Shown here in pieces: positions 1 to 64,000 of a stretch of 64,000 nucleotides of DNA (position 1 is its first letter; every line of letters begins with the position of its first letter). A program made the position numbers and the translations under genes. The stretch is from Actinomycetospora soli (GTDB taxonomy: Bacteria; Actinomycetota; Actinomycetes; Mycobacteriales; Pseudonocardiaceae). The notes under the pieces are model-generated. The model was not told where the DNA came from, did not search any database, and saw only the letters and a list, made by a program, of their open reading frames with translations. The stretch spans positions 62,001-126,000 of the forward strand of contig NZ_JAJNDA010000001.1 in NCBI RefSeq assembly GCF_021026295.1, read 5' to 3'.

Positions 1-1
1 C

Positions 2-403
2 CGGCACCACGCCGTGATCGTGACCAAGCGGTCCGACGGCGGTGACCAGACCAGCCCGGTGACGGTCGGGATCGACGAGCAGGGGCGCCTGCTGGTGTCG
101 ACCTACCCCGAGCGCGCCAAGGTGACGAACATCCGCCGCGACCCGCGGGTCGTGATGTGCATGCTCTCCGACGACTTCGAGGGCCCGTGGGTGCACGTCG
201 AGGGCACCGCGGAGATCCTCGACATGCCCGACGCCCTCGACCCGCTCGTCGAGTACTTCCGCTCCATCTCCGGCGAGCACCCCGACTGGGACGAGTACAA
301 GCAGGCCATGGCCGACGAGGACAAGACCCTCATCCGACTCACGGTCGAGCACTGGGGCCCGATCGCCACCGGCGGCTTCCCCGCGCGCCTCGGGAAGGGC
401 TAG
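2..403 (+). CDS. PPOX-class F420-dependent oxidoreductase, 5' partial
   Basis: The reading frame is open to the left edge of the window, so the true start lies outside it; the first in-window candidate is a GTG at 14. The protein has the split-barrel flavin/F420-binding pattern of the pyridoxamine 5'-phosphate oxidase-like family: a variable beta strand, then DPRVVMCM, a WVHVEG strand, and an EYFRSISGEHPDWDEYKQAM helix. The C-terminal WGPIATGGFPAR is typical of actinobacterial F420 members. It probably reduces an unknown substrate with F420H2 in the cytoplasm. Its TAG stop shares two bases with the stop of the convergent gene on the other strand. Confidence 0.8.
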   Translation, partial: RHHAVIVTKRSDGGDQTSPVTVGIDEQGRLLVSTYPERAKVTNIRRDPRVVMCMLSDDFEGPWVHVEGTAEILDMPDALDPLVEYFRSISGEHPDWDEYKQAMADEDKTLIRLTVEHWGPIATGGFPARLGKG

Positions 404-1973
404 CAGCCGACGCGCAGCACGCCCCCGGTCCCGGTCAGGCCGACGACCAGTGCGCCGTCGTGCACGGTCAGCGCCGCGTACGGGGCCGGGCGCTGTGCGA
501 TCGAACCCGTCCCCGACCCGTGCGCGGGCACGTGCGCCGGGAGCGTCGCGAGCGGCAGGTTCCCGACGACGGGTCGGGCGCTCCGGGTGCGCGGGTCCAC
601 CCGCGTGAGCCGCCCGGCCGCGGCCTCGAGGACGTACAGGTCGCCCCCGTGGGCCACCAGCCCCTCCGGACGAGCCAGGCCGGCCGCCGCCACGAGGCCG
701 TCGGAGACCCGCACCACCTGCCCCCGCCCGGCGTCGGACACCCACACCTCGCCGTCCGCGACCGCGAGGTCCACCGGCCGGTCGAGGCCCGACGCGACGG
801 GGTCGACCTCGCCCGCGTGACCCACCCGCACCACGCGGCCCGATCCCGACTCGGCGACCAGCACCTCTCCCCCGGCGGCCACCGGCCCGCACGGGCGGTC
901 CAGTCCGGACGCCCGCCGTCCCCACCGGGCGCCGAGCCGGCCGGAGCGCACCTCGCCGCCCTCGGTGGTGGCCACCAGCTCGGGCCCGAGGGCCGCGATT
1001 CCCCGCAGCCCGTGGACGCCGACCTCGTGCGCGTCCACCGCCCCGTCGTCGATCGCGGCCAGCGTGTGGTGGTCGGCGGCGACCACCCGGCCGCCGCAGG
1101 AGGCGAGGCCGAACGGCCCGCAGAGCCCCGGCGGGAGGACCTGCCGTCGGGAACCGTCCGGGCACAGCGCCACCAGGCCGCCGGTGAAGGCCCCCGTCAC
1201 GTACCAGGTGCCGTCCGGTCCCACGGCGAGGTTGTCCGCACCGACCACCCCGGTGCCCACGCGCTCCCGGCCGTCCGGCCGGGTCGAGGTCCGCTCCGCC
1301 GCGTCGCCCACGACCAGCACCGACCCGTCCGCGTTCGAGAGCACCAGCATCCGGCCGGCGTCGTCGAACCGGACCGCGACCGGCCGGTCGAGCCCGTCGA
1401 GCAGGCACTCGGGCTCGCCGCCGTCGAGGTCGACGGCCCACACCTCGCCGCCCAGGAGGTGCGGGTACGCGAGCCGTCCGTCGGGCCCGACGGCCATGGC
1501 GTTGCCCAGGGCGAGCCCGTCGGCCATCCCCCGCCACCGTCCCTCGGGGAGGACCTCCAGCAGCCGGCCGCGCGGGGCGAGCTCGTTGACGAACAACCGC
1601 CCCCGCCAGGTCGCGATCCCGTCCGGCGCGAGGATGCCGTCGGCGACCACCGACAGCGCCCCGTCGGGCGCCCGGCGCCACACCAGGCCGGGCGGGAGGT
1701 CGACCACGTAGCAGGAGCCGTCGTCGGCGAACGCGAGGTCGTCGGGCGCGGTCAGCGGACCACCGGGCCCCAGGACGGGGTCGAGCTCCCCGGTCGTGAG
1801 GTCGAGCGCGGACACGGTGCCGCCGAGGAACTGCGCGATCCACAGCCGTCCGTCGGGACCGAACGCGAGCCCGTTGGAGGCGTGCAGCGGGTTCGGCGGC
1901 ACCAGCTCGGACAGGACGACGCCGGGGGCGAGCGGCTCGGGCGTCCCCCCGACGCCGACGAAGGGGCGGGCGG

Positions 1974-1977
<4 letters not shown>
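400..1977 (-). CDS. SMP-30/gluconolactonase-like beta-propeller protein (paralog A)
   Basis: A 525-residue protein built of repeated blades of the type GPDGRLWIAQ, AVGPDGTWYVTG and VADGEVWVSD, as in NHL/SMP-30/gluconolactonase propellers. No signal peptide is visible. The ATG at 1977 overlaps the stop of the upstream monooxygenase gene (ATGA), so the two are translationally coupled. A close paralog lies at 4650-6179 on the other side of the monooxygenase/SDR pair; both share a C-terminal block with GRLTRVDPRTR and PVVGNLP. By context it could hydrolyse the lactone or ester made by the Baeyer-Villiger enzyme; that is inference. A purely binding propeller role is possible. Confidence 0.8.
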
Positions 1978-3743
<1,766 letters not shown>

Positions 3744-3780
3744 GGGTGCTCCTTCCGGTCGACTCCCGGACAGGATAACT

Positions 3781-3803
3781 TTGATGGCACTGACCGCCAT
3801 CAA
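3781..3803. promoter_or_regulatory. Palindromic operator candidate between divergent SDR and monooxygenase genes
   Basis: Perfect inverted repeat TTGATGGC (3781-3788) and GCCATCAA (3796-3803) with a 7-base spacer, in the 94-base gap between two divergent starts (3743 and 3838). Size and position fit a dimeric repressor (TetR- or GntR-like) controlling both genes. No regulator gene lies next to it. Confidence 0.55.
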
Positions 3804-3837
3804 TTGCGTGATCGCACACACCGTGGAGGGTTCGCAC

Positions 3838-4653
3838 ATGACCGGACGGGTCGAGGGGAAGGTCGCGCTCGTCACCGGCGCGGCACGCGGGCAGGGGCGG
3901 GCCGACGCGGTCCGCCTGGCCGAGGAGGGCGCCGACGTGATCGTCGTCGACGTCTGCGGGCCGCTGCCGGGCGTCGACTACGCCTCGTCGACCCCGGCGG
4001 AGCTGGACGAGACGGTGGCCCTGGTGGAGCGGACCGGTCGGCGGGCGGTGGCCGGGCAAGTCGACGTGCGCGACCTCGAGGGCCTGCGCGCCGTCGTCGA
4101 CGACGCGGTCGCGCGGCTCGGGCGCCTCGACGTCGTCGTCGCCAACGCGGGCATCTGCATCCCGCGGACGTGGCACCGCGTCACGCCCGAGGTCTTCCGC
4201 GACACCCTCGACGTCAACGTCACCGGCACCTGGAACACGATCATGGTCGGGGCACCGCACCTGGTCACCGCGGGCGGCGGGTCGATCATCGTCATCAGCT
4301 CGGCCGCGGGCATGAAGGTGCAGCCGTACATGGTCCCGTACACCACGAGCAAGTGGGCCGTCCGCGGCATGGCGAAGGCCTTCGCCGCCGAGCTCGCGCA
4401 GCACTCGATCCGCGTCAACAGCGTGCACCCGACGGGCGTCGCCACCGGGATGACCGGCGAGGCGATGCAGTCCGCGCTCGGCCGTGCGATGGCGGAGGAC
4501 CCGCGCCCGCGCGGGATGTTCACCAACCTGCTGCCGGTCGACGTGACGCTGCCCGAGGACGTCGCGCACACCGTGCTGTTCCTGGCCTCCGACGAGTCCC
4601 GGTACGTCACCGCCCACGAGCTCGCCCCGGACGCGGGGGTCACCGAGTTCTAG
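3838..4653 (+). CDS. Mycofactocin-coupled short-chain dehydrogenase/reductase
   Basis: 271 residues starting at the ATG at 3838, with GGAGG about 9 bases upstream. The cofactor motif TGAARGQG is near residue 14, NAG at about 104, catalytic Ser in VISSAAG and YTTSK at the usual Tyr-x3-Lys position. The insertion VDVCGPLPGVDY after the second strand is characteristic of the mycofactocin-associated SDR family (TIGR03971), whose NAD is held tightly and re-oxidised through mycofactocin. It would oxidise an alcohol to a ketone, the substrate of the divergently encoded Baeyer-Villiger enzyme. Its stop overlaps the stop of the convergent propeller gene. Confidence 0.88.
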   Translation: MTGRVEGKVALVTGAARGQGRADAVRLAEEGADVIVVDVCGPLPGVDYASSTPAELDETVALVERTGRRAVAGQVDVRDLEGLRAVVDDAVARLGRLDVVVANAGICIPRTWHRVTPEVFRDTLDVNVTGTWNTIMVGAPHLVTAGGGSIIVISSAAGMKVQPYMVPYTTSKWAVRGMAKAFAAELAQHSIRVNSVHPTGVATGMTGEAMQSALGRAMAEDPRPRGMFTNLLPVDVTLPEDVAHTVLFLASDESRYVTAHELAPDAGVTEF

Positions 4654-6179
4654 GAGGTGCGCACCCGCAGCACGCCGCCCGTCCCCGGGAGGCCGACGAC
4701 CAGCCCGCCGTCGTGCACGGCGAGCGCCGCGTAGGGCGCGGGCCGGGCCTCGTACCCCCGCTGCGGGACGTGCGGCGGCAGCCCGGCCGGCGGCAGGTTC
4801 CCGACGACGGGTGTGGCGGTCCGGGTGCGCGGGTCCACCCGCGTGAGGCGGCCGACCGCCGCCTCCACCACGTAGAGCGCCGCCCCGTGCGCGACCAGCC
4901 CCTCGGGCCGACCCAGGCCCGCGGCCACCACGAGCCCGTCGGAGAGCCGGACGACCTGGCCGCGGTCCGCGTCGGACACCCACACCTCGCCGTCGGCCAC
5001 GGCGAGATCCGTCGGCCGTCCGAACCCCGAGGCGACCGGGTCGACCTCGCCCGCCCGACCGACCCGCACGACCCGGTCGGCCCCCGCCTCGGCGACCAGC
5101 ACCTCCCCGGCCGCCACCACCACCCCGGCCGGACCGTCCAGCCCGGCGACGAGCCGCCGGCTCGCCACGCCCGGGGTCATCGCGTGCAGCTCTCCCTCCA
5201 CGGTCGTGGCCAGCAGCTCGGTCCCCGCGGCTGCGAGCCCCCGCCACGTCGAGGGGCCGTCGCCGAGCAGCCGGAACCCGCCGTCGACCACCTCGACGAG
5301 CGTGTGGTGGTCGGCGGCGTGGAGGCGCCCGCCGAGCACGGCGAGCCCGCCGGGGCCGGAGAGCCCGGGCGGGAGGACCTGTCGGCGGGCACCGTCGGGG
5401 GCGAGCGCGACCAGCTCGCCGGTCCCCCGGCCCGCCACGTACCAGGTGCCGTCGGGGCCGACGGCGAGGTCGTCTGCGGCGGGCAGCCCGGTCGCGGTCT
5501 CCTCGTCGTCGGCGAGCACCGTGCCGTCCTCGGTCAGCACCAGCACCCGGCCGGCGCGGTCGACGCGGACCGCCACCGGGTGCCCGAGGCCGTCGAGCAG
5601 ACGCTCCGCGGCGCCGTCGGGGTCGACCGCCCACACCGCGCCGGCCGGGCCCGGGACCAGCAGGCGTCCGTCGGGGGCGACGCCCAGGGTCCCGCCGACG
5701 TCGAGCCCGGTCGCGATCTCCCGGCACCCGCCGTCCCCGAGGAGCTCGAGCAGCCGCCCCTCCGGCCCGGTCTCGGCGACGACGAGCCGCCCGGCGCGCA
5801 CGACGATCCCCCCGGGCCCGACGAGCCCGTCCGCGACCAGGCACGACGTGCCGCTGCGCCCGCGGCGCCAGAGCAGCCCGGGCGGACCGTCGACGACGTG
5901 GCAGGCGCCGTCGGCGGCGAGGGTGAGTGCGACGGGCGCGGTCAGCGGGCCGTCCGGGCCGAGGACGACCTCGACGTCGCCGGTCGCGGGGTCCAGCGCC
6001 GAGACGGCACCGGCGACGGGGTGCGCGGCCCACAGCCGGCCGTCGGCGGCGACGGCGAGTCCGGCGGTCGCCCAGGCGCGACGCGCGGGGACCAGCTCGG
6101 TCGGGACGACTCCCGGCAGCAGCGGGCGTGGGGCTCCGCCGATGACGGTGGACGGGCGGCTCGACGCGGCCCGGGACAC
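4650..6179 (-). CDS. SMP-30/gluconolactonase-like beta-propeller protein (paralog B)
   Basis: 509 residues, same architecture as the gene at 400-1977: successive blades with VAADGRLWAAHP, AVGPDGTWYVAG and VADGEVWVSDAD, and the shared C-terminal GRLTRVDPRTR. The GTG at 6179 has AGAGGAG about 8 bases upstream. A 9-bp perfect inverted repeat lies 43-63 bases upstream and may control it. With paralog A it brackets the monooxygenase/SDR pair, which suggests a duplicated hydrolase or binding protein with a different specificity. The lactonase role is inferred, not shown; no metal ligands can be assigned with certainty from sequence alone. Confidence 0.8.
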   Translation of the reverse strand: MSRAASSRPSTVIGGAPRPLLPGVVPTELVPARRAWATAGLAVAADGRLWAAHPVAGAVSALDPATGDVEVVLGPDGPLTAPVALTLAADGACHVVDGPPGLLWRRGRSGTSCLVADGLVGPGGIVVRAGRLVVAETGPEGRLLELLGDGGCREIATGLDVGGTLGVAPDGRLLVPGPAGAVWAVDPDGAAERLLDGLGHPVAVRVDRAGRVLVLTEDGTVLADDEETATGLPAADDLAVGPDGTWYVAGRGTGELVALAPDGARRQVLPPGLSGPGGLAVLGGRLHAADHHTLVEVVDGGFRLLGDGPSTWRGLAAAGTELLATTVEGELHAMTPGVASRRLVAGLDGPAGVVVAAGEVLVAEAGADRVVRVGRAGEVDPVASGFGRPTDLAVADGEVWVSDADRGQVVRLSDGLVVAAGLGRPEGLVAHGAALYVVEAAVGRLTRVDPRTRTATPVVGNLPPAGLPPHVPQRGYEARPAPYAALAVHDGGLVVGLPGTGGVLRVRTS

Positions 6180-6221
6180 GGAGATCGCTCCTCTCTCGGA
6201 CGAGAGCGACCAGCCTCCTGT

Positions 6222-6242
6222 TGCTGGCAGCGACTGCCAGCA
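6222..6242. promoter_or_regulatory. Inverted repeat: operator of the propeller gene or terminator of the acyltransferase gene
   Basis: TGCTGGCAG (6222-6230), CGA spacer, CTGCCAGCA (6234-6242): perfect 9-bp arms. It lies just downstream of the stop at 6271 and about 43 bases upstream of the GTG at 6179, both on the minus strand. No T-run follows on that strand, which favours an operator over an intrinsic terminator, but both are possible. Confidence 0.45.
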
Positions 6243-6270
6243 TAGCGGGAGTTGTCCGCGATCGGGTGGC

Positions 6271-7656
6271 CTACGTCCGGAGTGCGGCCAGCTCGTCGTC
6301 CAGCGCCTCCGTGAACCGGTCGAGTCCCTCGTGGCCGCCGAGCAGTCCGAGGTCCGCGTCGACGCCGAGGCGCACGCGGCCCGCGTAGGACAGCACCGAG
6401 ACCCCGAGGCCGAGCCGGGCCGAGCACGGCACCCAGAACATGACGTCCCGGACGCGCACCGGACCGACCGTCAGCTCCTCCAGCGGCCCCGGCACGTTCG
6501 AGATGATCAGCGATCCGGCGCGGGCGTAGCGGGCGACCAGCGCCTGCGTGTGCGCCGGCGTCCCCAGCCCGGCCGCGGCGATCCCGGTGAAGCTCGCCAG
6601 GGCCTGGTTGGTGCGCTTGATCGTCGCCATCGACCGGTGCATCCGCTCGATGCGCCGGGACCGGTCGGGCTCGTCGGTGGGCAGCGGCGGCAGCACGAGG
6701 CCGAACTCGTTGCCGAGGTCGTCGGAGATCGGCCGGTCGAGCGGGCGGAGGTTGGTCGGCATCACGGCGCGCAGCCGCGGCACGTCGGGCCCGAGGTGGG
6801 TGCGCAGGGCGCCGGCGATCGCCCCGCACAGGACGTCGTTGACGCTGCCGCCCGCGGCCTTCCCCGCCGCCTTCACGACGTCGAGCTCCACGTCCCGGGT
6901 CCAGCGGGCCCCCTTCGCGACGCCGGGCCGCCCCTGCAGCGGCGAGGGCGCCTCGCGCGGCGGGCTCGCCAGCAGCCACGCCGAGTTCTTGATCGCCCGC
7001 CCGGTCGCGCCGAGCTCGGCCGCACCCCCGGGCGTGCGGGCCCGCTTCACCGTCGACCACAGCGCGGAGGCCCGGTCCCGCACCTCGCGGCGGAAGAGCC
7101 GGACGTCGTGCACCGGGCGGGCACGTCGCGGCGGCGCGACGTACGCGGCCGGGGTCCGGGGGTCGGACACCGGGTCGGCGAGGGCGTGGAACAGGTGGTT
7201 GAGCGCCACGCCGTCGGCCAGACCGTGGTGGATCGCGACGTGGATCGCGGTCCCGTCGTAGCCGGTGATCGCCTCGACCCGCCACCAGGGGCGGTCGGCG
7301 GGCAGCGGCGACGACATCAGCTCGCCGATCCGCCGGGCCAGCACCTCGTCCCCCGCTCCCGTCGCTCCGCTCGCCGACCCGGCGTCCCCGGGGGCGGGGA
7401 GCGCCATCGTCGTGACGTGCACGGTGAGGTCCGGCGGGGCGTCCACCCAGCGGGCGGGGCCGATCGGGCCGGTCGGCCAGGTCGGGCGCTGCCGGAACCC
7501 GGGGTAGACGTCGACCCAGCGCTCGCGGACCCGGGTGCGCAGTTCCTCGAGGTCGACCGTCCCGTCGCAGAACAGCACCCCGTGCACGACCATCCGGTTG
7601 GTCTCCTGCTCGAGCTGCAGCCACGCCGTGTCGATCCCGGACGCCCAGCGGTCCAT
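6271..7656 (-). CDS. Wax ester synthase/diacylglycerol acyltransferase (WS/DGAT) family protein
   Basis: 461 residues, the usual size. It carries the catalytic HHGLADG (HHxxxDG) motif near residue 140, PWW just before it, SVNDVLCGA (ND motif) in the middle and SNVPGP in the C-terminal half. The ATG at 7656 has GGAGGGG 4-5 bases upstream. Members esterify acyl-CoA with fatty alcohols or diacylglycerol for storage lipid, usually membrane-associated; some take other alcohols. The neighbouring oxidative lipid genes fit lipid metabolism. The exact acceptor cannot be read from sequence. Confidence 0.88.
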   Translation of the reverse strand: MDRWASGIDTAWLQLEQETNRMVVHGVLFCDGTVDLEELRTRVRERWVDVYPGFRQRPTWPTGPIGPARWVDAPPDLTVHVTTMALPAPGDAGSASGATGAGDEVLARRIGELMSSPLPADRPWWRVEAITGYDGTAIHVAIHHGLADGVALNHLFHALADPVSDPRTPAAYVAPPRRARPVHDVRLFRREVRDRASALWSTVKRARTPGGAAELGATGRAIKNSAWLLASPPREAPSPLQGRPGVAKGARWTRDVELDVVKAAGKAAGGSVNDVLCGAIAGALRTHLGPDVPRLRAVMPTNLRPLDRPISDDLGNEFGLVLPPLPTDEPDRSRRIERMHRSMATIKRTNQALASFTGIAAAGLGTPAHTQALVARYARAGSLIISNVPGPLEELTVGPVRVRDVMFWVPCSARLGLGVSVLSYAGRVRLGVDADLGLLGGHEGLDRFTEALDDELAALRT

Positions 7657-7738
7657 GACACCCCTCCGGAAGTGTGAGGTACGGACGGTACCGGGTGAGC
7701 GGAACCACGGTGCAGCGGCACCCGGCAGACTGGTGACC

Positions 7739-8536
7739 ATGAACGCCACGCCGATCGACGACCAGGGGACGAGCGTCCCGGTGCCCGACAAGGTCCGCCG
7801 CGTGGTCAGCCTGGTCCCCTCGCTCACCGAGGCGATCGGCGTCTCCGACCCGCACCTGCTCGTCGGCGTCACCGACTGGTGCACCCACCCGACCGACCTC
7901 GACGAGCTCGTCGTCACCCCGCCCGCCCGCATCCGCGGCACCAAGAACCCCGACCTCGACGCGATCGTCGCCCTCGAGCCCGACCTCGTCGTCGCGAACG
8001 ACGAGGAGAACAAGCCCGAGCACGTGGCGGAGCTGCGCGCCCGCGGCCTCGCGGTCTACGTCACCGACATCCGCACCGTGGACGGGGCGTTCACCAGCCT
8101 CGACGGCATGCTCGCCGCCTGCGGCCTGGAGCGGCCGGCGTGGCTCGAGGGCGCGGAGAAGGCGTGGAGCGAGATCGAGCGGGTCCCCGACGACGAGCGG
8201 CGCACCGCGATCGTCCCGATCTGGCGCAAGCCCTGGATGGCGGTTGGCTGCGACACCTTCGCCGGCGCCCTGCTCGACCGGCTCGGCGTCGACAACGCCC
8301 TCGCCGACGGCGGGCCGTCCGCCGAGCGCTACCCCCGTTTCGACCCGGCGGACCTCCCGCCCCACGACCTCGTCGTCCTGCCCGACGAGCCCTACCGGTT
8401 CACCGCCGACGACGGGCCGGAGGCGTTCGCGGTGCCCGCCGCGCTGGTCAGCGGCCGGCTGCTGACCTGGTACGGGCCGAGCCTGCTCGAGGCGGCGACG
8501 ACGCTGCCGGGTGCGCTGCGCGCAGGTGAGCAGTAA
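7739..8536 (+). CDS. Helical-backbone metal/corrinoid receptor (BtuF/TroA-like), cytoplasmic
   Basis: 265 residues: VSLVPSLTEA near the N-terminus, then ALEPDLVVANDEENKPEHV and the long linking helix of class III periplasmic binding folds (PF01497). No signal peptide or lipobox is visible and no ABC transporter genes adjoin it. It therefore belongs to the soluble group often annotated as cobalamin-binding or helical backbone metal receptor proteins. A GTG two codons upstream (7733) could also start it. It is divergent from the acyltransferase gene. The ligand is unknown. Confidence 0.75.
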   Translation: MNATPIDDQGTSVPVPDKVRRVVSLVPSLTEAIGVSDPHLLVGVTDWCTHPTDLDELVVTPPARIRGTKNPDLDAIVALEPDLVVANDEENKPEHVAELRARGLAVYVTDIRTVDGAFTSLDGMLAACGLERPAWLEGAEKAWSEIERVPDDERRTAIVPIWRKPWMAVGCDTFAGALLDRLGVDNALADGGPSAERYPRFDPADLPPHDLVVLPDEPYRFTADDGPEAFAVPAALVSGRLLTWYGPSLLEAATTLPGALRAGEQ

Positions 8537-8565
8537 CGGTCGCCATAGCGACCTCTACTGCTCAC
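8526..8565. terminator. Bidirectional hairpin terminator (dispersed hairpin family)
   Basis: GTGAGCAGTA (8526-8535) pairs with TACTGCTCAC (8556-8565), and the inner GGTCGC (8538-8543) pairs with GCGACC (8548-8553) around a CATA loop. The stop codons of both convergent genes lie inside it. A related hairpin lies at 33448-33493. Confidence 0.8.
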
Positions 8566-9487
8566 GTGGCCGGAGGCCACCTCGCAGCACGGCCACCGTC
8601 TCGGCGGCCTGGCGCTGCGACACCGCCGCGCCGGCGAGGATCACCGAGCGGTGGAAGGTGCCCGGGAACAGGTGCAGCTCCACGCTCACCCCGGCCGCCA
8701 GCAGCCCGCCCGCGTAGGCGAGGCCCTCGTCGCGCAGCGGGTCGTTCTCGTAGACCACGACGTAGGCCGGGGGCAGGCCCGCGAGGTCGGTCGCCCGGGC
8801 GGGCGCGGCATACACCGGCACCGCGCCGCCGTGTCCCCGCAGGTAGTGCCGCCAGCTCAGCTCGGCGTCGGGCCGGCTCCACAGCGGGGTGTCGGTGAAC
8901 GCCCGCATCGACGGGGTGTCCAGCCGGTCGTCGACCTCCGGCGCGTCGAGGACCTGGAAGCACACGGCGGGACCGCCGTGGTCGCGGACGCGCAGGGTCA
9001 GCGCGGCCGCCAGCCCGCCGCCCGCGCTCATGCCGTGCAGGGCGACGCGGGCGGGGTCGACCTCCGGTCGGGCGGCGAGCCAGTCGAGCGCGGCGGCGCA
9101 GTCGTCGAGCGCGGCCGGGTACGGGTGCTCGGGCGCGAGCCGGTAGTCGGGCACCACGACCAGGGCGCCGAGCGCCGCGGCGAGGTCGGCGGCGAGCGCG
9201 GCGGACATGTCCGCGGAGCCCATGACGAAGCCGCCGCCGTGCAGCACGAGCAGTCCCGGGACCGTCGTCGTGACCGGGCCGGGCGGCGGCGCGACCAGCA
9301 CGCGGACCGGGCCGCCGGGGCCCGGCACCGTGTCCTCGACGACCGCCCCCGGCGGCGGGGCCGGGGCGCGGGCGGCCAGGTCCCGCACCCGGGCGCGGGC
9401 GACGTCGAGGTCGGCGATGTGCAGGTCGGGCAGCGCGGGCAGGGCCGCGGCCAGCTCGGGGTCCCAGCTCACCCGCCGATCCCACAC
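8555..9487 (-). CDS. Alpha/beta hydrolase, hormone-sensitive-lipase-like esterase
   Basis: 310 residues with the HSL-family oxyanion motif HGGGF, nucleophile elbow GMSAGGG, Asp in VVYENDPLRDEG and His in FPGTFHRS, in the right order for a Ser-Asp-His triad. No signal peptide, so a cytoplasmic short-chain ester hydrolase is expected. The start is uncertain: GTG 9487 or GTG 9472; neither has a strong ribosome site. It follows an SDR gene by 25 bases, so the two are probably one transcript. Confidence 0.87.
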   Translation of the reverse strand: MWDRRVSWDPELAAALPALPDLHIADLDVARARVRDLAARAPAPPPGAVVEDTVPGPGGPVRVLVAPPPGPVTTTVPGLLVLHGGGFVMGSADMSAALAADLAAALGALVVVPDYRLAPEHPYPAALDDCAAALDWLAARPEVDPARVALHGMSAGGGLAAALTLRVRDHGGPAVCFQVLDAPEVDDRLDTPSMRAFTDTPLWSRPDAELSWRHYLRGHGGAVPVYAAPARATDLAGLPPAYVVVYENDPLRDEGLAYAGGLLAAGVSVELHLFPGTFHRSVILAGAAVSQRQAAETVAVLRGGLRPREQ

Positions 9488-9512
9488 CCCCGGCCCGGCC
9501 CGCGTCGAGGGC

Positions 9513-10283
9513 TCAGCTGGTGAGCAGGCCGCCCTCGACCGGCAGCGTGATCCCGGTGCAGTAGGACCCGGCGTCGGAGACCAGGAAGATCAGCGCCGCC
9601 GCGAGCTCCTCGGGGTCGCCGATGCGGCGGGCGAGCACCCGCGGCAGCTGCGACTCGAGGTAGCCGTCCTGGTAGGAGTCGGTCATCTCCGAGGTGAAGA
9701 ACCCGGGGGCGAGGGCGTTCACGCGGATGCCCTTGCGGGGCGTCCACTGCTGGGCGAGGTCCCGGGTCAGGCCGATCAGACCGGCCTTGGAGGCCGAGTA
9801 CGCGGCCTGCGGCAGACCCGCCGTCGTCAGGCCGAGGACTGACGAGACGTTGACGATCGAGCTGCCCTCGCCCATCACCCGCGCGGCGGCCTGGGCCATC
9901 CAGTAGCAGCCGTTGAGGTTGACGTCGATGACCTCCCGGAACTGGTCCGGGGTCTCCTTCGTCGCCGGCACCGCGGTGCCGATGCCGGCGTTGTTGACGA
10001 GCACGTCGACCCGCCCGAACTCGCCCGTCGCGGCCTCGATCAGGCCCTGGCAGTCCTCCGGGGACGCCACGTCGGTGCGGACCGCGAGGGCGCGCCGCCC
10101 GGCCTTCTCGACGGCGGCCCGGGTCTCGTCGAGGCGGTCGACCCGGCGGGCGCCGAGCACCACGTCGGCCCCCGCCTCGGCGAGGGTCCGGGCGAACACG
10201 GCGCCGAGCCCGGAGGAGGCGCCGGTGACCACGGCGACGCGGTCGTCGAGACGGAAACGATCGAGGATGCCCACGGCGGGCAC
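9513..10283 (-). CDS. Short-chain dehydrogenase/reductase
   Basis: 256 residues, classical SDR: TGASSGLG at about 20-27, NNAG, Ser in NVSSVLG and YSASK as the Tyr-x3-Lys pair, ending in ITLPVEGG as in glucose-dehydrogenase/FabG-like members. Start GTG 10283, with a second in-frame GTG at 10274 as an alternative. The substrate is unknown. It is upstream of the esterase gene with a 25-base gap, so the two may act on an ester-alcohol pair. Confidence 0.87.
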   Translation of the reverse strand: MPAVGILDRFRLDDRVAVVTGASSGLGAVFARTLAEAGADVVLGARRVDRLDETRAAVEKAGRRALAVRTDVASPEDCQGLIEAATGEFGRVDVLVNNAGIGTAVPATKETPDQFREVIDVNLNGCYWMAQAAARVMGEGSSIVNVSSVLGLTTAGLPQAAYSASKAGLIGLTRDLAQQWTPRKGIRVNALAPGFFTSEMTDSYQDGYLESQLPRVLARRIGDPEELAAALIFLVSDAGSYCTGITLPVEGGLLTS

Positions 10284-10305
10284 CGTATCCAGTTCCGGGA
10301 CCGGA

Positions 10306-11430
10306 CTACACCCGGGCGTTCTCGATCGCCGCCGGCGCCCCGTCCTCGGGGAGTTCCTCCCGGGGCTCCGGGTCGAGCGCCCCCGGCTCCGGCTCCGGTG
10401 CGGGCTCGGGCCAGACGCGGCCGCCGAGGCGCCCGAGCTGGGTCTCCTCCGGATCGGCGAAGATGTGCAGCCCGAAGCGGTCGGAGAGTTCGCGGAACAC
10501 GTTGATGCCGCGCACCGAGTTGCCGTGCATGTCCAGGCCGGGCGAGAACACCGACAGGCCCACCTGGTTCGGGATCGCGGCCATGATCCCGCCGGACACC
10601 CCGCTCTTGGCCGGGATCCCGACGTCGTTGGCCCACTGGCCCGCGGCGTCGTACATGCCGCAGGTGAACATCACGCCGATGACGTCGCGCACGTAGGTGC
10701 GCGGCATCGCCCGCTCGCCGGTGCGCGGGTTGACGCCGCCGTTGGCCAGGGTCGAGCCCATCTCCGAGAGCTCCGCGGTGCTGACGTGCACCGAGCACGC
10801 CGCGAGGTACACCCGCAGGATCTCCTCGACCTCGCCGACGAGCATCCCCAGCGAGCGCATGTAGTAGCTGATGCCGAGGTTGCGGTCGGCCTCGGCCATC
10901 ATCGACTCGAGCAGGTCCTCGTCGACCTCGAGGTCCGGGTTGCCGGCGTAGATCCGCATCCGCTCGAGGAGCCGGCCGATCTTCTCGTCGACGTCCGACC
11001 CGCCCAGGATGTCGGCGGCCACCAACGCACCCGCGTTGACCATCGGGTTGTGCGGGCGGCGGTTGTTCCAGTCGAACTCGAGCGCGTTGAACGGGTCACC
11101 GGAGGGCTCGACGCCGACCCGGGTCAGCGTCGTCTCCCGCCCGTTGTCCTCCAGCGCCAACGCATAGGTGAACACCTTCGAGATCGACTGCAGCGGGAAG
11201 CGGTGGTCGCAGTCCCCCACCGCCCACTGCGTGCCGTCGACGTGCGTCCCCGCGAGGGCGAAGAGGTCGCGCTGCGCGATCGCCTCGGGCGGGTAGTACG
11301 TGACGACGTCGGCGTGCCCCATCCGGGCCTGCCGTTCCAACAGCTGCTCGAGCTGCTCCCGGGCACGCCGCTTCTCCTGCTCGGTGAGCGTCTCTTCCCA
11401 CGACACGACGCGCATGATGACGTGCGGCAT
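10306..11430 (-). CDS. glsA: Glutaminase (GlsA-type)
   Basis: 374 residues from the ATG at 11430; an ATG at 11415 is equally possible because neither has a clear ribosome site. The serine-dependent amidase signature QSISKVF (Ser82 and Lys85 by this start) is followed by NPMVNAGAL and the conserved SGVSGGIMA region. It hydrolyses glutamine to glutamate and ammonia in the cytoplasm. The C-terminus carries a short Pro/Glu-rich tail (PEPAPEPEP). It is divergent from the F420-dependent enzyme at 11456, with only 25 bases between the two candidate starts. Confidence 0.92.
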   Translation of the reverse strand: MPHVIMRVVSWEETLTEQEKRRAREQLEQLLERQARMGHADVVTYYPPEAIAQRDLFALAGTHVDGTQWAVGDCDHRFPLQSISKVFTYALALEDNGRETTLTRVGVEPSGDPFNALEFDWNNRRPHNPMVNAGALVAADILGGSDVDEKIGRLLERMRIYAGNPDLEVDEDLLESMMAEADRNLGISYYMRSLGMLVGEVEEILRVYLAACSVHVSTAELSEMGSTLANGGVNPRTGERAMPRTYVRDVIGVMFTCGMYDAAGQWANDVGIPAKSGVSGGIMAAIPNQVGLSVFSPGLDMHGNSVRGINVFRELSDRFGLHIFADPEETQLGRLGGRVWPEPAPEPEPGALDPEPREELPEDGAPAAIENARV

Positions 11431-11455
11431 GGGTGATCGGCACGGTGGGGAACCC

Positions 11456-12307
11456 GTGGACGTGCAGCACGGCATCATGATGTTCCCGACGGACTACGCG
11501 ATCGACCCGGCGACCCTGGCGAAGGAGGTCGAGGACCGCGGGTTCGACTCGCTCTGGTTCCCGGAGCACTCCCACATCCCGGTCTCCCGGCAGTCGCCCT
11601 ACCCCGGCGGCGGGGACCTGCCGCGGATGTACGTCCACACGTACGACCCGTTCGTCGCCCTGTCCTTCGCCGCCGCCGCGACGACGACGCTGAAGGTCGC
11701 GACCGGCATCTGCCTGCTCATCCAACGCGACCCCATCCACACCGCCAAGGAGGTCGCCTCGCTCGACCGGCTCTCCGGCGGACGCTTCCTGTTCGGCATC
11801 GGCGGCGGGTGGAACCGCGAGGAGATGGCCGACCACGGGACGAACCCGAAGACCCGCATGCGCCGCCTCGGCGAGCAGGTGAACGCCATGAAGGCGCTGT
11901 GGACGCAGGAGGAGGCCTCCTACGACGGCGAGTTCGTCCGCTTCGAGACCTCCTGGGCCTGGCCGAAGCCGGTCACCTCGCCGCACCCGCCGGTGATCGT
12001 CGGCGGCATGGGCCCGACCGTCGAGGACCGCATCCTGGAGTTCGGCGACGAGTGGCTCCCGCAGCGCGTCGGGCCCGACAACCTCGAGGAGTTCGTCGAG
12101 CGCGCCGAGAAGCTCCAGCAGCGCGCCGCCGACGCGGGCCGCGGCCGGATCCCGATGTCGCTGTTCGGCGCCGAGACCTCGCAGGCCGCCCTCGACGGCT
12201 ACCACCGCGCCGGGCTCGACCGCGCGATCTACGGCGTCTCCAGCGCCGACCGCGACACCGTGCTCAAGGAGCTCGACGACCTCGCCCCGCTGGTGGCGCA
12301 GCACTGA
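11456..12307 (+). CDS. Luciferase-like (LLM) F420-dependent oxidoreductase
   Basis: 283 residues of the bacterial luciferase-like TIM barrel: FDSLWFPEHSHIP, then TGICLLIQRDPIHTAKEVAS, LDRLSGGRFLFGIGGGWN and PPVIVGGMGP, all typical of actinobacterial F420-dependent LLM enzymes. The GTG at 11456 is preceded by GTGGGGA; an in-frame ATG at 11429 would add nine residues. Its stop overlaps the ATG of the next F420/PPOX gene (TGATG), so the two are coupled. The substrate cannot be inferred. Confidence 0.88.
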   Translation: MDVQHGIMMFPTDYAIDPATLAKEVEDRGFDSLWFPEHSHIPVSRQSPYPGGGDLPRMYVHTYDPFVALSFAAAATTTLKVATGICLLIQRDPIHTAKEVASLDRLSGGRFLFGIGGGWNREEMADHGTNPKTRMRRLGEQVNAMKALWTQEEASYDGEFVRFETSWAWPKPVTSPHPPVIVGGMGPTVEDRILEFGDEWLPQRVGPDNLEEFVERAEKLQQRAADAGRGRIPMSLFGAETSQAALDGYHRAGLDRAIYGVSSADRDTVLKELDDLAPLVAQH

Positions 12308-12720
12308 TGCCGACGCTCGGGCCCGACGACGCGCGCGCCCGGTTCGCCGCCGCGCGCGTCGCCCGGCTCGGGACGGTGACCCCCGCCGGCGCGCCGCACC
12401 TGGTGCCGGTCGTGTTCGCGGTGGTCGACACCCGGGTGCTCGTCGCGATCGACCAGAAACCGAAGCGGACCCGGGACCTCGCTCGTCTGCGCCACATCGA
12501 GGCGACCCCGGCGGTGTCCCTGCTCGCCGACGAGTACTCCGACGACTGGTCGACCCTCTGGTGGGCGCGCGCCGACGGGATCGCCACCGTCCGCCGGGAC
12601 GTGCTCGACGAGGCGCGCTCCGCCCTGGCCGCGCGGTATGCCCAGCACGCGGCGGACCCACCGGAGGGACCGGTGATCGAGGTCGTGGTGTCGCGGTGGT
12701 CGGGGTGGTCCGCCTCCTGA
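12307..12720 (+). CDS. PPOX-class F420-dependent enzyme, Rv0121 family
   Basis: 137 residues: ARFAAARVARLGTVTPAGAP, then VVFAVVDTRVLVAIDQKPKR and a WSTLWWARADGIA strand, which match the small split-barrel F420 proteins related to Rv0121 (TIGR03668). The start codon overlaps the stop of the LLM gene, so they share a transcript and probably the deazaflavin cofactor. The physiological substrate is unknown. Confidence 0.85.
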   Translation: MPTLGPDDARARFAAARVARLGTVTPAGAPHLVPVVFAVVDTRVLVAIDQKPKRTRDLARLRHIEATPAVSLLADEYSDDWSTLWWARADGIATVRRDVLDEARSALAARYAQHAADPPEGPVIEVVVSRWSGWSAS

Positions 12721-13069
12721 GGGTTCCGCGGCCCCTCTCGGTGGCAGGAAAGCGTCGTTGCCTGCATCCAGTGGCAGGAACGCCCCATCGTCGATCAGGC
12801 TCGACGCCCGCGTCGCGCACACCCGCCGGCCCGCGGCCTCGTGCGGGGCCGACGTCGTGAGCGCGTCGCGGCACCACGTGCGCGTGTCGCTCACGACGTC
12901 CCGATCATGCTCGTCCTCGTCCCGCGTCGACGAACGTCGGTCGTCGCGATGTGTGCGTGGCGCGCAGGATTCGCACGGGTCGACGTGCGGGCGGACCACA
13001 GAGGACTCGGCGGGATCGAGACGGGGCGGCCCAGCAAGTCTGCGTCGCCGCTCCGGAGGCCCAGTGCGC
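12721..13069. repeat. Gene-free repeat island: 30-bp unit, inverted repeat and a 52-bp-family copy
   Basis: No gene is supported here. 12741-12786 carries one copy of the 30-bp unit also present at 43653 and 50953. Perfect 13-bp arms, GACGTCGTGAGCG (12851-12863) and CGCTCACGACGTC (12888-12900), form an inverted repeat with a 24-base loop. 12951-12984 resembles the 52-bp repeat of 19465-19870 (TGTGCGTGGCGCGCAGGA). Open frames crossing it change register within the repeats and look spurious. Confidence 0.7.
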
Positions 13070-13120
13070 GAGCGAAGGGCCCCCTCGGTCGACCTATCCG
13101 ACCGAAGGGGCCCTTCGCTC
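13070..13120. terminator. Long bidirectional hairpin terminator
   Basis: 22-bp arms (13070-13091 and 13099-13120) with one mismatch and a 7-base loop; each arm begins or ends with the GAGCGAAGGGCCCC core. It lies between the PPOX gene and the convergent MFS gene. Confidence 0.8.
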
Positions 13121-13147
13121 AACACGGGGGCGGGGAGACAGCCGACC

Positions 13148-14359
13148 TCAGGCCGGCACCAACGCCCCCTCGTCCCGGCGGGCCTCCCGGCGCGCCTGCA
13201 CCTGCAGACCACCGCTCACGAGCAGCACGGCGAGGCCGGCCACCGCCAGGGCCGCGCCGACCAGGGCCGGGGCGAGCAGCCCGAACCCGGCCGCGATGAC
13301 GATGCCGCCGAGCCAGGCGCCGAGGGAGTTCGCCACGTTCGAGGCGGACTGGATCGCGGCCGAGGCCATCGTGGGGGCGTCGCCGACGATGTCCATGATC
13401 CGGGTCTGGATCGCCGGGCCCAGGGCGAGCGAGAACATCCCGGCCCCGAACAGCGACACGACGGCCAGCAGCGGGGTGCCGACGGTGAGCGGGAAGGTCG
13501 CGAGCACGACGGCCAGGGCGACGAGGCAGCCGCAGAGGGTCTTCAGCGGGGCACGGTCGGCGAGCCGGCCGCCGACGATCGAACCCGCGGTCATCCCGAG
13601 GCCCACCACGGCGAGCAGGAGGGTCACGGTCGTCGGGGCGAATCCGCCGACGTCGGTCAGCATCGGGGTCACGTAGGAGTAGCAGGCGAACATCGCGCCG
13701 AAGCCGAACACCACGGCGCCGAGGGAGAGCAGCACCTGCGGGTGGCGCAGCGCCGAGACCTCGGTCCGCAACGCCGCCCGGCCGCCACCGGTGGGCGCGG
13801 CCTCCGGCACGAACGCCCACACGGCGGCGACCGCGAGCACGCCGATCACGCCGACCGCGGCGAAGGTCGCGCGCCACCCGAGTGCCTGCCCGAGCAGCGT
13901 GCCCAGCGGGACTCCGGCGACGTTGGCGATCGTCAGGCCGAGGAACACCCGCGCGACGGCGGTGGCGCGGCGGTCCCGGGCGACCATGGAGGCCGCGGCC
14001 ACCGAGGCGGCCCCGAAGAACGCACCGTGCGGCAGCCCGGTGAGGAACCGGATCACCAGCAGCGAGCCCATCTCGGGGGCGAGCGCGGAGAGCAGGTTGC
14101 CGACGGCGAAGGTGCCCATCAGCGCCATCAGCACCTGCCGTCGGCAGAAGCTCACTCCTGCCCCGGCGAGCAGCGGGGCCCCGACCACCACGCCGAGGGC
14201 GTAGGCCGAGATCAGGTGACCGGCCTCCGACACGGACACCCCGAGCCCGGCCGCGACCTCGGGCAGCAGGCCCATGATCACGAACTCGGTGGTGCCGATG
14301 CCGAAGGTGCCGACGGCGAGGGCGAGGAGCGCGAGCCCTGCGGTGGGGCGACGGATCAC
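13148..14359 (-). CDS. MFS transporter, DHA1/AraJ-like efflux family
   Basis: 403 residues with about 12 hydrophobic segments. The N-terminal GTTEFVIMGLLP is the hallmark of the AraJ/PbuE/sugar-efflux branch of DHA1. The GTG at 14359 has GGAGA about 9 bases upstream. It is divergent from a LysR regulator with a palindromic site between, the classic layout of a LysR-controlled exporter. The substrate is not readable from sequence; it could be a drug, purine or sugar. Confidence 0.88.
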   Translation of the reverse strand: MIRRPTAGLALLALAVGTFGIGTTEFVIMGLLPEVAAGLGVSVSEAGHLISAYALGVVVGAPLLAGAGVSFCRRQVLMALMGTFAVGNLLSALAPEMGSLLVIRFLTGLPHGAFFGAASVAAASMVARDRRATAVARVFLGLTIANVAGVPLGTLLGQALGWRATFAAVGVIGVLAVAAVWAFVPEAAPTGGGRAALRTEVSALRHPQVLLSLGAVVFGFGAMFACYSYVTPMLTDVGGFAPTTVTLLLAVVGLGMTAGSIVGGRLADRAPLKTLCGCLVALAVVLATFPLTVGTPLLAVVSLFGAGMFSLALGPAIQTRIMDIVGDAPTMASAAIQSASNVANSLGAWLGGIVIAAGFGLLAPALVGAALAVAGLAVLLVSGGLQVQARREARRDEGALVPA

Positions 14360-14451
14360 GGCGGGTTCTCCAACGGGATCGATCCAGCAACGACGCGGTC
14401 CAGGGTTGGCACCAGCGCGTCATAAGTCGAAGAACCGACACGCGACGATCG

Positions 14452-14466
14452 ATAAGCTCAGCTTGT
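14452..14466. promoter_or_regulatory. LysR-type binding site candidate
   Basis: ATAAGCTCAGCTTGT with an AAGCT-C-AGCTT core, lying 14 bases upstream of the LysR start in the 120-base gap shared with the divergent transporter gene. Position and symmetry fit the autoregulatory site of a LysR protein. Confidence 0.5.
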
Positions 14467-14479
14467 CCATACTGGTCAC

Positions 14480-15385
14480 ATGCCGACGCTGCGCCAGCTG
14501 GAGTCCTTCCTCACGGTCGTCGACGAGGGCTCGTTCACACGCGCGGCCGGATTGCTGGGGGTCTCGCAGCCCGGGTTGTCCCAGCAGATCGCCGCGTTGG
14601 AGGGCGAACTGGGTTCCGCGCTGTTCAGCCGGCTGCCGCGCACGGTCACGCTGACCCCCACCGGGCGGGCCCTGCTCCCCCACGCCCGCGCCGCGGTCGA
14701 CGCCGCCGCGCGGGGCACCACCGCGGCGCGGGCGGTCGTCGGGACGGGCGCCGGGGAGCTGCGGATCGCGACGGTCTACTCGACGGGGCTCGGTGTCCTC
14801 CCGGCCGTGCTCACGCGTTGGCGCGCCGAGCACCCCGACGTCACGGTCCGGCTCCTCGAGCACCGCACGACCGAGGCGATGACGACGGCGATGCAGGCCG
14901 GGCAGGCCGACGTCGCGGTCGGCCCGACGCCACCGGGCTGGCGGGGGCGGGTCCGCGTGCTGGGCGCCGAGGAGCTCGTCGTGCTGCTCCCGGCCGAGGG
15001 TCCGCCGGATCTCCGGCACCACGAGATCGCGCTGGAACGGCTCGCGGACGCGGCGTGGGTGCAGTACGCGCCGAGCCACGGACTCGCCGAGGAGCTCGAC
15101 CGCGCCGCCCGCGACGCCGGGTTCCGGCCCCGTGCCGCGGTCCGCACCGAGCAGACGGCGATGGCGCCCCTGCTCGTCGAGGCCGGACTCGGGCCGGCCC
15201 TCGTGCCGGCGGGCATCGTCCCGGCGTCGTTCACGGGACGGATCGCCCGGCCCGTCCCGGCGATCACCCGGGAGCTGGCGGCGACGACGGGTCCCGAACC
15301 CGACGCCCTGACCTCACGCTTCGTCGCGGTCCTCGCCCGGCGGGCGGTCCTCATGCCCCCGCACGTCGCCGATCGGCTGCGGTGA
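14480..15385 (+). CDS. LysR-family transcriptional regulator
   Basis: 301 residues. The N-terminal winged helix-turn-helix (LRQLESFLTVVDEGSFTRAA, then SQPGLSQQIAALE) is followed by a type 2 periplasmic-binding-like effector domain from about residue 90. It starts at the ATG at 14480. The divergent MFS exporter is the probable target, induced by an unknown small molecule. Its 3' end overlaps the convergent gatD gene by 35 bases. Confidence 0.92.
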   Translation: MPTLRQLESFLTVVDEGSFTRAAGLLGVSQPGLSQQIAALEGELGSALFSRLPRTVTLTPTGRALLPHARAAVDAAARGTTAARAVVGTGAGELRIATVYSTGLGVLPAVLTRWRAEHPDVTVRLLEHRTTEAMTTAMQAGQADVAVGPTPPGWRGRVRVLGAEELVVLLPAEGPPDLRHHEIALERLADAAWVQYAPSHGLAEELDRAARDAGFRPRAAVRTEQTAMAPLLVEAGLGPALVPAGIVPASFTGRIARPVPAITRELAATTGPEPDALTSRFVAVLARRAVLMPPHVADRLR

Positions 15386-16103
15386 ACGCGCCGGGAAATC
15401 GGGCACCGAGGCGCCGCGCGGTCGACGACGGCAGGCCCTCCGGCACCTCGAGCGGCGGCAGCGCCCCCAGCGCGCGGGTGAGCAGGAGGTCGGCCAGCGC
15501 CGGGTTCCGCGCGAGCACGGGACCGTGGACGTAGGTCCCGACGACGCTCCCGCCCACGGCGCCCTCGAGCCGGTCGCCCGTGCCGTTCCCCGCGCCGTTG
15601 CCGCGGACGCGGGCCAGCGGCGCGGCGTCGGCCCCGAGCGTGGTGACGCCGCCGTGGTTCTCGAAGCCCACGAGCGGATCGGTGAGCCCCGGGAGCAGCG
15701 GGTCCGCCGTCACGTCGCCGATGCGCCGCGCGCCCCGGCCGGGCACCGTCTCGACGTCGAGAACCTCCAGGCCCGTGACCCGGGTGCCGTCGGCGACGGT
15801 GAACGAGCGGCCCAGGATCTGCAGCCCGGCGCACACGGCGAGGGTCGGCGCCCCGCGGTCCAGCGCGCGGCGCAGCCCCGTCGAGTCCCGCAGCCGGTCG
15901 ACGGCGAGCAGCTGCGCGGCGTCCTCCCCGCCGCCGAGGACATAGACGTCGCCGCCCTCGGGCACCGCGTCGTCCCAGCCCACGGTGTGCACGGCGGCGT
16001 CGATCCCGCGCCAGCGCAGGCGGGTCGCGAGGACCGCCGCGTTCCCGGCGTCGCCGTAGGTCCCGAGCACCTCGGGCAGCAGCAGGACGATCCGCGCGCT
16101 CAC
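15351..16103 (-). CDS. gatD: Lipid II isoglutaminyl synthase, glutamine amidotransferase subunit GatD
   Basis: 250 residues of the CobB/CobQ-like amidotransferase fold. The nucleophile is Cys91 in LAVCAGLQILG and a catalytic His lies in GTYVHGPVLARNP. It releases ammonia from glutamine for MurT, which amidates the D-Glu of lipid II on the cytoplasmic side. The GTG start overlaps the murT stop (GTGA), so the two subunits are coupled, as is usual for this pair. Confidence 0.92.
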   Translation of the reverse strand: MSARIVLLLPEVLGTYGDAGNAAVLATRLRWRGIDAAVHTVGWDDAVPEGGDVYVLGGGEDAAQLLAVDRLRDSTGLRRALDRGAPTLAVCAGLQILGRSFTVADGTRVTGLEVLDVETVPGRGARRIGDVTADPLLPGLTDPLVGFENHGGVTTLGADAAPLARVRGNGAGNGTGDRLEGAVGGSVVGTYVHGPVLARNPALADLLLTRALGALPPLEVPEGLPSSTARRLGARFPGAFTAADRRRAGA

Positions 16104-17335
16104 GCGAGCACCCGCGTCGCGTCGTGGAAGGCGGTGTAGTTCCCGACGAGGTCGACCGCGCCGAGGGTGTCGCGGGTCGCGCCCACGGCGTCGTCGGCGA
16201 TGCGGTGCGGGAGCCCGGCGTAGGCGAGGCGCACCGAGAGCTCGGCCGACCGGTCGCCCGCCACGACCACGGGGTGGCCGGCCAGCCGCTCGAAGGGCAC
16301 GTCCCAGAGCCACGACACGTCGCGGCCGTCCGCCTCGCGGGAGTTCACCGCGACGACGACGGGCCGGCCCGGGCCCTCGTCGAGCAGGTCGAGCACCTGC
16401 GCCCAGCCCGCCGGGTTCTTCGCGAGCAGCAGGCGCGTCGAGCCGCCGGGGCGGGTCACCGTCCGGTAGCGGCCCCCGACCTGTTCCAGACCCCGCAACC
16501 GCGCCGCGGCCACGGCGGGCGCGACCCCCAGCTCGGCGGCGACCGCGATCGCGAACGTCGCGTTCAGCCGGTTCGCATGACCCGGCAGCGCGATCTCGAG
16601 CGGCACCTCGACCCCGTCGGGACCCCGCGCCGACCACCCGTCGTCGTGGACGAGCGCCCAGTTCCCCGGGGGCCGCTCGCACCCGCACGACCCGCAGGTC
16701 CAGCGCAGCCCCGCGTGCGTGACCGGGCCGTCGCAGCGCGGGCAGACGCCGGCGTCGCCGGTCCAGGACGACGGCGAGGACACCCACAGCGGCGCGGCGG
16801 AGCGCAGCCCCGCGCCCGCGCACAGCACGTCGTCGGCGAAGGCCACCACCCGGGCGCGCGGGTGGGCGGCCACGGCGTCGCCGACCCGGCGGGCGACGGT
16901 GCGGACCTCGCCGACCCGGTCGAGCTGGTCGCGGCTGAAGTTGAGCAGCACGATCGCGGCCGGGTCGGTGGCCGCGGCGACCTCGCCGAGGTAGGACTCG
17001 TCGACCTCCATCACCGCGAGGCGCCGGTCCGGGGCGTCGAGCAGGGCCGTGGTGATGCCGTCGGGCATGTTGGCGCCGAGGTGGTTCGTCGCGACCTCGC
17101 CGTCCCCGCCCAGCGCCCGCGCGATCATCGAGGTCGTCGTCGTCTTGCCGTTGGTGCCGGTGACGAGGACGACCGTCCGGCCCACCGCGAGCCGCGCCAG
17201 CACCCGGCGGTCGAGCACCGTGGCCACGCGGCCGCCGATCACCGAGCCGTGGCGCCCCGTCCGGCGCGCCATCCCGCTCACGCCCCGGGCGGCGACGACG
17301 GCCAGTCGGGCACGCGGCGGCAGCCTGTCGGTCAC
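16100..17335 (-). CDS. murT: Lipid II isoglutaminyl synthase, ligase subunit MurT
   Basis: 411 residues of the Mur ligase family: P-loop GTNGKTTT at 60-67, central domain with NFSRDQLDR, and a C-terminal DUF1727 region. The Cys4 ribbon typical of MurT is present (CPRC, then CGSC). With GatD it converts D-isoglutamate to D-isoglutamine in lipid II using ATP. The GTG at 17335 is chosen from the conserved N-terminus; no strong ribosome site is visible. It is divergent from a two-component system. Confidence 0.92.
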   Translation of the reverse strand: MTDRLPPRARLAVVAARGVSGMARRTGRHGSVIGGRVATVLDRRVLARLAVGRTVVLVTGTNGKTTTTSMIARALGGDGEVATNHLGANMPDGITTALLDAPDRRLAVMEVDESYLGEVAAATDPAAIVLLNFSRDQLDRVGEVRTVARRVGDAVAAHPRARVVAFADDVLCAGAGLRSAAPLWVSSPSSWTGDAGVCPRCDGPVTHAGLRWTCGSCGCERPPGNWALVHDDGWSARGPDGVEVPLEIALPGHANRLNATFAIAVAAELGVAPAVAAARLRGLEQVGGRYRTVTRPGGSTRLLLAKNPAGWAQVLDLLDEGPGRPVVVAVNSREADGRDVSWLWDVPFERLAGHPVVVAGDRSAELSVRLAYAGLPHRIADDAVGATRDTLGAVDLVGNYTAFHDATRVLA

Positions 17336-17424
17336 GCAGATGATCGTGCGCGCGGTCGGGTTAACGGTCGGCAAGACGACGCGCAGGCGGGGGCCCGACG
17401 CCGCGGACCGTACGGTGACCGGCT

Positions 17425-18099
17425 GTGGCACAGCTGTGGGTCGTCGAGGACGACGACACGATTCGCGGGGTGCTGGGCTCCCGTCTGCAGGCGGAGGGAC
17501 ACCAGGTCCGGGCCCTTCCCGACGGCGGGTCGGCGCTGGTCCGGGCGCTGCCCGCGCCGGATCTCGTGCTGCTCGACCTCGGCCTGCCCGACCTCGAGGG
17601 CACCGAGGTGTGCCGCAGGCTGCGCGTCACGTACCCGGACGCGGTGCTCGTCGTGGTCACCGCGCGCGACGACGAGATGGACGTCGTCGTCGCCCTCGAG
17701 GCGGGCGCCGACGACTACCTGACCAAACCGGTGCGCTTCACCGAGCTGGCCGCGCGGGTGCGCGCCCACCTGCGCCGCGCGGGCGCCGCGCTGCCCGAGG
17801 ACCGCGGGGCACGGCTCGTCGTCGGGACCCTCGCGATCGACCTGGCGGCGCGGCGCGTGACCCGGGACGGGGCGGAGCTCCCGCTGCGCGCCAAGGAGTT
17901 CGACCTGCTGGCGCGGCTCGCCGCCGAGCCCGGCGTGGTGGTCACCCGCGAGGCGCTGATGAGCGACGTGTGGGACGAGCACTGGTCGGGCTCCACCAAG
18001 ACCCTGGACGTCCACATCGCCGCGCTGCGCCGCAAGCTCGGCGCCGAGCCCGCGATCGCGACCGTCCGCGGCCACGGGTACCGCCTCGAGAAGGCCTGA
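17425..18099 (+). CDS. OmpR/PhoB-type response regulator
   Basis: 224 residues. Receiver domain with acidic pocket EDDD near residue 8, phospho-acceptor Asp51 in LLDLGLP and Lys101 in YLTKP. The C-terminal winged helix carries LPLRAKEFDLLARLA and RGHGYRLE. Start GTG 17425. Its stop overlaps the start of the sensor kinase (TGATG). The regulon is unknown; the position next to murT-gatD hints at, but does not show, a cell-wall link. Confidence 0.92.
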   Translation: MAQLWVVEDDDTIRGVLGSRLQAEGHQVRALPDGGSALVRALPAPDLVLLDLGLPDLEGTEVCRRLRVTYPDAVLVVVTARDDEMDVVVALEAGADDYLTKPVRFTELAARVRAHLRRAGAALPEDRGARLVVGTLAIDLAARRVTRDGAELPLRAKEFDLLARLAAEPGVVVTREALMSDVWDEHWSGSTKTLDVHIAALRRKLGAEPAIATVRGHGYRLEKA

Positions 18100-19382
18100 T
18101 GCGCGCCCGCATCGTGCGCTTCGCGGTGATCGTGTCGATGGTGGCGATCACCGTGTTCGGGCTCCCGCTGGCCGTGGGCGCGGCGCGCTACTACGTCGTC
18201 GACGAGCAGTCCGACCTCGAGGGCGACGCCGAGGTCGCGGCGGACGGGATCGGCCCCGTCCTCGCCGCCGGCGCGGTGCCGACCGCCGTCTCCCCCGTCT
18301 CCGCCGACAGCCCGGCCGCCGTGTACGCGCTCGACGGACGACGGATCACCGGCGACGGCCCCGAGCGGCTCTCGCCGCCCTTGACCGGCGCGCTCTCCGG
18401 ACGGGTCGTGCGCGCCTCGCGCGACGGGGCGTTCCTCGTGGCGGTGCCGGTCCTCGACGGCGACCGCCGGGTCGGTGTCCTGCGCGCCGAGCGCCCGCAG
18501 GGCGAGGCGGTGGAGCACACCGCGATCACGTGGGCGGTGATGCTCGTGCTCGGCGTGGCCGCGGTGGCGGGCACGCGCCTGGTGGCCGGGCGGCTCGCGA
18601 CCCGCCTCGCCGCGCCGCTCGAGGTCCTCGCCGACGACGCCCGCCGCCTCGGCGAGGGCGACTTCACCGTCTCGGCCGACACCGGCGACGCCACCGTGCC
18701 CGAGGTCGCCGCCGTCCACCGCTCGCTCGCGGTCACCGCGACCCGCCTCGGCGACCTGCTCGCCCGGGAGCGCGCCTTCTCCGCGGAGGCGTCCCACCAG
18801 CTGCGCACCCCGCTCGCCGGGCTGCGGCTGCGCCTCGAGGAGGCGGCGTCCCTGCCGCCGGGCGCACCGGGGATCGCGGAGGCCGTGGAGGGGTCGCTGG
18901 AGTCGGCCGACCGGCTCGACCGCACGGTGACCGAACTGCTCGCCCTCGCCCGCGAGCCGGCCGGGGCACGACGCTCGCGCGTGGACGTGGCCGCCCTCAC
19001 CCGGAGCGTCGTCGAGGAGGTGCGGGCCGACGGGATGACGGTGGCGCTCGAGCTCCCCGACGACGGCGGGGTCATCTCCGGCTCGGAGGCGGCGGTCCGC
19101 CAGGTGCTCGCCGTGCTGCTGGAGAACGCGCGCGTGCACGGGGAGCCGCCCGTGACGGTGACCGTGCGCGACGCCGGCCCGGCGGTCGCCGTGGACGTGG
19201 CGGACGCGGGCTCGTTGGCGGTCGACGAGTCGGCCCTGTTCGCGACCCGCTCCCCCACCGAGGGCCACGGCATCGGTCTCGGCCTCGCCCGGCGCCTCGC
19301 CGAGGACCAGGGTGGGCGGCTCCGGCTGCGCTCCGCGTCCCCGACGACGATCACGCTGCTGCTCCCGGCCGCCTCGGACTGA
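18099..19382 (+). CDS. Membrane sensor histidine kinase
   Basis: 427 residues: first membrane segment at about 9-29, an extracytoplasmic region to about 140, a second segment at about 142-164, HAMP, then the phospho-acceptor His233 in EASHQLRTPL. N box LLENARVHG and G box GHGIGLGLA follow. It is the cognate partner of the response regulator with which it overlaps. The extracytoplasmic part has no recognisable ligand domain. Confidence 0.92.
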   Translation: MRARIVRFAVIVSMVAITVFGLPLAVGAARYYVVDEQSDLEGDAEVAADGIGPVLAAGAVPTAVSPVSADSPAAVYALDGRRITGDGPERLSPPLTGALSGRVVRASRDGAFLVAVPVLDGDRRVGVLRAERPQGEAVEHTAITWAVMLVLGVAAVAGTRLVAGRLATRLAAPLEVLADDARRLGEGDFTVSADTGDATVPEVAAVHRSLAVTATRLGDLLARERAFSAEASHQLRTPLAGLRLRLEEAASLPPGAPGIAEAVEGSLESADRLDRTVTELLALAREPAGARRSRVDVAALTRSVVEEVRADGMTVALELPDDGGVISGSEAAVRQVLAVLLENARVHGEPPVTVTVRDAGPAVAVDVADAGSLAVDESALFATRSPTEGHGIGLGLARRLAEDQGGRLRLRSASPTTITLLLPAASD

Positions 19383-19391
19383 GCCTCCCCG

Positions 19392-19440
19392 CGTGAGGGG
19401 AACCCTCGTGCCACAAGAGCGCTCGAATCCTCCCCTCACG
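19392..19440 (+). terminator. Hairpin after the two-component operon
   Basis: CGTGAGGGGA (19392-19401) pairs with TCCCCTCACG (19431-19440) across a 29-base loop, beginning ten bases after the kinase stop. Confidence 0.5.
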
Positions 19441-19464
19441 AGGGGTGCCCGACGCGCCCGCGGC

Positions 19465-19870
19465 GACCGGGTCCGACGATCCCTGCGCGTCCCGCACACA
19501 CTCCCGCGACCGCGACGACCGGGTCCGACGATCCCTGCGCGTCCCGCACACAACCGCGGTGGCCGCGGACCATGATCAGCACTTCGGTGGCGTGTCGCAT
19601 CAGATCTTGCGCGTGTCGCCACCGAATTCGTGATCATGGTCGGTGCGACACCCGCTGGTCCGCCCGCGCCGCGACGTCGGCCGCCGGTTGTGTGTGTGGC
19701 GCGCAGGAGTCGCGCGACCCGAGCGCTGCCGCCGCGGAAGTGTGTGCGCGACGCGCAGGAGTCCCCCGACCCGAGCGCTGCCGCCGCGGAAGTGTGTGCG
19801 CGACGCGCAGGAGTCGCGCGACCCCAGCACGCCCACCGCGGAACCGTGTGCGCGACGCGCGCGACCCGGC
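19465..19870. repeat. 52-bp repeat clusters in opposite orientation around a central palindrome
   Basis: An identical 36-bp core occurs at 19465-19500 and 19517-19552 (period 52). The reverse-oriented version of the same unit (TGTGTGCGCGACGCGCAGGA type) occurs with starts at 19701, 19753 and 19805, again at exactly 52 bases. Between the clusters, 19570-19592 and 19617-19639 form an imperfect palindrome with 9-bp and 10-bp perfect arms (CCATGATCA, TTCGGTGGCG). 52 is not a multiple of three, so open frames across it are not coding. No gene is supported from 19383 to 19924. Confidence 0.8.
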
Positions 19871-19924
19871 CACGCGGATCGTCGGGAAGGGATGGGAGCG
19901 CGACCCACGGGGAAGGCACCGCGC

Positions 19925-20713
19925 ATGGACCTCGGACTGGGTGGAGCACGCGCGATCGTCACCGGGGCGTCGCGCGGCATCGGGCTGGCGTGCGCGCAGG
20001 CGCTGGCGGCGGAGGGCGCCCGGGTGGCGCTCGTGGCGCGGACGACGGCGGACCTGGAGACGGCCGCCCGCCAGGTGGACGGCGAGACGCTCCGGCTGAC
20101 CGCCGACACGACCGACGACGCCGCCGTACGGTCGGCGGTGCAGGAGGTCGTGGACGCCTGGGGCGGGGTGGACGTCCTCGTCAACGCCGCGGCCCGGCCC
20201 GCAGGCGGCGCTCCGATCCCGCGGCTCACCGACCTCACCGACGACGCCGTCCGAACCGAGTTCGACACCAAGGTCCTGGGCTACCTGCGCACGGCCCGCG
20301 CCGTGGCGCCGTCGATGATCGCGCAGGGCTCGGGCCGCATCGTCAACATCAGCGGCCTGAACGCCCGGCGGACCGGTTCGATCGCAGGGACAATCCGCAA
20401 CGTCGCCGTCGCCGCCCTGACCGCGAACCTCGCCGACGAGCTCGGGCCGCACGGGGTCAACGTCACGTGCGTGCACCCCGGGATCACCGACACGGAACGC
20501 ACGCCCGGGATGCTCGCGGACATCGCGGAGAAGCGCGGGATCACCGAGGACCAGGCACGGGAGGGCCTCGAGGCGACGACGAGCCTGAAGCGGGTGATCA
20601 CGGCGGCGGAGGTCGCGGACGTCGTGACGTTCCTGGCCTCACCGCGCGCGGTGGCGGTGACCGGCGACTCGCTCGGGGCCGGCGGCGGCCAGCCCGGGGT
20701 CGTGCACTACTAG
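19925..20713 (+). CDS. SDR-family protein with a non-canonical active site
   Basis: 262 residues. TGASRGIG cofactor motif at about 12-19, a NAA motif where NAG is usual, and Ser in NISGLNA. The Tyr-x3-Lys pair is absent: the aligned stretch reads GTIRNVAVAALT. Related actinobacterial SDRs with an IRNVAVAAL segment exist, so this is a divergent subgroup and not a sequencing fault. ATG 19925, with GGGGAAGG about 9 bases upstream. It may reduce or bind an unusual substrate, or lack classical catalysis. It follows the repeat island. Confidence 0.85.
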   Translation: MDLGLGGARAIVTGASRGIGLACAQALAAEGARVALVARTTADLETAARQVDGETLRLTADTTDDAAVRSAVQEVVDAWGGVDVLVNAAARPAGGAPIPRLTDLTDDAVRTEFDTKVLGYLRTARAVAPSMIAQGSGRIVNISGLNARRTGSIAGTIRNVAVAALTANLADELGPHGVNVTCVHPGITDTERTPGMLADIAEKRGITEDQAREGLEATTSLKRVITAAEVADVVTFLASPRAVAVTGDSLGAGGGQPGVVHY

Positions 20714-20727
20714 GCCCGGACGTGCCG

Positions 20728-20767
20728 CGGCGGCGCCACCCCCGTGAGTTCGGGAGTGACGCCGCCG
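20728..20767 (+). terminator. GC-rich hairpin after the SDR gene
   Basis: 12-bp arms, CGGCGGCGCCAC (20728-20739) and GTGACGCCGCCG (20756-20767), with one mismatch and a 16-base loop, 15 bases after the stop. Confidence 0.6.
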
Positions 20768-21274
20768 TGGGCTTCGGAGGAACGTTCGGTATCGGGACCC
20801 GCCTCGGACTCACGTCCTGGTTCGCGGCTCACCGCTCGTGGGTCTGCGCTCTCTCGGCGTCGCCGCGCCGTGCCTCGCGGGCTACGGGCGGCCGGTGTCC
20901 GTTGAGCGGCACGAGCCGGTCCGGTGCGGGATGGTCCCTGCGATCAGACGATCACCTGCCTCCACGTCGGAACTGCGGTCGTGCCGCTGTGAGTCGATCC
21001 ACGGGGCGCTCGTCGGTTGCTCTGTACCCTGTGATCGGGACCACATCGACCCCTCCGAAGGTACTCCGACGCCGGGCCCTGTCAACGACGTCGTTCGCCC
21101 GCCGTTCGGGCGTCGTTCACGCACCGTCGGTCACCCACATGCACGTTCTCCCTGGCCGAGCGCTTGACGGCGCCTCGGCGGACGTGGCGGGCGGCGCCGA
21201 AGGCCGACCGCGGGTGTCGGGACCGATCGAGGACTACCTTGTCGGGTGGACCCGGAGATTGCGAAGGTCGTCGG
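20768..21274. other. Intergenic region without a supported gene
   Basis: About 500 bases, slightly less GC-rich than the surroundings, between the SDR terminator and the aldoxime dehydratase start. Short open frames exist but lack ribosome sites and recognisable protein features. A small hairpin (CGCCCG-CCGTT-CGGGCG) lies near 21094-21110. It probably holds the promoter of the dehydratase gene. Confidence 0.5.
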
Positions 21275-22324
21275 GTGAGTTGGACGGTCGACTACCCCCG
21301 TGTCCTGCCCGAGCGTCGTCCGCCGGGCCACGAGCCGCGCGCCCCGCGGTGGACCCTCGTGCTGGACGCCCCGACCTCGTTGCTCACCGCGGACTACCTG
21401 GCCGTCCAGCTGCCGGCCCGCGGCGGCCCCGCCGAGGACGAGTTCCTGGCGCTGGCCCGGGCGAGCGGGGACGGTCCGGCCTCGACCGAGCTGCTCGTGG
21501 CGACCGGTTCCGAGGGCACGGTCGAGCTGGTCCACCTCGCCTACTTCCTCGACCCGACCGCCCACGAGCGCTGGCTGCACGACGCCCCGCTGCCCGCGTG
21601 GTTCGACCGGCTCGACCCGGCCACGGCCACCGTCGGCGCGTGGCACGAGGTCCTCCAGGTCCACCCCGACCGCTTCGAGACGATCTACTCCGACCCGCGC
21701 TGGACGTTCGGCTTCGGGGCGTGCGCCGGGACCGCGCGGGAGCCCATGACGACGAACGGCTACTTCGGGGCCGCCCGCGACCGGTTCCCGGTGTCGGCGA
21801 TCGACCCGTTGGAAGCGGTCGGGAAGCAGGTGCGGCGCACCGACGTCCCCTCGCGCGGGCGGCGGCTGCGGGTCGAGACCTCGCACCACACGACGGTGAT
21901 CCGCTCCGGCCAGTTCTGGGAGCCCGCGGACGGCGAGCAGCTCGTCGACTACGAGCACAACCTGCAGTCGAAGCTGCTCACCGGCATGGACCACCTGCGC
22001 GAGCACCCCACCGACACCGGCACGCTCTCGCTGCGCATCCTCACCTCGCTCGACCAGGCCTCCCTCGCCCCGCGCCGCGAGACCTCGGTGCTCGGGTACT
22101 TCCACTCCCTCGGCGAGCTCGAGGAGTGGGCCGCGAGCCACCACACGCACCTCGCGATCTACGAGCACGCCATCGAGGCGAAGCGCCACTGGGGCGACGC
22201 ACGCTCGGTGGTCACGTGGCACGAGGTGGTGGTGCTGCCGCGCAGCGCCCGCTTCGAGTACGTCAACTGCGTCCCGACGACGGGTCTGCTCCCGTTCGCC
22301 CCGACGCTGCTCACGGTGCCGTGA
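21275..22324 (+). CDS. oxd: Heme-containing aldoxime dehydratase
   Basis: 349 residues, the length of known OxdA/OxdRE enzymes (PF13816). Conserved blocks: ETSHHTTVIRSGQFW, ASHHTHLAIYEHAIEAK, TWHEVVVLP and FEYVNCVPTTGLLP. By my alignment the proximal heme ligand is His292, the distal His is His316, and Arg170 and Ser211 match the catalytic Arg and Ser. It dehydrates aldoximes to nitriles with ferrous heme. The GTG at 21275 has GAAGG upstream and gives the family length. No nitrilase or nitrile hydratase lies nearby, so the rest of the pathway is elsewhere or absent. Confidence 0.92.
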   Translation: MSWTVDYPRVLPERRPPGHEPRAPRWTLVLDAPTSLLTADYLAVQLPARGGPAEDEFLALARASGDGPASTELLVATGSEGTVELVHLAYFLDPTAHERWLHDAPLPAWFDRLDPATATVGAWHEVLQVHPDRFETIYSDPRWTFGFGACAGTAREPMTTNGYFGAARDRFPVSAIDPLEAVGKQVRRTDVPSRGRRLRVETSHHTTVIRSGQFWEPADGEQLVDYEHNLQSKLLTGMDHLREHPTDTGTLSLRILTSLDQASLAPRRETSVLGYFHSLGELEEWAASHHTHLAIYEHAIEAKRHWGDARSVVTWHEVVVLPRSARFEYVNCVPTTGLLPFAPTLLTVP

Positions 22325-23135
22325 AGCACTCCTGCAGCCAGGTGCGGTACGTCCGCGCCGGGTGGCCGGTCCGGCGCTCGACCTCGTCGGTGGTCGGCGC
22401 CCGCACCCCGTCGGCCTCGCGCCAGTAGCGGAACAGCGAGTCGACCACCCCGGGCGGCGCGAACCGCGCCATCTGCTCGCGCGCCTGCTCCGGGTCGACC
22501 GCACGGACCTCGATCGGCCGCCCGAGGTGCTCGGCGACGAGACCGACCTGCTCGGCCATCGTCAGCGACTCCGGCCCCGACAGGCGCGGCGAGTCGTCGG
22601 CCGGCTCGCCGAGGAGCGCGGCCACCGCGACGTCGGCGATGTCGCGCTCGTCGATCGGCGTGGTCGAGGCCTGCGGGAAGGGCAGTTCCACCACCCCCGC
22701 CGCGATCCCGCGCGACCACTGCGCGGTGTTGCCGGCGAACGCGCCCGGGCGCAGCGCCGTCGTCGGGAGCCCGGCCCCGCGCAGCGCGGCCTCGGCCTCG
22801 GCGTGGTGCGCGGCGATCCCGCCCGGTTCGGGGTCGGCCTCGACCGACACCGCCTCGGAGGACAGCAGGACCGCGTGCCGCACCCCGGCGGCCACCGCCG
22901 CGACCGCGAACGCGTGCAGGTCACCGGTGACGTAGACGAACACGCGGTCCACGCCCTCGAGCGCGGGGCCGAACGACGACGGGTCGGCGAGGTCGAGCCG
23001 GACCCGCGTCCCCCCGCCGTCGGGAAGGACCCGGGGATCGCGCCCGGCGGCGCGGACCTCGACGCCGGCGGCGAGCAGACCGGCGCGGACGTGGGACCCG
23101 ACGGCGCCGCGGGCGCCGGTGACGAGGACGGTCAT
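22311..23135 (-). CDS. NmrA-like NAD(P)-binding protein
   Basis: 274 residues: VTGARGAVGSHV at the N-terminus, LLSSEAVSVE, and LRPGAFAGNTAQWSR. These fit the atypical SDR/NmrA-HSCARG group, which bind NAD(P)(H) as sensors or quinone reductases. It lacks the Tyr-x3-Lys pair of classical SDRs, which is normal for this group. ATG 23135, weak ribosome site AGGAG at longer spacing. Its 3' end overlaps the aldoxime dehydratase gene by 14 bases in convergent orientation. Confidence 0.85.
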   Translation of the reverse strand: MTVLVTGARGAVGSHVRAGLLAAGVEVRAAGRDPRVLPDGGGTRVRLDLADPSSFGPALEGVDRVFVYVTGDLHAFAVAAVAAGVRHAVLLSSEAVSVEADPEPGGIAAHHAEAEAALRGAGLPTTALRPGAFAGNTAQWSRGIAAGVVELPFPQASTTPIDERDIADVAVAALLGEPADDSPRLSGPESLTMAEQVGLVAEHLGRPIEVRAVDPEQAREQMARFAPPGVVDSLFRYWREADGVRAPTTDEVERRTGHPARTYRTWLQECFTAP

Positions 23136-23161
23136 GGGCCCACTCTGCTCCTGCTCCCGGG

Positions 23162-24163
23162 TCAGCCCACCACGAGCCGGGCCAGCACCGCCCGGTGGTC
23201 GCTGCCGGGGACGTCGAGCACCTCCGCGTCGGCCACCCCCAGTCCTCCCCCGACGAGCACGTGGTCGATCTGGAGGCCGAACCACCGCGGCAGGTCGGTC
23301 GGGTAGGTCGCCACCGTGCCCGACCCGACGGACGGCAGGGCGTCGGTGCAGCCGGCCGTCGCGGCCCGCAGCACGCTGTGGTCGGCGGTGGCGTTGAGGT
23401 CCCCCGCGACGATCGTCGGGCTCGCGGGCCGGGACCCGCACGCGGGCGCGACGAGCCGCGCCAGGTCGTCGCGCCAGAGCCCCACCTGGCCCGGCGGGAC
23501 GGGGGCGGCCACGTGGACGGCGACGATCCGGACCCCGGAGACCGTGGCGTCCAGCGTGCCGAAGAGCCGGCCCGGGACCGACCGGATCTGCGGGGCCGGC
23601 ACGCGGGGGCCGAGCAGCAGGGACGTCGACGCGGCGTCGTCCGGCGAGGGGGCGTCCGCGCTCCACCCGCGGTAGTCGGGCAGCAGGGCGGTGAGCCGCG
23701 CCCGGTACAGGTTCCCGGCCTCGGGCAGGACCACGACGTCGGCGGCGCGCTCGCGCACCAGCGCGGCCAGGGCGTCGACGTCGGCGCGGCCCCGGTCGGT
23801 GTTCAGGGTGAGGACGGTGGGGCCGCGGGACCCGACGGGCGCGTCGTCGGCGAGCAGCCGGCTCCCGACGATGCCCGCGGTGGTCAGCGCCACCAGCGCG
23901 GCCGCGACCAGCGCGGCGAACCCGGCCGCGAACAGGCGGGGTCGGCGCTCGTCGAGCGGCGGTCCCTTCCGGCGGACGAGCACCCCGGCGAACCGGCCGA
24001 CGAAGGCCGAGACCATGACCACCACGAGCAGCAGCGGTGTCAGGGCGGCGAGCTGCACGAACGGGGTGACGCGGTCCAGCCCGACGTAGCCGGGGAGGAG
24101 CACCGCGAGGGCGAGCGCGAGGCCCACCACGGCGCCGAGCACGGCGGGCAGGGATCGGCGCAC
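23162..24163 (-). CDS. Membrane-anchored endonuclease/exonuclease/phosphatase (EEP) family protein
   Basis: 333 residues. Three N-terminal hydrophobic segments (about 7-28, 38-58 and 77-97) are followed by an extracytoplasmic EEP domain. TLNTDRG and LPEAGN near its start, GDLNAT in the middle and GSDHRAV at the end are the metal and catalytic motifs. Homologues of this architecture are common in actinomycetes; the substrate may be a phosphodiester or lipid. It starts at GTG 24163. The next gene in the same direction begins 27 bases downstream of its stop. Confidence 0.87.
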   Translation of the reverse strand: MRRSLPAVLGAVVGLALALAVLLPGYVGLDRVTPFVQLAALTPLLLVVVMVSAFVGRFAGVLVRRKGPPLDERRPRLFAAGFAALVAAALVALTTAGIVGSRLLADDAPVGSRGPTVLTLNTDRGRADVDALAALVRERAADVVVLPEAGNLYRARLTALLPDYRGWSADAPSPDDAASTSLLLGPRVPAPQIRSVPGRLFGTLDATVSGVRIVAVHVAAPVPPGQVGLWRDDLARLVAPACGSRPASPTIVAGDLNATADHSVLRAATAGCTDALPSVGSGTVATYPTDLPRWFGLQIDHVLVGGGLGVADAEVLDVPGSDHRAVLARLVVG

Positions 24164-24190
24164 CCGATCATCGTCCCAGTCGCCCGGGGG

Positions 24191-24994
24191 TCACCGCCCG
24201 CAGGCCAGCACCCCGGTGACCGATCCCGGGTAGGCGCCGGGCGCCTCGAGCTCGGCGAACCAGTCCGCGACCCGCTCGCCGTCGAGCCGCCCGTCGGCGA
24301 CCGCCTCCTCGACCGGGGCCCGCACCGCCGACGCCCAGACCGGCGGCGGGATCGCCAGCGCGTACGGCGTCTGGTCCACCACGAGTACGCCCGCCTCGGT
24401 GAGCAGCCGCCCCAGCGTGCGTCCCATGCGGTCGCAGCGCACCGTGCCGCACACGACCTCGAGCACGGCCTCCGCCGTCTTGGCGTCCCCGCCGAGCACC
24501 ATCGACGCGTAGTCCAGCTCGAACAGCGCGACCCGCCCGCCGGCCCGGCGCACCCGGGCGATCTCGGCGACCACGTCCGCGGCGTCGTCGACGTACATCA
24601 GCACGCGCTCGGCGTAGACCGCGTCGACGCTGTCGTCGGGCAGCGGCAGCGCCTCCCCCGCCCCGGGCAGCCAGCGGACGGCGTCGCCGTGCCGGGCGGC
24701 CGCCTCGGCCAGCATGCGCGGACGGTCGATCCCGACGACGGGTCCGGGCGCGTCCGCCGCCGCCCGCGCGGCGGCGATGGCGGCGGCGTGGTGCCCCGCA
24801 CCGCACCCGACGTCGACCACCGTCTCCCCCGCGGCCGGCGCGAGGTGCTCGGCCAGCTGCGTCCGGTAGGCGAGCACCGACGGCGCCGCCTCCACCGACC
24901 GGAGGAACTCCACCGCCGGGCGGGCCGACGCGGCCCGCTCGACGTCGTGGAACACCCGGTGCACGTCCTGTCCACGCTCGGTCACGGCTCCCAT
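24191..24994 (-). CDS. Class I SAM-dependent methyltransferase
   Basis: 267 residues. Motif I is VVDVGCGAGHHAAA, with the acidic residue of motif II in VVGIDRPRML and LPLPDDSVDAVYAERVLMYV as the post-motif (UbiE/Coq5-like). Start ATG 24994, without a clear ribosome site; GTG 24985 is an alternative. It stands between the EEP gene and a hydrolase gene, all on the minus strand. The acceptor is unknown. Confidence 0.87.
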   Translation of the reverse strand: MGAVTERGQDVHRVFHDVERAASARPAVEFLRSVEAAPSVLAYRTQLAEHLAPAAGETVVDVGCGAGHHAAAIAAARAAADAPGPVVGIDRPRMLAEAAARHGDAVRWLPGAGEALPLPDDSVDAVYAERVLMYVDDAADVVAEIARVRRAGGRVALFELDYASMVLGGDAKTAEAVLEVVCGTVRCDRMGRTLGRLLTEAGVLVVDQTPYALAIPPPVWASAVRAPVEEAVADGRLDGERVADWFAELEAPGAYPGSVTGVLACGR

Positions 24995-25017
24995 GCAACG
25001 CGTCACGGGCGCCGACG

Positions 25018-26166
25018 TCACCGCCCGGACGGGTCGGAGATCCGGTCCCGGACGAAGTCGAGGACCGCCGGCCGGGTGATCTGGGCGCCGGGTGAGCCGA
25101 ACGGGTGGTCGAAGACGTGGTCGGCGTAGGGCACCTGGACCAGGCGTCCGGGGACGCCCGCGGCGCGCAGCTCGGCGTCGTAGGCGCGGACGAGGTCGGC
25201 GCGGATGAAGTTGTCGGCCCGCCCGAGCACCAGCAGCGTCGGCGGGAGGCGGGGGTCGACGAGGTCGCCGGGCGACGCGGCGCGGGTCAGGGCAGGGCGG
25301 GCCGAGGCGGGTCCGCCGAACACCGCGTCCTGCAGGCCCGGGGCGACCTGCGTCATGTCGACCACCGGGTAGAACGCGACGGTCGCGCGCGGCGGGGAGG
25401 TCGCCGCGCCGCCGGGCAGCGACGCGCGCGGCACCCCGACCAGCGCCGCCGTCGTCGAGAGGGCGAGCGTGGCGCCGGCGGACTGGCCGCCGAGGACCAC
25501 CGCGTCCGGGTCGAGCCCGCGGGCCGCACCGGGTCCGCGGACCCAGTCCAGGGCGGCGGCGACGTCCTGGCGCTGCGCCTCGCCGAGGGTCGCGCCGGGC
25601 AGCGGCGGGTCGCCGGGCAGGCGGTACTGCACGGCGACGACGGCGAGCCCGTGGTCGGCGTACCAGCGGTTCGCCCGCGCGCGGTCGGCCGTGGTGCCGC
25701 GCACCCAGCTGCCGCCGTGCACCCACACCAGGACCGGGTGCGGGCCCGGTCCCGACGGCAGGTGCACGGCCAGTTCCAGCCCGGGCCGGTACTCCACGGT
25801 GAGGTCGGGCGGCGCGCCGCGCTGGTCGACCGCGGTGAGCGTCAGCCCCCAGTCGATCCGCACGCCCGTCGCCCGGGCGGTGGCCGCCTGGGTCCCGAGG
25901 ACCACGAGGGTCCCGACGACCGCGAGCGCACCCGCCGTCGTGACGATCCCGCCCAGGCGTGGCACCCCGAGCGCGAGCAGCCCGACCCCGGCCGCCGTCG
26001 TCGTCGCCGCCCCCAGGGCCGCGTGCAGCGGGTACTGGCCCGAGACGAAGGAGCCGAGGAACCCGATGACCGGCAGCCGCGGCAGGAACGTGCCCACCAC
26101 GACGACGGCGAGGGCCACGGCGGCCGCGACGCCGACCAGGCCGAGGGCGACACGGGCGATCGTCAC
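25018..26166 (-). CDS. Alpha/beta hydrolase with N-terminal membrane domain
   Basis: 382 residues. Hydrophobic segments at about 6-28, 44-68 and 74-95 precede a carboxylesterase-like domain. That domain has HGGSW (oxyanion), GGQSAG (nucleophile Ser), Asp in LGRADNF and His in YADHVFDHPF. The catalytic domain is predicted outside the membrane. Such proteins resemble acetyl-hydrolases acting on lipids or cell-envelope esters; the substrate is not known. Start GTG 26166. Confidence 0.85.
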   Translation of the reverse strand: MTIARVALGLVGVAAAVALAVVVVGTFLPRLPVIGFLGSFVSGQYPLHAALGAATTTAAGVGLLALGVPRLGGIVTTAGALAVVGTLVVLGTQAATARATGVRIDWGLTLTAVDQRGAPPDLTVEYRPGLELAVHLPSGPGPHPVLVWVHGGSWVRGTTADRARANRWYADHGLAVVAVQYRLPGDPPLPGATLGEAQRQDVAAALDWVRGPGAARGLDPDAVVLGGQSAGATLALSTTAALVGVPRASLPGGAATSPPRATVAFYPVVDMTQVAPGLQDAVFGGPASARPALTRAASPGDLVDPRLPPTLLVLGRADNFIRADLVRAYDAELRAAGVPGRLVQVPYADHVFDHPFGSPGAQITRPAVLDFVRDRISDPSGR

Positions 26167-26206
26167 GCCCCGATCTTCGCCGGTCGGCCCCGGCCGGTGC
26201 GGGTGA

Positions 26207-28081
26207 TCAGCGTCGCGGCCCCGCGAGGTCGTAGACGGTCTCCGACCCCACCTGCCGGCCGGCGTAGTGGGAGGTCACCCACTGCTGGATCGGTGCGATC
26301 GCCTTCCCCCGGCCGAAGCCGCCCTGCCGCGACACGTCGCCGTGCTCGAGCGTCGTCGGGACGACGTAGTAGCGGAGCCGGCCCTGGTCGACGTCGGACT
26401 CGAACGTCGCGGGAGTCGGGGTGGGGTCGTTCCCGGAGAACCCGCCGAGGCCCATCACCGAGGTCCCGCTCGCGAGCTCCAGGGCGGAGGCGGCCATCGT
26501 CGTGGGGGTCGCCGCGGACCACTCGGTGCCCGCGGTCCGCAGCAGGGCCGCCACGGCCGGGTCGGTGCGGCCGCCGAAGCCGCTAGGCGCGCCGTGCCGC
26601 ATCGCGGCGTACCGGTCGCTGCGCGCGTCGTGGACGGTCGGGCCGGGCGAGTCGGCGCTGGTGTGGGGCGTGACGACCGTGTCGACGGCCCACGCGGTGG
26701 TCCCGCCCAGGCCGCCCACCAGGCCCAGCGTCACGGCGGCCACCACGCCACCCCGGCGGGCGAGGCCGGTCGGCAGGAGCAGCACGACCGCCGTGACCAG
26801 CCCCGCCGCGAGCACGAGCCAGCGCACCCACGGCACGAAGGTCGGCGCCCGGTCGAGCAGCACGAACGACCAGGCCGCCGTCAGCACCACCCCGACCGCG
26901 AGCAGCACCCGCGCGCCGGTCGCCTCCCGGCGCCGCCACCCCTCGCGTGCCCCGATCGCGACCAGCGCCGCGACCGCCGGCGCCATGACGATCGTGTAGT
27001 ACGAGTGCACGGTCCCGGCCATGAACGAGAACACCGCGCCGCTGACGATCAGCCAGCCGCCCCAGAGCAGGGTCGCGGCGCGCAGCCGGTCGGTCCGCGG
27101 GGCGCGGCGGGTCACCCAGACGAGGGCCACGAGCGCGACGAGCGCGGCCGGGAGCAGCCACGCGATCTGCCCGGCGAACTGGCCGCCGAAGAGCCGCCCG
27201 AGTCCCGCGGCGTCGCCGCCCGCGAACCCGCCGGGACGGCCGCCGCCACGACCCTGCAGCCGGGACAGCCCGTTGTAGCCGACCGCGAGCTGCAGCAGCG
27301 AGTCGTCGGTCGAGCCGCCGATCCAGGGCCGCTCCGAGGCCGGCCAGAGCGCGACCACCGCGAGGAACCACCCGGCGCCCACCACGATCCCGACGCCCCC
27401 GAGCAGGAGCTGCCCGAGGCGCCGCGCCCACGAGCCGGACGCCGCGACGAGGAACGCCGTGGTGAAGGCCGGCGGCACCAGCAGCGCGACACCCATCTTC
27501 GCGAGGAACCCGAGGCCCACCAGCAGGCCCGTCGCGACCATCCACGCCGTGCCGGCCCGCACGGCGGCGGCGTCGACCGCGCGCACCAGGGTGTACGCGG
27601 CGGCGACCAGCAAGAACGTCAGCATCGGGTCGGGGTCGTCGAAGCGCGACATGATCACCACGACCGGGGTCAGCGCGAGCACGGCCCCCGCTCCGATCGC
27701 CGCCACGTCCCCACCCCACCGGCGCACGGCGAGCACGAGCAGCGCCACCGACCCGATCCCGAGCAGCGCCTGCGGGATGAGCATCGACCAGGGCGAGAAG
27801 CCGAACAGGTTCGCCCAGAGCCCCATCCACCAGTTGTCGGCCGGCGGCTTGTCGACCGTGATGAACCCGGGGGCGTCGACCGCCGCGAACAGCCAGGCGA
27901 CGGGGTTGCGCGTCGAGGCCTGCACGGCCGCCGCGTAGAACGGGTTGGCGTCGCCCTGCGCACCGAGGTCCCAGAGGTCGATCAGCGCGGTGAGCACGAG
28001 CAGGCCGGCGAAGGCGGGCCGGAACCAGGTCCGTTCCCGACGGTTCATCGGCTCGGCCGGGCGCGCGAGGGTGGCGGTCAC
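26207..28081 (-). CDS. Glycosyltransferase family 39 (ArnT/PMT-like) membrane protein
   Basis: 624 residues with about 11-13 hydrophobic segments. The first loop contains GDANPFYAAAVQ and PGFITVDKPP, typical of the bacterial PMT_2 group, and SRFDDPDPML resembles the later acidic loop. A C-terminal extracytoplasmic domain has LASGTSVMGLGGFSGNDP. Such enzymes transfer a sugar from a polyprenyl-phosphate donor to lipid or envelope acceptors outside the membrane. GTG start at 28081, next to the tandem repeat at 28161. Confidence 0.88.
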   Translation of the reverse strand: MTATLARPAEPMNRRERTWFRPAFAGLLVLTALIDLWDLGAQGDANPFYAAAVQASTRNPVAWLFAAVDAPGFITVDKPPADNWWMGLWANLFGFSPWSMLIPQALLGIGSVALLVLAVRRWGGDVAAIGAGAVLALTPVVVIMSRFDDPDPMLTFLLVAAAYTLVRAVDAAAVRAGTAWMVATGLLVGLGFLAKMGVALLVPPAFTTAFLVAASGSWARRLGQLLLGGVGIVVGAGWFLAVVALWPASERPWIGGSTDDSLLQLAVGYNGLSRLQGRGGGRPGGFAGGDAAGLGRLFGGQFAGQIAWLLPAALVALVALVWVTRRAPRTDRLRAATLLWGGWLIVSGAVFSFMAGTVHSYYTIVMAPAVAALVAIGAREGWRRREATGARVLLAVGVVLTAAWSFVLLDRAPTFVPWVRWLVLAAGLVTAVVLLLPTGLARRGGVVAAVTLGLVGGLGGTTAWAVDTVVTPHTSADSPGPTVHDARSDRYAAMRHGAPSGFGGRTDPAVAALLRTAGTEWSAATPTTMAASALELASGTSVMGLGGFSGNDPTPTPATFESDVDQGRLRYYVVPTTLEHGDVSRQGGFGRGKAIAPIQQWVTSHYAGRQVGSETVYDLAGPRR

Positions 28082-28160
28082 GGGCGCTGACGATCACCCC
28101 GGTTCCTCGCCGTCGGCTGGGCGGTCCCTGTGGGCCGCCTGTGCGCGCTCCTCGGGCCCC

Positions 28161-28465
28161 GGTCCCGCACCAAGATCCGGACCGGCGGAGCACGGTGATC
28201 GCTCAGCGACCACATCGCTCCGCGCGACGAGATCTCGCCGATCGACGATGTCCCGTGGCACGCACCCAGTGGGAGCAGACCGCCACCGTCGTTCCCGACC
28301 CCGGTCCCACACCAAGATCCGAACCGGCGGAGCAACGTGATCGCTCAGCGACCACATCGCTCCGCCCGATGAGATCTCGCCGATCGACGATGTCCCGTAG
28401 CACGCACCCGGTGGGAGCAGACCGCCATTGTCACCCGCGACCCCGGTCCCGCAGCAAGATCTCGC
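28161..28465. repeat. 142-bp tandem repeat, two full copies plus the start of a third
   Basis: Copies start at 28161, 28303 and 28445, exactly 142 bases apart; the third breaks off after about 20 bases. The first two differ at about 14 positions by my count (around 90 percent identity). Each contains GATCGCTCAGCGACCACATC and GAGATCTCGCCGATCGACGA. Copies 2 and 3 supply the stop codon and last codons of the minus-strand membrane protein. The upstream part, 28082-28160, has no visible gene. Confidence 0.85.
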
Positions 28466-29222
28466 CGGCCCGGAAGGTGCCGCCCGCCACGAGGCGCCGC
28501 ACCACGGCGGCGACCACGATCACCGCCGCCACGAGCGCGGCGATCACCACCGCGACCGGGCGCCCCGCCACGACGATCCCGCCGAGCGCCCACAGCACCG
28601 AGGCCGCGTACGCGACCGGGGCGGGACCCGCCGTCGCCACCGCGGCCGCGATGAGTCCGGTGACGAGCAGCATCACCACACCCAGCGTGATCGCGACGCC
28701 GCCGGTGCCGGGCAGCCCGGCCCAGACGCCGGTGGCGGCCGTCCCGACGACGGTCGCGACGCTCACCCAGCCCGCGTAGAAGGCGACCGGGACCGCGAGG
28801 AGCCAGAGGTCGGCACCCGTCGTCGGGAAGGTCGCGAGGCGGGCGAGGACGACGGCGAGGCAGACGAGGAGCGTGATGATCACGACCTCCGCCCAGCCGG
28901 GCAGCGGCTGGGAGAAGAGCACGATCCACGCCATGTTGGCGATCGCGGCGCCGACGAGCCACCAGCCGGTGGCGCGGTGCACGGGGCGGGCCCACTGCGA
29001 GGGCAGCACCTGGCGGATCGCCAGGACGAGGACGGCGAGGTAGATGAGGCCCCAGATGGCGAAGGCCCCGCCCGCGGGGACGATCGGGGTCGAGAGCTGC
29101 GCGGACACTTCTCCTATCGGCCGCCCGAGGGCGCCCGACCCGCCGATCGATCCGAGGACGAACTGGGCGATGGCCGTCACCAGCACCGCGACGGCGCGGA
29201 CGGCATCCGATGTCTTGGTCAC
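28431..29222 (-). CDS. TspO/MBR-like (tryptophan-rich) integral membrane protein
   Basis: 263 residues, about eight hydrophobic segments, with GGAFAIWGLIYLAV and ATGWWLVGAAIANMAWIVLF resembling the tryptophan-rich sensory/TspO-like proteins of actinomycetes. The GTG at 29222 is chosen because GGGAAGA lies about 8 bases upstream; it lies inside a 21-bp palindrome that probably controls expression. The C-terminal residues (EILLRDRGRG) are encoded by the flanking 142-bp repeat, so the natural C-terminus may have been replaced. The function is uncertain. Confidence 0.72.
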   Translation of the reverse strand: MTKTSDAVRAVAVLVTAIAQFVLGSIGGSGALGRPIGEVSAQLSTPIVPAGGAFAIWGLIYLAVLVLAIRQVLPSQWARPVHRATGWWLVGAAIANMAWIVLFSQPLPGWAEVVIITLLVCLAVVLARLATFPTTGADLWLLAVPVAFYAGWVSVATVVGTAATGVWAGLPGTGGVAITLGVVMLLVTGLIAAAVATAGPAPVAYAASVLWALGGIVVAGRPVAVVIAALVAAVIVVAAVVRRLVAGGTFRAGEILLRDRGRG

Positions 29223-29230
29223 CAAGACAT
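29210..29230. promoter_or_regulatory. 21-bp perfect palindrome over the start of the TspO-like gene
   Basis: ATGTCTTGGT (29210-29219), central C, ACCAAGACAT (29221-29230). It covers the start codon of the minus-strand gene and lies 40 bases upstream of the plus-strand gene at 29271, so one regulator could act on both. Confidence 0.6.
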
Positions 29231-29270
29231 TCTTCCCGGGCGTCACCCGGACGAAACCGACGCGGATGGG

Positions 29271-30116
29271 ATGCTGGTCGATGTGGCGCAGTTCTCGACG
29301 GAACGGCCGCGCTGGCTCGTGCCGGCGGCCTTCGGCACCGCGGCGCTCCTCGCGCTCGTGGTGCTGGTGATCGTGGTGGCGCAGAACGGCCCCACCGCGC
29401 GGCCGACGTGCACCGTCACCGCGCCCCCGAACTCCCCGGGGCTGCGGTCGAGCTGGAGCGGGTCCCCGGAGCAGATGGACAACGCCGCCACGATCGCGGC
29501 GGTCGGCCGCAAGCTCGGCGCCCCGGACCGGGCGATCACGATCGCGCTCGCGACGGCGATCCAGGAGTCGACGCTCGCCAACCTGCGGGGCGGCGACCGG
29601 GACTCGGTGGGGCTCTTCCAGCAGCGACCGTCGCAGGGCTGGGGCAGCGTGCCCGAACTGCTCGACACCGTGACGTCGTCGACCAAGTTCTACGAGGCGC
29701 TGCTCGCGACCCCGGGCTGGGCGGGCATGGACGTCACGGAGGCCGCCCAGCGGGTGCAGCGCAGCGGGTTCCCGGAGGCCTACGCCGACCACGAGCCCGA
29801 GGCGCGCACCCTCGCGGTCTCCTTCCTCGGCCAGAACCCGGGCGGCCTGACCTGCACCGACCTCGACCTGTCCGAGCCCCCGGCGGATCCGGTCGCCGGG
29901 CTCGCCCGCGCCGAGCTCGGCAACGCGCGCCTGTCGGGGCCGCAGAGCGCGGAGAACGGCTGGGCGATCGCGTCGTGGCTGGTGGGCCACTCGACGCGCC
30001 TCGCCGTCGACCGCGTGACCTACGACGGCCGGACGTGGACGGCCGCCTCCGGCACCTGGGAACAGACGGGTGCCGCCGACGGGGTCCTCGCCCTGCACCG
30101 CGTCGGCGAGCCCTGA
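29271..30116 (+). CDS. Membrane-anchored lysozyme/transglycosylase-like protein
   Basis: 281 residues. One N-terminal membrane segment at about 18-40, then an extracytoplasmic domain: ATIAAVGRKLGAPDRAITIALATAIQES (given as positions about 70-97), GDRDSVGLFQQRPSQGWG, and VQRSGFPEAYADHEPEA. The Glu in AIQES and the SVGLFQQRPSQGWG segment recall the SLT/lysozyme fold. Actinobacterial homologues are often mislabelled heavy-metal transporters. The start is uncertain (ATG 29271 or GTG 29283). It may act on peptidoglycan. Confidence 0.75.
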   Translation: MLVDVAQFSTERPRWLVPAAFGTAALLALVVLVIVVAQNGPTARPTCTVTAPPNSPGLRSSWSGSPEQMDNAATIAAVGRKLGAPDRAITIALATAIQESTLANLRGGDRDSVGLFQQRPSQGWGSVPELLDTVTSSTKFYEALLATPGWAGMDVTEAAQRVQRSGFPEAYADHEPEARTLAVSFLGQNPGGLTCTDLDLSEPPADPVAGLARAELGNARLSGPQSAENGWAIASWLVGHSTRLAVDRVTYDGRTWTAASGTWEQTGAADGVLALHRVGEP

Positions 30117-30120
30117 GCCC

Positions 30121-31761
30121 CTACGGCAGCATCCACCCCAGCACCGGCGTCGACTGCAGGTAGACCAGCGCCGCCATGCCCACGAGGAAGATCAGGCTCC
30201 ACGGCAGGACGCGCCGGAAGATCTCGCCCTCCCGTCCGGCCATGCCCACCGCGGACGCCGCGATGGCGAGGTTCTGCGGGGAGATCATCTTGCCGAGGAC
30301 GCCGCCGGAGGTGTTGGCGGCGGCGAGCAGGACGGGGTCGAGGCCGCTGCGTTCGGCCGCGGCCACCTGGAGGGCGCCGAACAGCGAGTTCGACGACGTG
30401 TCCGACCCGGTCACGGCGACGCCGAGCCAGCCGAGCACCGGCGACAGGACCGCGAAGAACCCGCCGGTGGCCGCGAGCCACTGGCCGATCGTGATGGTCT
30501 GCCCGGACAGGTTCATGACGTAGGCGAGGGCGAGGACCGCCATCACCGTGACGATCGCGGTGCGCAGCTCGGTGAGCGTCTGCCCGTAGGAGCTCACGGC
30601 CGTCCGGGGCGCGACCCGCAGCACGAGCATGGTGATCAGGCCCGCGATGAGCAGGATCGACCCCGCCGAGGCCAGCCAGTTGAGCGTGAAGCTCGTCGAG
30701 GACACCTGGCTGCCCGACGGCGAGCGCACGTCCAGTCCGGGCCACCGGAACTTCACCGTGGTGGCGTCCAGCGCGGCCTTGATCGGCGGGATCTGCTGGA
30801 TCGAGAAGAGCGCGATGATGATCACGTAGGGCAGGTAGGCGAGCACGGTGTCGCGGGTGGAGTCGCGGGTCGTGTCGCGCTCCGGGACCGCACCCGACCC
30901 GGCGTCGGGACCCTCCCCTCCCCCGGCGGCGACCGGCACCCGGTCCGCCGAGCCGCGGCGGGAGCGGACGGCGAGGACGACGGCGCCGGCGCAGAGCAGC
31001 GAGGCGACGATGTCGGTGAGCGGCACCGACAGGTAGTTCGACGTGAGGAACTGCGCGACGGCGAAGACCACACCGCCCACGAGCGCGACGCCCCACGTCT
31101 CCCGCAGGCCGCGCATCCCGTCGACGAGGGCCACCAGCACGAACGGCACGAAGATCGCGAGCACCGGGGTCTGGCGGCCGACGACGGCGCCCAGGACGTC
31201 CTCGGGCAGGCCGGTGACCTGGGCGAGGGTCGTGATCGGCACCGCGATCGCGCCGAAGGCGACCGGGGCGGTGTTGGCGACGAGGGCCACGACCGCGGCC
31301 TTGAGCGGCGGGAAGTTGACCGCCATGAGCATGACGGTGCAGATCGCGACCGGGGCACCGAAGCCGGCGAGCGCCTCGAGCAGCGCCCCGAAGGCGAACG
31401 CGATGATGATCGCCTGGACGCGCTGGTCGTCGGACACCGACGAGAACGACCGCCGCAGCACGTCGAAGTGCCCGGTGCGCACCGTCATGCGGTAGATCCA
31501 CAGTGCGTTGATGACGATCCAGAGGATCGGGAAGAACCCGAACACCGCCCCCTCGGTCCCGGCGAGCAGGGCCTGGCCGACCGGCATCGCGTAGACGAGC
31601 ACCGCGACCAGCAGCGAGACCACCAGGGCGATGATCGAGGCGAGCCACGCCCGGACGCGTAGTCCGCCGAGCAGGACGAACAGGACGAGGAGCGGGAGGG
31701 CGGCGACCAGGGAGCTCCAGGCGAGGGAGCCGAGCACCGGCGCGTACTGCTGCACGTACAT
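30121..31761 (-). CDS. lctP: L-lactate permease (LctP family)
   Basis: 546 residues with about 13 hydrophobic segments. GALLEALAGFGAPVAI, the NTAPVAFGAIAVPI loop and the C-terminal ANTSGGVLGKMISPQNLAIA are LctP signatures. ATG 31761, with GAGGAG about 9 bases upstream. It imports lactate (or glycolate) with protons. No lactate dehydrogenase genes adjoin. Its stop lies four bases from the stop of the convergent lysozyme-like gene. Confidence 0.93.
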   Translation of the reverse strand: MYVQQYAPVLGSLAWSSLVAALPLLVLFVLLGGLRVRAWLASIIALVVSLLVAVLVYAMPVGQALLAGTEGAVFGFFPILWIVINALWIYRMTVRTGHFDVLRRSFSSVSDDQRVQAIIIAFAFGALLEALAGFGAPVAICTVMLMAVNFPPLKAAVVALVANTAPVAFGAIAVPITTLAQVTGLPEDVLGAVVGRQTPVLAIFVPFVLVALVDGMRGLRETWGVALVGGVVFAVAQFLTSNYLSVPLTDIVASLLCAGAVVLAVRSRRGSADRVPVAAGGGEGPDAGSGAVPERDTTRDSTRDTVLAYLPYVIIIALFSIQQIPPIKAALDATTVKFRWPGLDVRSPSGSQVSSTSFTLNWLASAGSILLIAGLITMLVLRVAPRTAVSSYGQTLTELRTAIVTVMAVLALAYVMNLSGQTITIGQWLAATGGFFAVLSPVLGWLGVAVTGSDTSSNSLFGALQVAAAERSGLDPVLLAAANTSGGVLGKMISPQNLAIAASAVGMAGREGEIFRRVLPWSLIFLVGMAALVYLQSTPVLGWMLP

Positions 31762-31905
31762 GGGTGATTGCTCCTCGTCAGCGCGGTCTCCGAGTTGCCG
31801 TCCGTAGTACCCCGTTCGGGGCGGAAGACCTCATCGAGAATTCACGGGACGGAAACCGGGCCACCTACTGGTGCGGACCTCTCAGCTTTGTCACAGTGTC
31901 GGTTC

Positions 31906-33441
31906 GTGACCACCACCCCCGGTAACCCCGACGACCCGAAGGCGGTCGACCCCGCCGACGGGGGCGTCCGCACTGCCGACACCCCGGACCCCGGCCAGGA
32001 CTTCTCGGCGGACCGCCGCTTCTTCGGCCATCCCCTCGCGCTGGCGAACCTGTTCTCCGTCGAGCTGTGGGAGCGGTTCAGCTTCTACGGCATGCAGGCC
32101 GTCATGGCCTACTACCTCTACTACTCGCTGGCCGAGGGCGGGCTGGGCCTGCCCGAGGAGGCCGCGACCAGCATCATCGGCGCCTACGGCGGCATGGTGT
32201 ACCTCGCGTGCGTCGGGGGCGCCTGGGTCGCCGACCGGCTGCTCGGCGCCGAGCGCACGCTCTTCTTCTCCGCCTGCACCGTGATGCTCGGCCACATCGC
32301 GCTCGCGCTGATCCCGGGGCTCGGCGGCGTGGTCGTCGGCCTGCTCCTCGTCGCGCTCGGCTCCGGCGGCGTGAAGACGTCGGCGACGACCGTGGTCGGC
32401 TCGCTGTACCGCCGGGACGACCCGCGCTGCGACGCCGGGTTCTCGATCTTCTACATGGGCGTCAACATCGGCGCGCTGGTCGGGCCGCTGCTCACGGGGC
32501 TCGCCCAGACGACGATCGGCTTCCACTGGGCCTTCGGCCTGGCCGCGATCGGCATGGCCCTCGGCCTCGGCATCTACGTGACCGGCCGGAAGAACCTCCC
32601 GGCCACCGCGAACGTGGTGCCCAACCCGCTGCCCGCCGGCGCGTGGCAGCGTCCGGCCGGGATCGTGGTGGCCGCCGCCGTCGTGGTGGTCCTGCTGTTC
32701 GTGTCCGGTGTCCTGACCGCCGAGAACCTGTCGACGGCCGTGGCGATCGTGGTCGCGCTCATCGCGATCGGGCTGTTCGCGCTGCTGCTCTCGAGCCCGA
32801 AGGTGACCGCCGACGAGCGGTCGCGGGTCCGGTCGTTCATCCCGATGTGGCTCGCGAGCGTCGTGTTCTGGTCGCTGTTCCAGCAGCAGTTCACGGTGGT
32901 CACGCTCTACACGGACGTCCGCCTCGACCGCATGCTCGGCGGCTGGGAGATGCCGATCGCGTGGGTCAACTCCCTCGAGCCGTTCTTCGTGATCATCCTG
33001 GCGCCGCTGTTCGCCGTGCTGTGGACGAAGCTCGGCGAGCGCGCCCCGTCGACCCCGGTCAAGTTCGCGATCGGTGCCGGCGGCATGGGTGTGGCGTTCC
33101 TGCTCTTCCTGCCCTGGGCCGGCGGCACGGGCAACACCACGCCGGTCCTGGCGATCGTGCTGATCATGCTGGTGTTCGCGCTGGCCGAGATGAACCTGTC
33201 GCCGGTCGGGCTCTCGCTCTCGACCCGCATCGGCCCGGAGGCGTTCCGCTCGCAGTCCGTGGCGCTGTTCTACCTGTCGGTCTCGCTCGGCTCGGCGCTC
33301 GCGGGCACCATGGCGGGCTTCTACGACCCGGCGACGGAGGGCACGTACTTCTCCGTCATCGGGATCGCGGCCCTCGTGCTCGGCGGGGTGCTGCTCGCCC
33401 TCGCCCCGTGGGTGAAGCGGGCCATGCGCGGGGTGAGGTGA
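31906..33441 (+). CDS. POT/PTR2-family proton-coupled oligopeptide transporter
   Basis: 511 residues. The PTR2 signature LFSVELWERFSFYGMQAVMA is near residue 47, and the second signature region FSIFYMGVNIGALVGP near 182. About 14 hydrophobic segments. Start GTG 31906. It imports di- and tripeptides with protons. It is divergent from lctP, with a 144-base gap, and is followed by a strong hairpin terminator. Confidence 0.93.
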   Translation: MTTTPGNPDDPKAVDPADGGVRTADTPDPGQDFSADRRFFGHPLALANLFSVELWERFSFYGMQAVMAYYLYYSLAEGGLGLPEEAATSIIGAYGGMVYLACVGGAWVADRLLGAERTLFFSACTVMLGHIALALIPGLGGVVVGLLLVALGSGGVKTSATTVVGSLYRRDDPRCDAGFSIFYMGVNIGALVGPLLTGLAQTTIGFHWAFGLAAIGMALGLGIYVTGRKNLPATANVVPNPLPAGAWQRPAGIVVAAAVVVVLLFVSGVLTAENLSTAVAIVVALIAIGLFALLLSSPKVTADERSRVRSFIPMWLASVVFWSLFQQQFTVVTLYTDVRLDRMLGGWEMPIAWVNSLEPFFVIILAPLFAVLWTKLGERAPSTPVKFAIGAGGMGVAFLLFLPWAGGTGNTTPVLAIVLIMLVFALAEMNLSPVGLSLSTRIGPEAFRSQSVALFYLSVSLGSALAGTMAGFYDPATEGTYFSVIGIAALVLGGVLLALAPWVKRAMRGVR

Positions 33442-33447
33442 CTGCGT

Positions 33448-33493
33448 CAGGTGAGCACTGAGGGTCGCTCTAGCGACCCTCAGTGCTCACCTG
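33448..33493. terminator. Perfect 21-bp hairpin terminator, bidirectional
   Basis: Arms 33448-33468 and 33473-33493 are perfectly complementary around a TCTA loop; the core GTGAGCACTGAGGGTCGC matches the design of the hairpin at 8526. It serves the POT gene and the convergent metallopeptidase gene. Confidence 0.9.
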
Positions 33494-33495
33494 CG

Positions 33496-34506
33496 CTACA
33501 GCGCACCCGTCGTGAACGTGTCGCACCGGGTCGGGTCGCCCGTCCGGAAACCGGTGGTCAGCCAGCGCTTGCGCTGGTCGGACGAGCCGTGGGTGAAGGT
33601 GTCCGGGTCGACCGTCCCACCGCCGAGCTCGCCCTGGATGTAGTCGTCGCCGATGCGCTGCGCGGCGTCGACGGCGGAGTCGAGGTCGGCCGGGGTGATG
33701 TCCTGGATGAGCCCGGGCCGGCCGTTCACCGGCTGGGACGCGTGGTTCATCCACACCCCCGCGTAGCAGTCGGCCTGCAGCTCGAGGCGCGCCGCGTCCG
33801 AGGCGGCGCCCTGCCGGGAGCGGACCTTCGCCTCGGTACCGAGCTGCGCCTGGACGTGGTGGCCGTACTCGTGGGCGAGCACGTAGGCGTTGACCAGCGG
33901 CCCGCCCTGCGCCCCGAACTGCTGCTGCAGCTGGTCGTAGAAGCTCAGGTCGATGTAGACGAGGTTGTCGCCCGGGCAGTAGAAGGGCCCGGCGCTCGAG
34001 TCGGCCGATCCGCACGCCGTGCGCACCCCGCCGGTGAAGAAGACCGTGTCGACGCGCTGGTAGGTCGGCTGCGCGCCGCGCACGGCCGAGGCCGCCCGCG
34101 CGTAGCCGCCGCCCGCCCAGTAGCCCTGGATCGAGTTGATGTCGGCGACGATCGCGCAGTCCAGCTTGGCGTTCGCGTCGGCCCCGGTGCGGCACTCGCT
34201 CGCGAGGTCGCTCGTGCCGACCTGCGCCGGGCCGCCGGGCTCGCCGAACCCGCCGGCGACCCCCGTCGTCGTGCCGGTCCCGCCGCCGAGGAACTGCACC
34301 GCGAGGAAGCCGATCACCGCGACGACGACCACCCCGAGGCTCGCCTTCCCGCCCCGGCCGCGCAGCAGCAGGCCGAGGACCAGGCCGATCAGCCCGCCTC
34401 CGCCGCCGCCCCCGCCGAAGCCGCCGAGCCCGCCGGAGCCCCGGGAGGAACCCCGCTGGTCGGTGACCTCGGACGCGTCGAGCTGGGCGTCGTCGTCGTA
34501 ACGCAT
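33496..34506 (-). CDS. YpfJ/KPN_02809-family neutral zinc metallopeptidase
   Basis: 336 residues. A cytoplasmic Gly-rich N-terminus, one membrane segment (about residues 58-75), then an extracytoplasmic domain with the zinc motif HEYGHHVQ and the downstream LELQADCYAGVW Glu/Asp helix. The end GSSDQRKRWLTTGFRTGDP is conserved in the family. ATG 34506, with GGAGGA 9 bases upstream. It is a predicted membrane-bound protease of unknown target. Confidence 0.92.
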   Translation of the reverse strand: MRYDDDAQLDASEVTDQRGSSRGSGGLGGFGGGGGGGGLIGLVLGLLLRGRGGKASLGVVVVAVIGFLAVQFLGGGTGTTTGVAGGFGEPGGPAQVGTSDLASECRTGADANAKLDCAIVADINSIQGYWAGGGYARAASAVRGAQPTYQRVDTVFFTGGVRTACGSADSSAGPFYCPGDNLVYIDLSFYDQLQQQFGAQGGPLVNAYVLAHEYGHHVQAQLGTEAKVRSRQGAASDAARLELQADCYAGVWMNHASQPVNGRPGLIQDITPADLDSAVDAAQRIGDDYIQGELGGGTVDPDTFTHGSSDQRKRWLTTGFRTGDPTRCDTFTTGAL

Positions 34507-34577
34507 CGCGTGGTTCCTCCGGCCGTGTCGGGACCCGACGATCCTGTCGCGATCGCCGGTCCGACGGGAAGTCGGGG

Positions 34578-34715
34578 CTACAACCGGTAGTTCTTGCGCT
34601 GCGCCCACAGGCGCCGCCCGTCGTACCGGGCGCGGCGGATCTCCGCGCTCCAGCGCCCGACGAAGAACCCTCCGACACCGCCGGCGCCCAACACCAGCAT
34701 CCACGACTCGATCAC
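34578..34715 (-). CDS. Small single-span membrane protein, 45 residues
   Basis: A short frame from GTG 34715 to TAG, preceded by a GGGGGG run about 6 bases upstream. Residues 6-20 (MLVLGAGGVGGFFVG) form a hydrophobic segment and the rest is strongly basic (RRARYDGRR, then WAQRKNYRL), giving an N-out or hairpin-anchored, positive-inside topology. It fills an otherwise empty gap upstream of the metallopeptidase gene. No family is recognised. It may be real or a chance frame. Confidence 0.5.
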   Translation of the reverse strand: MIESWMLVLGAGGVGGFFVGRWSAEIRRARYDGRRLWAQRKNYRL

Positions 34716-34820
34716 TGCTGCCCCCCGTTCCCCGTAACCCCTCCTATGAGGACTAGCACGGGTGTTCGATCGGACGGGAGGAAGTTGCGACGGTCAGTGG
34801 TCGAGGTTCGCCCGGTCAGC

Positions 34821-36248
34821 TCAACCGGAGGGCGACGAGGTGGTCACGGGCTCCGGTTCCGGCGACGCTGTGTCGATCGTGGAGGGAGCCGTGGTCGGCG
34901 CCGTCGCCGGAGCGGCGGACGGGACGGTCGTCGTGGTGGGACTCGTCGTGGTCGGTGCAGGCGCGCTCGAGGGGGCCGGGGCGGTGGTCCCCGGCGCGGC
35001 AGGACCCGGCGTCCGGAAGGCCGGCGCGGTGAGCGACGCCTGCCGGGCGGACGCGGACTGCGGGACCACGGCGGCGGGCAGGGCGGCCCCCGCCGCGAGC
35101 GTCGCGAGGCGGGTCTTCATCAGCTCCACGCGGTAGGTCGTGAACTGCGACATCGTGAACCAGATGTCGGGCCCGTCGTTCCACCGCGGCGTCAGGTAGG
35201 GCGCGTAGGCCCGGGGGAAGTCCTTCGTGGTGGTGACGACCTGCGCGGGCGTCCACGGTCCGGTCGGCGCGGGAGCGGTCCGCAGCACGATCTCGCCGGT
35301 GTCGTCGACCAGGTACATCATGATCCAGCGCTGGTAGAAGGCGTTCCAGCGCACCGAGAGCTCGCCGACCGGTCCCCGGACGACGGGCACCGCGTTCGCC
35401 TCCCCCGCCACCCAGGTCGTGCCGTTCCAGTAGCGGTAGGCGGCCGTGTCGGTCAGCCGGTCCGCCGGGACCTTCGCGAGCGACAGGTCGCCGTAGCGGC
35501 CGCCGGGGATGCCGTAGACGTAGATCTCGGAGCCGGGCGCGACGCCCGCGGCGACCGGGGACGTCGGGTCGTCCGGGCCTCCGGGGCGCACGTAGGCGAC
35601 CTGGCCGAACTTCGAGTCCGCGGGCCAGCGCGCCCCGGAGTCGGTCCACGTGGTGCCGCCGTCGGTGGAGGTGACGATCCCCGAGCCGGTCAGCCGCCAG
35701 TGCCCGGGCTCGTCGAAGCTGCGCACCGACATGTACTGCAGGTTCATCGTGGTGTTCCTCGCCCCGGTCGCGATGCCGTAGGTCGGGATCACCGTCTCCT
35801 GGATCCCCTTCCTCTTCTGCGAGGGGATCAGCTCCTTGGCGTGCCCGGCGCGGTCGGTGATCATCCCCTTGAACGCGAGCCCCTGCGCCGGGGACGCCGG
35901 CGGGTCGATCGAGGCGATGACGTTGGAGCGCCAGTCGGTGTGCGGGACCGAGAAGAAGTCCTTCGCCGCCGGTGCGCCGAAGGTGTCGCCGAAGGTCATG
36001 GCCATCCGCGGCCCGACCATGAACATGTGGCCGAGGTCGGTGCCCTCGACCCCGTAGCGTGCGCCCGTGTCGTTCATCGACCCGGCGCCGATCAGGTCCG
36101 CGACCTTCGCGGTGGCCGCCCGCTGCACCGCCCAGGCCCCGGTCTCCGCCGGCGCGGCGACCGCCGCGGTCCCCACGGTGAACCCGACGAGGGCGACCAG
36201 TCCCGCGGTCAGCGCGGCGAGGGTCCGCCGCCGGCGTACGTGCTCCAT
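34821..36248 (-). CDS. Secreted DUF4185 protein, possible endo-D-arabinanase-type glycoside hydrolase
   Basis: 475 residues with a twin-basic signal peptide (RRRRTLAALTAGLVALVGF, cleavage near AVAAPA at about 32). It is followed by the DUF4185 five-blade-like domain (MTFGDTFGAP, VYGIPGGRYGDLSLAKVP, RWNAFYQRWIMMYL, WFTMSQFTTYRVELMKTRL). A Pro/Thr/Ala/Ser-rich tail covers the last ~90 residues. From memory, some DUF4185 proteins were shown to cut mycobacterial D-arabinan (family GH183). Pseudonocardiaceae walls contain arabinogalactan, so wall remodelling is plausible but inferred. ATG 36248 has no clear ribosome site. Confidence 0.82.
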   Translation of the reverse strand: MEHVRRRRTLAALTAGLVALVGFTVGTAAVAAPAETGAWAVQRAATAKVADLIGAGSMNDTGARYGVEGTDLGHMFMVGPRMAMTFGDTFGAPAAKDFFSVPHTDWRSNVIASIDPPASPAQGLAFKGMITDRAGHAKELIPSQKRKGIQETVIPTYGIATGARNTTMNLQYMSVRSFDEPGHWRLTGSGIVTSTDGGTTWTDSGARWPADSKFGQVAYVRPGGPDDPTSPVAAGVAPGSEIYVYGIPGGRYGDLSLAKVPADRLTDTAAYRYWNGTTWVAGEANAVPVVRGPVGELSVRWNAFYQRWIMMYLVDDTGEIVLRTAPAPTGPWTPAQVVTTTKDFPRAYAPYLTPRWNDGPDIWFTMSQFTTYRVELMKTRLATLAAGAALPAAVVPQSASARQASLTAPAFRTPGPAAPGTTAPAPSSAPAPTTTSPTTTTVPSAAPATAPTTAPSTIDTASPEPEPVTTSSPSG

Positions 36249-36398
36249 GGCGGCGCACGCTAGGAACCGGGCGCGGCCGGGCCGGGGCACGAAACACCCG
36301 GTCACCCACAGGTGTCCCGATCACCACCCGGGGGTCGCCGGAACCGTCCGGCATGATCACGACCCGTCCACCGACCACCCGTCCGAGGAGTACCGATC

Positions 36399-37586
36399 GT
36401 GAGCGCGGAGATCGACACCCGAGCCCTCGCGTCCCTCGTCCGACCGGGGGCGCGGATCGCCGTCGCCGACGGGTGCGGCGCCCCGCGGGCGGCCTTCGCC
36501 GCGCTCTCCGACCTCGCCCGCGACCGCGGTGACGTGCGCCTGGTGCTCGGGTGGATGCCCGCCCCGGTGGACGGGCTCGACCTCGCCGCGTTCGCCGACG
36601 CGCGGACCGTGATGCCCGGCTGGGGCCTGCGCGCGGGAGTCTCCGCCGGACACGTGCGGGCGGTCCCGGCCCGGCTCTCGGCGATGCCCGCGCTGCTCGC
36701 GGGGCCGCTGCGTCCGGATCTGCTCGTGGTGGCGGCGGCACCGGGGCCCACCGGGCCGGTGCTGGGCAGCGAGGTGTCGTGGGTCCGGTCGGTGATCGAC
36801 GCGGGGGTGCCGATCGCGGTGGTCCTCGACGACGCGCTCCCCCGCGCCGCAGCGGGTCCACCCCTGCCCGAGGACCGGACCTTCGTCGTCGGGCACGTCT
36901 CGACGGGGCCGGCGGTCGTGCCCGTCGCCCCCGAGCCGAGCCCGGAGCACCGGCGGATCGGCGAGCTCGTCGCGGGGCTCCTTCCCGACGACGCCCGGGT
37001 CCAGTGGGCCCCGGGCCAGCTCGGCCAGGCGGTGGTGCGCGGGATCCTCGAGCGCGGGCGGCCGGTGCACGCCGACTCCGGCCTGCTCGGCGACCCGGTC
37101 GTCGACCTCGACGAGGCCGGGCTGCTCGCGTCGACCCCGACGGCCACCTACCTCGTCGGGACGCCGCGCCTCTACGCCTGGGCCGACGCGCACGGGCGGG
37201 CCGGTCGGCCGGTGCTGCACGGCGTCGAGGTGACGCACGATCCGAACCGCCTGGCCGCCGACCCGCCGCTCGTCGCGGTGAACACCGCCGTCGAGGTCGA
37301 CCCGGACGGTCAGGTGAACGTCGAGGGCCCGGCGTCGGCGATCGTCGGTGGGATCGGCGGGCACCCGGACTACGCGGCGGCGGCCACGCGGTCCCGTCGC
37401 GGGCTGTCGGTCGTCGCGCTCGCCAGCACCCACCGCGGGCGGTCGACGATGGTCGAGCGCCTCGCCCGGCCCGTGACCACCGCGAGTCACGACGTCGACG
37501 TGGTCGTCACCGAGCACGGCGTCGCCGACCTGCGCGGGCTCGACCGCGGGGAGCGGCGCGCGGCGCTGCGCGCGCTCTGGCCGTGA
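36399..37586 (+). CDS. Acetyl-CoA hydrolase/CoA-transferase family protein
   Basis: 395 residues, shorter than typical 430-500-residue members. VNTAVEVDPDGQVN, GGIGGHPDYAAAA and TEHGVADLRGLDRGERRAAL are conserved blocks of the C-terminal CoA-transferase domain. The N-terminal domain is compact. GTG 36399, with GAGGAG 9 bases upstream. It would move CoA between acyl groups (for example acetate and 4-hydroxybutyrate type) or hydrolyse acyl-CoA. Specificity cannot be set from sequence. Confidence 0.82.
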   Translation: MSAEIDTRALASLVRPGARIAVADGCGAPRAAFAALSDLARDRGDVRLVLGWMPAPVDGLDLAAFADARTVMPGWGLRAGVSAGHVRAVPARLSAMPALLAGPLRPDLLVVAAAPGPTGPVLGSEVSWVRSVIDAGVPIAVVLDDALPRAAAGPPLPEDRTFVVGHVSTGPAVVPVAPEPSPEHRRIGELVAGLLPDDARVQWAPGQLGQAVVRGILERGRPVHADSGLLGDPVVDLDEAGLLASTPTATYLVGTPRLYAWADAHGRAGRPVLHGVEVTHDPNRLAADPPLVAVNTAVEVDPDGQVNVEGPASAIVGGIGGHPDYAAAATRSRRGLSVVALASTHRGRSTMVERLARPVTTASHDVDVVVTEHGVADLRGLDRGERRAALRALWP

Positions 37587-37587
37587 C

Positions 37588-37929
37588 CTACCCGGCGAGC
37601 ACGCGGGGCCGCGGGGCCACGTCGCGGAGGACCTCGACCAGGTCGGTCGCGAGCGCTCCCGCCACCGGGTCGTCGAGGAGCAGGAGCAGGGCCGTGAGCA
37701 CCTGGGCGTGCGCGCGGCGCTGGAGCCGCGGCAGGGTCTCGACGGTGCCCTCGAGCAGGGGCAGGGCGTTCTGCACGAGGGCGAGCGCGACGTCGCGGCC
37801 CAGCCCGTCGGCCGCCCAGGTCTCCACCTCGACCACGACCTGCGACGCGACCGCCCGGAGCGCGTCGGACTCGCCCACCTCGCCGGGACCCGTTGCTTCA
37901 CCGCTCACATAGGCAGTCTTACTGATCAC
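37588..37929 (-). CDS. Hypothetical helical protein
   Basis: 113 residues from GTG 37929; a GTG at 37908 would give 106. The sequence is almost all predicted helix, with ALVQNALPLLEGTVETLP and RAHAQVLTALLLLLDD. No signal peptide, motif or family is recognised. It is convergent with the CoA-transferase gene, the stops only two bases apart. Codon use matches its neighbours. Confidence 0.6.
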   Translation of the reverse strand: MISKTAYVSGEATGPGEVGESDALRAVASQVVVEVETWAADGLGRDVALALVQNALPLLEGTVETLPRLQRRAHAQVLTALLLLLDDPVAGALATDLVEVLRDVAPRPRVLAG

Positions 37930-38072
37930 GCTCCGCCGTCCGCCACCCCCGGTCGTCGACGCGGGTTCCCGACGAGGTGTCACCCGACCGACGCCCGCCG
38001 TCACCGGCCGGGCCGCACCGTCCTCCGGTGATCCGGCGACAGGGCGGTGATCCGCGGGTAGCGTCGGGGCGC

Positions 38073-38408
38073 ATGGCCGACCGCGTGCTGACCAGCGTCC
38101 CGACGGGTCCCGGGGCGGCGCCCGCGCTGCCGCCGGAGAAGCACGGGGATCCGCTGCACGCGCCCGACCTGTTGGCCGCGCTCGACCGCGGCGACGACGC
38201 CGCCGTCCGCGCCTGGATCGCGGCCCACGTCCCGGAGCCGGAGAGCCTGCTGATGTACGGGCTCTTCCTCGGCGCCGGGATCCTCGGGCTCGTCGAGTGG
38301 CCCGCCGTGCTCCTGTCGTGCCTCGGCCAGCTCGTCGTCGACCGTCGCTTCGGCGGGGTGGAGAACCTCGCCGCCGAGCTCCGGGCGCGGGTCACCGCGC
38401 TCGGCTGA
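38073..38408 (+). CDS. Hypothetical protein with one hydrophobic segment
   Basis: 111 residues from ATG 38073. Residues ~58-86 (LLMYGLFLGAGILGLVEWPA and following) are hydrophobic and could insert in the membrane. The rest is acidic N-terminal and basic C-terminal. No family recognised. It is convergent with the GAF-ANTAR gene; the two stops are 13 bases apart. Confidence 0.6.
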   Translation: MADRVLTSVPTGPGAAPALPPEKHGDPLHAPDLLAALDRGDDAAVRAWIAAHVPEPESLLMYGLFLGAGILGLVEWPAVLLSCLGQLVVDRRFGGVENLAAELRARVTALG

Positions 38409-38420
38409 CCCGACCCGGCG

Positions 38421-39155
38421 TCAGGCGGGCCCGCTCGGCATCACCCGGCGCGCGGACGCGCTCTCGGCCACCCACTGCGCCACCGCGGTGAGCTTGAGGT
38501 TGGTGTCCTGCGAGGACTTCACCAGCATCTGGAACGCGGTCTCGTCGTCGATCGAGAAGCGCTCGGCGAGGATGCCCTTCGCCCGGCCGATGAGGTCGCG
38601 CGAGTCGATCGCGCGCTGCAGGTGGTGGGCCTGGTTCGCGCCGTAGAGCAGGACCGCCGCCTGCACCCCGAACAGGCCCGCGAGCGTGCGGGAGTGCTCG
38701 TCGAACGCGTCCGGCCGCTCCGCGTAGAGGTTCAGGGCACCGCGCACGCCGCCCTGCGTGGTGAGCTGGACCGAGAGCAGGCCGCGGAAGCCCGAGCGCA
38801 CGACGGCCTCGGAGAACCGCGGCCAGCGGGGCGCGTCGTCGCCCCCGAGGTCCTGGGCCACGACGACACCGCTCTCGGGCGGGTCGAGGATGGCACTCAG
38901 GCACGGGCCCTCACCGAGCTCGCTCTGGGTGTCGTCCAGCTGCCCGATCAGCTCGCTGGTGGGGTGGCGGGTCTCGACGCGGCCCTGCTCGACCATCGAG
39001 ATGCTGCCCGCGTCCACCGCGGGGATCGTCTCCACCGCGGACGCGACCACCTGACCGAGCAGGTTCTCGAGGTCCCGGATGCTCCGGTGCCCGAGCAACT
39101 CGGTCGCGGCGCCGCGCAGGGCGATGACGAGCCGGTCGTCCGTCCCGTCGCTCAT
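38421..39155 (-). CDS. GAF and ANTAR domain protein (transcription antitermination regulator)
   Basis: 244 residues. A GAF domain covers about 20-165 (VDAGSISMVEQGRVETRHP, LGEGPCLSAI, FRGLLSVQL). It is followed by an ANTAR domain (QRAIDSRDLIGRAKGILAER, then FQMLVKSSQDTNLKLTAVAQ). ANTAR proteins bind paired RNA hairpins to prevent termination; the GAF domain would sense a small molecule or stress. The ATG overlaps the stop of the DUF4383 gene (ATGA). Confidence 0.93.
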   Translation of the reverse strand: MSDGTDDRLVIALRGAATELLGHRSIRDLENLLGQVVASAVETIPAVDAGSISMVEQGRVETRHPTSELIGQLDDTQSELGEGPCLSAILDPPESGVVVAQDLGGDDAPRWPRFSEAVVRSGFRGLLSVQLTTQGGVRGALNLYAERPDAFDEHSRTLAGLFGVQAAVLLYGANQAHHLQRAIDSRDLIGRAKGILAERFSIDDETAFQMLVKSSQDTNLKLTAVAQWVAESASARRVMPSGPA

Positions 39156-39613
39156 CGCCGCTCACCGGCCGGGCGGTCCGCGGTGCGGCTCCGACCGAGG
39201 GCGAGCCCCAGGCCGACCATGCCGGCCGCGAGGACGAGGTGCAGCCAGTTGTCGGCGGTGTTGACGGGCACGACGTTGGCCGCACTGTCCGCCGGCAGGA
39301 ACGCCCCGTAGATCGCGAGCAGCAGGTAGATCGCCCCGCCGCCGACGAGGTAGCCGTACGCGGCGCCGGAGGTGCGGGCGAGCGCGAGACCCGCGACCCC
39401 GAAGAGCAGGTGCACGAGGTTGTGCAGCACCGAGACGTGGAACAGCCCGAGCAGCATCGCCCCCGAGCCGTGCCCGGCGACCGCGAGCGCGTCGAGCTGC
39501 GTGGTGACGCCGGGGACGAAGCCCAGGACCCCGACCAGCAGGAACACCACCCCGACGACGGTCGCGGCGAACTGGACGGGACTGCGGGTGATGGTGGCGG
39601 TGGCGGTACTCAT
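39152..39613 (-). CDS. DUF4383 four-helix membrane protein
   Basis: 153 residues with four hydrophobic segments (about 14-33, 48-78, 84-105 and 122-140). HVSVLHNLVHLLFGVAGLAL and NTADNWLHLVLAAGM are DUF4383 hallmarks. ATG 39613. It overlaps the GAF-ANTAR start, so both are in one transcript. The function of the family is unknown; it is common in actinomycetes. Confidence 0.88.
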   Translation of the reverse strand: MSTATATITRSPVQFAATVVGVVFLLVGVLGFVPGVTTQLDALAVAGHGSGAMLLGLFHVSVLHNLVHLLFGVAGLALARTSGAAYGYLVGGGAIYLLLAIYGAFLPADSAANVVPVNTADNWLHLVLAAGMVGLGLALGRSRTADRPAGERR

Positions 39614-39680
39614 GGGCCGCCTGATACCCGTCCGGGGCCGGACGAACCACGTCCGACGCGGCCCCGGACCGGGGACGCGG

Positions 39681-40085
39681 TCAGGCCGCGCGGTGGTACA
39701 CGTCGTCCTCGGGTGCCCCGAGCACCTCGGTGGGCACGAGCACCTCGGCGGGCACGACGACCTCGGCGGGCTCGACGACCTCGTGGGTCGCGGCCTCGAG
39801 CCGGTGCTGCCGGTGGTCGGTGTGGAAGCGGGCGGGCTTCTCCGCCCGGCGCGGCGGGGCGTCGTTGGCGATGAGCACCGCGATCCACGGCAGCGGGACC
39901 GACGCCACGATCAGCGCGACGGCCACCCAGGTCCAGCCGAACGCGATCCCGAAGACGCCCGCGAGCACGAGGCACGGGATGCGCATGGCCATGATCAGCG
40001 AGTAGCGACGACGGCGGGCGGCGAACTGCTGCTCGAACGAGACCGCCGCGTCGGTGATGAGTACGGGTGCCTGACGACGTCCCAC
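39681..40085 (-). CDS. DUF3099 membrane protein
   Basis: 134 residues starting at GTG 40085, with GGAGGAGG about 6 bases upstream. The conserved ITDA segment, SFEQQFAARRRRYSLIMAMR, and two membrane segments (about 36-54 and 60-77) define DUF3099. The C-terminal tail is acidic and repetitive (EVVEPAEVVVPAEVLVPTEV). Function unknown. Confidence 0.85.
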   Translation of the reverse strand: MGRRQAPVLITDAAVSFEQQFAARRRRYSLIMAMRIPCLVLAGVFGIAFGWTWVAVALIVASVPLPWIAVLIANDAPPRRAEKPARFHTDHRQHRLEAATHEVVEPAEVVVPAEVLVPTEVLGAPEDDVYHRAA

Positions 40086-40411
40086 GACGTCCTCCTCCCC
40101 GGGCGCCGTTGCCCGGATCCGCCGCCTCGCGTCCCGGTCCCGGGACGATGTCGGAGCGGCATCAGGATCAACGTCGCGATAGCCGGGGAGCATCCGGGGC
40201 GGGTCCCGTCGGCGGCGTGGCCCCGGTCATGTCCACCGCGGTCGGTCGGACGGATCGGACGGAGCGGAGCGGGCTCGGTCACATTGCGTACAACTAGATG
40301 AAGATGGGACAGTCTCCCCGCTGGTCCCCTTGCCCCCCGAGGAGACCGGTCCGACCCCGTCGCCCCTCCCCCGGGGCGGCGGGGTCACCGCATCCAGGGC
40401 CCCGCCCGGCG
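40086..40411. other. Intergenic region without a supported gene
   Basis: 326 bases between the DUF3099 start and the csoR stop, both on the minus strand. It must hold the DUF3099 promoter and the csoR terminator. A GC-rich inverted stretch near 40369-40386 (CCCCGGGGCGGCGGGG) may be the terminator. No ribosome-site-supported frame was seen. Confidence 0.5.
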
Positions 40412-40705
40412 TCAGGAACGCACGAGCCGCGCGATCGCGGCCGAGGCCTCCGCCACCTTCTCCCTGGCCTCTGCGTCCCCCGCCTTCGCGGCGTCGACGA
40501 CGCAGGAGCCCATGTGCTCCTCGAGCAGCGCGAGCGCCAGGTTCTGCAGCGCCCCGGTGACCGCGCTGACCTGGGTGAGGACGTCGATGCAGTACTTGTC
40601 CTCCTCGACCATGCGTGCGATGCCACGGACCTGGCCCTCGACGCGCTTCAGGCGCCGCAGGTGTGCGTCCTTGTGCGGGGAGTAGCCGTGCTGGTGCTCG
40701 CTCAC
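40412..40705 (-). CDS. csoR: Copper-sensing transcriptional repressor CsoR
   Basis: 97 residues of the DUF156/CsoR fold. The Cu(I) ligand set Cys-His-Cys is present: YCIDVLTQ, then HMGSC about 25 residues later, on the helices following LRRLKRVEGQVRGIARM. That pattern marks a copper sensor, not the RcnR/FrmR types. GTG 40705 lies only 8 bases from a promoter-like TATCAT (40718-40713), so the message is probably leaderless. It is divergent from copA, with two matching boxes between them. Copper binding would release DNA and derepress copA and the genes behind it. Confidence 0.93.
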   Translation of the reverse strand: MSEHQHGYSPHKDAHLRRLKRVEGQVRGIARMVEEDKYCIDVLTQVSAVTGALQNLALALLEEHMGSCVVDAAKAGDAEAREKVAEASAAIARLVRS

Positions 40706-40715
40706 GGGTGCGATG

Positions 40716-40732
40716 ATACCCGGGCGGGGTAT
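40716..40732. promoter_or_regulatory. CsoR operator box 1 (csoR side)
   Basis: ATACCCGGGCGGGGTAT, a pseudo-palindrome with ATACCC...GGGTAT-type ends as in known CsoR sites. It lies 11 bases from the csoR start and overlaps a TATCAT -10-like hexamer on the minus strand. Confidence 0.8.
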
Positions 40733-40742
40733 GTCACCCCGT

Positions 40743-40779
40743 TTGACGCTCATACCCCTGGGGGGTATCACTACGGCCA
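40743..40779 (+). promoter_or_regulatory. copA promoter with CsoR operator box 2, predicted leaderless
   Basis: TTGACG (40743-40748), a 17-base spacer and TATCAC (40766-40771) form a good -35/-10 pair. The CsoR box ATACCCCTGGGGGGTAT (40752-40768) fills the spacer and overlaps the -10. The expected transcription start falls on or next to the copA ATG at 40779. Confidence 0.75.
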
Positions 40780-42998
40780 TGGCGACGACGACGGACCCGC
40801 GCACGAGCACCGAGCTCGCCATCTCCGGCATGACCTGCGCGTCGTGCGCGATGCGGATCGAGAAGAAGCTCAACCGACTCGAGGGCGTCACCGCCAGCGT
40901 CAACTACGCGACCGAGAACGCGCACGTCGAACACCCCCCGGGGGTGTCGACGGCCGCGCTGGTCGAGACGGTCGAGAAGCTCGGTTACGGCGCGGCGCCG
41001 CCCGCCCCGCGCGACGGATCCGCGGAGGGCGGCGACGACGGCGGCGGGGACGGCGGGGACCCCGAGGTCGACGAGCTGCGGCACCGCGTGCTCGTCAGCG
41101 CGGCACTCACGGTGCCCGTCGTCGCGCTCGCGATGGTCCCCGCGTGGCAGTTCGTCGACTGGCAGTGGATCTCCCTGGTCCTCGCCGCCCCCGTCGTCGT
41201 GTGGGGTGGCTGGCGCTTCCACCGGGCCGCCGCGGTCAACCTGCGCCACGGCACGGCGACCATGGACACGCTGATCTCGCTCGGGACGCTCGCCGCGCTG
41301 CTGTGGTCGATCTGGGCCCTGCTGTTCGGCGACGCCGGCATGCCGGGCATGACCCACGCGTTCTCCCTCACCGCCGACCCCGGTGACGCGATCTACCTCG
41401 AGACCGCGGCCGCGGTGACGACGTTCGTGCTCGCCGGACGGTTCTTCGAGGCGCGCGCCAAGCGCCGGGCCGGCGCGGCCCTGCGGGCCCTGCTCGACCT
41501 CGGCGCGAAGGACGTCGCCCTCCTCGTGGACGGGACCGAGACCCGCGTCCCGGTGGAGCGGCTCGTCGTCGGCGACGAGTTCGTGGTCCGGCCCGGCGAG
41601 CGGATCGCGACCGACGGCGTCGTCGTCGCCGGCGTCGGCGCGGTCGACGCGAGCACGGTGACCGGGGAGTCGGTGCCGGTCGAGGTGTCCCCGGGCGCCG
41701 AGGTGGTCGGCGGCTGCGTCGCCGTCGGCTCCCGTCTGGTGGTGCGCGCGACCAGGGTGGGCGCGGACACCCAGCTCGCCCGGATCGCCCGTCGGGTCGC
41801 CGAGGCGCAGAACGGCAAGGCCGACGTCCAGCGGCTGGCCGACCGGGTCTCGGGCGTGTTCGTGCCCGTGGTCGTGCTGGTGGCCGTCGCGACCTTCGTC
41901 GCCTGGCTCGTGCTCGCGGGCGACCTGGGCGGGGCCTTCACCGCGGCCGTCGCCGTCCTCATCATCGCCTGCCCGTGCGCCCTCGGACTGGCCACGCCGA
42001 CCGCGCTGATGGTCGGCACCGGCCGCGGCGCGCAGCTCGGGATCCTGCTGCGTGGCCCGGAGGTGTTGGAGTCCACCCGGCGCGTCGACACCGTGGTCCT
42101 CGACAAGACCGGCACCCTGACGACCGGGGCGATGCGGCTGGTGGGGGACGCTCCGGCGACCGCGCTGCGGTACGCCGCGGCGGTCGAGGACGGGTCGACC
42201 CACCCGATCGCGCGGGCGATCGCGGACGCGGGGCGCTCCCGCGGTCCGCTGCCCGCCGCGACCGACGCACGGACGATCGACGGGCTGGGGGTGAGCGGGA
42301 CGGTGGACGGCGTCGAGGTGCTCGTCGGCCGCCCCACGCTGCTGGCCGAGCACGGGATGCCGCTCTCCCCCGCGCTCACCGCCGACCTCGAGGCCGCGCA
42401 GGCCGACGGGGCCACCGCGGTCGTCGTGGGCTGGGACGGCGAGGCGCGCGCCGTGCTCGCGGTGGCCGACACCGTGCGCGCGACCTCCGCGGACGCCGTG
42501 CGCGCGCTGCGCGACCTCGGGGTGCGCCCCGTGCTGCTGACCGGGGACCACGAGGCCGCGGCGCGGGCGGTCGCCGCGAGCGTGGGCATCGACGAGGTCC
42601 ACGCCGGCGTGCTGCCCGAGGAGAAGGCGGACGTGGTGGCCGCGCTGCAGGCGCAGGGGCACGCGGTCGCGATGGTCGGCGACGGCGTGAACGACGCCGC
42701 CGCCCTCGCCCGCGCCGACCTCGGGCTCGCCATGGGCACCGGCACCGACGTCGCGATCGAGGCGGGCGACGTGACCCTGGTGCGCGAGGACCTGCGTGCG
42801 GTGCCCGAGGCGCTGCGTCTGGCCCGCCGCACCCTCGCCACCATCAGGGGCAACCTGTTCTGGGCCTTCGCCTACAACGTGGCGGCGATCCCGCTGGCGG
42901 CGCTGGGCCTGCTCAACCCGATGGTCGCGGGCGCGGCGATGGCCTTCTCCAGCGTGTTCGTGGTGGGCAACAGCCTGCGCCTGCGACGGTTCCGGTGA
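40779..42998 (+). CDS. copA: Copper-exporting P1B-type ATPase CopA
   Basis: 739 residues. An N-terminal heavy-metal domain with MTCASC, six to eight membrane helices, the CPC metal-site motif in IIACPCALG, phosphorylation motif DKTGT, HP in STHPIAR and GDGVNDA. It pumps Cu(I) out of the cytoplasm. It is divergent from csoR and has a CsoR box in its promoter. Its TGA overlaps the GTG of nuoA (GTGA), so the complex I-like genes behind it are translationally coupled to it, which is unusual. Confidence 0.95.
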   Translation: MATTTDPRTSTELAISGMTCASCAMRIEKKLNRLEGVTASVNYATENAHVEHPPGVSTAALVETVEKLGYGAAPPAPRDGSAEGGDDGGGDGGDPEVDELRHRVLVSAALTVPVVALAMVPAWQFVDWQWISLVLAAPVVVWGGWRFHRAAAVNLRHGTATMDTLISLGTLAALLWSIWALLFGDAGMPGMTHAFSLTADPGDAIYLETAAAVTTFVLAGRFFEARAKRRAGAALRALLDLGAKDVALLVDGTETRVPVERLVVGDEFVVRPGERIATDGVVVAGVGAVDASTVTGESVPVEVSPGAEVVGGCVAVGSRLVVRATRVGADTQLARIARRVAEAQNGKADVQRLADRVSGVFVPVVVLVAVATFVAWLVLAGDLGGAFTAAVAVLIIACPCALGLATPTALMVGTGRGAQLGILLRGPEVLESTRRVDTVVLDKTGTLTTGAMRLVGDAPATALRYAAAVEDGSTHPIARAIADAGRSRGPLPAATDARTIDGLGVSGTVDGVEVLVGRPTLLAEHGMPLSPALTADLEAAQADGATAVVVGWDGEARAVLAVADTVRATSADAVRALRDLGVRPVLLTGDHEAAARAVAASVGIDEVHAGVLPEEKADVVAALQAQGHAVAMVGDGVNDAAALARADLGLAMGTGTDVAIEAGDVTLVREDLRAVPEALRLARRTLATIRGNLFWAFAYNVAAIPLAALGLLNPMVAGAAMAFSSVFVVGNSLRLRRFR

Positions 42999-43354
42999 CG
43001 CCGTTCGTGGCGCTCGCCGTGGTCGGCGGGGTCGCCCTGCTGGGCGTGGGCCTCGTCGTCGCCGTGTCGTGGGTGGCGCGGGCCGCGACCGGGACGCGCC
43101 GACCGCTCGTGGCCGCGCCGCACGCCGGCGGGATGCCCGTGGTGGAGCACGCGGTCTCGCGGTGGCACGTCCGGTGGACGACCCTCGCGCTGGTCTTCCT
43201 GGCCTTCGACATGGAGATGCTCTTCATGTACCCGTGGACGCTCGTCGTGGCGCGGTCCGGGACGGGCGCCGCGGTCGAGATGTTCGTCTTCCTCGGGATC
43301 CTGCTCGTGGGCGTCGGCTACGCGTGGCGGGAGGGCGCCTTCCGGTGGTCCTGA
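42995..43354 (+). CDS. nuoA: Complex I-like membrane subunit NuoA
   Basis: 119 residues, three membrane helices. The conserved acidic motif of NuoA is kept in LAFDMEMLFMYPW, and SRWHVRWTTLALVF precedes it as in genuine NuoA. GTG 42995 overlaps the copA stop. It heads a run of complex I membrane subunits. In full complex I it sits next to NuoH and NuoK near the quinone pocket; here the neighbouring Fe-S subunits are missing. Confidence 0.88.
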   Translation: MTPFVALAVVGGVALLGVGLVVAVSWVARAATGTRRPLVAAPHAGGMPVVEHAVSRWHVRWTTLALVFLAFDMEMLFMYPWTLVVARSGTGAAVEMFVFLGILLVGVGYAWREGAFRWS

Positions 43355-44382
43355 GGTCCGTGCTCGCCCGCCGCCCGCACGTCCTGACGATCACGCCTGC
43401 GACCGTGGACCTCGGCCTCCGGCTCGCCGTCGAGGCCGAGCTCGCCCGCCGTCGCTGGCCGGAGGCGTCGGCGCCCGTCGACGCCGACGTCGCGCTCGTG
43501 CTCGGCACGCCGGGCCCGCGCCTCGCGGCGGTGGTCCGGTCGGTGTGGGCGACGGTGCCGGCGCCGCGGGTGCTCGTGGCGGTCCCGACGGCGGGCGTGC
43601 TCCGGTCGGCGCTCGACGACGCGGCGGCGGGGCTGCGGTCTTCCCGGCCTCGTGGCAGCAGAGCGTCGTCACTGTCACTGGACGCCAGTAACGACGCTTT
43701 GCTGCCAGATGGGGATTGGGCCGACCACCGAGAGGTGGACGTGCCTCCGGAGCCGCAGATGGCCGACCTCGCCTTCTACGACCGCGACGGCCTCGCCCTG
43801 GACGCCCTGCACGTCGCGCTCGGGCCGGTCCTCCCCCACTGGCCGGCGGGTCTCGTGGCGCACGTGACGCTGGCCGGCGACCTCGTGACCGACGCGCACG
43901 CCGAGGTGCTCGACGTGCCGGCGAGCGTCGGCCCGGGCAGCCGCGGCCGGTCGCCGCTCGGGCCCGACCGCACCCGCCTCGACGTCCTCACCCGGGTGCT
44001 CGGCCTCCTCGGCGCGGACCACCTCGCCGCCCGGGCCCGCCACCTCCGCGACCACGACCCCGAGCCCGGCGAACTGACCGCCTTCGGCCGCCGCCTGCAC
44101 CGGAACCGCCCCGTGCGGTGGGCGGTGCGGGACGTCCCGCTCGTCGGCGGCGCGGTGGAGGAACGGACGCTGGCCGACCGCGTCGCGCACCTCGCCGGTG
44201 CCCTCGGCGGCAGCCTCCCGCCCCCGGTGCGTCCGACCGCGGAGAAGGCCGTGCAGGCCATGGTCGGCCTCGAGCTCGGGGCGGCCCGGCTCGTCCTCGC
44301 CGCACTCGACCCCGACACCACCCTGGGCGCTGGCCCGGTCGCGGCCTTCGCGCCGCCGGAGGTGACCCATCACCACCACTGA
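43345..44382 (+). CDS. Cysteine-free protein resembling a degenerate NuoB-NuoD fusion
   Basis: 345 residues from GTG 43345 (GAGGG about 9 bases upstream), overlapping nuoA by ten bases. Residues ~15-95 follow NuoB: DADVALVLGTPGPRLAAVVR and VPAPRVLVAVPTAG align with the ADVMIVAGT and PEPRWVISMGSC region. Every N2 cluster cysteine is lost and the whole protein has no Cys. From ~135 it resembles NuoD: ALGPVLPHWPAGLVAHVTL and DLVTDAHAEVLD match PQHPS-type and V-D-A-P-x-I-G-Y segments. RRLHRNRPVRWAVRDV recalls the RRRT-G-V region. A 30-bp repeat copy joins the halves (LSLDASNDALLP). It probably forms a redox-dead cap on the membrane arm. Confidence 0.75.
   Translation: MVLRSVLARRPHVLTITPATVDLGLRLAVEAELARRRWPEASAPVDADVALVLGTPGPRLAAVVRSVWATVPAPRVLVAVPTAGVLRSALDDAAAGLRSSRPRGSRASSLSLDASNDALLPDGDWADHREVDVPPEPQMADLAFYDRDGLALDALHVALGPVLPHWPAGLVAHVTLAGDLVTDAHAEVLDVPASVGPGSRGRSPLGPDRTRLDVLTRVLGLLGADHLAARARHLRDHDPEPGELTAFGRRLHRNRPVRWAVRDVPLVGGAVEERTLADRVAHLAGALGGSLPPPVRPTAEKAVQAMVGLELGAARLVLAALDPDTTLGAGPVAAFAPPEVTHHHH
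43653..43708 (+). repeat. Palindromic 30-bp-family repeat inside the NuoB/NuoD-like gene
   Basis: Arms TGGCAGCAGAGCGTCGT (43653-43669) and ACGACGCTTTGCTGCCA (43691-43707) pair with one mismatch. It is in frame and encodes LSLDASNDALLP. The same unit lies in intergenic DNA at 12741 and 50953 on the other strand. Confidence 0.8.
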
Positions 44383-44395
44383 GCTGGTCGTCCTC

Positions 44396-45289
44396 GTGGT
44401 CCTCGCGCCCGGGCTCGTCCTCGTCGCCGGGCTCGCGGCGGGCCTGAAGGCCGTGACCGCGGGCGAGTCGCCCGCCACCCCCGCCGTCGAGACCCTCCGC
44501 CTGCTCGGCAAGCAACGGCGACGCACCCCGGACGACGACCCGGGGCTCGCGCGGGTCGGGCTGGCCCTGCTGCCGGTCGCCGCGGTCCTCGCGCTCGCCG
44601 TCGTCCCGCTCGGCGACCGGGCGCCGGTCGACCTCGACGTCGGGGTCGTCTGGTTCAACGCGATGGAGGTGGTGGCCTGGTTCGCCGTGTGGGTCGCGGG
44701 CTGGGGACCGAACGCGGTGACGAGCCTGGCCGGCGGCTACCGCGTCCTGCCGCTGGGCCTCGCCTACGAGGTCCCGCACATGCTCGCGATCATCACCCCG
44801 GCGATCGCGGCCGGTTCGCTGTCACCCGTGGCGATCGCCGCCGCCCAGCAGGACCTCTGGTACGCCGTGTGGATGCCGGCCGCGTTCGTGCTCTACCTCG
44901 TCTCCGTGGCCGCGATGGCCTTCTGGGGCCCGTTCGCGGCGCCGCTGGGCCGCGACCTCGCCGGGGGCGCCGCCGCCGAGCACGCCGGGCTCGACCGGCT
45001 GCTGCTGCTCGCCGGGCGCTGGATGCTCCTGACGGCGGCCGCGGCGATGGCCGTGCCGCTGTTCCTGGGCGGGGGCGCCCCGCCGCCGATCACCGGTCCG
45101 GATCCCTTCCCCGGCCTGCCCGCGCTGTGGTTCGGGGTGAAGCTCGCCGTCGTGCTCGGGCTCCTACTGGCCCTGCGCCGCGCCGTGCCGATGCTGCGGA
45201 TGGCCCGGTTCGCGACCCTCGCGTGGGTCGTCCTCGTCCCCCTCGCGGTCGCGCAGGCGCTCGTCGTCACGCTCGTGGTGCTCGCGTGA
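44396..45289 (+). CDS. nuoH: Complex I-like membrane subunit NuoH (reduced)
   Basis: 297 residues from GTG 44396, about eight membrane helices. GLAYEVPHMLAIITPAIAAGSLS matches the NuoH motif YEVPLGLSLLGV-x-LAGSLS. The acidic quinone-site loop (E-S-ELVAGYNVEYSG-type) is replaced by GGAAAEHAGLDRLLLLAGRW, so coupling to quinone is doubtful. The start is odd: a perfect GGAGGTGA (44358-44365) is followed 6 bases after GGAGG by ATC (44369), which would give an N-terminus (M)TTTELVVL. GTG 44396 has no ribosome site. Coordinates here use the GTG. Confidence 0.82.
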   Translation: MVLAPGLVLVAGLAAGLKAVTAGESPATPAVETLRLLGKQRRRTPDDDPGLARVGLALLPVAAVLALAVVPLGDRAPVDLDVGVVWFNAMEVVAWFAVWVAGWGPNAVTSLAGGYRVLPLGLAYEVPHMLAIITPAIAAGSLSPVAIAAAQQDLWYAVWMPAAFVLYLVSVAAMAFWGPFAAPLGRDLAGGAAAEHAGLDRLLLLAGRWMLLTAAAAMAVPLFLGGGAPPPITGPDPFPGLPALWFGVKLAVVLGLLLALRRAVPMLRMARFATLAWVVLVPLAVAQALVVTLVVLA

Positions 45290-45780
45290 CCGCCCTGGTC
45301 GCCGTCGTCGGCGCCCTCGGGGCCGTCGCCGTGGTCACCGGGCTGCTCGTCTTCACGGTCAACTCGATGGCCCGCGCGACGTTCCTGCTGCTCGCGTCGT
45401 TCGTCGCCGTCGGCGCGGTGCTCATCGGGTTCGGCCTGGGCTACCTCGGGACCGTGGTGATCCTGATGATGACGATCGAGATGATGATCATGGTCGTCTT
45501 CATGGTGATGCTGATGATGAACCCGGCCGGTCTGATGCCGATGACGATGGTCCACAACCGCCGGGGCTCCTGGGCGATCGCCCTCGTCGTCTTCGGCCTC
45601 CTCACCACGGGGGTCTGGCTCGTGCCGTTCCCGACGCCGGGTCCTGCCGCGGTCGGGGATCCGACCCTCGCCCTCGGCGACGCGCTCATGGGCGGGCAGA
45701 TGCTGACGATGATGACGCTCGGGCTCGCGCTGCTGGCCACGATCGTCGGGACGGTCGCGGTGGCGGTGAGCCGACGGTGA
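45286..45780 (+). CDS. nuoJ: Complex I-like membrane subunit NuoJ
   Basis: 164 residues with five hydrophobic segments. ARATFLLLASFVAVGAVLIGFG and the Met-rich TVVILMMTIEMMIMVVFMVML match the NuoJ helices TM2-TM3. GTG 45286 overlaps the nuoH stop (GTGA). It packs between NuoA, NuoK and NuoH in complex I. The unusually Met-rich helix may only reflect composition, but in a copper-regulated operon it is worth noting. Confidence 0.88.
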   Translation: MTALVAVVGALGAVAVVTGLLVFTVNSMARATFLLLASFVAVGAVLIGFGLGYLGTVVILMMTIEMMIMVVFMVMLMMNPAGLMPMTMVHNRRGSWAIALVVFGLLTTGVWLVPFPTPGPAAVGDPTLALGDALMGGQMLTMMTLGLALLATIVGTVAVAVSRR

Positions 45781-46094
45781 GCACGACGGAGCTCGTCCTG
45801 CGCCTCGCCCTCACCGCGGCCGCCGCCCTGATCGCCACCGGGCTGTACGGCGCGCTCTCCCAGCAGTCGGTCGTGATGATCATGATGGGCCTGGAGCTCG
45901 TGGTGAACGGCCTGCTCCTCGCCGCCGGGGCGTTCTGGTGGGCCGGCGGCGCCCCGGTGGTCGCAAGCGTGCTGATCGTCGTGCTCGTGACCGTCATGGC
46001 GGTCGAGATGGCGATGGGCTTCGCGGTGGCGCTCGCGCTCTACCGGGCCCGCCAGGTCGACCTCACCGACGACGCCGCGGAGCTCGCCGGATGA
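45777..46094 (+). CDS. nuoK: Complex I-like membrane subunit NuoK
   Basis: 105 residues, three membrane helices. Both functional glutamates of NuoK are kept: MIMMGLELVVNG (TM2) and VMAVEMAMGFAVAL (TM3). This means the proton-path residues of this subunit survive although the catalytic arm is gone. GTG 45777 overlaps the nuoJ stop (GTGA). Confidence 0.92.
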   Translation: MSTTELVLRLALTAAAALIATGLYGALSQQSVVMIMMGLELVVNGLLLAAGAFWWAGGAPVVASVLIVVLVTVMAVEMAMGFAVALALYRARQVDLTDDAAELAG

Positions 46095-47968
46095 CGCTGC
46101 TGCTGGCGCTGCTCCTCGCCGTCCCCGTGCTCGCGGGTCTCGTGCTGCTCGCCGCGTTCCCCCGCGCGACCGGGGCACCCGTCGTCGCGGCCGGGGGCGT
46201 CGCCGCGGTGGTCACCTCCGTGCTGGCGGTCGAGCTGGCGACCGCCCGACCGGTCGTCGGCGTCCCGGTGTTCGTCGTCCCCCTCGTCCCCGGGATCACC
46301 TTCACCTACGCCGTCGACGGCCTCGGCGCCGTGCTCGCGGTGACGGTCGCCGTCGTCGGGGCGCTGGTGCTGCTCGCGGCCGCCGGGGAGGAGCGCCTGC
46401 GGCGCGGCCGCTTCGTCGGCGCCGTACTGGTGTTCCTCGGCGCCATGCTGGCCACCGTCACCGCCGCAACGCTGCCCGCCCTGCTCGCGCCGTGGGAGGT
46501 CATGGGGGCCGCGAGCTGGGCGCTGATCGCCTTCGACCGCCGCGACCCCGCGGTCGGCCCCGCCGCCGGACGGGCCTTCCTGACGACGAGGTCGGCCGAC
46601 GTCGGCCTCTACGTCGCCACCGGCGCCGCGCTCGCCGCGGGCGTGCCGGGTCTGGCGTTCGCCGAGCTCGCGGCGGCCGACCCCGCCTGGACCTCGCTGA
46701 TCGCGGCCGGGCTCGTCGTCGCTGCCCTCGGCAAGTCGGCGCAGCTCCCGTTCTCCGGCTGGCTCTCCGGCGCCATGATCGGGCCGAGCCCGGTCTCGGC
46801 CCTGCTGCACTCGGCGACCATGGTCGCGGCCGGGGCCGTGCTGCTCCTGCGCTCCGCGCCGCTGCTGGCCACGACGGGCTGGGCGGCCACGACCGTCGCG
46901 TGGGCCGGGGCGCTCACCGCGGTGGTGCTGGGCCTGGTCGCGTGCTGCCAGCGGGACCTCAAGCAGCTCCTCGCCGCGTCGACGTGCTCGCAGGTCGGGC
47001 TCATGGTGCTGGGCGCCGGGGTCGGCGCGTCGGCCGGCGCGGCCGGGCTGCTCGTGGCCCACGCGGCCGTCAAGGCGCTGCTCTTCCTCGCCGCCGGCGG
47101 CTGGCTCGCCGTGCTGCGGACCCGGGCCCTGCCCGCCCTGCGCGGCGCGGCCCGGCGCCACCCGGCGGTGGGGGTGCCCTTCACCGTCGGCGCGGTCGCG
47201 CTCGCCGGGGTCCCGCCGCTGTCGCTCTGGTGGACCAAGGACGCCGTGCTCACCGGCATCCCGTTCGGCGAGGGCGGGCTGGCCGTCGCCGCGCTCCTCG
47301 CGACGGTGCTCTCCGCGGTCTCGGCCACCCGCGCCGCCTGGTTCGTGTGGCGGCCGGTGCGCTCGCCGTCGATCCGTCGCGGGGCGGAGCAGCCCGGCCG
47401 CGCCCGCCGGCACGTGCCGGTGGCCATCACCGCCGCGCTCGCGGTGCTCGCCGTGCCGGCCGCCGCGGTCGGCGCCGTCGGGGTGGCCGTCGGGCTCGTG
47501 CCCGGCGCCGACCCGGGCGAGCTCCTGACGACGGGCGTGGTCGTGCTCTTCGCCGCCGCGGCCACGTGGGCGCTGCACAGCCGCCCGGTCCGGCTCCGGT
47601 CGTCGCTCTGGGGTCGGGCGGCCGCCCGCGTGCGGGGCTGGCTGGGGCTCGAGGCGCTGACCGGACCCGTCGTCGGGACGCCCGTGCTGGCGCTCGCCGG
47701 GCTGCTCGACCGGGCGGACGCCGCGCTCGGCGCGGCGGTGCCGCGGGCGGCCGCGACGGTCCCCGTCCTCGCGCGCGGGGTGGAGCGCCACGGCGAGCGT
47801 CGGATCGCCGCCGCGGTCGACCGGTTCGCCACCGGCGTGCGCCGGCTCGGCGACCTCGCCCGCCGCCCGCAGACGGGACGGCAGCACCAGTACTACGCAC
47901 AGGGGGTGATCGCGATCGGCGTGCTGGCGGCCGTGGCGGTGGTCGTGGTGTCGGCGGGGGTGCGCTGA
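46091..47968 (+). CDS. nuoL: Complex I-like antiporter subunit NuoL
   Basis: 625 residues, about 16 helices including the long C-terminal extension. Ion-path residues are intact: Glu in LLAPWEVMG (TM5), Lys in ALGKSAQLPFSGWL (TM7), His in ALLHSATM, Lys in CCQRDLKQLLAAST (TM8) and Lys in WWTKDAVL (TM12). ATG 46091 overlaps the nuoK stop (ATGA). It is Mrp-antiporter-related and is predicted to move protons or sodium. Confidence 0.93.
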   Translation: MTLLLALLLAVPVLAGLVLLAAFPRATGAPVVAAGGVAAVVTSVLAVELATARPVVGVPVFVVPLVPGITFTYAVDGLGAVLAVTVAVVGALVLLAAAGEERLRRGRFVGAVLVFLGAMLATVTAATLPALLAPWEVMGAASWALIAFDRRDPAVGPAAGRAFLTTRSADVGLYVATGAALAAGVPGLAFAELAAADPAWTSLIAAGLVVAALGKSAQLPFSGWLSGAMIGPSPVSALLHSATMVAAGAVLLLRSAPLLATTGWAATTVAWAGALTAVVLGLVACCQRDLKQLLAASTCSQVGLMVLGAGVGASAGAAGLLVAHAAVKALLFLAAGGWLAVLRTRALPALRGAARRHPAVGVPFTVGAVALAGVPPLSLWWTKDAVLTGIPFGEGGLAVAALLATVLSAVSATRAAWFVWRPVRSPSIRRGAEQPGRARRHVPVAITAALAVLAVPAAAVGAVGVAVGLVPGADPGELLTTGVVVLFAAAATWALHSRPVRLRSSLWGRAAARVRGWLGLEALTGPVVGTPVLALAGLLDRADAALGAAVPRAAATVPVLARGVERHGERRIAAAVDRFATGVRRLGDLARRPQTGRQHQYYAQGVIAIGVLAAVAVVVVSAGVR

Positions 47969-49512
47969 TGCTCACCGCGATGTGGGTCGCGCCGCTGGTG
48001 GTGGCGCTGCTGCTGGTGCCGGTGACGCGCCGCGAGGTGCTCCTCGGGGCGTGGACGGCGCTGGCCCTGCTCGAGGTGGTGCTCGCGGCCCTCGCGTGGT
48101 CCGGCGTCGGCGCCCCCGGCTACGCGCACGAGGTCGCGGTGCCGTGGATCCCGGCGTTCGGGGTCGGTTACCACGTCGGGCTGGACGGGCTGTCCGCGCC
48201 GCTCGTGGCGATGACGGCGCTCGTGTTCCTGGCGGTCGCGCTCTACTCGATGCGCGGCGACCCGGCGCAGGACGGCGACACCGACCCGCGCCGCACCCGC
48301 GGGTACGTCCTGCTGTTCCTGGGGCTCGAGGCGGTGTCGATCGGGCTCTTCGTCGCCCTCGACCTCGTGCTGTTCTTCGTGTTCTTCGACGTGTCGATCG
48401 TGCTCATGTACTTCGTCATCGCGGGGTGGGGCAGCGGCGCGCGGGCCCGCAGCGCGTTGCAGTTCTTCCTGTACACGTTCATCGGCTCGCTGGTGATGCT
48501 GCTCGGCTTCCTGTCGCTGGCCGTCGCAGCGCCCCGACCGACCTTCGACATCCCGACCCTCGCCGCCCTCGACCCCCTCGCCGGCCGCGGCGTGGCCGGG
48601 GTCCTCACGGTCGCCGCGATCGGGATCGGCCTCGCGATCAAGACGCCGGTGTGGCCGGTGCACACCTGGCTGCCGCCCGCGCACACCGACGCCCCCGCCG
48701 CCGGGTCGGCGGTGCTGGCCGCCGTCCTGCTGAAGATGGGGACCTACGGCTTCGTCCGGATCGCACTGCCGCTGCTGCCCGGGCCGTGGCGGTCGGTCGC
48801 GCTGGTCGCGGTGGTGCTCGGGGTGGTGTCGGTGCTGTGGGGCGCGCTCGTGGCGCTCGCCCAGCGCGACCTCAAGCGGATGGTCGCCTACACCTCGGTG
48901 AACCACATGGGCTACGTCCTGCTCGCCGTCGGCGCCGCCGGCTTCCTGACGGCGGGTCCGGAGGCCCGGGGCCTGGCGGTCACCGGTGCGACGGTGCAGA
49001 TGGTGAGCCACGGCCTGATCACGGGGGCGTTGTTCCTCCTGGCCGGCGTGCTGCGGGAGCGGGGCGGGACCTCGGAGATCGCGGCCTGGTCGGGCGTCGC
49101 CGGACCCATGCCGCGGTTCTCCTGGACGTTCGCCGTGGCCGCGTTCGCGTCGCTGGGCCTGCCCGGCCTGTCCGGGTTCGTCGCCGAGTTCTCGATCCTC
49201 GCCGGGTCGCTCCCGGCCGTGCCGGTGGCCGCCGCGGTGGCCGCCCTCGGGCTGGCGGTGACGGCGGCCCTGTTCGTGCGGGCGCTGCAGTCGATGCTGC
49301 TGGGCGACCGGCACCTGCCGCGCGCGGCCGAGCGCGTGCCCCCGCGGACCGGGGCCTTCCGGCGGCCGGCGTCACCGGACCTGCGCATCACCCAGACCGC
49401 GGCCGTCGGGCTGCTGCTCGCGGCCTCGCTGGCGATCGGGCTGGCGCCCGGGCTCGTCACGGCGACGATCGCACCCGCCGCGGCCACCGTGGTGGACCTG
49501 GTGTCCCGGTGA
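47968..49512 (+). CDS. nuoM: Complex I-like antiporter subunit NuoM
   Basis: 514 residues, about 14 helices. AIKTPVWPVHTWLPPAHTDAP, LLKMGTYG and AQRDLKRMVAYTSVNHMG keep the channel lysines and histidines. The TM5 glutamate of NuoM (WEMMLVPMYF type) is replaced by Asp in FFDVSIVLMYF. ATG 47968 overlaps the nuoL stop (TGATG). It is predicted to be an ion-translocating antiporter-like subunit. Confidence 0.93.
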   Translation: MLTAMWVAPLVVALLLVPVTRREVLLGAWTALALLEVVLAALAWSGVGAPGYAHEVAVPWIPAFGVGYHVGLDGLSAPLVAMTALVFLAVALYSMRGDPAQDGDTDPRRTRGYVLLFLGLEAVSIGLFVALDLVLFFVFFDVSIVLMYFVIAGWGSGARARSALQFFLYTFIGSLVMLLGFLSLAVAAPRPTFDIPTLAALDPLAGRGVAGVLTVAAIGIGLAIKTPVWPVHTWLPPAHTDAPAAGSAVLAAVLLKMGTYGFVRIALPLLPGPWRSVALVAVVLGVVSVLWGALVALAQRDLKRMVAYTSVNHMGYVLLAVGAAGFLTAGPEARGLAVTGATVQMVSHGLITGALFLLAGVLRERGGTSEIAAWSGVAGPMPRFSWTFAVAAFASLGLPGLSGFVAEFSILAGSLPAVPVAAAVAALGLAVTAALFVRALQSMLLGDRHLPRAAERVPPRTGAFRRPASPDLRITQTAAVGLLLAASLAIGLAPGLVTATIAPAAATVVDLVSR

Positions 49513-50942
49513 CCGCCGACGTCCTGACGCTCGCCCCGGAGGCCCTCGTCGCGCTGGGCGCCGTGCTGGGGCTGGCCGTCGGGACGTGGCTGCCGCCGGG
49601 GCGGGAGGGGGCGGTCCGCGGTCTCGGCGTGCTGTTCGCCGTGGCCGCGGCGGTGGTCGCGGTGGTGGGTCCGCGCGGCCCCGCGTTCGACGGCACGTAC
49701 CTGGTGGACACGGCGACCACGGTGGTGCGCGTCGTGGTGGCGGGCGCCGTGGTGGTGACGCTGGTGCTGGCCGGTGACCGCCCGGACGTCAGCGGTGGGC
49801 CACGGCTGACGTCCGGCGGCAGCGGTGGGCCACGGCTGACGGGCGACGAGGCCGAGCCGACGACCGCCCGGGTCGACACCGCGTTCGCCGTCCTGCTCCA
49901 GCTCTCGGCCGTCGGCGCGATGCTGCTCGGCGGGGCGACCGACCTGCTGCTGCTCGCCGCCGCGGTCCTGCTCGCCGGGCTCCCCCTGGCCGCCCTGGCC
50001 GGGCTCGGACGCGACGGCCGGGCCACCGAGGCGGCGCTCAAGTACTTCCTGAGCTCGGCGCTGTTCGGCCTGCTCGCCCTCACCGGCACGACGCTGCTGC
50101 TCGGCCTGGCCGGCGCCACGGCGTACCCCGCGCTGGCGGGCCTGACCGGCCCCGCACCCGCCGTCGGGATGATCCTGGTCCTGGCCGGGCTCCTCATGGC
50201 GGCCGGTGCCGTGCCGGCCCACTTCTGGGTGCCCGACGCCGTGGACGGGACCTCGCCGGTGACCGGCGCGGTGCTCACCACGACCGCCAAGATCGGCGCG
50301 CTCGTGGCCGTCTGGCGGCTGGCCCTCGCCGTCCCGGCCGTGCCGACGCCGCTGCTCGTCGCGATCCTCGCCGTCGCGTCGATGACGCTGGGGAACCTCG
50401 CCGCGTTCGCCCAGACCTCGCTGCGCCGCCTGCTGGCGTACTCGACGGTCAGCCAGGTCGGCTACCTGCTCGTGCCGGTCGCCCTCGCGCGGGACACCGG
50501 GCTGGCGCTGCCGACCCTGCTCGGCTACCTCGCCGCCTACACCGTCACCAACCTCGCCGTGTTCGCGGTCCTCGCCGCCCGCCCGCACGCCCTCGAGATC
50601 GGCGAGCAGCGCGGCCTCGCCCGGCGCCACCCCGGCCTGGCCGTGGCGCTGGCGGTCGGGCTGCTCGGGCTCGTCGGGACCCCGCCGACGATCGTGTTCG
50701 CGGGCAAGCTCGGCGTGCTCACCGCGGCCCTCGACGGCGGTGCGGCGTGGCTCGGCGTCGTCGTGGTGGTCAACTCGATCGCGAGCCTCGTGTACTACCT
50801 GCGCTGGATCGCGCCCGTCTTCTCCGCCGGCGACCCGGTGCTGCGCGACCCGGTGGCGCCGCGGGCACGGGTGGTGGCGCTCGGGTTGGCGGTGCTGTCG
50901 GTGGTGGGGAGCGTGGCGCTCGTGCTCGTCCCCACCCTCTGA
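49509..50942 (+). CDS. nuoN: Complex I-like antiporter subunit NuoN (partly degenerate)
   Basis: 477 residues, about 13 helices. The TM8 Lys is kept (LTTTAKIGA) and AQTSLRRLLAYSTVSQVGYL is conserved. The TM5 Glu position reads Leu (AAVLLAGLPLAAL). The TM7 Lys of KLGVVPFHLWTPD reads Ala (AAGAVPAHFWVPD). An in-frame 30-bp tandem duplication at 49791-49841 inserts SGGPRLT twice in a loop. GTG 49509 overlaps the nuoM stop. It is the last gene of the operon. Confidence 0.9.
   Translation: MTADVLTLAPEALVALGAVLGLAVGTWLPPGREGAVRGLGVLFAVAAAVVAVVGPRGPAFDGTYLVDTATTVVRVVVAGAVVVTLVLAGDRPDVSGGPRLTSGGSGGPRLTGDEAEPTTARVDTAFAVLLQLSAVGAMLLGGATDLLLLAAAVLLAGLPLAALAGLGRDGRATEAALKYFLSSALFGLLALTGTTLLLGLAGATAYPALAGLTGPAPAVGMILVLAGLLMAAGAVPAHFWVPDAVDGTSPVTGAVLTTTAKIGALVAVWRLALAVPAVPTPLLVAILAVASMTLGNLAAFAQTSLRRLLAYSTVSQVGYLLVPVALARDTGLALPTLLGYLAAYTVTNLAVFAVLAARPHALEIGEQRGLARRHPGLAVALAVGLLGLVGTPPTIVFAGKLGVLTAALDGGAAWLGVVVVVNSIASLVYYLRWIAPVFSAGDPVLRDPVAPRARVVALGLAVLSVVGSVALVLVPTL
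49791..49841 (+). repeat. In-frame tandem repeat in nuoN
   Basis: A 21-bp stretch beginning AGCGGTGGGCCACGGC (49791-49811) recurs identically at 49821-49841, a period of 30 bases, encoding SGGPRLTSGGSGGPRLTG. It expands an extramembrane loop. Confidence 0.85.
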
Positions 50943-50952
50943 TCCCCTCCAC

Positions 50953-50996
50953 CTGGCAGCGAAGCGTCGTTGCTTGCATCCAGTGGCAGGAAAGCC
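50953..50996. repeat. Dispersed 30-bp-family repeat copy after nuoN
   Basis: TGGCAGCGAAGCGTCGTTGC followed by TTGCATCCAGTGGCAGGAAA, nearly the same as 12742-12781. On the minus strand it reads as FLPLDASNDASLP. It sits between nuoN and the next start with no T-run, so a terminator role is unproven. Confidence 0.8.
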
Positions 50997-51011
50997 ACAT
51001 CGTCACCGCTC

Positions 51012-51884
51012 GTGGACGACCATCTCGCCCTGAACCGCGCCAACTGGGACCAGCGCGCGGCCCTGCACGTCACCAGCCCCGACTACGCGGTGGACCGGCT
51101 CGTCGCCGACCCGACGGCGATCTCCGACGTCGTCGCCTTCGACCGCCCGCGGCTCGGCGACCTCACGGGTCTGCGCGGCGTGCACCTCCAGTGCCACATC
51201 GGCACCGACACGCTCTCGCTCGCCCGGCTCGGGGCGGAGATGGTCGGGGTGGATCTCTCCCCCGTGTCCGTCGACCACGCCCGGCGCACGGCCGAGCGCG
51301 CCGGCGTCCCGATCGAATACCTGGTCAGCGACGTGTACGCCGCCCCCGAGGCGCTGTCCGGCCGGACCTTCGACCTCGTCTACACCGGGATCGGAGCGCT
51401 GAACTGGCTGCCGAGCATCGAGCGCTGGGCCGACGTGGTCGTCGCCGTCCTCGCGCCCGGCGGCCGGCTCCTCCTGCGCGAGATGCACCCGGCGCTCGGC
51501 GCGATCGACGAGACCGTGCCGGGGCAGCTCGTCGTCGGCTACCCGTGGTTCGAGACGGTCGAGCCGCTGGTGTTCGACGACGCCACCACCTACGTGGCGG
51601 CCGAGGGCACTCTCACGGCCACCACCACGCACGAGTGGGCGCACGGCCTCGGCGAGCTGATGACCGCCCTGCTCGCCCGCGGACTGCGCGTCACCGCCTT
51701 CGAGGAGCACCGCAGCGTCCCGTGGGAGGCCCTGCCGGGGCGGATGCGCCGGGACGACGACGGCGAGTTCCGGCTCGTCGAGCACCCGGAGCGGCTCCCG
51801 CTCAGCTACACCCTGCAGGCCGTGGCCCCGGGACCTGCCAGTCGCGGGCCGGTGCCAGGCGCCCCCGGCCCGGCGTCGGGCTAG
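51012..51884 (+). CDS. Class I SAM-dependent methyltransferase
   Basis: 290 residues from GTG 51012. The N-terminal ALNRANWDQRAALH is typical, motif I is degenerate (VHLQCHIGTDTLSLARLG) as in many actinobacterial members of this group, and VGVDLSPVSVDHAR is motif II. TGIGALNWLPSIERWADVV follows. The acceptor is unknown. The repeat copy just upstream forms an artificial N-terminal extension that is not used. A new transcription unit probably starts here. Confidence 0.85.
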   Translation: MDDHLALNRANWDQRAALHVTSPDYAVDRLVADPTAISDVVAFDRPRLGDLTGLRGVHLQCHIGTDTLSLARLGAEMVGVDLSPVSVDHARRTAERAGVPIEYLVSDVYAAPEALSGRTFDLVYTGIGALNWLPSIERWADVVVAVLAPGGRLLLREMHPALGAIDETVPGQLVVGYPWFETVEPLVFDDATTYVAAEGTLTATTTHEWAHGLGELMTALLARGLRVTAFEEHRSVPWEALPGRMRRDDDGEFRLVEHPERLPLSYTLQAVAPGPASRGPVPGAPGPASG

Positions 51885-51894
51885 CGTCGCGGGC

Positions 51895-52896
51895 GTGATC
51901 ACCGCCTTCGGCGCCCCGTTCGACCTCGGGCCCGGGTACCTGAACACGCCGTCGGTCGGCGTCCCGCCGCGCCCCGTCGTCGACGCGGTCCGCGCCTGGA
52001 CCGACGACTGGGCGACCGGGCGCATCTCCGCACCCGCCATGGACGACCCGGTCGACGCCACGCGCACCGCCTTCGCGTCCCTCACCGGCTTCCCGACGAC
52101 GGGTGTGGCCGTCGGTTCGGTCGTCTCCGGGCTGCTGGGGCCGGTCGCGGCGTCGTTCCCGGCCGGGACGCGCGTGCTCACGGCGGCCGGGGAGTTCACC
52201 AGCGTGAGCTTCCCGTTCGCCGCGTGCGGGCACGACGTCACCGAGGCCCCGGTCGCCGCGGTCGGGGCGCGGGCGGCCGAGTACGAGGTCGTGGCGGTGA
52301 GCGTCGCCCAGTCCGCCGACGGGGCCCTGGTCGACCTCGACGCCCTGCGCGCGTCGGGCGCCTTCGTCGTCCTCGACGCGACGCAGTCGCTCGGGTGGCT
52401 GCCGACCGACCTGTCGTGGGCCGACGTCGTCGTCGCGGGCGGGTACAAGTGGTTGCTCTCCCCGCGCGGGTGCGCCTGGGGCGCGTTCTCGGACCGGGCG
52501 CTCGACCGCGTGACGCCGAGCGCGGCGGGCTGGTACGCGGGCGAGGACCGGTGGAGCGCGGTCTACGGCCTGCCGCTGCGGCTCGCGGGCACGGCGCGCC
52601 GCCTGGACGTCTCGCCCGCCTGGTCGTCGTTCGCGGGTGCGGCCGTCGCGCTCCCCTGGCTCGCCGGGCTCGACCGCGCCGCCGTCCACGCCCACGGGGT
52701 CGGGCTCGCGGCGCGGCTGCGCGCGGGCCTGGGGCTGCCGGAGACCGGGTCGGCGATCGTGTCGATCCCCGGCGACCCGCAGCGGCTGCTCGACGCCGGG
52801 GTGCGGTGCGCCGCCCGCGCGGGCGCCACCCGGGTCGGGTTCCACCTGTACAACACCGACACCGACGTCGACCTGGTCCTGGACGCCCTGCGGTGA
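51895..52896 (+). CDS. Class V-fold aminotransferase (cysteine desulfurase/kynureninase-like)
   Basis: 333 residues, somewhat short for the fold. YLNTPSVGVPPRPVVDAV at the N-terminus, Asp in VVLDATQSLGW (pyridine N contact) and the PLP lysine in VAGGYKWLLSPRG. GTG 51895. There is no conserved Cys loop of SufS/IscS, so a true desulfurase role is unlikely. Its stop overlaps the TetR start (GTGA); the regulator may control it. Confidence 0.85.
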   Translation: MITAFGAPFDLGPGYLNTPSVGVPPRPVVDAVRAWTDDWATGRISAPAMDDPVDATRTAFASLTGFPTTGVAVGSVVSGLLGPVAASFPAGTRVLTAAGEFTSVSFPFAACGHDVTEAPVAAVGARAAEYEVVAVSVAQSADGALVDLDALRASGAFVVLDATQSLGWLPTDLSWADVVVAGGYKWLLSPRGCAWGAFSDRALDRVTPSAAGWYAGEDRWSAVYGLPLRLAGTARRLDVSPAWSSFAGAAVALPWLAGLDRAAVHAHGVGLAARLRAGLGLPETGSAIVSIPGDPQRLLDAGVRCAARAGATRVGFHLYNTDTDVDLVLDALR

Positions 52897-53477
52897 GACG
52901 GCGCCGCGAGCCGACGCAGGAGCGGTCCCGCGCGACCGTGGAGCGCATCCTCGTCGCGGCACGCGGGGTCCTGGCCGAGCGCGGCTACGCGGGCGCGAGC
53001 ACGAACCGGATCGCGGCGGCCGCCGGGGTCGGCCCCGGCACGCTCTACCAGTACTTCCCGGACAAGGACGCGATCGTCGACCGCGTCGTCGCGGACGTGG
53101 CGCAGGAGATGGAGTCCCGCATCCTCGCGGCGTTCCTCGCGAGCCTGCGCGCCGAGGACACGGTGCGGGCGAACCTCGAGGCGCTGCTGGACGCGCTCGG
53201 CACGGACGCCGCGCTCCTGCGCACGGTCGCCGCACACGTCCCGGGAGTCCTCGAGGCCCGCCGACGGGAGTTCGCGGCCCGCGTCGACCAGATGGTCGCG
53301 GGCGTGCTGCTCGCCGAGTCCCGCGACCTGCCGGCCGCCACCGTGGCGTGGGTGCTCGTCCGCACGGTGGAACACGTCACCGTGAGCTGGGTCGTCGAGG
53401 CGCCGGACATCCCGCGCGAGACGGTGCTCGACGAGCTCACGGCGGTGATCGGCGGCTACCTGGCCCGTCGGCGCTGA
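52893..53477 (+). CDS. TetR-family transcriptional regulator
   Basis: 194 residues. The helix-turn-helix ILVAARGVLAERGYAGASTN followed by RIAAAAGVGPGTLYQYFPDK is canonical, with a variable C-terminal ligand domain. GTG 52893 overlaps the aminotransferase stop. The target is unknown; a palindromic site was not seen in the immediate upstream region. A possible hairpin (GTGGGTGT/ACACCCCAC) follows the stop near 53481. Confidence 0.92.
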   Translation: MRRRREPTQERSRATVERILVAARGVLAERGYAGASTNRIAAAAGVGPGTLYQYFPDKDAIVDRVVADVAQEMESRILAAFLASLRAEDTVRANLEALLDALGTDAALLRTVAAHVPGVLEARRREFAARVDQMVAGVLLAESRDLPAATVAWVLVRTVEHVTVSWVVEAPDIPRETVLDELTAVIGGYLARRR

Positions 53478-53614
53478 TCGGTGGGTGTCGTCACGGCCCA
53501 CACCCCACCCGGCGTCGTGCGCTGCGGTGACGCCGTCGCGCGACGTGCCTCACCCGTCGTCGGGCAGGACCTCGGGCACCCTGGGGGTGCTCCCCGATCG
53601 TCTGGAGGTGCAAG

Positions 53615-53944
53615 GTGCGCACCCGAACCCGTCACGGGCACTCCGTGACCGAACTGCTGCTCAACGCCCGGTCGATCGTCCTGATCCGGCGCCGGGTCGG
53701 GCGTTACGACGAACTCTCCGACGCGGCGGTCAACGTCGTCTGCAACGGGCTGACGGGCGTGGCGGTGGACCCCGGGGCCGTGTCGGCCCCGTTGCGGCAC
53801 GAGGCGACGGCGCTCGCCCACCGGATCGTCGACGACGACCACCCCGAGGACTCCCCGCTGTGGCCCGTGCCGGGGTGGGACCTGCCGGTCACCAGCTGGC
53901 TCCACCCCGACGACGGGCCACGTCCCCGGTCACTGGTCGCCTAG
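53615..53944 (+). CDS. Hypothetical protein, 109 residues
   Basis: GTG 53615 with a perfect GGAGG six bases upstream, the strongest argument that this is a real gene. RSIVLIRRRVGRYDELSDAAVNVVCNG is the core (positions about 19-45). It is soluble, with no motif or family I recognise. Its 3' end overlaps the convergent zwf gene by 15 bases. Confidence 0.68.
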   Translation: MRTRTRHGHSVTELLLNARSIVLIRRRVGRYDELSDAAVNVVCNGLTGVAVDPGAVSAPLRHEATALAHRIVDDDHPEDSPLWPVPGWDLPVTSWLHPDDGPRPRSLVA

Positions 53945-55387
53945 CGTCCACCCGATCGGCTCCGCCAGGTGCAGCGCCTCGCGCGGGCCCCAGGAGCCGG
54001 GCTCGTAGGAGTGCAGTGGGGCGGAGCCGTCGAGGGCGGCGCCCGCGGCCTCCCAGACCTCCTCGAGCCCGTCGGGGCGGGTGAACAGCGTCCGGTCGCC
54101 CAGCAGGATGTCGTGGATCAGGCGCACGTAGGGCGGCAGCGGGTCGCCGCCGCGCACGTCGTGCAGCGGGATCGTCGTCCACTGCGTGGTCAGCTCCGAC
54201 TGGCTGCCGGGCAGCTCGATGTTCATCGACAGCGCCAGCTCGCCGTCGCCGGAGAGGTCGAAGCGGATGACGTTGCCGCGGGGCGGGATGTCGGCGCACG
54301 CCGGGTTCCCGTCCTCGCCGGCCGGGCAGTACGGGCCGCCCTGCGGGTCGCGCATCACGAGCGACACCTTCTGGTGGCTCTCGGCCATCATCTTGCCGGT
54401 GCGCATGAGGAACGGGACGTCGCGCCAGCGGTCGGTGTCGACGAACATGCGCGCGGCCACGAAGGTCTCGGTGTCCGAGTCGTCGGCCACGTCGTCGATG
54501 TCGAGGTAGCCGTCGAACTGGCCGCGGACCACGTCGTCGGCGGTCAGCGGGCGGAAGGCCTTGACGGCGTCCGCGCGGGCCTGCGCGATGTCGTCGGACG
54601 CGAGGCTCGTCGGCGGCTCCATCGCGATCTCGGCCGCGACCTGGAACAGGTGCGTGACGAGCATGTCGAGCACGGCCCCGGTGGCGTCGTAGAACTCGGC
54701 GCGGTCGGCGACGTCGAGGGTCTCCGGCACGTCGATCTGCACGGCGGCCACGTGGTGGCGGTCCCAGCTCGTGCCGAACAGACCGTTGGCGAAGCGCAGC
54801 GCGCGCAGCTGCTGGGTCGCCTCCTTCCCGAGGAAGTGGTCGATCCGGTAGACGTACGCCTCGTCGTAGACCCGGTGCACGGCCTCGTCGAGCTCGCGGA
54901 AGCTCTCCAGCGAGGTGCCGAACGGCTTCTCGTAGACCACGCGCGAGCGCTCCGCGAGCCCGTGCGCCCCGAGGGCGTCGGTGGTCGGCCCGAACGCGGT
55001 GGGCGGGACGCCGAGGTAGTGGACCCGCTGGACCGTGGAGGGGTCGCCCCCGCCCAGTTCCTGCTCGGCCCGGGCCACCCGGTCGACCAGCTGGCCCGGG
55101 TCGTCGACCGAGAACCCGTCGCTCGCGAAGTGCAGGCGGGCGGCGAAGTCCTCCCAGGGCCCGTCGTCGGGCTTCGGGCCGAACTCGTCGAGCTTCTCCC
55201 GGACGTGGGCGCGGAAGTCGTCGTCGGAGAGCTTCCGCCGACCGCTGCCGATCAGCTGCCACGACGGGGGCAGGAGCTTCTCCTGGGCGAGCCGGAAGAA
55301 CGCCGGCAGCACGAGCCGCGCCGCGAGGTCACCGCTCGCGCCGAACAGGACGAACACGGTGGGCGGGGTGTCTCCGGGATCGGTCAC
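53930..55387 (-). CDS. zwf: Glucose-6-phosphate 1-dehydrogenase
   Basis: 485 residues. The NADP motif FGASGDLA is near the N-terminus, the G6PD signature RIDHFLGKE in the middle and VQIDVPETL after it. It oxidises glucose 6-phosphate to 6-phosphogluconolactone. GTG 55387, with AGGA upstream. It stands alone, without opcA, tal or pgl, so it may be a second isoenzyme outside the main pentose-phosphate operon. The insertion DPQGGPYCPAGEDGNPACAD holds two cysteines not seen in the classical enzymes. Confidence 0.94.
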   Translation of the reverse strand: MTDPGDTPPTVFVLFGASGDLAARLVLPAFFRLAQEKLLPPSWQLIGSGRRKLSDDDFRAHVREKLDEFGPKPDDGPWEDFAARLHFASDGFSVDDPGQLVDRVARAEQELGGGDPSTVQRVHYLGVPPTAFGPTTDALGAHGLAERSRVVYEKPFGTSLESFRELDEAVHRVYDEAYVYRIDHFLGKEATQQLRALRFANGLFGTSWDRHHVAAVQIDVPETLDVADRAEFYDATGAVLDMLVTHLFQVAAEIAMEPPTSLASDDIAQARADAVKAFRPLTADDVVRGQFDGYLDIDDVADDSDTETFVAARMFVDTDRWRDVPFLMRTGKMMAESHQKVSLVMRDPQGGPYCPAGEDGNPACADIPPRGNVIRFDLSGDGELALSMNIELPGSQSELTTQWTTIPLHDVRGGDPLPPYVRLIHDILLGDRTLFTRPDGLEEVWEAAGAALDGSAPLHSYEPGSWGPREALHLAEPIGWTLGDQ

Positions 55388-55473
55388 GTGATCCTGCTTC
55401 CCCCGCCGACGCGCGGTTGACACGTCGCCGGGCGCACGGCCCCCCACGTGTCGCGCGGCCGGGCCGGTGATCG

Positions 55474-55509
55474 TGCCGGGCGCGACGTCGCCCGCCGTCG
55501 CGCCCGGCA
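55474..55509 (-). terminator. Perfect 14-bp hairpin after the MFS gene
   Basis: TGCCGGGCGCGACG (55474-55487) and CGTCGCGCCCGGCA (55496-55509) around an 8-base loop, 11 bases beyond the stop of the minus-strand transporter gene and upstream of zwf. Confidence 0.75.
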
Positions 55510-55520
55510 TGATCAGTTGC

Positions 55521-57005
55521 CTAGCGCGCCGGGGTGCCCGACCCGTCGTCGGGACGGACCGGACGCGCGTCCGGGGCCGGTTCGGACACCCCGCAGTGCG
55601 AGCACTCGTGCACCCGGAAGCGCGCCGACGGCCGCAGCAGCAGGGCCGTGAGCAGCGCGGCACCCAGCAGCAGGCAGGCCGCGATGACGACGGCCCGGTG
55701 GTAGCCCGCCGAGAAGGCCACCGGGTCGGTGTAGTCCGCCCCGGCGATGCCCGCCGCGGCCGGGATCACGGCGACGGCGAGCAGGTTCGCGGCGCGGGCG
55801 ACGGCGTTGTTCACCCCGGAGGCGACGCCCGCGTGGCGGTCGTCGGCGGCGTCGAGCACGGTCGCGGTCAGGGGCGCGACGGTCGCCGCGAGGCCCAGCG
55901 CGAAGATCAGGACCGCGGGCAGCACCTCGGTCCAGTACGACGCCCCGGGCCCGACGCGCAGGAGCAGCAGCATCCCGCCGGCGGCGACGACCAGGCCGAC
56001 CGTCATGGGCACGCGCGGGCCGATCCGGGTCGCGAGCCGTCCGGCGCGGGCGGAGAGCAGCAGCATCACGAGGGTGATCGGCAGCGTCGAGAGCCCCGCA
56101 CCGAGCGGCGAGAACCCGGCGACCACCTGCAGCTGCAGCACCAGCAGCACGAACAGCACGCCGAGCGCGGCGTACATCAGCAGCGTCACGACGTTGAGGG
56201 CGCTGAACCGCGGGTTGGCGAACAGGTCCGGCGGCACCAGCGGCGAGCGCGAGCGGCGCTCCATCACGACGAAGGCGACGAGCGCGACCACTCCTGCGAC
56301 ACCCGTCGTCACGACGGCGGGGGAAGCGCCGACGGCCCCGGCCTCGGTCAGCGCCCAGGTGACCGCGCCGAGCCCGAGCAGGGCGAGAACCGTGCCGGGG
56401 AGGTCGAGGTGCGCCACGGCGGAGGGGTCCTTCGACTCCGGCACGTGCCGCACCGCCGCCGCCACCACGACGGCGGCCACCGGCAGGTTCACGAGGAAGA
56501 CCGCCCGCCAGTTCCACTCCACGAGCCAGCCACCGACGAACGGGCCGACGGCGCCCGCGACCCCGGCGAGGCCGGACCAGGCGCCGATCGCGGCCGCGCG
56601 GTCCTCCCCGCGGAAGGACGCGGAGATCAGGGCGAGCGACCCCGGCGTCAGGAGGGCGCCGCCGACACCCTGCAGGGCGCGGGCCGCGATGAGCACCTCC
56701 ACCGAGGGCGCGAGCCCGCAGAGCGCGGACGCGACGGCGAACCAGACGACCCCCACGAGGAAGATCCGACGACGGCCGAACCGGTCGCCCAGCGAGCCGC
56801 CGAGCAGGATGAACCCGGCCAGGGTCAGCGTGTAGGCGTTGATCGTCCACTGGAGGTCGGCGAACTCGGCGTCGAAGTCCGACCCGATGCGCTCGAGCGC
56901 GACGTTGACGACCGTCGAGTCGAGCATCGCGAGGCCCGACCCGAGCACCGTCGTCGCCAGCACCCAGCGCCCCGCCGGGGTGCGCATCCGCAACTCGGTC
57001 GTCAC
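55521..57005 (-). CDS. MFS transporter, DHA2 (14-helix) drug-efflux family
   Basis: 494 residues with 14 hydrophobic segments. The N-terminal GSGLAMLDSTVVNVALERIG and LGDRFGRRRIFLVG are DHA2 hallmarks. The cytoplasmic tail ends with HECSHCG, a CxxC that is not usual for the family and may be decorative. GTG 57005 is only 28 bases from the divergent peptidase start, so the two promoters must interleave. The substrate is unknown. Confidence 0.88.
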   Translation of the reverse strand: MTTELRMRTPAGRWVLATTVLGSGLAMLDSTVVNVALERIGSDFDAEFADLQWTINAYTLTLAGFILLGGSLGDRFGRRRIFLVGVVWFAVASALCGLAPSVEVLIAARALQGVGGALLTPGSLALISASFRGEDRAAAIGAWSGLAGVAGAVGPFVGGWLVEWNWRAVFLVNLPVAAVVVAAAVRHVPESKDPSAVAHLDLPGTVLALLGLGAVTWALTEAGAVGASPAVVTTGVAGVVALVAFVVMERRSRSPLVPPDLFANPRFSALNVVTLLMYAALGVLFVLLVLQLQVVAGFSPLGAGLSTLPITLVMLLLSARAGRLATRIGPRVPMTVGLVVAAGGMLLLLRVGPGASYWTEVLPAVLIFALGLAATVAPLTATVLDAADDRHAGVASGVNNAVARAANLLAVAVIPAAAGIAGADYTDPVAFSAGYHRAVVIAACLLLGAALLTALLLRPSARFRVHECSHCGVSEPAPDARPVRPDDGSGTPAR

Positions 57006-57033
57006 AGGGGCCCACGCTACGGTCAGCGGCACT

Positions 57034-57747
57034 GTGCTCGAACCACTCGGTGACCTCACCGCCGACCAGACCCAGGTGGCCCTCGTCGTCTGCGCCGGCC
57101 TGGTCGCCCTGCTCGTCATCGCCTTCGACAGCACGTGGCGGATCGCCCGCAACGTGGTGACGATCGCGCACGAGGGCGGGCACGCCCTGGTGGCGATCGC
57201 GACCGGGCGCACCATGACCCGGATCCGGCTGCACTCGGACACGTCGGGCGTGACGCTGTCGAAGGGGCGCCCGACCGGGCCCGGGATGGCGTTCACCGCC
57301 TTCGCCGGCTATCCGACCCCACCCCTGCTGGGCCTGGGCGCGGCGGCGCTGGTCGCGGGCGGGGCGGTCCCGACGATGCTGGGCCTGGCGATCATGGTCC
57401 TGCTCGGCACGCTCGTGCTGATCCGGAACCTGTTCGGCGTGGTGTCGGTGGTGCTGACCGGGGCCGTCGTCGCGCTGGTGATCGCCTACGGGTCGGTCAC
57501 CTGGCAGTACGCGTTCGCCTGCTTCGTGACGTGGTTCCTCATCGTCGGCGGGCTGCGGACGGTCGTCGAGATGGCGCAGAAGCGCTCACGGCTGCAGCGA
57601 CGGGGCGCCCCGACGTCCGACCCCGACCAGGTCGAGCACCTCACCGGCATCCCCGCCGGGGCGGTCGTCGCGATGTTCGCGCTCATCGGCGTGATCTCGT
57701 TGATCCTCGCGGCGAACCTGCTGCTCGCCTGGCCGCCCCTGCCGTGA
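57034..57747 (+). CDS. M50-type membrane zinc metallopeptidase
   Basis: 237 residues, five to six hydrophobic segments. The zinc motif AHEGGHALVA is in the first third, as in Peptidase_M50B (PF13398) proteins of actinomycetes. GTG 57034. It is predicted to cut within the membrane or at its surface; the target is unknown. Its stop is one base from the stop of the convergent FhuF-like gene. Confidence 0.87.
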   Translation: MLEPLGDLTADQTQVALVVCAGLVALLVIAFDSTWRIARNVVTIAHEGGHALVAIATGRTMTRIRLHSDTSGVTLSKGRPTGPGMAFTAFAGYPTPPLLGLGAAALVAGGAVPTMLGLAIMVLLGTLVLIRNLFGVVSVVLTGAVVALVIAYGSVTWQYAFACFVTWFLIVGGLRTVVEMAQKRSRLQRRGAPTSDPDQVEHLTGIPAGAVVAMFALIGVISLILAANLLLAWPPLP

Positions 57748-57748
57748 G

Positions 57749-58456
57749 CTACCGGTCCGCGAGCACGCAGTCGGCGCAGGTCCCGCCGCCGGGCACCTGG
57801 TAGAAGAGGCAGCACGTCCGGCGGGCGAACCCGATCCCGGTCGGGTGCCCGGGCTCGGGCCGGAACTCCCCCAGGTCGGCCAACGGCGGATTCCCGACGA
57901 CGGCCCGGGCCACCTCGGTCGCCCGGGCGCCGGCCGCGGGGCGGTCGGTGAGGATCATCCGGAGAGCGCCACCCACCGAGGACGCGACGTTCCCCCACAA
58001 CACCTGGTCGGACACCGACGCCTGGGCCCCGATCGCCGTGAGGACGGGCCGCAGGGTGCGCGCGATCTCGGCGGTCGCGCTGACGGCGAGGTCGTCCTGC
58101 CGGTCGACGGCCTCGGGCGCGTCGAGCCACAGCGGGGCCGGACCACCGGCCCAGGGACGCCAGTGCAGGCGGTCGTGCAGGCGGGGGACGACGCCGTGCA
58201 GGGCGGCGGCGCCGAGCACGAGCCCGGTGATCCGGGCGGACACCGAGAGGCCCAGCAGGGAGCCGGCGACCCGCCGGGAGGCGCCGAGCTGCTCGGCGAC
58301 GGCGTCGATGCGGGTGTCGAGAACCTCGCCGGCGAACTCCGGCAGCGGCCGCCAGGACGGGTCGGCCCCCTCGACCGGGCCGGTGACGAGGACGAAGAAC
58401 CCGCCGAGGGTGTCGACGTCGGCGAGGGCGTCGGCGGCCGTCGGGGTCGGTGCCAT
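57749..58456 (-). CDS. FhuF-like (2Fe-2S) ferric reductase family protein
   Basis: 235 residues. The C-terminal cluster motif is CC, ten residues, C-x2-C (RRTCCLFYQVPGGGTCADCV), as in FhuF siderophore-iron reductases. The rest is helical. ATG 58456. It would bind a [2Fe-2S] cluster and reduce ferric siderophores in the cytoplasm. No siderophore transport genes adjoin. It is divergent from the repeat-rich membrane protein. Confidence 0.88.
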   Translation of the reverse strand: MAPTPTAADALADVDTLGGFFVLVTGPVEGADPSWRPLPEFAGEVLDTRIDAVAEQLGASRRVAGSLLGLSVSARITGLVLGAAALHGVVPRLHDRLHWRPWAGGPAPLWLDAPEAVDRQDDLAVSATAEIARTLRPVLTAIGAQASVSDQVLWGNVASSVGGALRMILTDRPAAGARATEVARAVVGNPPLADLGEFRPEPGHPTGIGFARRTCCLFYQVPGGGTCADCVLADR

Positions 58457-58517
58457 GTGGCCATGCTCCCGGAACCACGTCGTGATGGGTGTCGGTGGTG
58501 TTCGTTAGATTCGGCGC

Positions 58518-60329
58518 ATGCTCGAGTCCGGTCTGCGCTTCGCGTTCGCCTTCCTGCCGGCGGGCGTCGCCGTCGTCGTGGGGCTCGTCCTGGCGATCCA
58601 GCGGCGTCGGGTGCAGCCCGACGTGTCGACGCCGGCCATCTGGGGGCTCGGGCTCCAGCTCGTGGCGATCGTGGCCGGCGCGCTGGTCAACGTCATCCCG
58701 TCCTCGATCGTGCAGGGCGGCGGGGACCCGTCGACGGCCCTCACGGTGGCCACGGTGATCGCCCTCGTGGTCGCGGCCCTCACCGTCGTGTCCTGGGTCC
58801 TCATCCTCACCGCGCTCTTCCGCCGGCTGCCCTCCGCCACGAACGCCGACGCGCCGACCACCGCGGTGCCCACCCCTCCCCCGGGCTTCACGCCCGAGCC
58901 GTTCGCCGACGACGCGCCCACCGGGCGGCACGCCCTGCTCGACGAGCACGGCCAGCAGGTGGTCGCCCAGGCCGGGGTCCGGCTGTCCCCGCAGACGGCG
59001 GGGCTCGCCGCGGGGGCCGGTGTCGTGGGCGCGGCCGGTCTCGGGGCGGCCGCGGCGACGTCGGGCCCGATCCCGTCCGGGCCGGCGGCGCCGGAGCACG
59101 GCGCGGACCTGCCGACCGAGGCGGTGCCGATCGTGGGCCGCACCTCCGGTGCGAGCAATGCGTCACTGCCGGCACCCGGTGACGGGGAATCCGGCACCGT
59201 CGACCAGGCCGACCCCGGGCCCGCCGGGGTCGACGAGGCCGCCGTCGGCGGGACGCCCACCGGGGCCGAGCCCGACGACCCCGCCGCTCCGTCCGGTCCC
59301 GCCCAGGTCGCGCAGCCGACCCCTTCGCCCCTGGTCCCGTCCGATCCCGGGCCCGCCGGGGTCGACGAGGCCGCCGTCGGTGGCACGCCGACCGCGGCCG
59401 ACCCGGTCCCCGACGAGGGCGACACCGACCTCACGCCCGTGCCCGACGCCGGGCGCGCAGCCGACGGTGTGACTGCGGCCGCCGAGGTCGACGTCGACGA
59501 GGCGGCGGTCGGTGGCACCCCGACCACGGCCGACACCGAGGCGGACACGTCGTCGGCCGACGGGCCGACGCGGACCTCGACGTCGGGCCCGGCGCAGACC
59601 GGACCGGCGGCGGCGCCCGCACCGTCCCGGCCCTCGCCGCGCCCGCAGCCCTCGGCGCCGTTCCCGGCCGCCTCCGGGTCGTCCGCCGAGCCGTCGGCCG
59701 CCCCGTCGTCGGGGCCACAGCCTGCGGTCGCGCCGTCCGGCCCGCAGCCCGAGGTCGCGCCGTCGTCGGGCCCGCAGTCGCCCGCCCCGTCGTCGGGCCC
59801 GCAGTCGCCGGCCTCGCCGTCGGGTCCGCAGCCCGCGGTCGCCCCGGCCGCGAGCTCGCCCGCCCCGGGCCCGCAGTCGGCGGACACGTCGTCGTCCTTC
59901 GCGCCGCCCGCGCGTCCGACGCCGCGCCCGCAGCCCGCGCCCACCGCCGCGTCGGGCGGCTCCGGCACTCCCGCCTCCGCCGGCCCGCGCCCGGAGACAG
60001 CCACGCCCGACCGCGAGGAGCCCACCGACCCGCCGTCGGGCAGCACCCCGGCGAGCCACCCCGGCCTGGCGGGCACCATGCGCTCGCCGCGTCCGGCGCC
60101 GTCGACGAGTGGATCCGACCTGTTCACCCCGTCGGCGCCGATCCCGGAGGTCGCGGACGAGGCCGTCGGCGGCACGCCGGCACAGCCGCAGGAGGCACGA
60201 GAGGCGCGGGAGGCGCGGGAGGCGCGGACGCCGCAGAGCCGGTCGTCGCGTGCGCCCGTGGCGGGCTGGTTCGAGCCGGTGACCGACGGGGCCGCCGACG
60301 GCTTCGGCTCGGAGAACCGCGACAACTGA
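58518..60329 (+). CDS. Membrane protein with long Pro/Ala/Ser-rich repeat tail
   Basis: 603 residues. Three hydrophobic segments in the first ~105 residues (about 7-27, 42-63 and 76-98), then about 480 residues of low-complexity, acidic, Pro/Ala/Gly/Ser-rich sequence. The motif DEAAVGGTPT occurs three times (about residues 236, 280 and 330), with a fourth, DEAVGGTPA, near 552. Several SSGPQ-type short repeats lie between. No catalytic domain is seen. It could be a wall-spanning anchor or a disordered cytoplasmic scaffold; topology is unclear. Confidence 0.75.
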   Translation: MLESGLRFAFAFLPAGVAVVVGLVLAIQRRRVQPDVSTPAIWGLGLQLVAIVAGALVNVIPSSIVQGGGDPSTALTVATVIALVVAALTVVSWVLILTALFRRLPSATNADAPTTAVPTPPPGFTPEPFADDAPTGRHALLDEHGQQVVAQAGVRLSPQTAGLAAGAGVVGAAGLGAAAATSGPIPSGPAAPEHGADLPTEAVPIVGRTSGASNASLPAPGDGESGTVDQADPGPAGVDEAAVGGTPTGAEPDDPAAPSGPAQVAQPTPSPLVPSDPGPAGVDEAAVGGTPTAADPVPDEGDTDLTPVPDAGRAADGVTAAAEVDVDEAAVGGTPTTADTEADTSSADGPTRTSTSGPAQTGPAAAPAPSRPSPRPQPSAPFPAASGSSAEPSAAPSSGPQPAVAPSGPQPEVAPSSGPQSPAPSSGPQSPASPSGPQPAVAPAASSPAPGPQSADTSSSFAPPARPTPRPQPAPTAASGGSGTPASAGPRPETATPDREEPTDPPSGSTPASHPGLAGTMRSPRPAPSTSGSDLFTPSAPIPEVADEAVGGTPAQPQEAREAREAREARTPQSRSSRAPVAGWFEPVTDGAADGFGSENRDN

Positions 60330-60369
60330 TCCGCGCGCACCCCGCGACGCGCTCGGCGTCCGGGTGGCA

Positions 60370-60401
60370 CGGCCGTCCGACGGGCACCGTCGCGACGGCC
60401 G
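60370..60401. terminator. Hairpin after the repeat-rich gene
   Basis: CGGCCGTC (60370-60377) pairs with GACGGCCG (60394-60401) across 16 bases, between two convergent genes. Confidence 0.45.
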
Positions 60402-60465
60402 GGCCGAGCCCCCGCTCCCCGCCGCACGTGAGTGCCGGCAGCCGCCCCGCCGGGCGCGCGAGCAG

Positions 60466-60960
60466 TCAGCCGAACAGGGTCGGCGAGCCGAGACCCTCGA
60501 GGTCGAGCAGCGCGCGCTTGCGCTCCATCCCGCCGCCGTACCCGGTCAACGACCCGTTCGCCCCGATCACGCGATGGCACGGCACGACGATGCTGACCGG
60601 GTTCTTCCCGTTCGCGAGGCCGACCGCCCGCACCGCCGTGGGCGCACCGATCGCCTCCGCGAGCTCCCCGTAGGTCCGGGTCTCGCCGAACGGGATCGTG
60701 CGCAGCGCCGACCACACGCGGGACTGGAACTCGGTCCCGCGCAGCACCACGTCGACGGTGAACTCCCGCAACTGCCCGTCGAAGTAGGCGCCGAGTTCCT
60801 CGCGGGCGGCGGGCACGGCGTCGTCCACCCGCTCCCCCAACGCGCTGACGGACGGACCGTGTCGGTGGTCGGTCATGTACAGCCCGGATAGCACGCCGTC
60901 GTCAGCCCGCAGGGTCAGCGGGCCGAGCGGGCTGTCCATGATCGAGTACGTCACGGCCAT
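60466..60960 (-). CDS. ogt: Methylated-DNA--protein-cysteine methyltransferase
   Basis: 164 residues. The active-site motif VVPCHRVIG is present, preceded by VRAVGLANGKNP and followed by LTGYGGGMERKRALL. It repairs O6-alkylguanine by transferring the alkyl group to its own Cys, a suicide reaction. ATG 60960 is used; an in-frame GTG a few codons upstream is possible. It is a single-domain Ogt type without the AraC-like Ada domain. Confidence 0.94.
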   Translation of the reverse strand: MAVTYSIMDSPLGPLTLRADDGVLSGLYMTDHRHGPSVSALGERVDDAVPAAREELGAYFDGQLREFTVDVVLRGTEFQSRVWSALRTIPFGETRTYGELAEAIGAPTAVRAVGLANGKNPVSIVVPCHRVIGANGSLTGYGGGMERKRALLDLEGLGSPTLFG

Positions 60961-61035
60961 GAGGACATCGTCCCGGCGGGCGGAGGGGGTCGCCACGGCC
61001 ACCCCTGGGCGCACACGCCCGGCCGGTGCGACAGG

Positions 61036-62025
61036 TCAGCCGTGCCCGGGGGTCACGGGGCTGTCCACCGCTCCTCGGGACGTCGGCGAAGCGCAGTGCT
61101 CCTCGTGGTCGGCGTGCTCGGGCGTCTCGATCTGCAGCGTCGAGTGGTCCAGGCCGAAGCGGTCGCGCAGCGCCGTGGCGGCCCGGTCCAGCACGCTGGA
61201 GGGACCCGAACCCTCGCAGTGCGGGGTCGTCCCGTCGTCGACGACGAGGTGGGCCGACGCAGCCGGGGTGCGGTCGGAGATGACCCAGACGTGCAGGTCG
61301 TGGACCTCGAGCACGCCCGGGACCGCGAGGAGGGCCGCGCGGACCTCCTCGACGTCGACCCCGGGCGGGGCACCCTCGAGCAGGACGTGCGCGGTCGTCG
61401 AGAGCAGGGCGACGGTGCGCGGGACGAGGATCGCGACGATCACCAGGGAGGCCACGACGTCGGCGTAGGGCCAGCCGGTCAGCAGGAGCACGCCCGCGGC
61501 CACCATCACCGCCACCGACCCGAGCGCGTCGCCGAGGACGTGCAGCGCCGCACCGCGGACGTTGAGCGAGCCGCTCCCACCGGAGAGCACGGCGAGCGAG
61601 ACGAGGTTCCCGACGAGGCCGACCGCACCGAACACGAGCAACGCCAGTCCCGGCACCTCGGGCGGGGAGTCGGCGAACAGGCGCTCCACCGCCTCGACCG
61701 CGACCCACACCGTGACGGCGAGCAGGGCCAGGGCGTTCACCGCGGCGCCGAGCACCTCGCTGCGCCCCAGCCCGAACGTGCGGCGGGCACTCGGCGGACG
61801 CTGCGCGAGTCGGGCGGCCACGACGGCCGTGACGAGCGCTGCCACGTCGGTCACCTGGTGGCCGAGGTCGGCGAGCAGCGACAGCGACCCGGTGACCCAG
61901 GCCCCCACGGCGCCCGACACGAGCACGAGTGCGGTGATCACCAGGGCGACCGTGAGCCGACGCCCGTCGGCACCCGCCCCGTGCCCATGGCCGTGACCAT
62001 GTCCGTGCCCGTGACCCTGCCCCAT
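61036..62025 (-). CDS. Cation diffusion facilitator (CDF) metal exporter
   Basis: 329 residues from ATG 62025. A His/Gly N-terminus (GHGHGHGHGHGHG) is followed by six helices and a C-terminal cytoplasmic domain. Metal-site residues fall in LLADLGHQVTDV (TM2) and LHVLGDALGSV (TM5), the H-x3-D and H-x3-D pairs expected for zinc. No ribosome site precedes the ATG; TATCGT seven bases upstream suggests a leaderless message. Upstream ATGs would add up to about 27 residues. Divergent from a His-rich secreted protein. Confidence 0.9.
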   Translation of the reverse strand: MGQGHGHGHGHGHGHGAGADGRRLTVALVITALVLVSGAVGAWVTGSLSLLADLGHQVTDVAALVTAVVAARLAQRPPSARRTFGLGRSEVLGAAVNALALLAVTVWVAVEAVERLFADSPPEVPGLALLVFGAVGLVGNLVSLAVLSGGSGSLNVRGAALHVLGDALGSVAVMVAAGVLLLTGWPYADVVASLVIVAILVPRTVALLSTTAHVLLEGAPPGVDVEEVRAALLAVPGVLEVHDLHVWVISDRTPAASAHLVVDDGTTPHCEGSGPSSVLDRAATALRDRFGLDHSTLQIETPEHADHEEHCASPTSRGAVDSPVTPGHG

Positions 62026-62183
62026 GACCCGAACGATACATGCATGCATGCGCATGTGGTGGTTGTGGTGCGTCACGACCCGCCCTCCTGCGATCCGCTG
62101 CATCACCCTTTCGTGATCGTTTCGTTACCGTCGGTGTGACTGCATCCGCGGTCGCGTCAGAACACCGGGGGAAGGACGCACCG

Positions 62184-63176
62184 ATGGGTAAGCACAGGAT
62201 CCGACTGGGACGACGGACGGTGGCCGCACTCGCGGCAACCGGGGCTCTGGTGATCGGCGGGACCTCCGCCGCCCTGCTCGGGACCGGGAGCGCCGCGCCG
62301 CTCGACCTGCTCCCGATCGCGACGCCGGCGAACACGACCTACGTGCTGCCGGACCTCGACCCGTTCGAGCCCGGTGACATCCGCGGCGGCGGGAAGGCCG
62401 AGGTGTCGGACGAGTACGGCGCCCCCGCCGGAGGCGGAACGGCATCGCTGCGTCTGTCCACGCCCACCGGCTCCGACAAGGTGGCCTACTACGAGCTCGT
62501 CTCGGGTGCCGACGCCGATCTGGAGAACTGGATCGCGGCCGGGGCGTACTCCGCCTATCAGGGCGCCGCCGACAACCCCGACCAGTTCCCGAGCCTCCAG
62601 CTCGCCGTCGACCCGACAGGGGCCGGTGGCTTCGCCACCCTCTTCTACGAGCCGATCTACAACCCCGGCGCCAGCACCGCGCCGAACCAGTGGAACCGCT
62701 ACCTGGCAGGCGCCGGCAGATGGTGCTCGACCAAGCCGATCGAGAACGTCATCGACGCGTCCCAGACGTTCTGTTCGAACGACGGCGCCAAGCCGCTCGC
62801 CGACTACGTGGCGGCAGCACCGAATCTGGTGGTGCAGGCCGTCACGATCAATCAAGGCAGCGGGAACCCGGGCCTCGAGTCGGCGGTCGACCTCGTCACG
62901 ACGCCGACCACGACCTATGACTTCGAGCTGACGAAGCCCACCACCCCTGTCGACCCGACCACGCCCACCACCCCGCCGACCACCGGGCCCGACAACGGCA
63001 ACGGCAACGGCGGGAACAACGGCAACGGCGGGAACCACGGCAACAACGGCGGCGGCCACGGCAACAACGGCGGCGGCCACGGCAACAACGGCGGCGGCCA
63101 CGGCAACAACGGCGGCGGCCACGGCAACAACGGCGGTGGCCAGGGGAACGGCGACGACCACTGCGTCTGCGGCTGA
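62184..63176 (+). CDS. Secreted protein with Gly-His-Asn repeat tail
   Basis: 330 residues. ATG 62184 with GGGGGAAGGA about 8 bases upstream. A signal peptide covers residues 1 to about 37 (ALAATGALVIGGTSAALL). A globular domain of about 210 residues has two Cys (RWCSTKPI and TFCSNDG), probably a disulfide. A Pro/Thr hinge and four GGGHGNN repeats follow, ending in HCVCG. The His/Asn tail could bind zinc, copper or nickel outside the cell. The globular domain is not recognised. It is divergent from the CDF exporter. Confidence 0.82.
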   Translation: MGKHRIRLGRRTVAALAATGALVIGGTSAALLGTGSAAPLDLLPIATPANTTYVLPDLDPFEPGDIRGGGKAEVSDEYGAPAGGGTASLRLSTPTGSDKVAYYELVSGADADLENWIAAGAYSAYQGAADNPDQFPSLQLAVDPTGAGGFATLFYEPIYNPGASTAPNQWNRYLAGAGRWCSTKPIENVIDASQTFCSNDGAKPLADYVAAAPNLVVQAVTINQGSGNPGLESAVDLVTTPTTTYDFELTKPTTPVDPTTPTTPPTTGPDNGNGNGGNNGNGGNHGNNGGGHGNNGGGHGNNGGGHGNNGGGHGNNGGGQGNGDDHCVCG

Positions 63177-63193
63177 CCGGCCTCCCGCGTCGC

Positions 63194-63250
63194 GAGGGGC
63201 GCACCGCGCAGGTCCGACGACGACGTCGGAGCCCGTCCGGTGTGCCCCTC
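63194..63250. terminator. Two-part hairpin after the secreted-protein gene
   Basis: GAGGGGCGCACCG (63194-63206) pairs with CGGTGTGCCCCTC (63238-63250) with one mismatch, and an inner CCGACG/CGTCGG hairpin lies between them. Confidence 0.65.
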
Positions 63251-63281
63251 GTGGACCGAGGCGGACCGTAGGGTGCCGCCC

Positions 63282-63911
63282 GTGAGCGTCATGGACCTCG
63301 CCCGGGACGAGCGCGCCGAGTTCGCCGACCTGCTCGAGGGCCTCTCGCCGGAGCAGTGGGAGGCACCGAGCCTCTGCGCGGGCTGGACGGTGCGCGAGGT
63401 CGTCGCCCACGCGATCAGCTACGACGAGCTCTCCTGGTCCGAGGTCGGCCGTCGACTCGTCCGCGCGGGTGGCAACCCGGACGGCGCCAACGCGCTCGGC
63501 GTGGACGAGTACGGGCGGCGCACGCCGGACGAACTCGTCGCCCTCCTCCGTGCCCACCTGACCCCGCGGGGTCTGACCGCGGCCATGGGCGGGCGCATCG
63601 GACTGGTCGACGGGCTCATCCACCAGCAGGACGTCCGGCGCCCGCTCGGTCTGCCGAGGTCGATCCCCGAGGAGCGGCTCCGTCCGGCGCTGACCCTGGC
63701 GTTGTTCGCCCCGCCGATCCGTGGCGTCCTGCGCGTCCACGATCTCCGGCTCGAGGCCACGGACATCGCCTGGTCGTCCGGTCCCCTCACCCGTCGGCGC
63801 GGCACGGTGCGGGGGACGGCCGAGGCCCTCGTGATGGCGATCGCGGGACGTCGTGTCGCCGACGACCTCGAGGGCGACGGGGTCCCGCTCCTCGCCCCAC
63901 GCCTCGGGTGA
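63282..63911 (+). CDS. Maleylpyruvate isomerase-family, mycothiol-dependent DinB-like protein
   Basis: 209 residues. The N-terminal LARDERAEFADLLEGLSPEQ and SLCAGWTVREVVAHAISYDEL are the hallmarks of the TIGR03083 DinB-like fold. The metal-binding His is in VVAHA and a second in LIHQQDVRR. Members use mycothiol for isomerisation or thiol transfer. GTG 63282 (an ATG at 63291 is also possible). It follows the terminator hairpin and is probably a separate unit. Confidence 0.85.
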   Translation: MSVMDLARDERAEFADLLEGLSPEQWEAPSLCAGWTVREVVAHAISYDELSWSEVGRRLVRAGGNPDGANALGVDEYGRRTPDELVALLRAHLTPRGLTAAMGGRIGLVDGLIHQQDVRRPLGLPRSIPEERLRPALTLALFAPPIRGVLRVHDLRLEATDIAWSSGPLTRRRGTVRGTAEALVMAIAGRRVADDLEGDGVPLLAPRLG

Positions 63912-64000
63912 CCGGTCGGGACGAGAGCGTCGGCCCGGAGTCGGAGCTGCGGTCCGGTCGCACAGTCGCCGGCTCAGCTCGAGCACCAGCTCGTCCTCGG

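Follow-up and report, generated by a model that had tools for sequence, protein, structure and literature searches.

A redox-free complex I membrane arm with conserved methionines near copper genes suggests a copper-handling machine derived from complex I

We have identified in Actinomycetospora soli a gene unit in which a membrane arm related to that of complex I, free of redox subunits and marked by conserved methionines, lies near copper genes. The combination points to a machine for handling copper that arose from complex I. Comparison at the sequence level across 139 distinct loci, a non-random sample, establishes its gene set, its loss of redox parts, its copper gene neighbourhood, its methionine signature and its metal-binding relic of the peripheral arm. 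At the core of an earlier note on this DNA is a copper-regulated unit that puts CopA together with a membrane arm resembling that of complex I but free of redox subunits; this comparison supports it. The reading that we put forward, tentatively and as slightly short of an even chance, is that the unit uses the membrane arm of complex I as a proton-driven transporter of Cu(I), probably for export.

Background

Relatives of complex I couple proton movement to electron transfer or, in the Mrp antiporters, to cations. CsoR and CopA belong to copper export.

A partial nuo cluster was published in 2012 as a set of marine-adaptation genes (Penn and Jensen, PMC3314556). The same layout, nuoA followed by a gene for a hypothetical protein and by HJKLMN, is described for Salinispora, Kocuria and Streptomyces and read as sodium/proton or osmotic adaptation in the relevant passages of three papers (PMC3314556; Sun 2018, PMC6002675; Almeida et al. 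2019, PMC6676996). Its order, as given in PMC6676996, and its content are those of the unit described here, and both Salinispora loci in our collection (L165 and L172) fall within our family. The same passages mention no copper neighbours, no methionine signature and nothing on the nature of the hypothetical protein, and the main text of PMC3314556 never uses the word copper. Titles, abstract beginnings and passages of the open-licence literature, including PMC4531530, yielded no copper link for the cluster; this is no proof of novelty, because open-licence literature alone was covered. The earlier note knew of no description of a copper-coupled cluster of this kind. That holds for the copper tie within these sources; the partial cluster itself had already been printed (PMC3314556).

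Methods

The locus lies in assembly GCF_021026295.1, contig NZ_JAJNDA010000001.1, positions 62,001-126,000; coordinates below are those of this 64,000-nt stretch, the whole of the DNA analysed, which is called the window. From 159 loci (the window and L034-L191), L111 was dropped (no nuoA), as were 19 duplicates with identical 300 nt after nuoA, leaving 139 among which near-duplicates persist. These comprise the best 80 of 360 matches plus hand-picked strong matches. From the gene-order search we took 60 strongly matching regions, leaving out other strong ones that ranked lower. For five of the genes listed below, the Pfam matches refer to open frames given from 40713 (copA), 44689 (nuoJ), 45938 (nuoL), 46492 (nuoM) and 47982 (nuoN).

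Results

The arrangement that had been described for the window, with csoR divergent from copA, two CsoR-type boxes between them, a 4-nt overlap of copA with nuoA and a tight nuo chain, was confirmed from the sequence. A pattern search places both boxes inside the csoR-copA gap. The features are as follows.

40412..40705, minus strand: csoR (Pfam PF02583, E 3.7e-29)
40717..40731, no strand: csoR-proximal CsoR-type box TACCCGGGCGGGGTA (pattern search; part of inverted repeat I2)
40753..40767, no strand: copA-proximal CsoR-type box TACCCCTGGGGGGTA (pattern search; inverted repeats I2 and I4)
40779..42998, plus strand: copA, copper-type P1B ATPase (Pfam; TIGR01511, 518 bits, cut-off 397)
42995..43354, plus strand: nuoA-like (NCBIfam NuoA matches, below cut-offs; 4-nt overlap with copA, GTGA)
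43345..44382, plus strand: BD, NuoB/NuoD-like (PDB profile match to NuoB; 10-nt overlap with nuoA)
44396..45289, plus strand: nuoH-like (PF00146, E 1.9e-39; 13-nt gap after BD)
45286..45780, plus strand: nuoJ-like (PF00499, E 1.1e-9; 4-nt overlap with nuoH)
45777..46094, plus strand: nuoK-like (PF00420, E 4.3e-10; 4-nt overlap with nuoJ)
46091..47968, plus strand: nuoL-like antiporter subunit (PF00361; 4-nt overlap with nuoK)
47968..49512, plus strand: nuoM-like antiporter subunit (PF00361; 1-nt overlap with nuoL)
49509..50942, plus strand: nuoN-like antiporter subunit (PF00361; 4-nt overlap with nuoM)

CsoR carries the copper-ligand set Cys39, His64 and Cys68 (C-H-C), CopA has an N-terminal HMA domain with CXXC as well as a CPC motif, and NuoH matches the PDB profile of E. 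coli NuoH (E 2.8e-45). A promoter and terminator scan of 40200-51200 returned none, where shuffled sequences lead one to expect 0 promoters and 1 terminator, so an internal promoter may still exist. As had been claimed, nuoE, F, G and I and true nuoB, C and D are missing from the unit, and queries with canonical B, C, D, E, F, G and I against the 139 loci gave a single weak match (NuoG query, L159, 50 bits). The genome does possess a separate full nuo set, a matter raised in the earlier note: 14 consecutive genes on another contig, among which B, D, E, F and I are named by NCBIfam. Canonical NuoD is likewise present in 40 of 40 genomes that carry the unit, which is therefore not the respiratory complex; together with the separate 14-gene set this rules out respiratory complex I as its identity. 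Since the genome also encodes other CopA-type ATPases and four CsoR-family genes, the operon is not its sole copper defence.

All eight genes (nuoA, BD, H, J, K, L, M and N) occur in 132 of the 139 loci, the other seven being stretches that end early. The unit is not peculiar to the csoR-copA-nuo arrangement and forms an eight-gene family of Actinomycetota and proteobacterial plasmids. The 4-nt copA-nuoA overlap, with one or two boxes, recurs in six further genomes of the genus, seven in all; elsewhere the proposed copA-nuoA linkage gives way to other copper-gene layouts, and upstream copper genes are missing from roughly half of the loci.

BD had been described as a NuoB/NuoD-like gene. The kinship stands, and the protein is more precisely a relic in which NuoB and NuoD are fused through a linker; distant members also have a heavy-metal-binding domain in it. 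Family searches with BD gave nothing in Pfam (over-long frame) or NCBIfam (correct frame). Its identity was solved by profile comparison with the PDB, where it matched the NuoB chain of a complex I structure (E 4.6e-7), by its distant relatives and, weakly, by its fold: the AlphaFold model (pLDDT 85) drew NuoB-type chains in Foldseek, the best at E 0.0035 and none at E<=0.001. Compared with single canonical sequences, window BD matched NuoB weakly and failed to match NuoD (probability 0.2), its D half going unrecognised. Among distant BD proteins, NuoD (PF00346) was found in seven of seven and the heavy-metal-binding domain (PF19335) with it in six, and NCBI annotates BD as a "heavy metal-binding domain-containing protein" in 5 of 17 plasmid records. 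Window BD has no cysteine, hence cannot hold Fe-S clusters, and ends in HHHH. Among 66 BD sequences, no alignment column holds more than 31 cysteines, and the consensus cysteine is aligned with an alanine of NuoB, not with a cluster ligand. Histidines in the BD linker number 6.9 per 90 aa in copper-linked and 4.2 in unlinked members, against 1.2 in L/M/N; the His-rich stretch has been lost in the window clade.

Within 8 kb upstream of nuoA, at least one of six copper families (copA, csoR, copZ, DUF305, DUF326 and multicopper oxidase, scored with profiles that were built from these same loci, the one for copA being possibly broad enough to take in other P1B ATPases) was present in 65 of the 139 loci, at least two in 54, and csoR with copA in 32. 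In the same 40 genomes a copper gene lay within that distance of this nuoA in 21 and of the canonical nuoA in none. Chance association of csoR-copA with nuoA is ruled out by this control and by the independent layouts, and the conservation of linkage in relatives, set beforehand as a test, was borne out by the seven genomes with the overlap, the 65 copper-linked loci and the 0 of 40 for canonical nuoA. Of the 139 loci, 23 have a match to the loose CsoR box pattern within 430 nt at nuoA, whereas 695 pieces drawn at random from these loci gave 9; the strict pattern occurs in 22 loci, seven of which have no csoR within 8 kb upstream. On the NuoM tree, copper linkage changed 24 times, at least 16 of these changes being forced by well-supported branches. 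None of the six families was found within 8 kb upstream in 74 of the 139 loci, including an entire branch of 17 (Actinomadura, Actinocorallia and Spongiactinospora) and both Salinispora loci. Distance or regulons elsewhere could explain these absences, but so could another role. Comparison shows the unit to be linked to copper; transport of copper is what we infer.

The company of multicopper oxidase, cupredoxin or DUF305 genes, which adjoin the unit in several loci, would suit a machine that brings Cu(I) to outer cuproenzymes or loads them with it, for instance the adjacent multicopper oxidases, instead of removing it from the cytoplasm. We consider this rather unlikely, as linkage to the genes of copper export, CopA and CsoR, is commoner (upstream counts of 44 for copA and 36 for csoR against 4 for multicopper oxidase among the 139 loci).

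Copper genes accompany the unit beyond its nearest relatives, in 13 of 18 distant actinobacterial loci and, going by the annotation, in 9 of 17 records that were opened out of 37 plasmid matches (Arthrobacter, Pseudonocardia, Roseivivax, Halomonas, Rubrobacter, Acuticoccus, Nitratireductor, Roseovarius and Curtobacterium). Two of the 17 have DUF305 alone (Methylobacterium fujisawaense and Rhodopseudomonas), four have none (Sulfitobacter SK025, Paracoccus, Sulfitobacter OXR-159 and Rhodococcus), and the annotation of two was unreadable (Vreelandella and Methylobacterium aquaticum). Among alphaproteobacterial plasmids, that of Roseivivax has CueR-CopA-CopZ-multicopper oxidase downstream of nuoN and that of Acuticoccus flanks the unit with CueR, a P-type ATPase and a copper oxidase, and Rubrobacter has the order copA-csoR-copper protein-nuoA. 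Carriage on plasmids, with transposases close by in some records, is what one would expect of a partial nuo unit that had drifted into copper islands as a passenger with no copper function. That reading is already disfavoured and barely credible to us, given that regulators and layouts differ between phyla and that invariant methionines and a metal-binding domain inside BD are retained.

In NuoJ the methionine signature comprises 13 positions. The full set is found in 135 of 136 family members, among them every one of the 64 that are copper-linked and 71 of the 72 that are not, and none of the 13 in any of 21 canonical sequences; E65 and H90 are kept in 136 of 136. NuoK M34, M36, M74 and M78 have a frequency of 1.00 in 133 members versus 0.00 in 21 canonical sequences, and NuoA M75 and M78 of 1.00 in 138 members versus 0.25 and 0.00 in 40 canonical ones, the window motif being FDMEM. 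Eight of the 13 NuoJ methionines are kept in nine of nine proteobacterial plasmid copies and 18 of 18 distant copies; M135 and M142 are not retained outside Actinomycetia. The AlphaFold model of NuoJ consists of helices only. The methionine stripe of NuoJ helix 3, taken as a helical face with all seven residues, gave R 0.45 and P 0.16; five chosen post hoc gave P 0.004, and the test is not relied on because significance attaches only to those five. A second NuoD-bearing cluster of Micromonosporaceae-like genomes, intended as a methionine control, had no NuoJ in the stretches fetched.

Loss of the redox parts and gain of metal sites at the same place would also fit a redox engine, in which the relic and the methionines bind copper whose oxidation or reduction drives proton pumping, copper taking the place of Fe-S clusters and quinone. 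No recurrent electron donor or acceptor partner appears among the top neighbour clusters, and methionine sites favour Cu(I) only; we regard such an engine as highly improbable.

The signature bears likewise on the published reading, in which a partial NDH-1 is a Na+ or H+ pump that helps its host to live under marine or high-osmolarity conditions. It was proposed for the same layout in those parts of the three papers that treat the cluster (PMC3314556, PMC6002675, PMC6676996), and the Salinispora loci are family members without an upstream copper gene. Against it stand the copper context (21 of 40 versus 0 of 40 for canonical nuoA), the NuoJ methionines that Salinispora copy L165 shares, and the source of the carrier SM254, which came from copper-rich mine fluids according to the relevant passage of PMC6676996, whose authors favoured an osmotic reading. 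On this evidence we judge marine or osmotic adaptation to be quite improbable. The genera named as carriers include many besides marine ones.

The proton-path residues are kept. Those of NuoL (E136, K215, K328, K383), NuoM (D141, a Glu in the canonical protein, K225, K256, E407) and NuoN (E174, K178, K261, K400) are at least 97% conserved and align with those of one canonical sequence each. Such antiporter residues, together with copper-linked regulation and neighbours, might equally serve a copper-responsive proton or cation pump or antiporter that moves H+ (or Na+/K+) and repairs membrane energetics or pH, with CopA alone moving copper, and copper acting as a switch or being sensed at Met/His sites. 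With no visible energy input for uphill pumping, a downhill antiporter would be the natural form. The conserved methionines line the membrane hub (NuoJ, K and A), not just soluble loops, and a sensor would not need 13 invariant methionines, so we think this alternative unlikely. The earlier suggestion of an ion pump or antiporter is sharpened by the methionine signature, the reason for which we prefer a putative copper transporter over a generic pump or antiporter.

Discussion

In the Cu(I) transporter that we favour, excess Cu(I) would release CsoR from its boxes and copA-nuoABDHJKLMN would be transcribed as one unit, as the gene overlaps and CsoR-type boxes suggest. The copper-efflux response would then pair ATP-driven CopA with a second, complex I-derived copper-handling machine made alongside it. 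NuoL, M and N, with their lysines and acids kept, would carry protons, and NuoA, H, J and K would form the hub beside the cytoplasmic side. The peripheral arm would have shrunk to the Cys-less NuoB/NuoD relic, with a His/Met-rich stretch or heavy-metal-binding domain in most lineages, and this relic may accept Cu(I) that CopZ or glutathione delivers on the cytoplasmic side. A route for Cu(I) through NuoA/J/K/H, lined with methionines, would replace the electron and quinone path, and proton inflow through L/M/N would push Cu(I) outward, so that complex I would run as a proton-driven Cu(I) exporter. Copper regulation of the nuo genes, metal binding and proton coupling are inferred; we are least sure that copper crosses the membrane, and that it does so outward.

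The unit resembles several known systems and coincides with none of those compared here apart from the published partial cluster. With respiratory complex I it shares homologous NuoA, H, J, K, L, M and N and the proton-path residues, but it lacks E, F, G, C and I, has NuoB and NuoD fused without Fe-S cysteines, and has methionine-rich NuoA/J/K. Mrp antiporters likewise have NuoL/M/N- and NuoK-type subunits without redox parts, whereas the unit has NuoH, NuoA and a peripheral relic and neither a fused MrpA nor MrpE, F and G, for which eight overlapping genes leave no room. The NiFe-binding cysteines of the large subunit of group 4 energy-converting hydrogenases are absent from window BD. The window operon has the usual regulator, boxes and pump of CsoR-CopA-CopZ efflux operons, with the chaperone elsewhere and a complex I-derived membrane machine added. 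As for known copper transporters (P1B ATPases, RND Cus, CTR and CopCD), the Pfam matches of the nuo-like subunits are to complex I families alone.

Conclusions

With the same reserve, as a proposal not quite at even chances, we suggest that the unit represents a copper transporter of a new class. It would be a Cu(I) translocase of seven to eight subunits, driven by the proton-motive force and derived from complex I with all redox centres lost, in which NuoA/H/J/K would form a methionine-lined channel and the NuoB/NuoD stub a copper-receiving cap, in Actinomycetota and on plasmids of Proteobacteria. If the unit moves copper, a transition metal would join the ions transported by the complex I fold, and bacterial copper efflux would have a third energy source beside ATP (CopA) and RND pumps. 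Nature would also have supplied a complex I without redox chemistry, and how the hub (NuoA/H/J/K) is coupled to the antiporter subunits, which is disputed, could be tested there by metal binding and not by quinone chemistry. A gene cluster explained in print as osmotic adaptation gains a new reading, and the plasmid records suggest that several "NADH dehydrogenase" annotations may mark copper islands.

Layout of the unit

The window covers positions 62001-126000 of its contig in a 6.5-Mb genome. The genes that the analysis turns on are as follows:

40412-40705, minus strand, csoR, divergent from copA
40779-42998, plus strand, copA, divergent from csoR
43345-44382, plus strand, BD, a fused NuoB-linker-NuoD relic

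The arrangement described in the earlier note was borne out: two palindromic CsoR-type boxes lie in the csoR-copA gap, copA and nuoA share GTGA, and nuoA, BD, nuoH, nuoJ, nuoK, nuoL, nuoM and nuoN (the partial unit) follow copA, overlapping by 1 to 10 nt except at a single 13-nt gap. Pfam identified every gene except nuoA and BD, using the frames as given and with nuoA not entered separately; NuoA was matched by NCBIfam, below the cut-offs. A scan for promoter- and terminator-like signals inside the unit, which is without power here, returned none.

The start of nuoH is irregular. No ATG, GTG or TTG is found near the BD stop. The frame opens past the TGA at 44363, and its earliest GTG (44396) is already within the first membrane helix; a start codon of an unusual kind is possible. 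The nuoN coding sequence contains a direct repeat (GTCAGCGGTGGGCCACGGCTGACG...) at 49785-49845. A short palindromic repeat occurs in frame in the BD linker (43640-43715), again past nuoN (50954-50971) and also at 12742-12759. Because it has 62 matches in its own genome (each strand of a site counting as one match), it is apparently a REP- or MITE-like element that has inserted itself into the BD linker. Similar SLLSxDxSNDA peptides are present at the BD linker in other members of the window clade.

A second nuo set in the genome

Whether the genome has a separate full nuo operon had been raised in the earlier note, and one is indeed present: 14 consecutive genes on contig C16 fit nuoA-N, with B, D, E, F and I named. 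The copper-linked unit is thus the second, partial nuo set of this genome. Canonical NuoD, that of the ordinary respiratory complex I, was likewise found elsewhere in the genome in 40/40 further genomes carrying the partial unit. Additional NuoL/M/N-type genes, which are probably Mrp-type antiporters, adjoin the full nuo operon on C16 in two opposite sets at ~43-58 kb (L010, L011). On contig C20 (50772-52617), another csoR-family gene stands ahead of a 374-aa CopA-like frame, which covers query residues 10-357 only and is perhaps truncated.

Distribution of the unit

BD-like genes were found in 18 of 61 relatives using a single protein, and an alignment of BD matched 206 of 397 genomes of the order at E<=0.001. 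Many of these 206 matches were weak (E about 1e-4 to 1e-5, positions 45-83) and were taken for canonical NuoB, which in turn hints at the descent of BD. A survey of 84,980 named species yielded 360 relatives, and the 80 best of these were retained. From these searches 139 distinct loci were drawn, which are not a random sample. All eight genes are present in 132 of them; in the other 7 the stretch examined stops short of the unit's end. Only one of the 139 loci gave any match to a canonical redox subunit, and that match was weak. At E<=1e-20 a NuoJ profile had matches in 34 of the 396 genomes searched in the phylum, 28 of the 34 lying outside the class, and the 18 distant actinobacterial loci taken from these matches have the same gene order, as far as listed. 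Plasmid records of Actinomycetota and Proteobacteria yielded 37 NuoM relatives, and Arthrobacter sp. FB24 has such a plasmid copy. One Sulfitobacter SK025 plasmid (L282) carries an orphan nuoM-nuoN pair beside transposition genes and a second NuoM place in the record.

Copper genes upstream of the unit

Genes in the genus layouts, flanking clusters and distant loci were called with a simple codon-bias script. Two layouts occur in the genus: csoR divergent from copA-nuoA (the window and L034-L039, 7 genomes) and copA-X-copZ-csoR divergent from nuoA (L040-L045). In the NuoM tree they are separate lineages, the window clade standing on a long branch next to Pseudonocardia hydrocarbonoxydans and the other being placed among Pseudonocardia loci. 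The X gene (300 aa), which has no Pfam match, separates copZ from copA in many of the copper-linked loci (L040-L045, L080, L116, L141).

Flanking genes of the 139 loci were clustered without prior choice of families, and the clusters were named from Pfam or sequence, with BNR, MFS and ArsR assigned by eye. The eight largest were P-type ATPase (50 loci), DUF305 (39), CsoR (35), ArsR-type regulator (32), CopZ-like HMA (27), BNR-like protein (19), MFS transporter (17) and the X gene (17); DUF326 came next (17 loci), with multicopper oxidase further down (11). In Geodermatophilaceae-like loci (L055-L082 and others) the unit is repeatedly preceded by a common set of genes, those for DUF305, DUF326, an ArsR-type regulator and a small Met-rich membrane protein (cluster 11), which are possible partners of it.

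Profiles of six copper families (copA, csoR, copZ, DUF305, DUF326, multicopper oxidase) found at least one <=8 kb upstream in 65/139 loci and at least two in 54/139. In 40 genomes a copper gene stood within that distance upstream of the partial unit in 21 versus 0 for canonical nuoA, the profiles having been built from the 139 loci themselves and applied unchanged to the control. CsoR-type boxes were found at partial-unit nuoA in 23/139 loci versus 9/695 random pieces, and at 5/44 partial-unit versus 0/40 canonical nuoA genes. Seven strict-box loci, four of them Arthrobacter, have no csoR near, and CueR takes the place of CsoR on proteobacterial plasmids (Roseivivax, Acuticoccus). Counting against a copper linkage, none of the six families is found <=8 kb upstream in 74/139 loci, and entire branches are without them there (Actinomadura and kin, 17 loci; Salinispora).

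Invariant methionines in NuoJ

NuoJ of the family has Met at positions 28, 61, 62, 66, 69, 73, 77, 78, 86, 88, 135, 139 and 142 (window numbering). All 13 are present in 135 of 136 members (copper-linked 64/64, unlinked 71/72), and none is found in the 21 canonical NuoJ proteins that these genomes encode. Glu65 and His90 are found in all 136. Further family methionines are NuoK M34, M36, M74 and M78, NuoA M75 and M78, and NuoH M129 and M160. Among 28 diverse NuoJ, Met accounts for 12 of the 32 invariant columns. Nine proteobacterial NuoJ all retain Met28, 61, 69, 73, 77, 86, 88 and 139, while Met62, Met66, Met78, Glu65 and His90 are kept in 7, Met135 in 3 and Met142 in none. The 18 distant actinobacterial proteins all have Met28, 61, 62, 66, 69, 73, 77, 86, 88 and 139 with Glu65 and His90; Met78 is present in 15, Met135 in 10 and Met142 in 2.

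Alignment with solved complexes placed NuoJ 61-78 in helix 3; in NuoK, it put the methionines next to acids that align with canonical acids. In complex I, the coupling path has its centre at NuoJ helix 3 and these NuoK acids. Since the invariance is so deep and a helix does not require Met, these sequence patterns suggest that the NuoJ methionines are metal ligands. The natural metals for thioethers are Cu(I) and Ag(I).

BD and putative metal-binding stretches

Over 39-48 residues, the N-terminal part of BD aligns with NuoB from solved complexes (best E 4.6e-7); the match falls between the cysteine motifs, which BD lacks, and the window BD has no cysteine at all. Distant members are similar to both NuoB and NuoD by BLAST. 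Pfam detected NuoD (PF00346) in 7/7 of these; in 6/7 the NuoB and NuoD halves are separated by a heavy-metal-binding domain (PF19335, CPMHP...CPKCGM). His and Met are abundant in the corresponding linker of Actinomycetia BD; in the window clade the linker is not His/Met-rich and the protein has a C-terminal HHHH. BD is absent from plasmid copies in Methylobacterium (L281) and Rhodopseudomonas (L289), where NuoJ has a large His/Met-rich loop; in these copies the metal-binding stretch has apparently shifted to a different subunit. A His-rich tail ends NuoJ in Roseivivax and some distant actinobacterial copies. Metal-binding stretches therefore recur at varied places of one complex, and the BD linker, NuoJ loop and NuoJ tail presumably all face the cytoplasm, by complex I topology.

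Proposed function

The partial cluster has appeared in earlier work. Two papers record it in Kocuria (Sun 2018, PMC6002675) and, in Streptomyces, as nuoA followed by a hypothetical protein and the H, J, K, L, M and N genes (PMC6676996, 2019); the latter interprets it as osmotic adaptation, including in strain SM254 out of copper-rich mine fluids. Searches of open-licence literature brought up no paper giving the cluster a copper role.

Proton-path residues are retained in NuoL, NuoM and NuoN, the canonical comparison for the invariants of L, M, N and H being one genome. The unit almost certainly does no NADH or quinone chemistry and very probably serves copper in some way. The retained proton path, the loss of the redox parts, the soft-metal ligands in the hub and the metal-binding stretches on the stub lead us to propose, tentatively and at slightly less than an even chance, that the partial unit may be a proton-driven Cu(I) exporter, which would be made together with CopA when CsoR senses copper.
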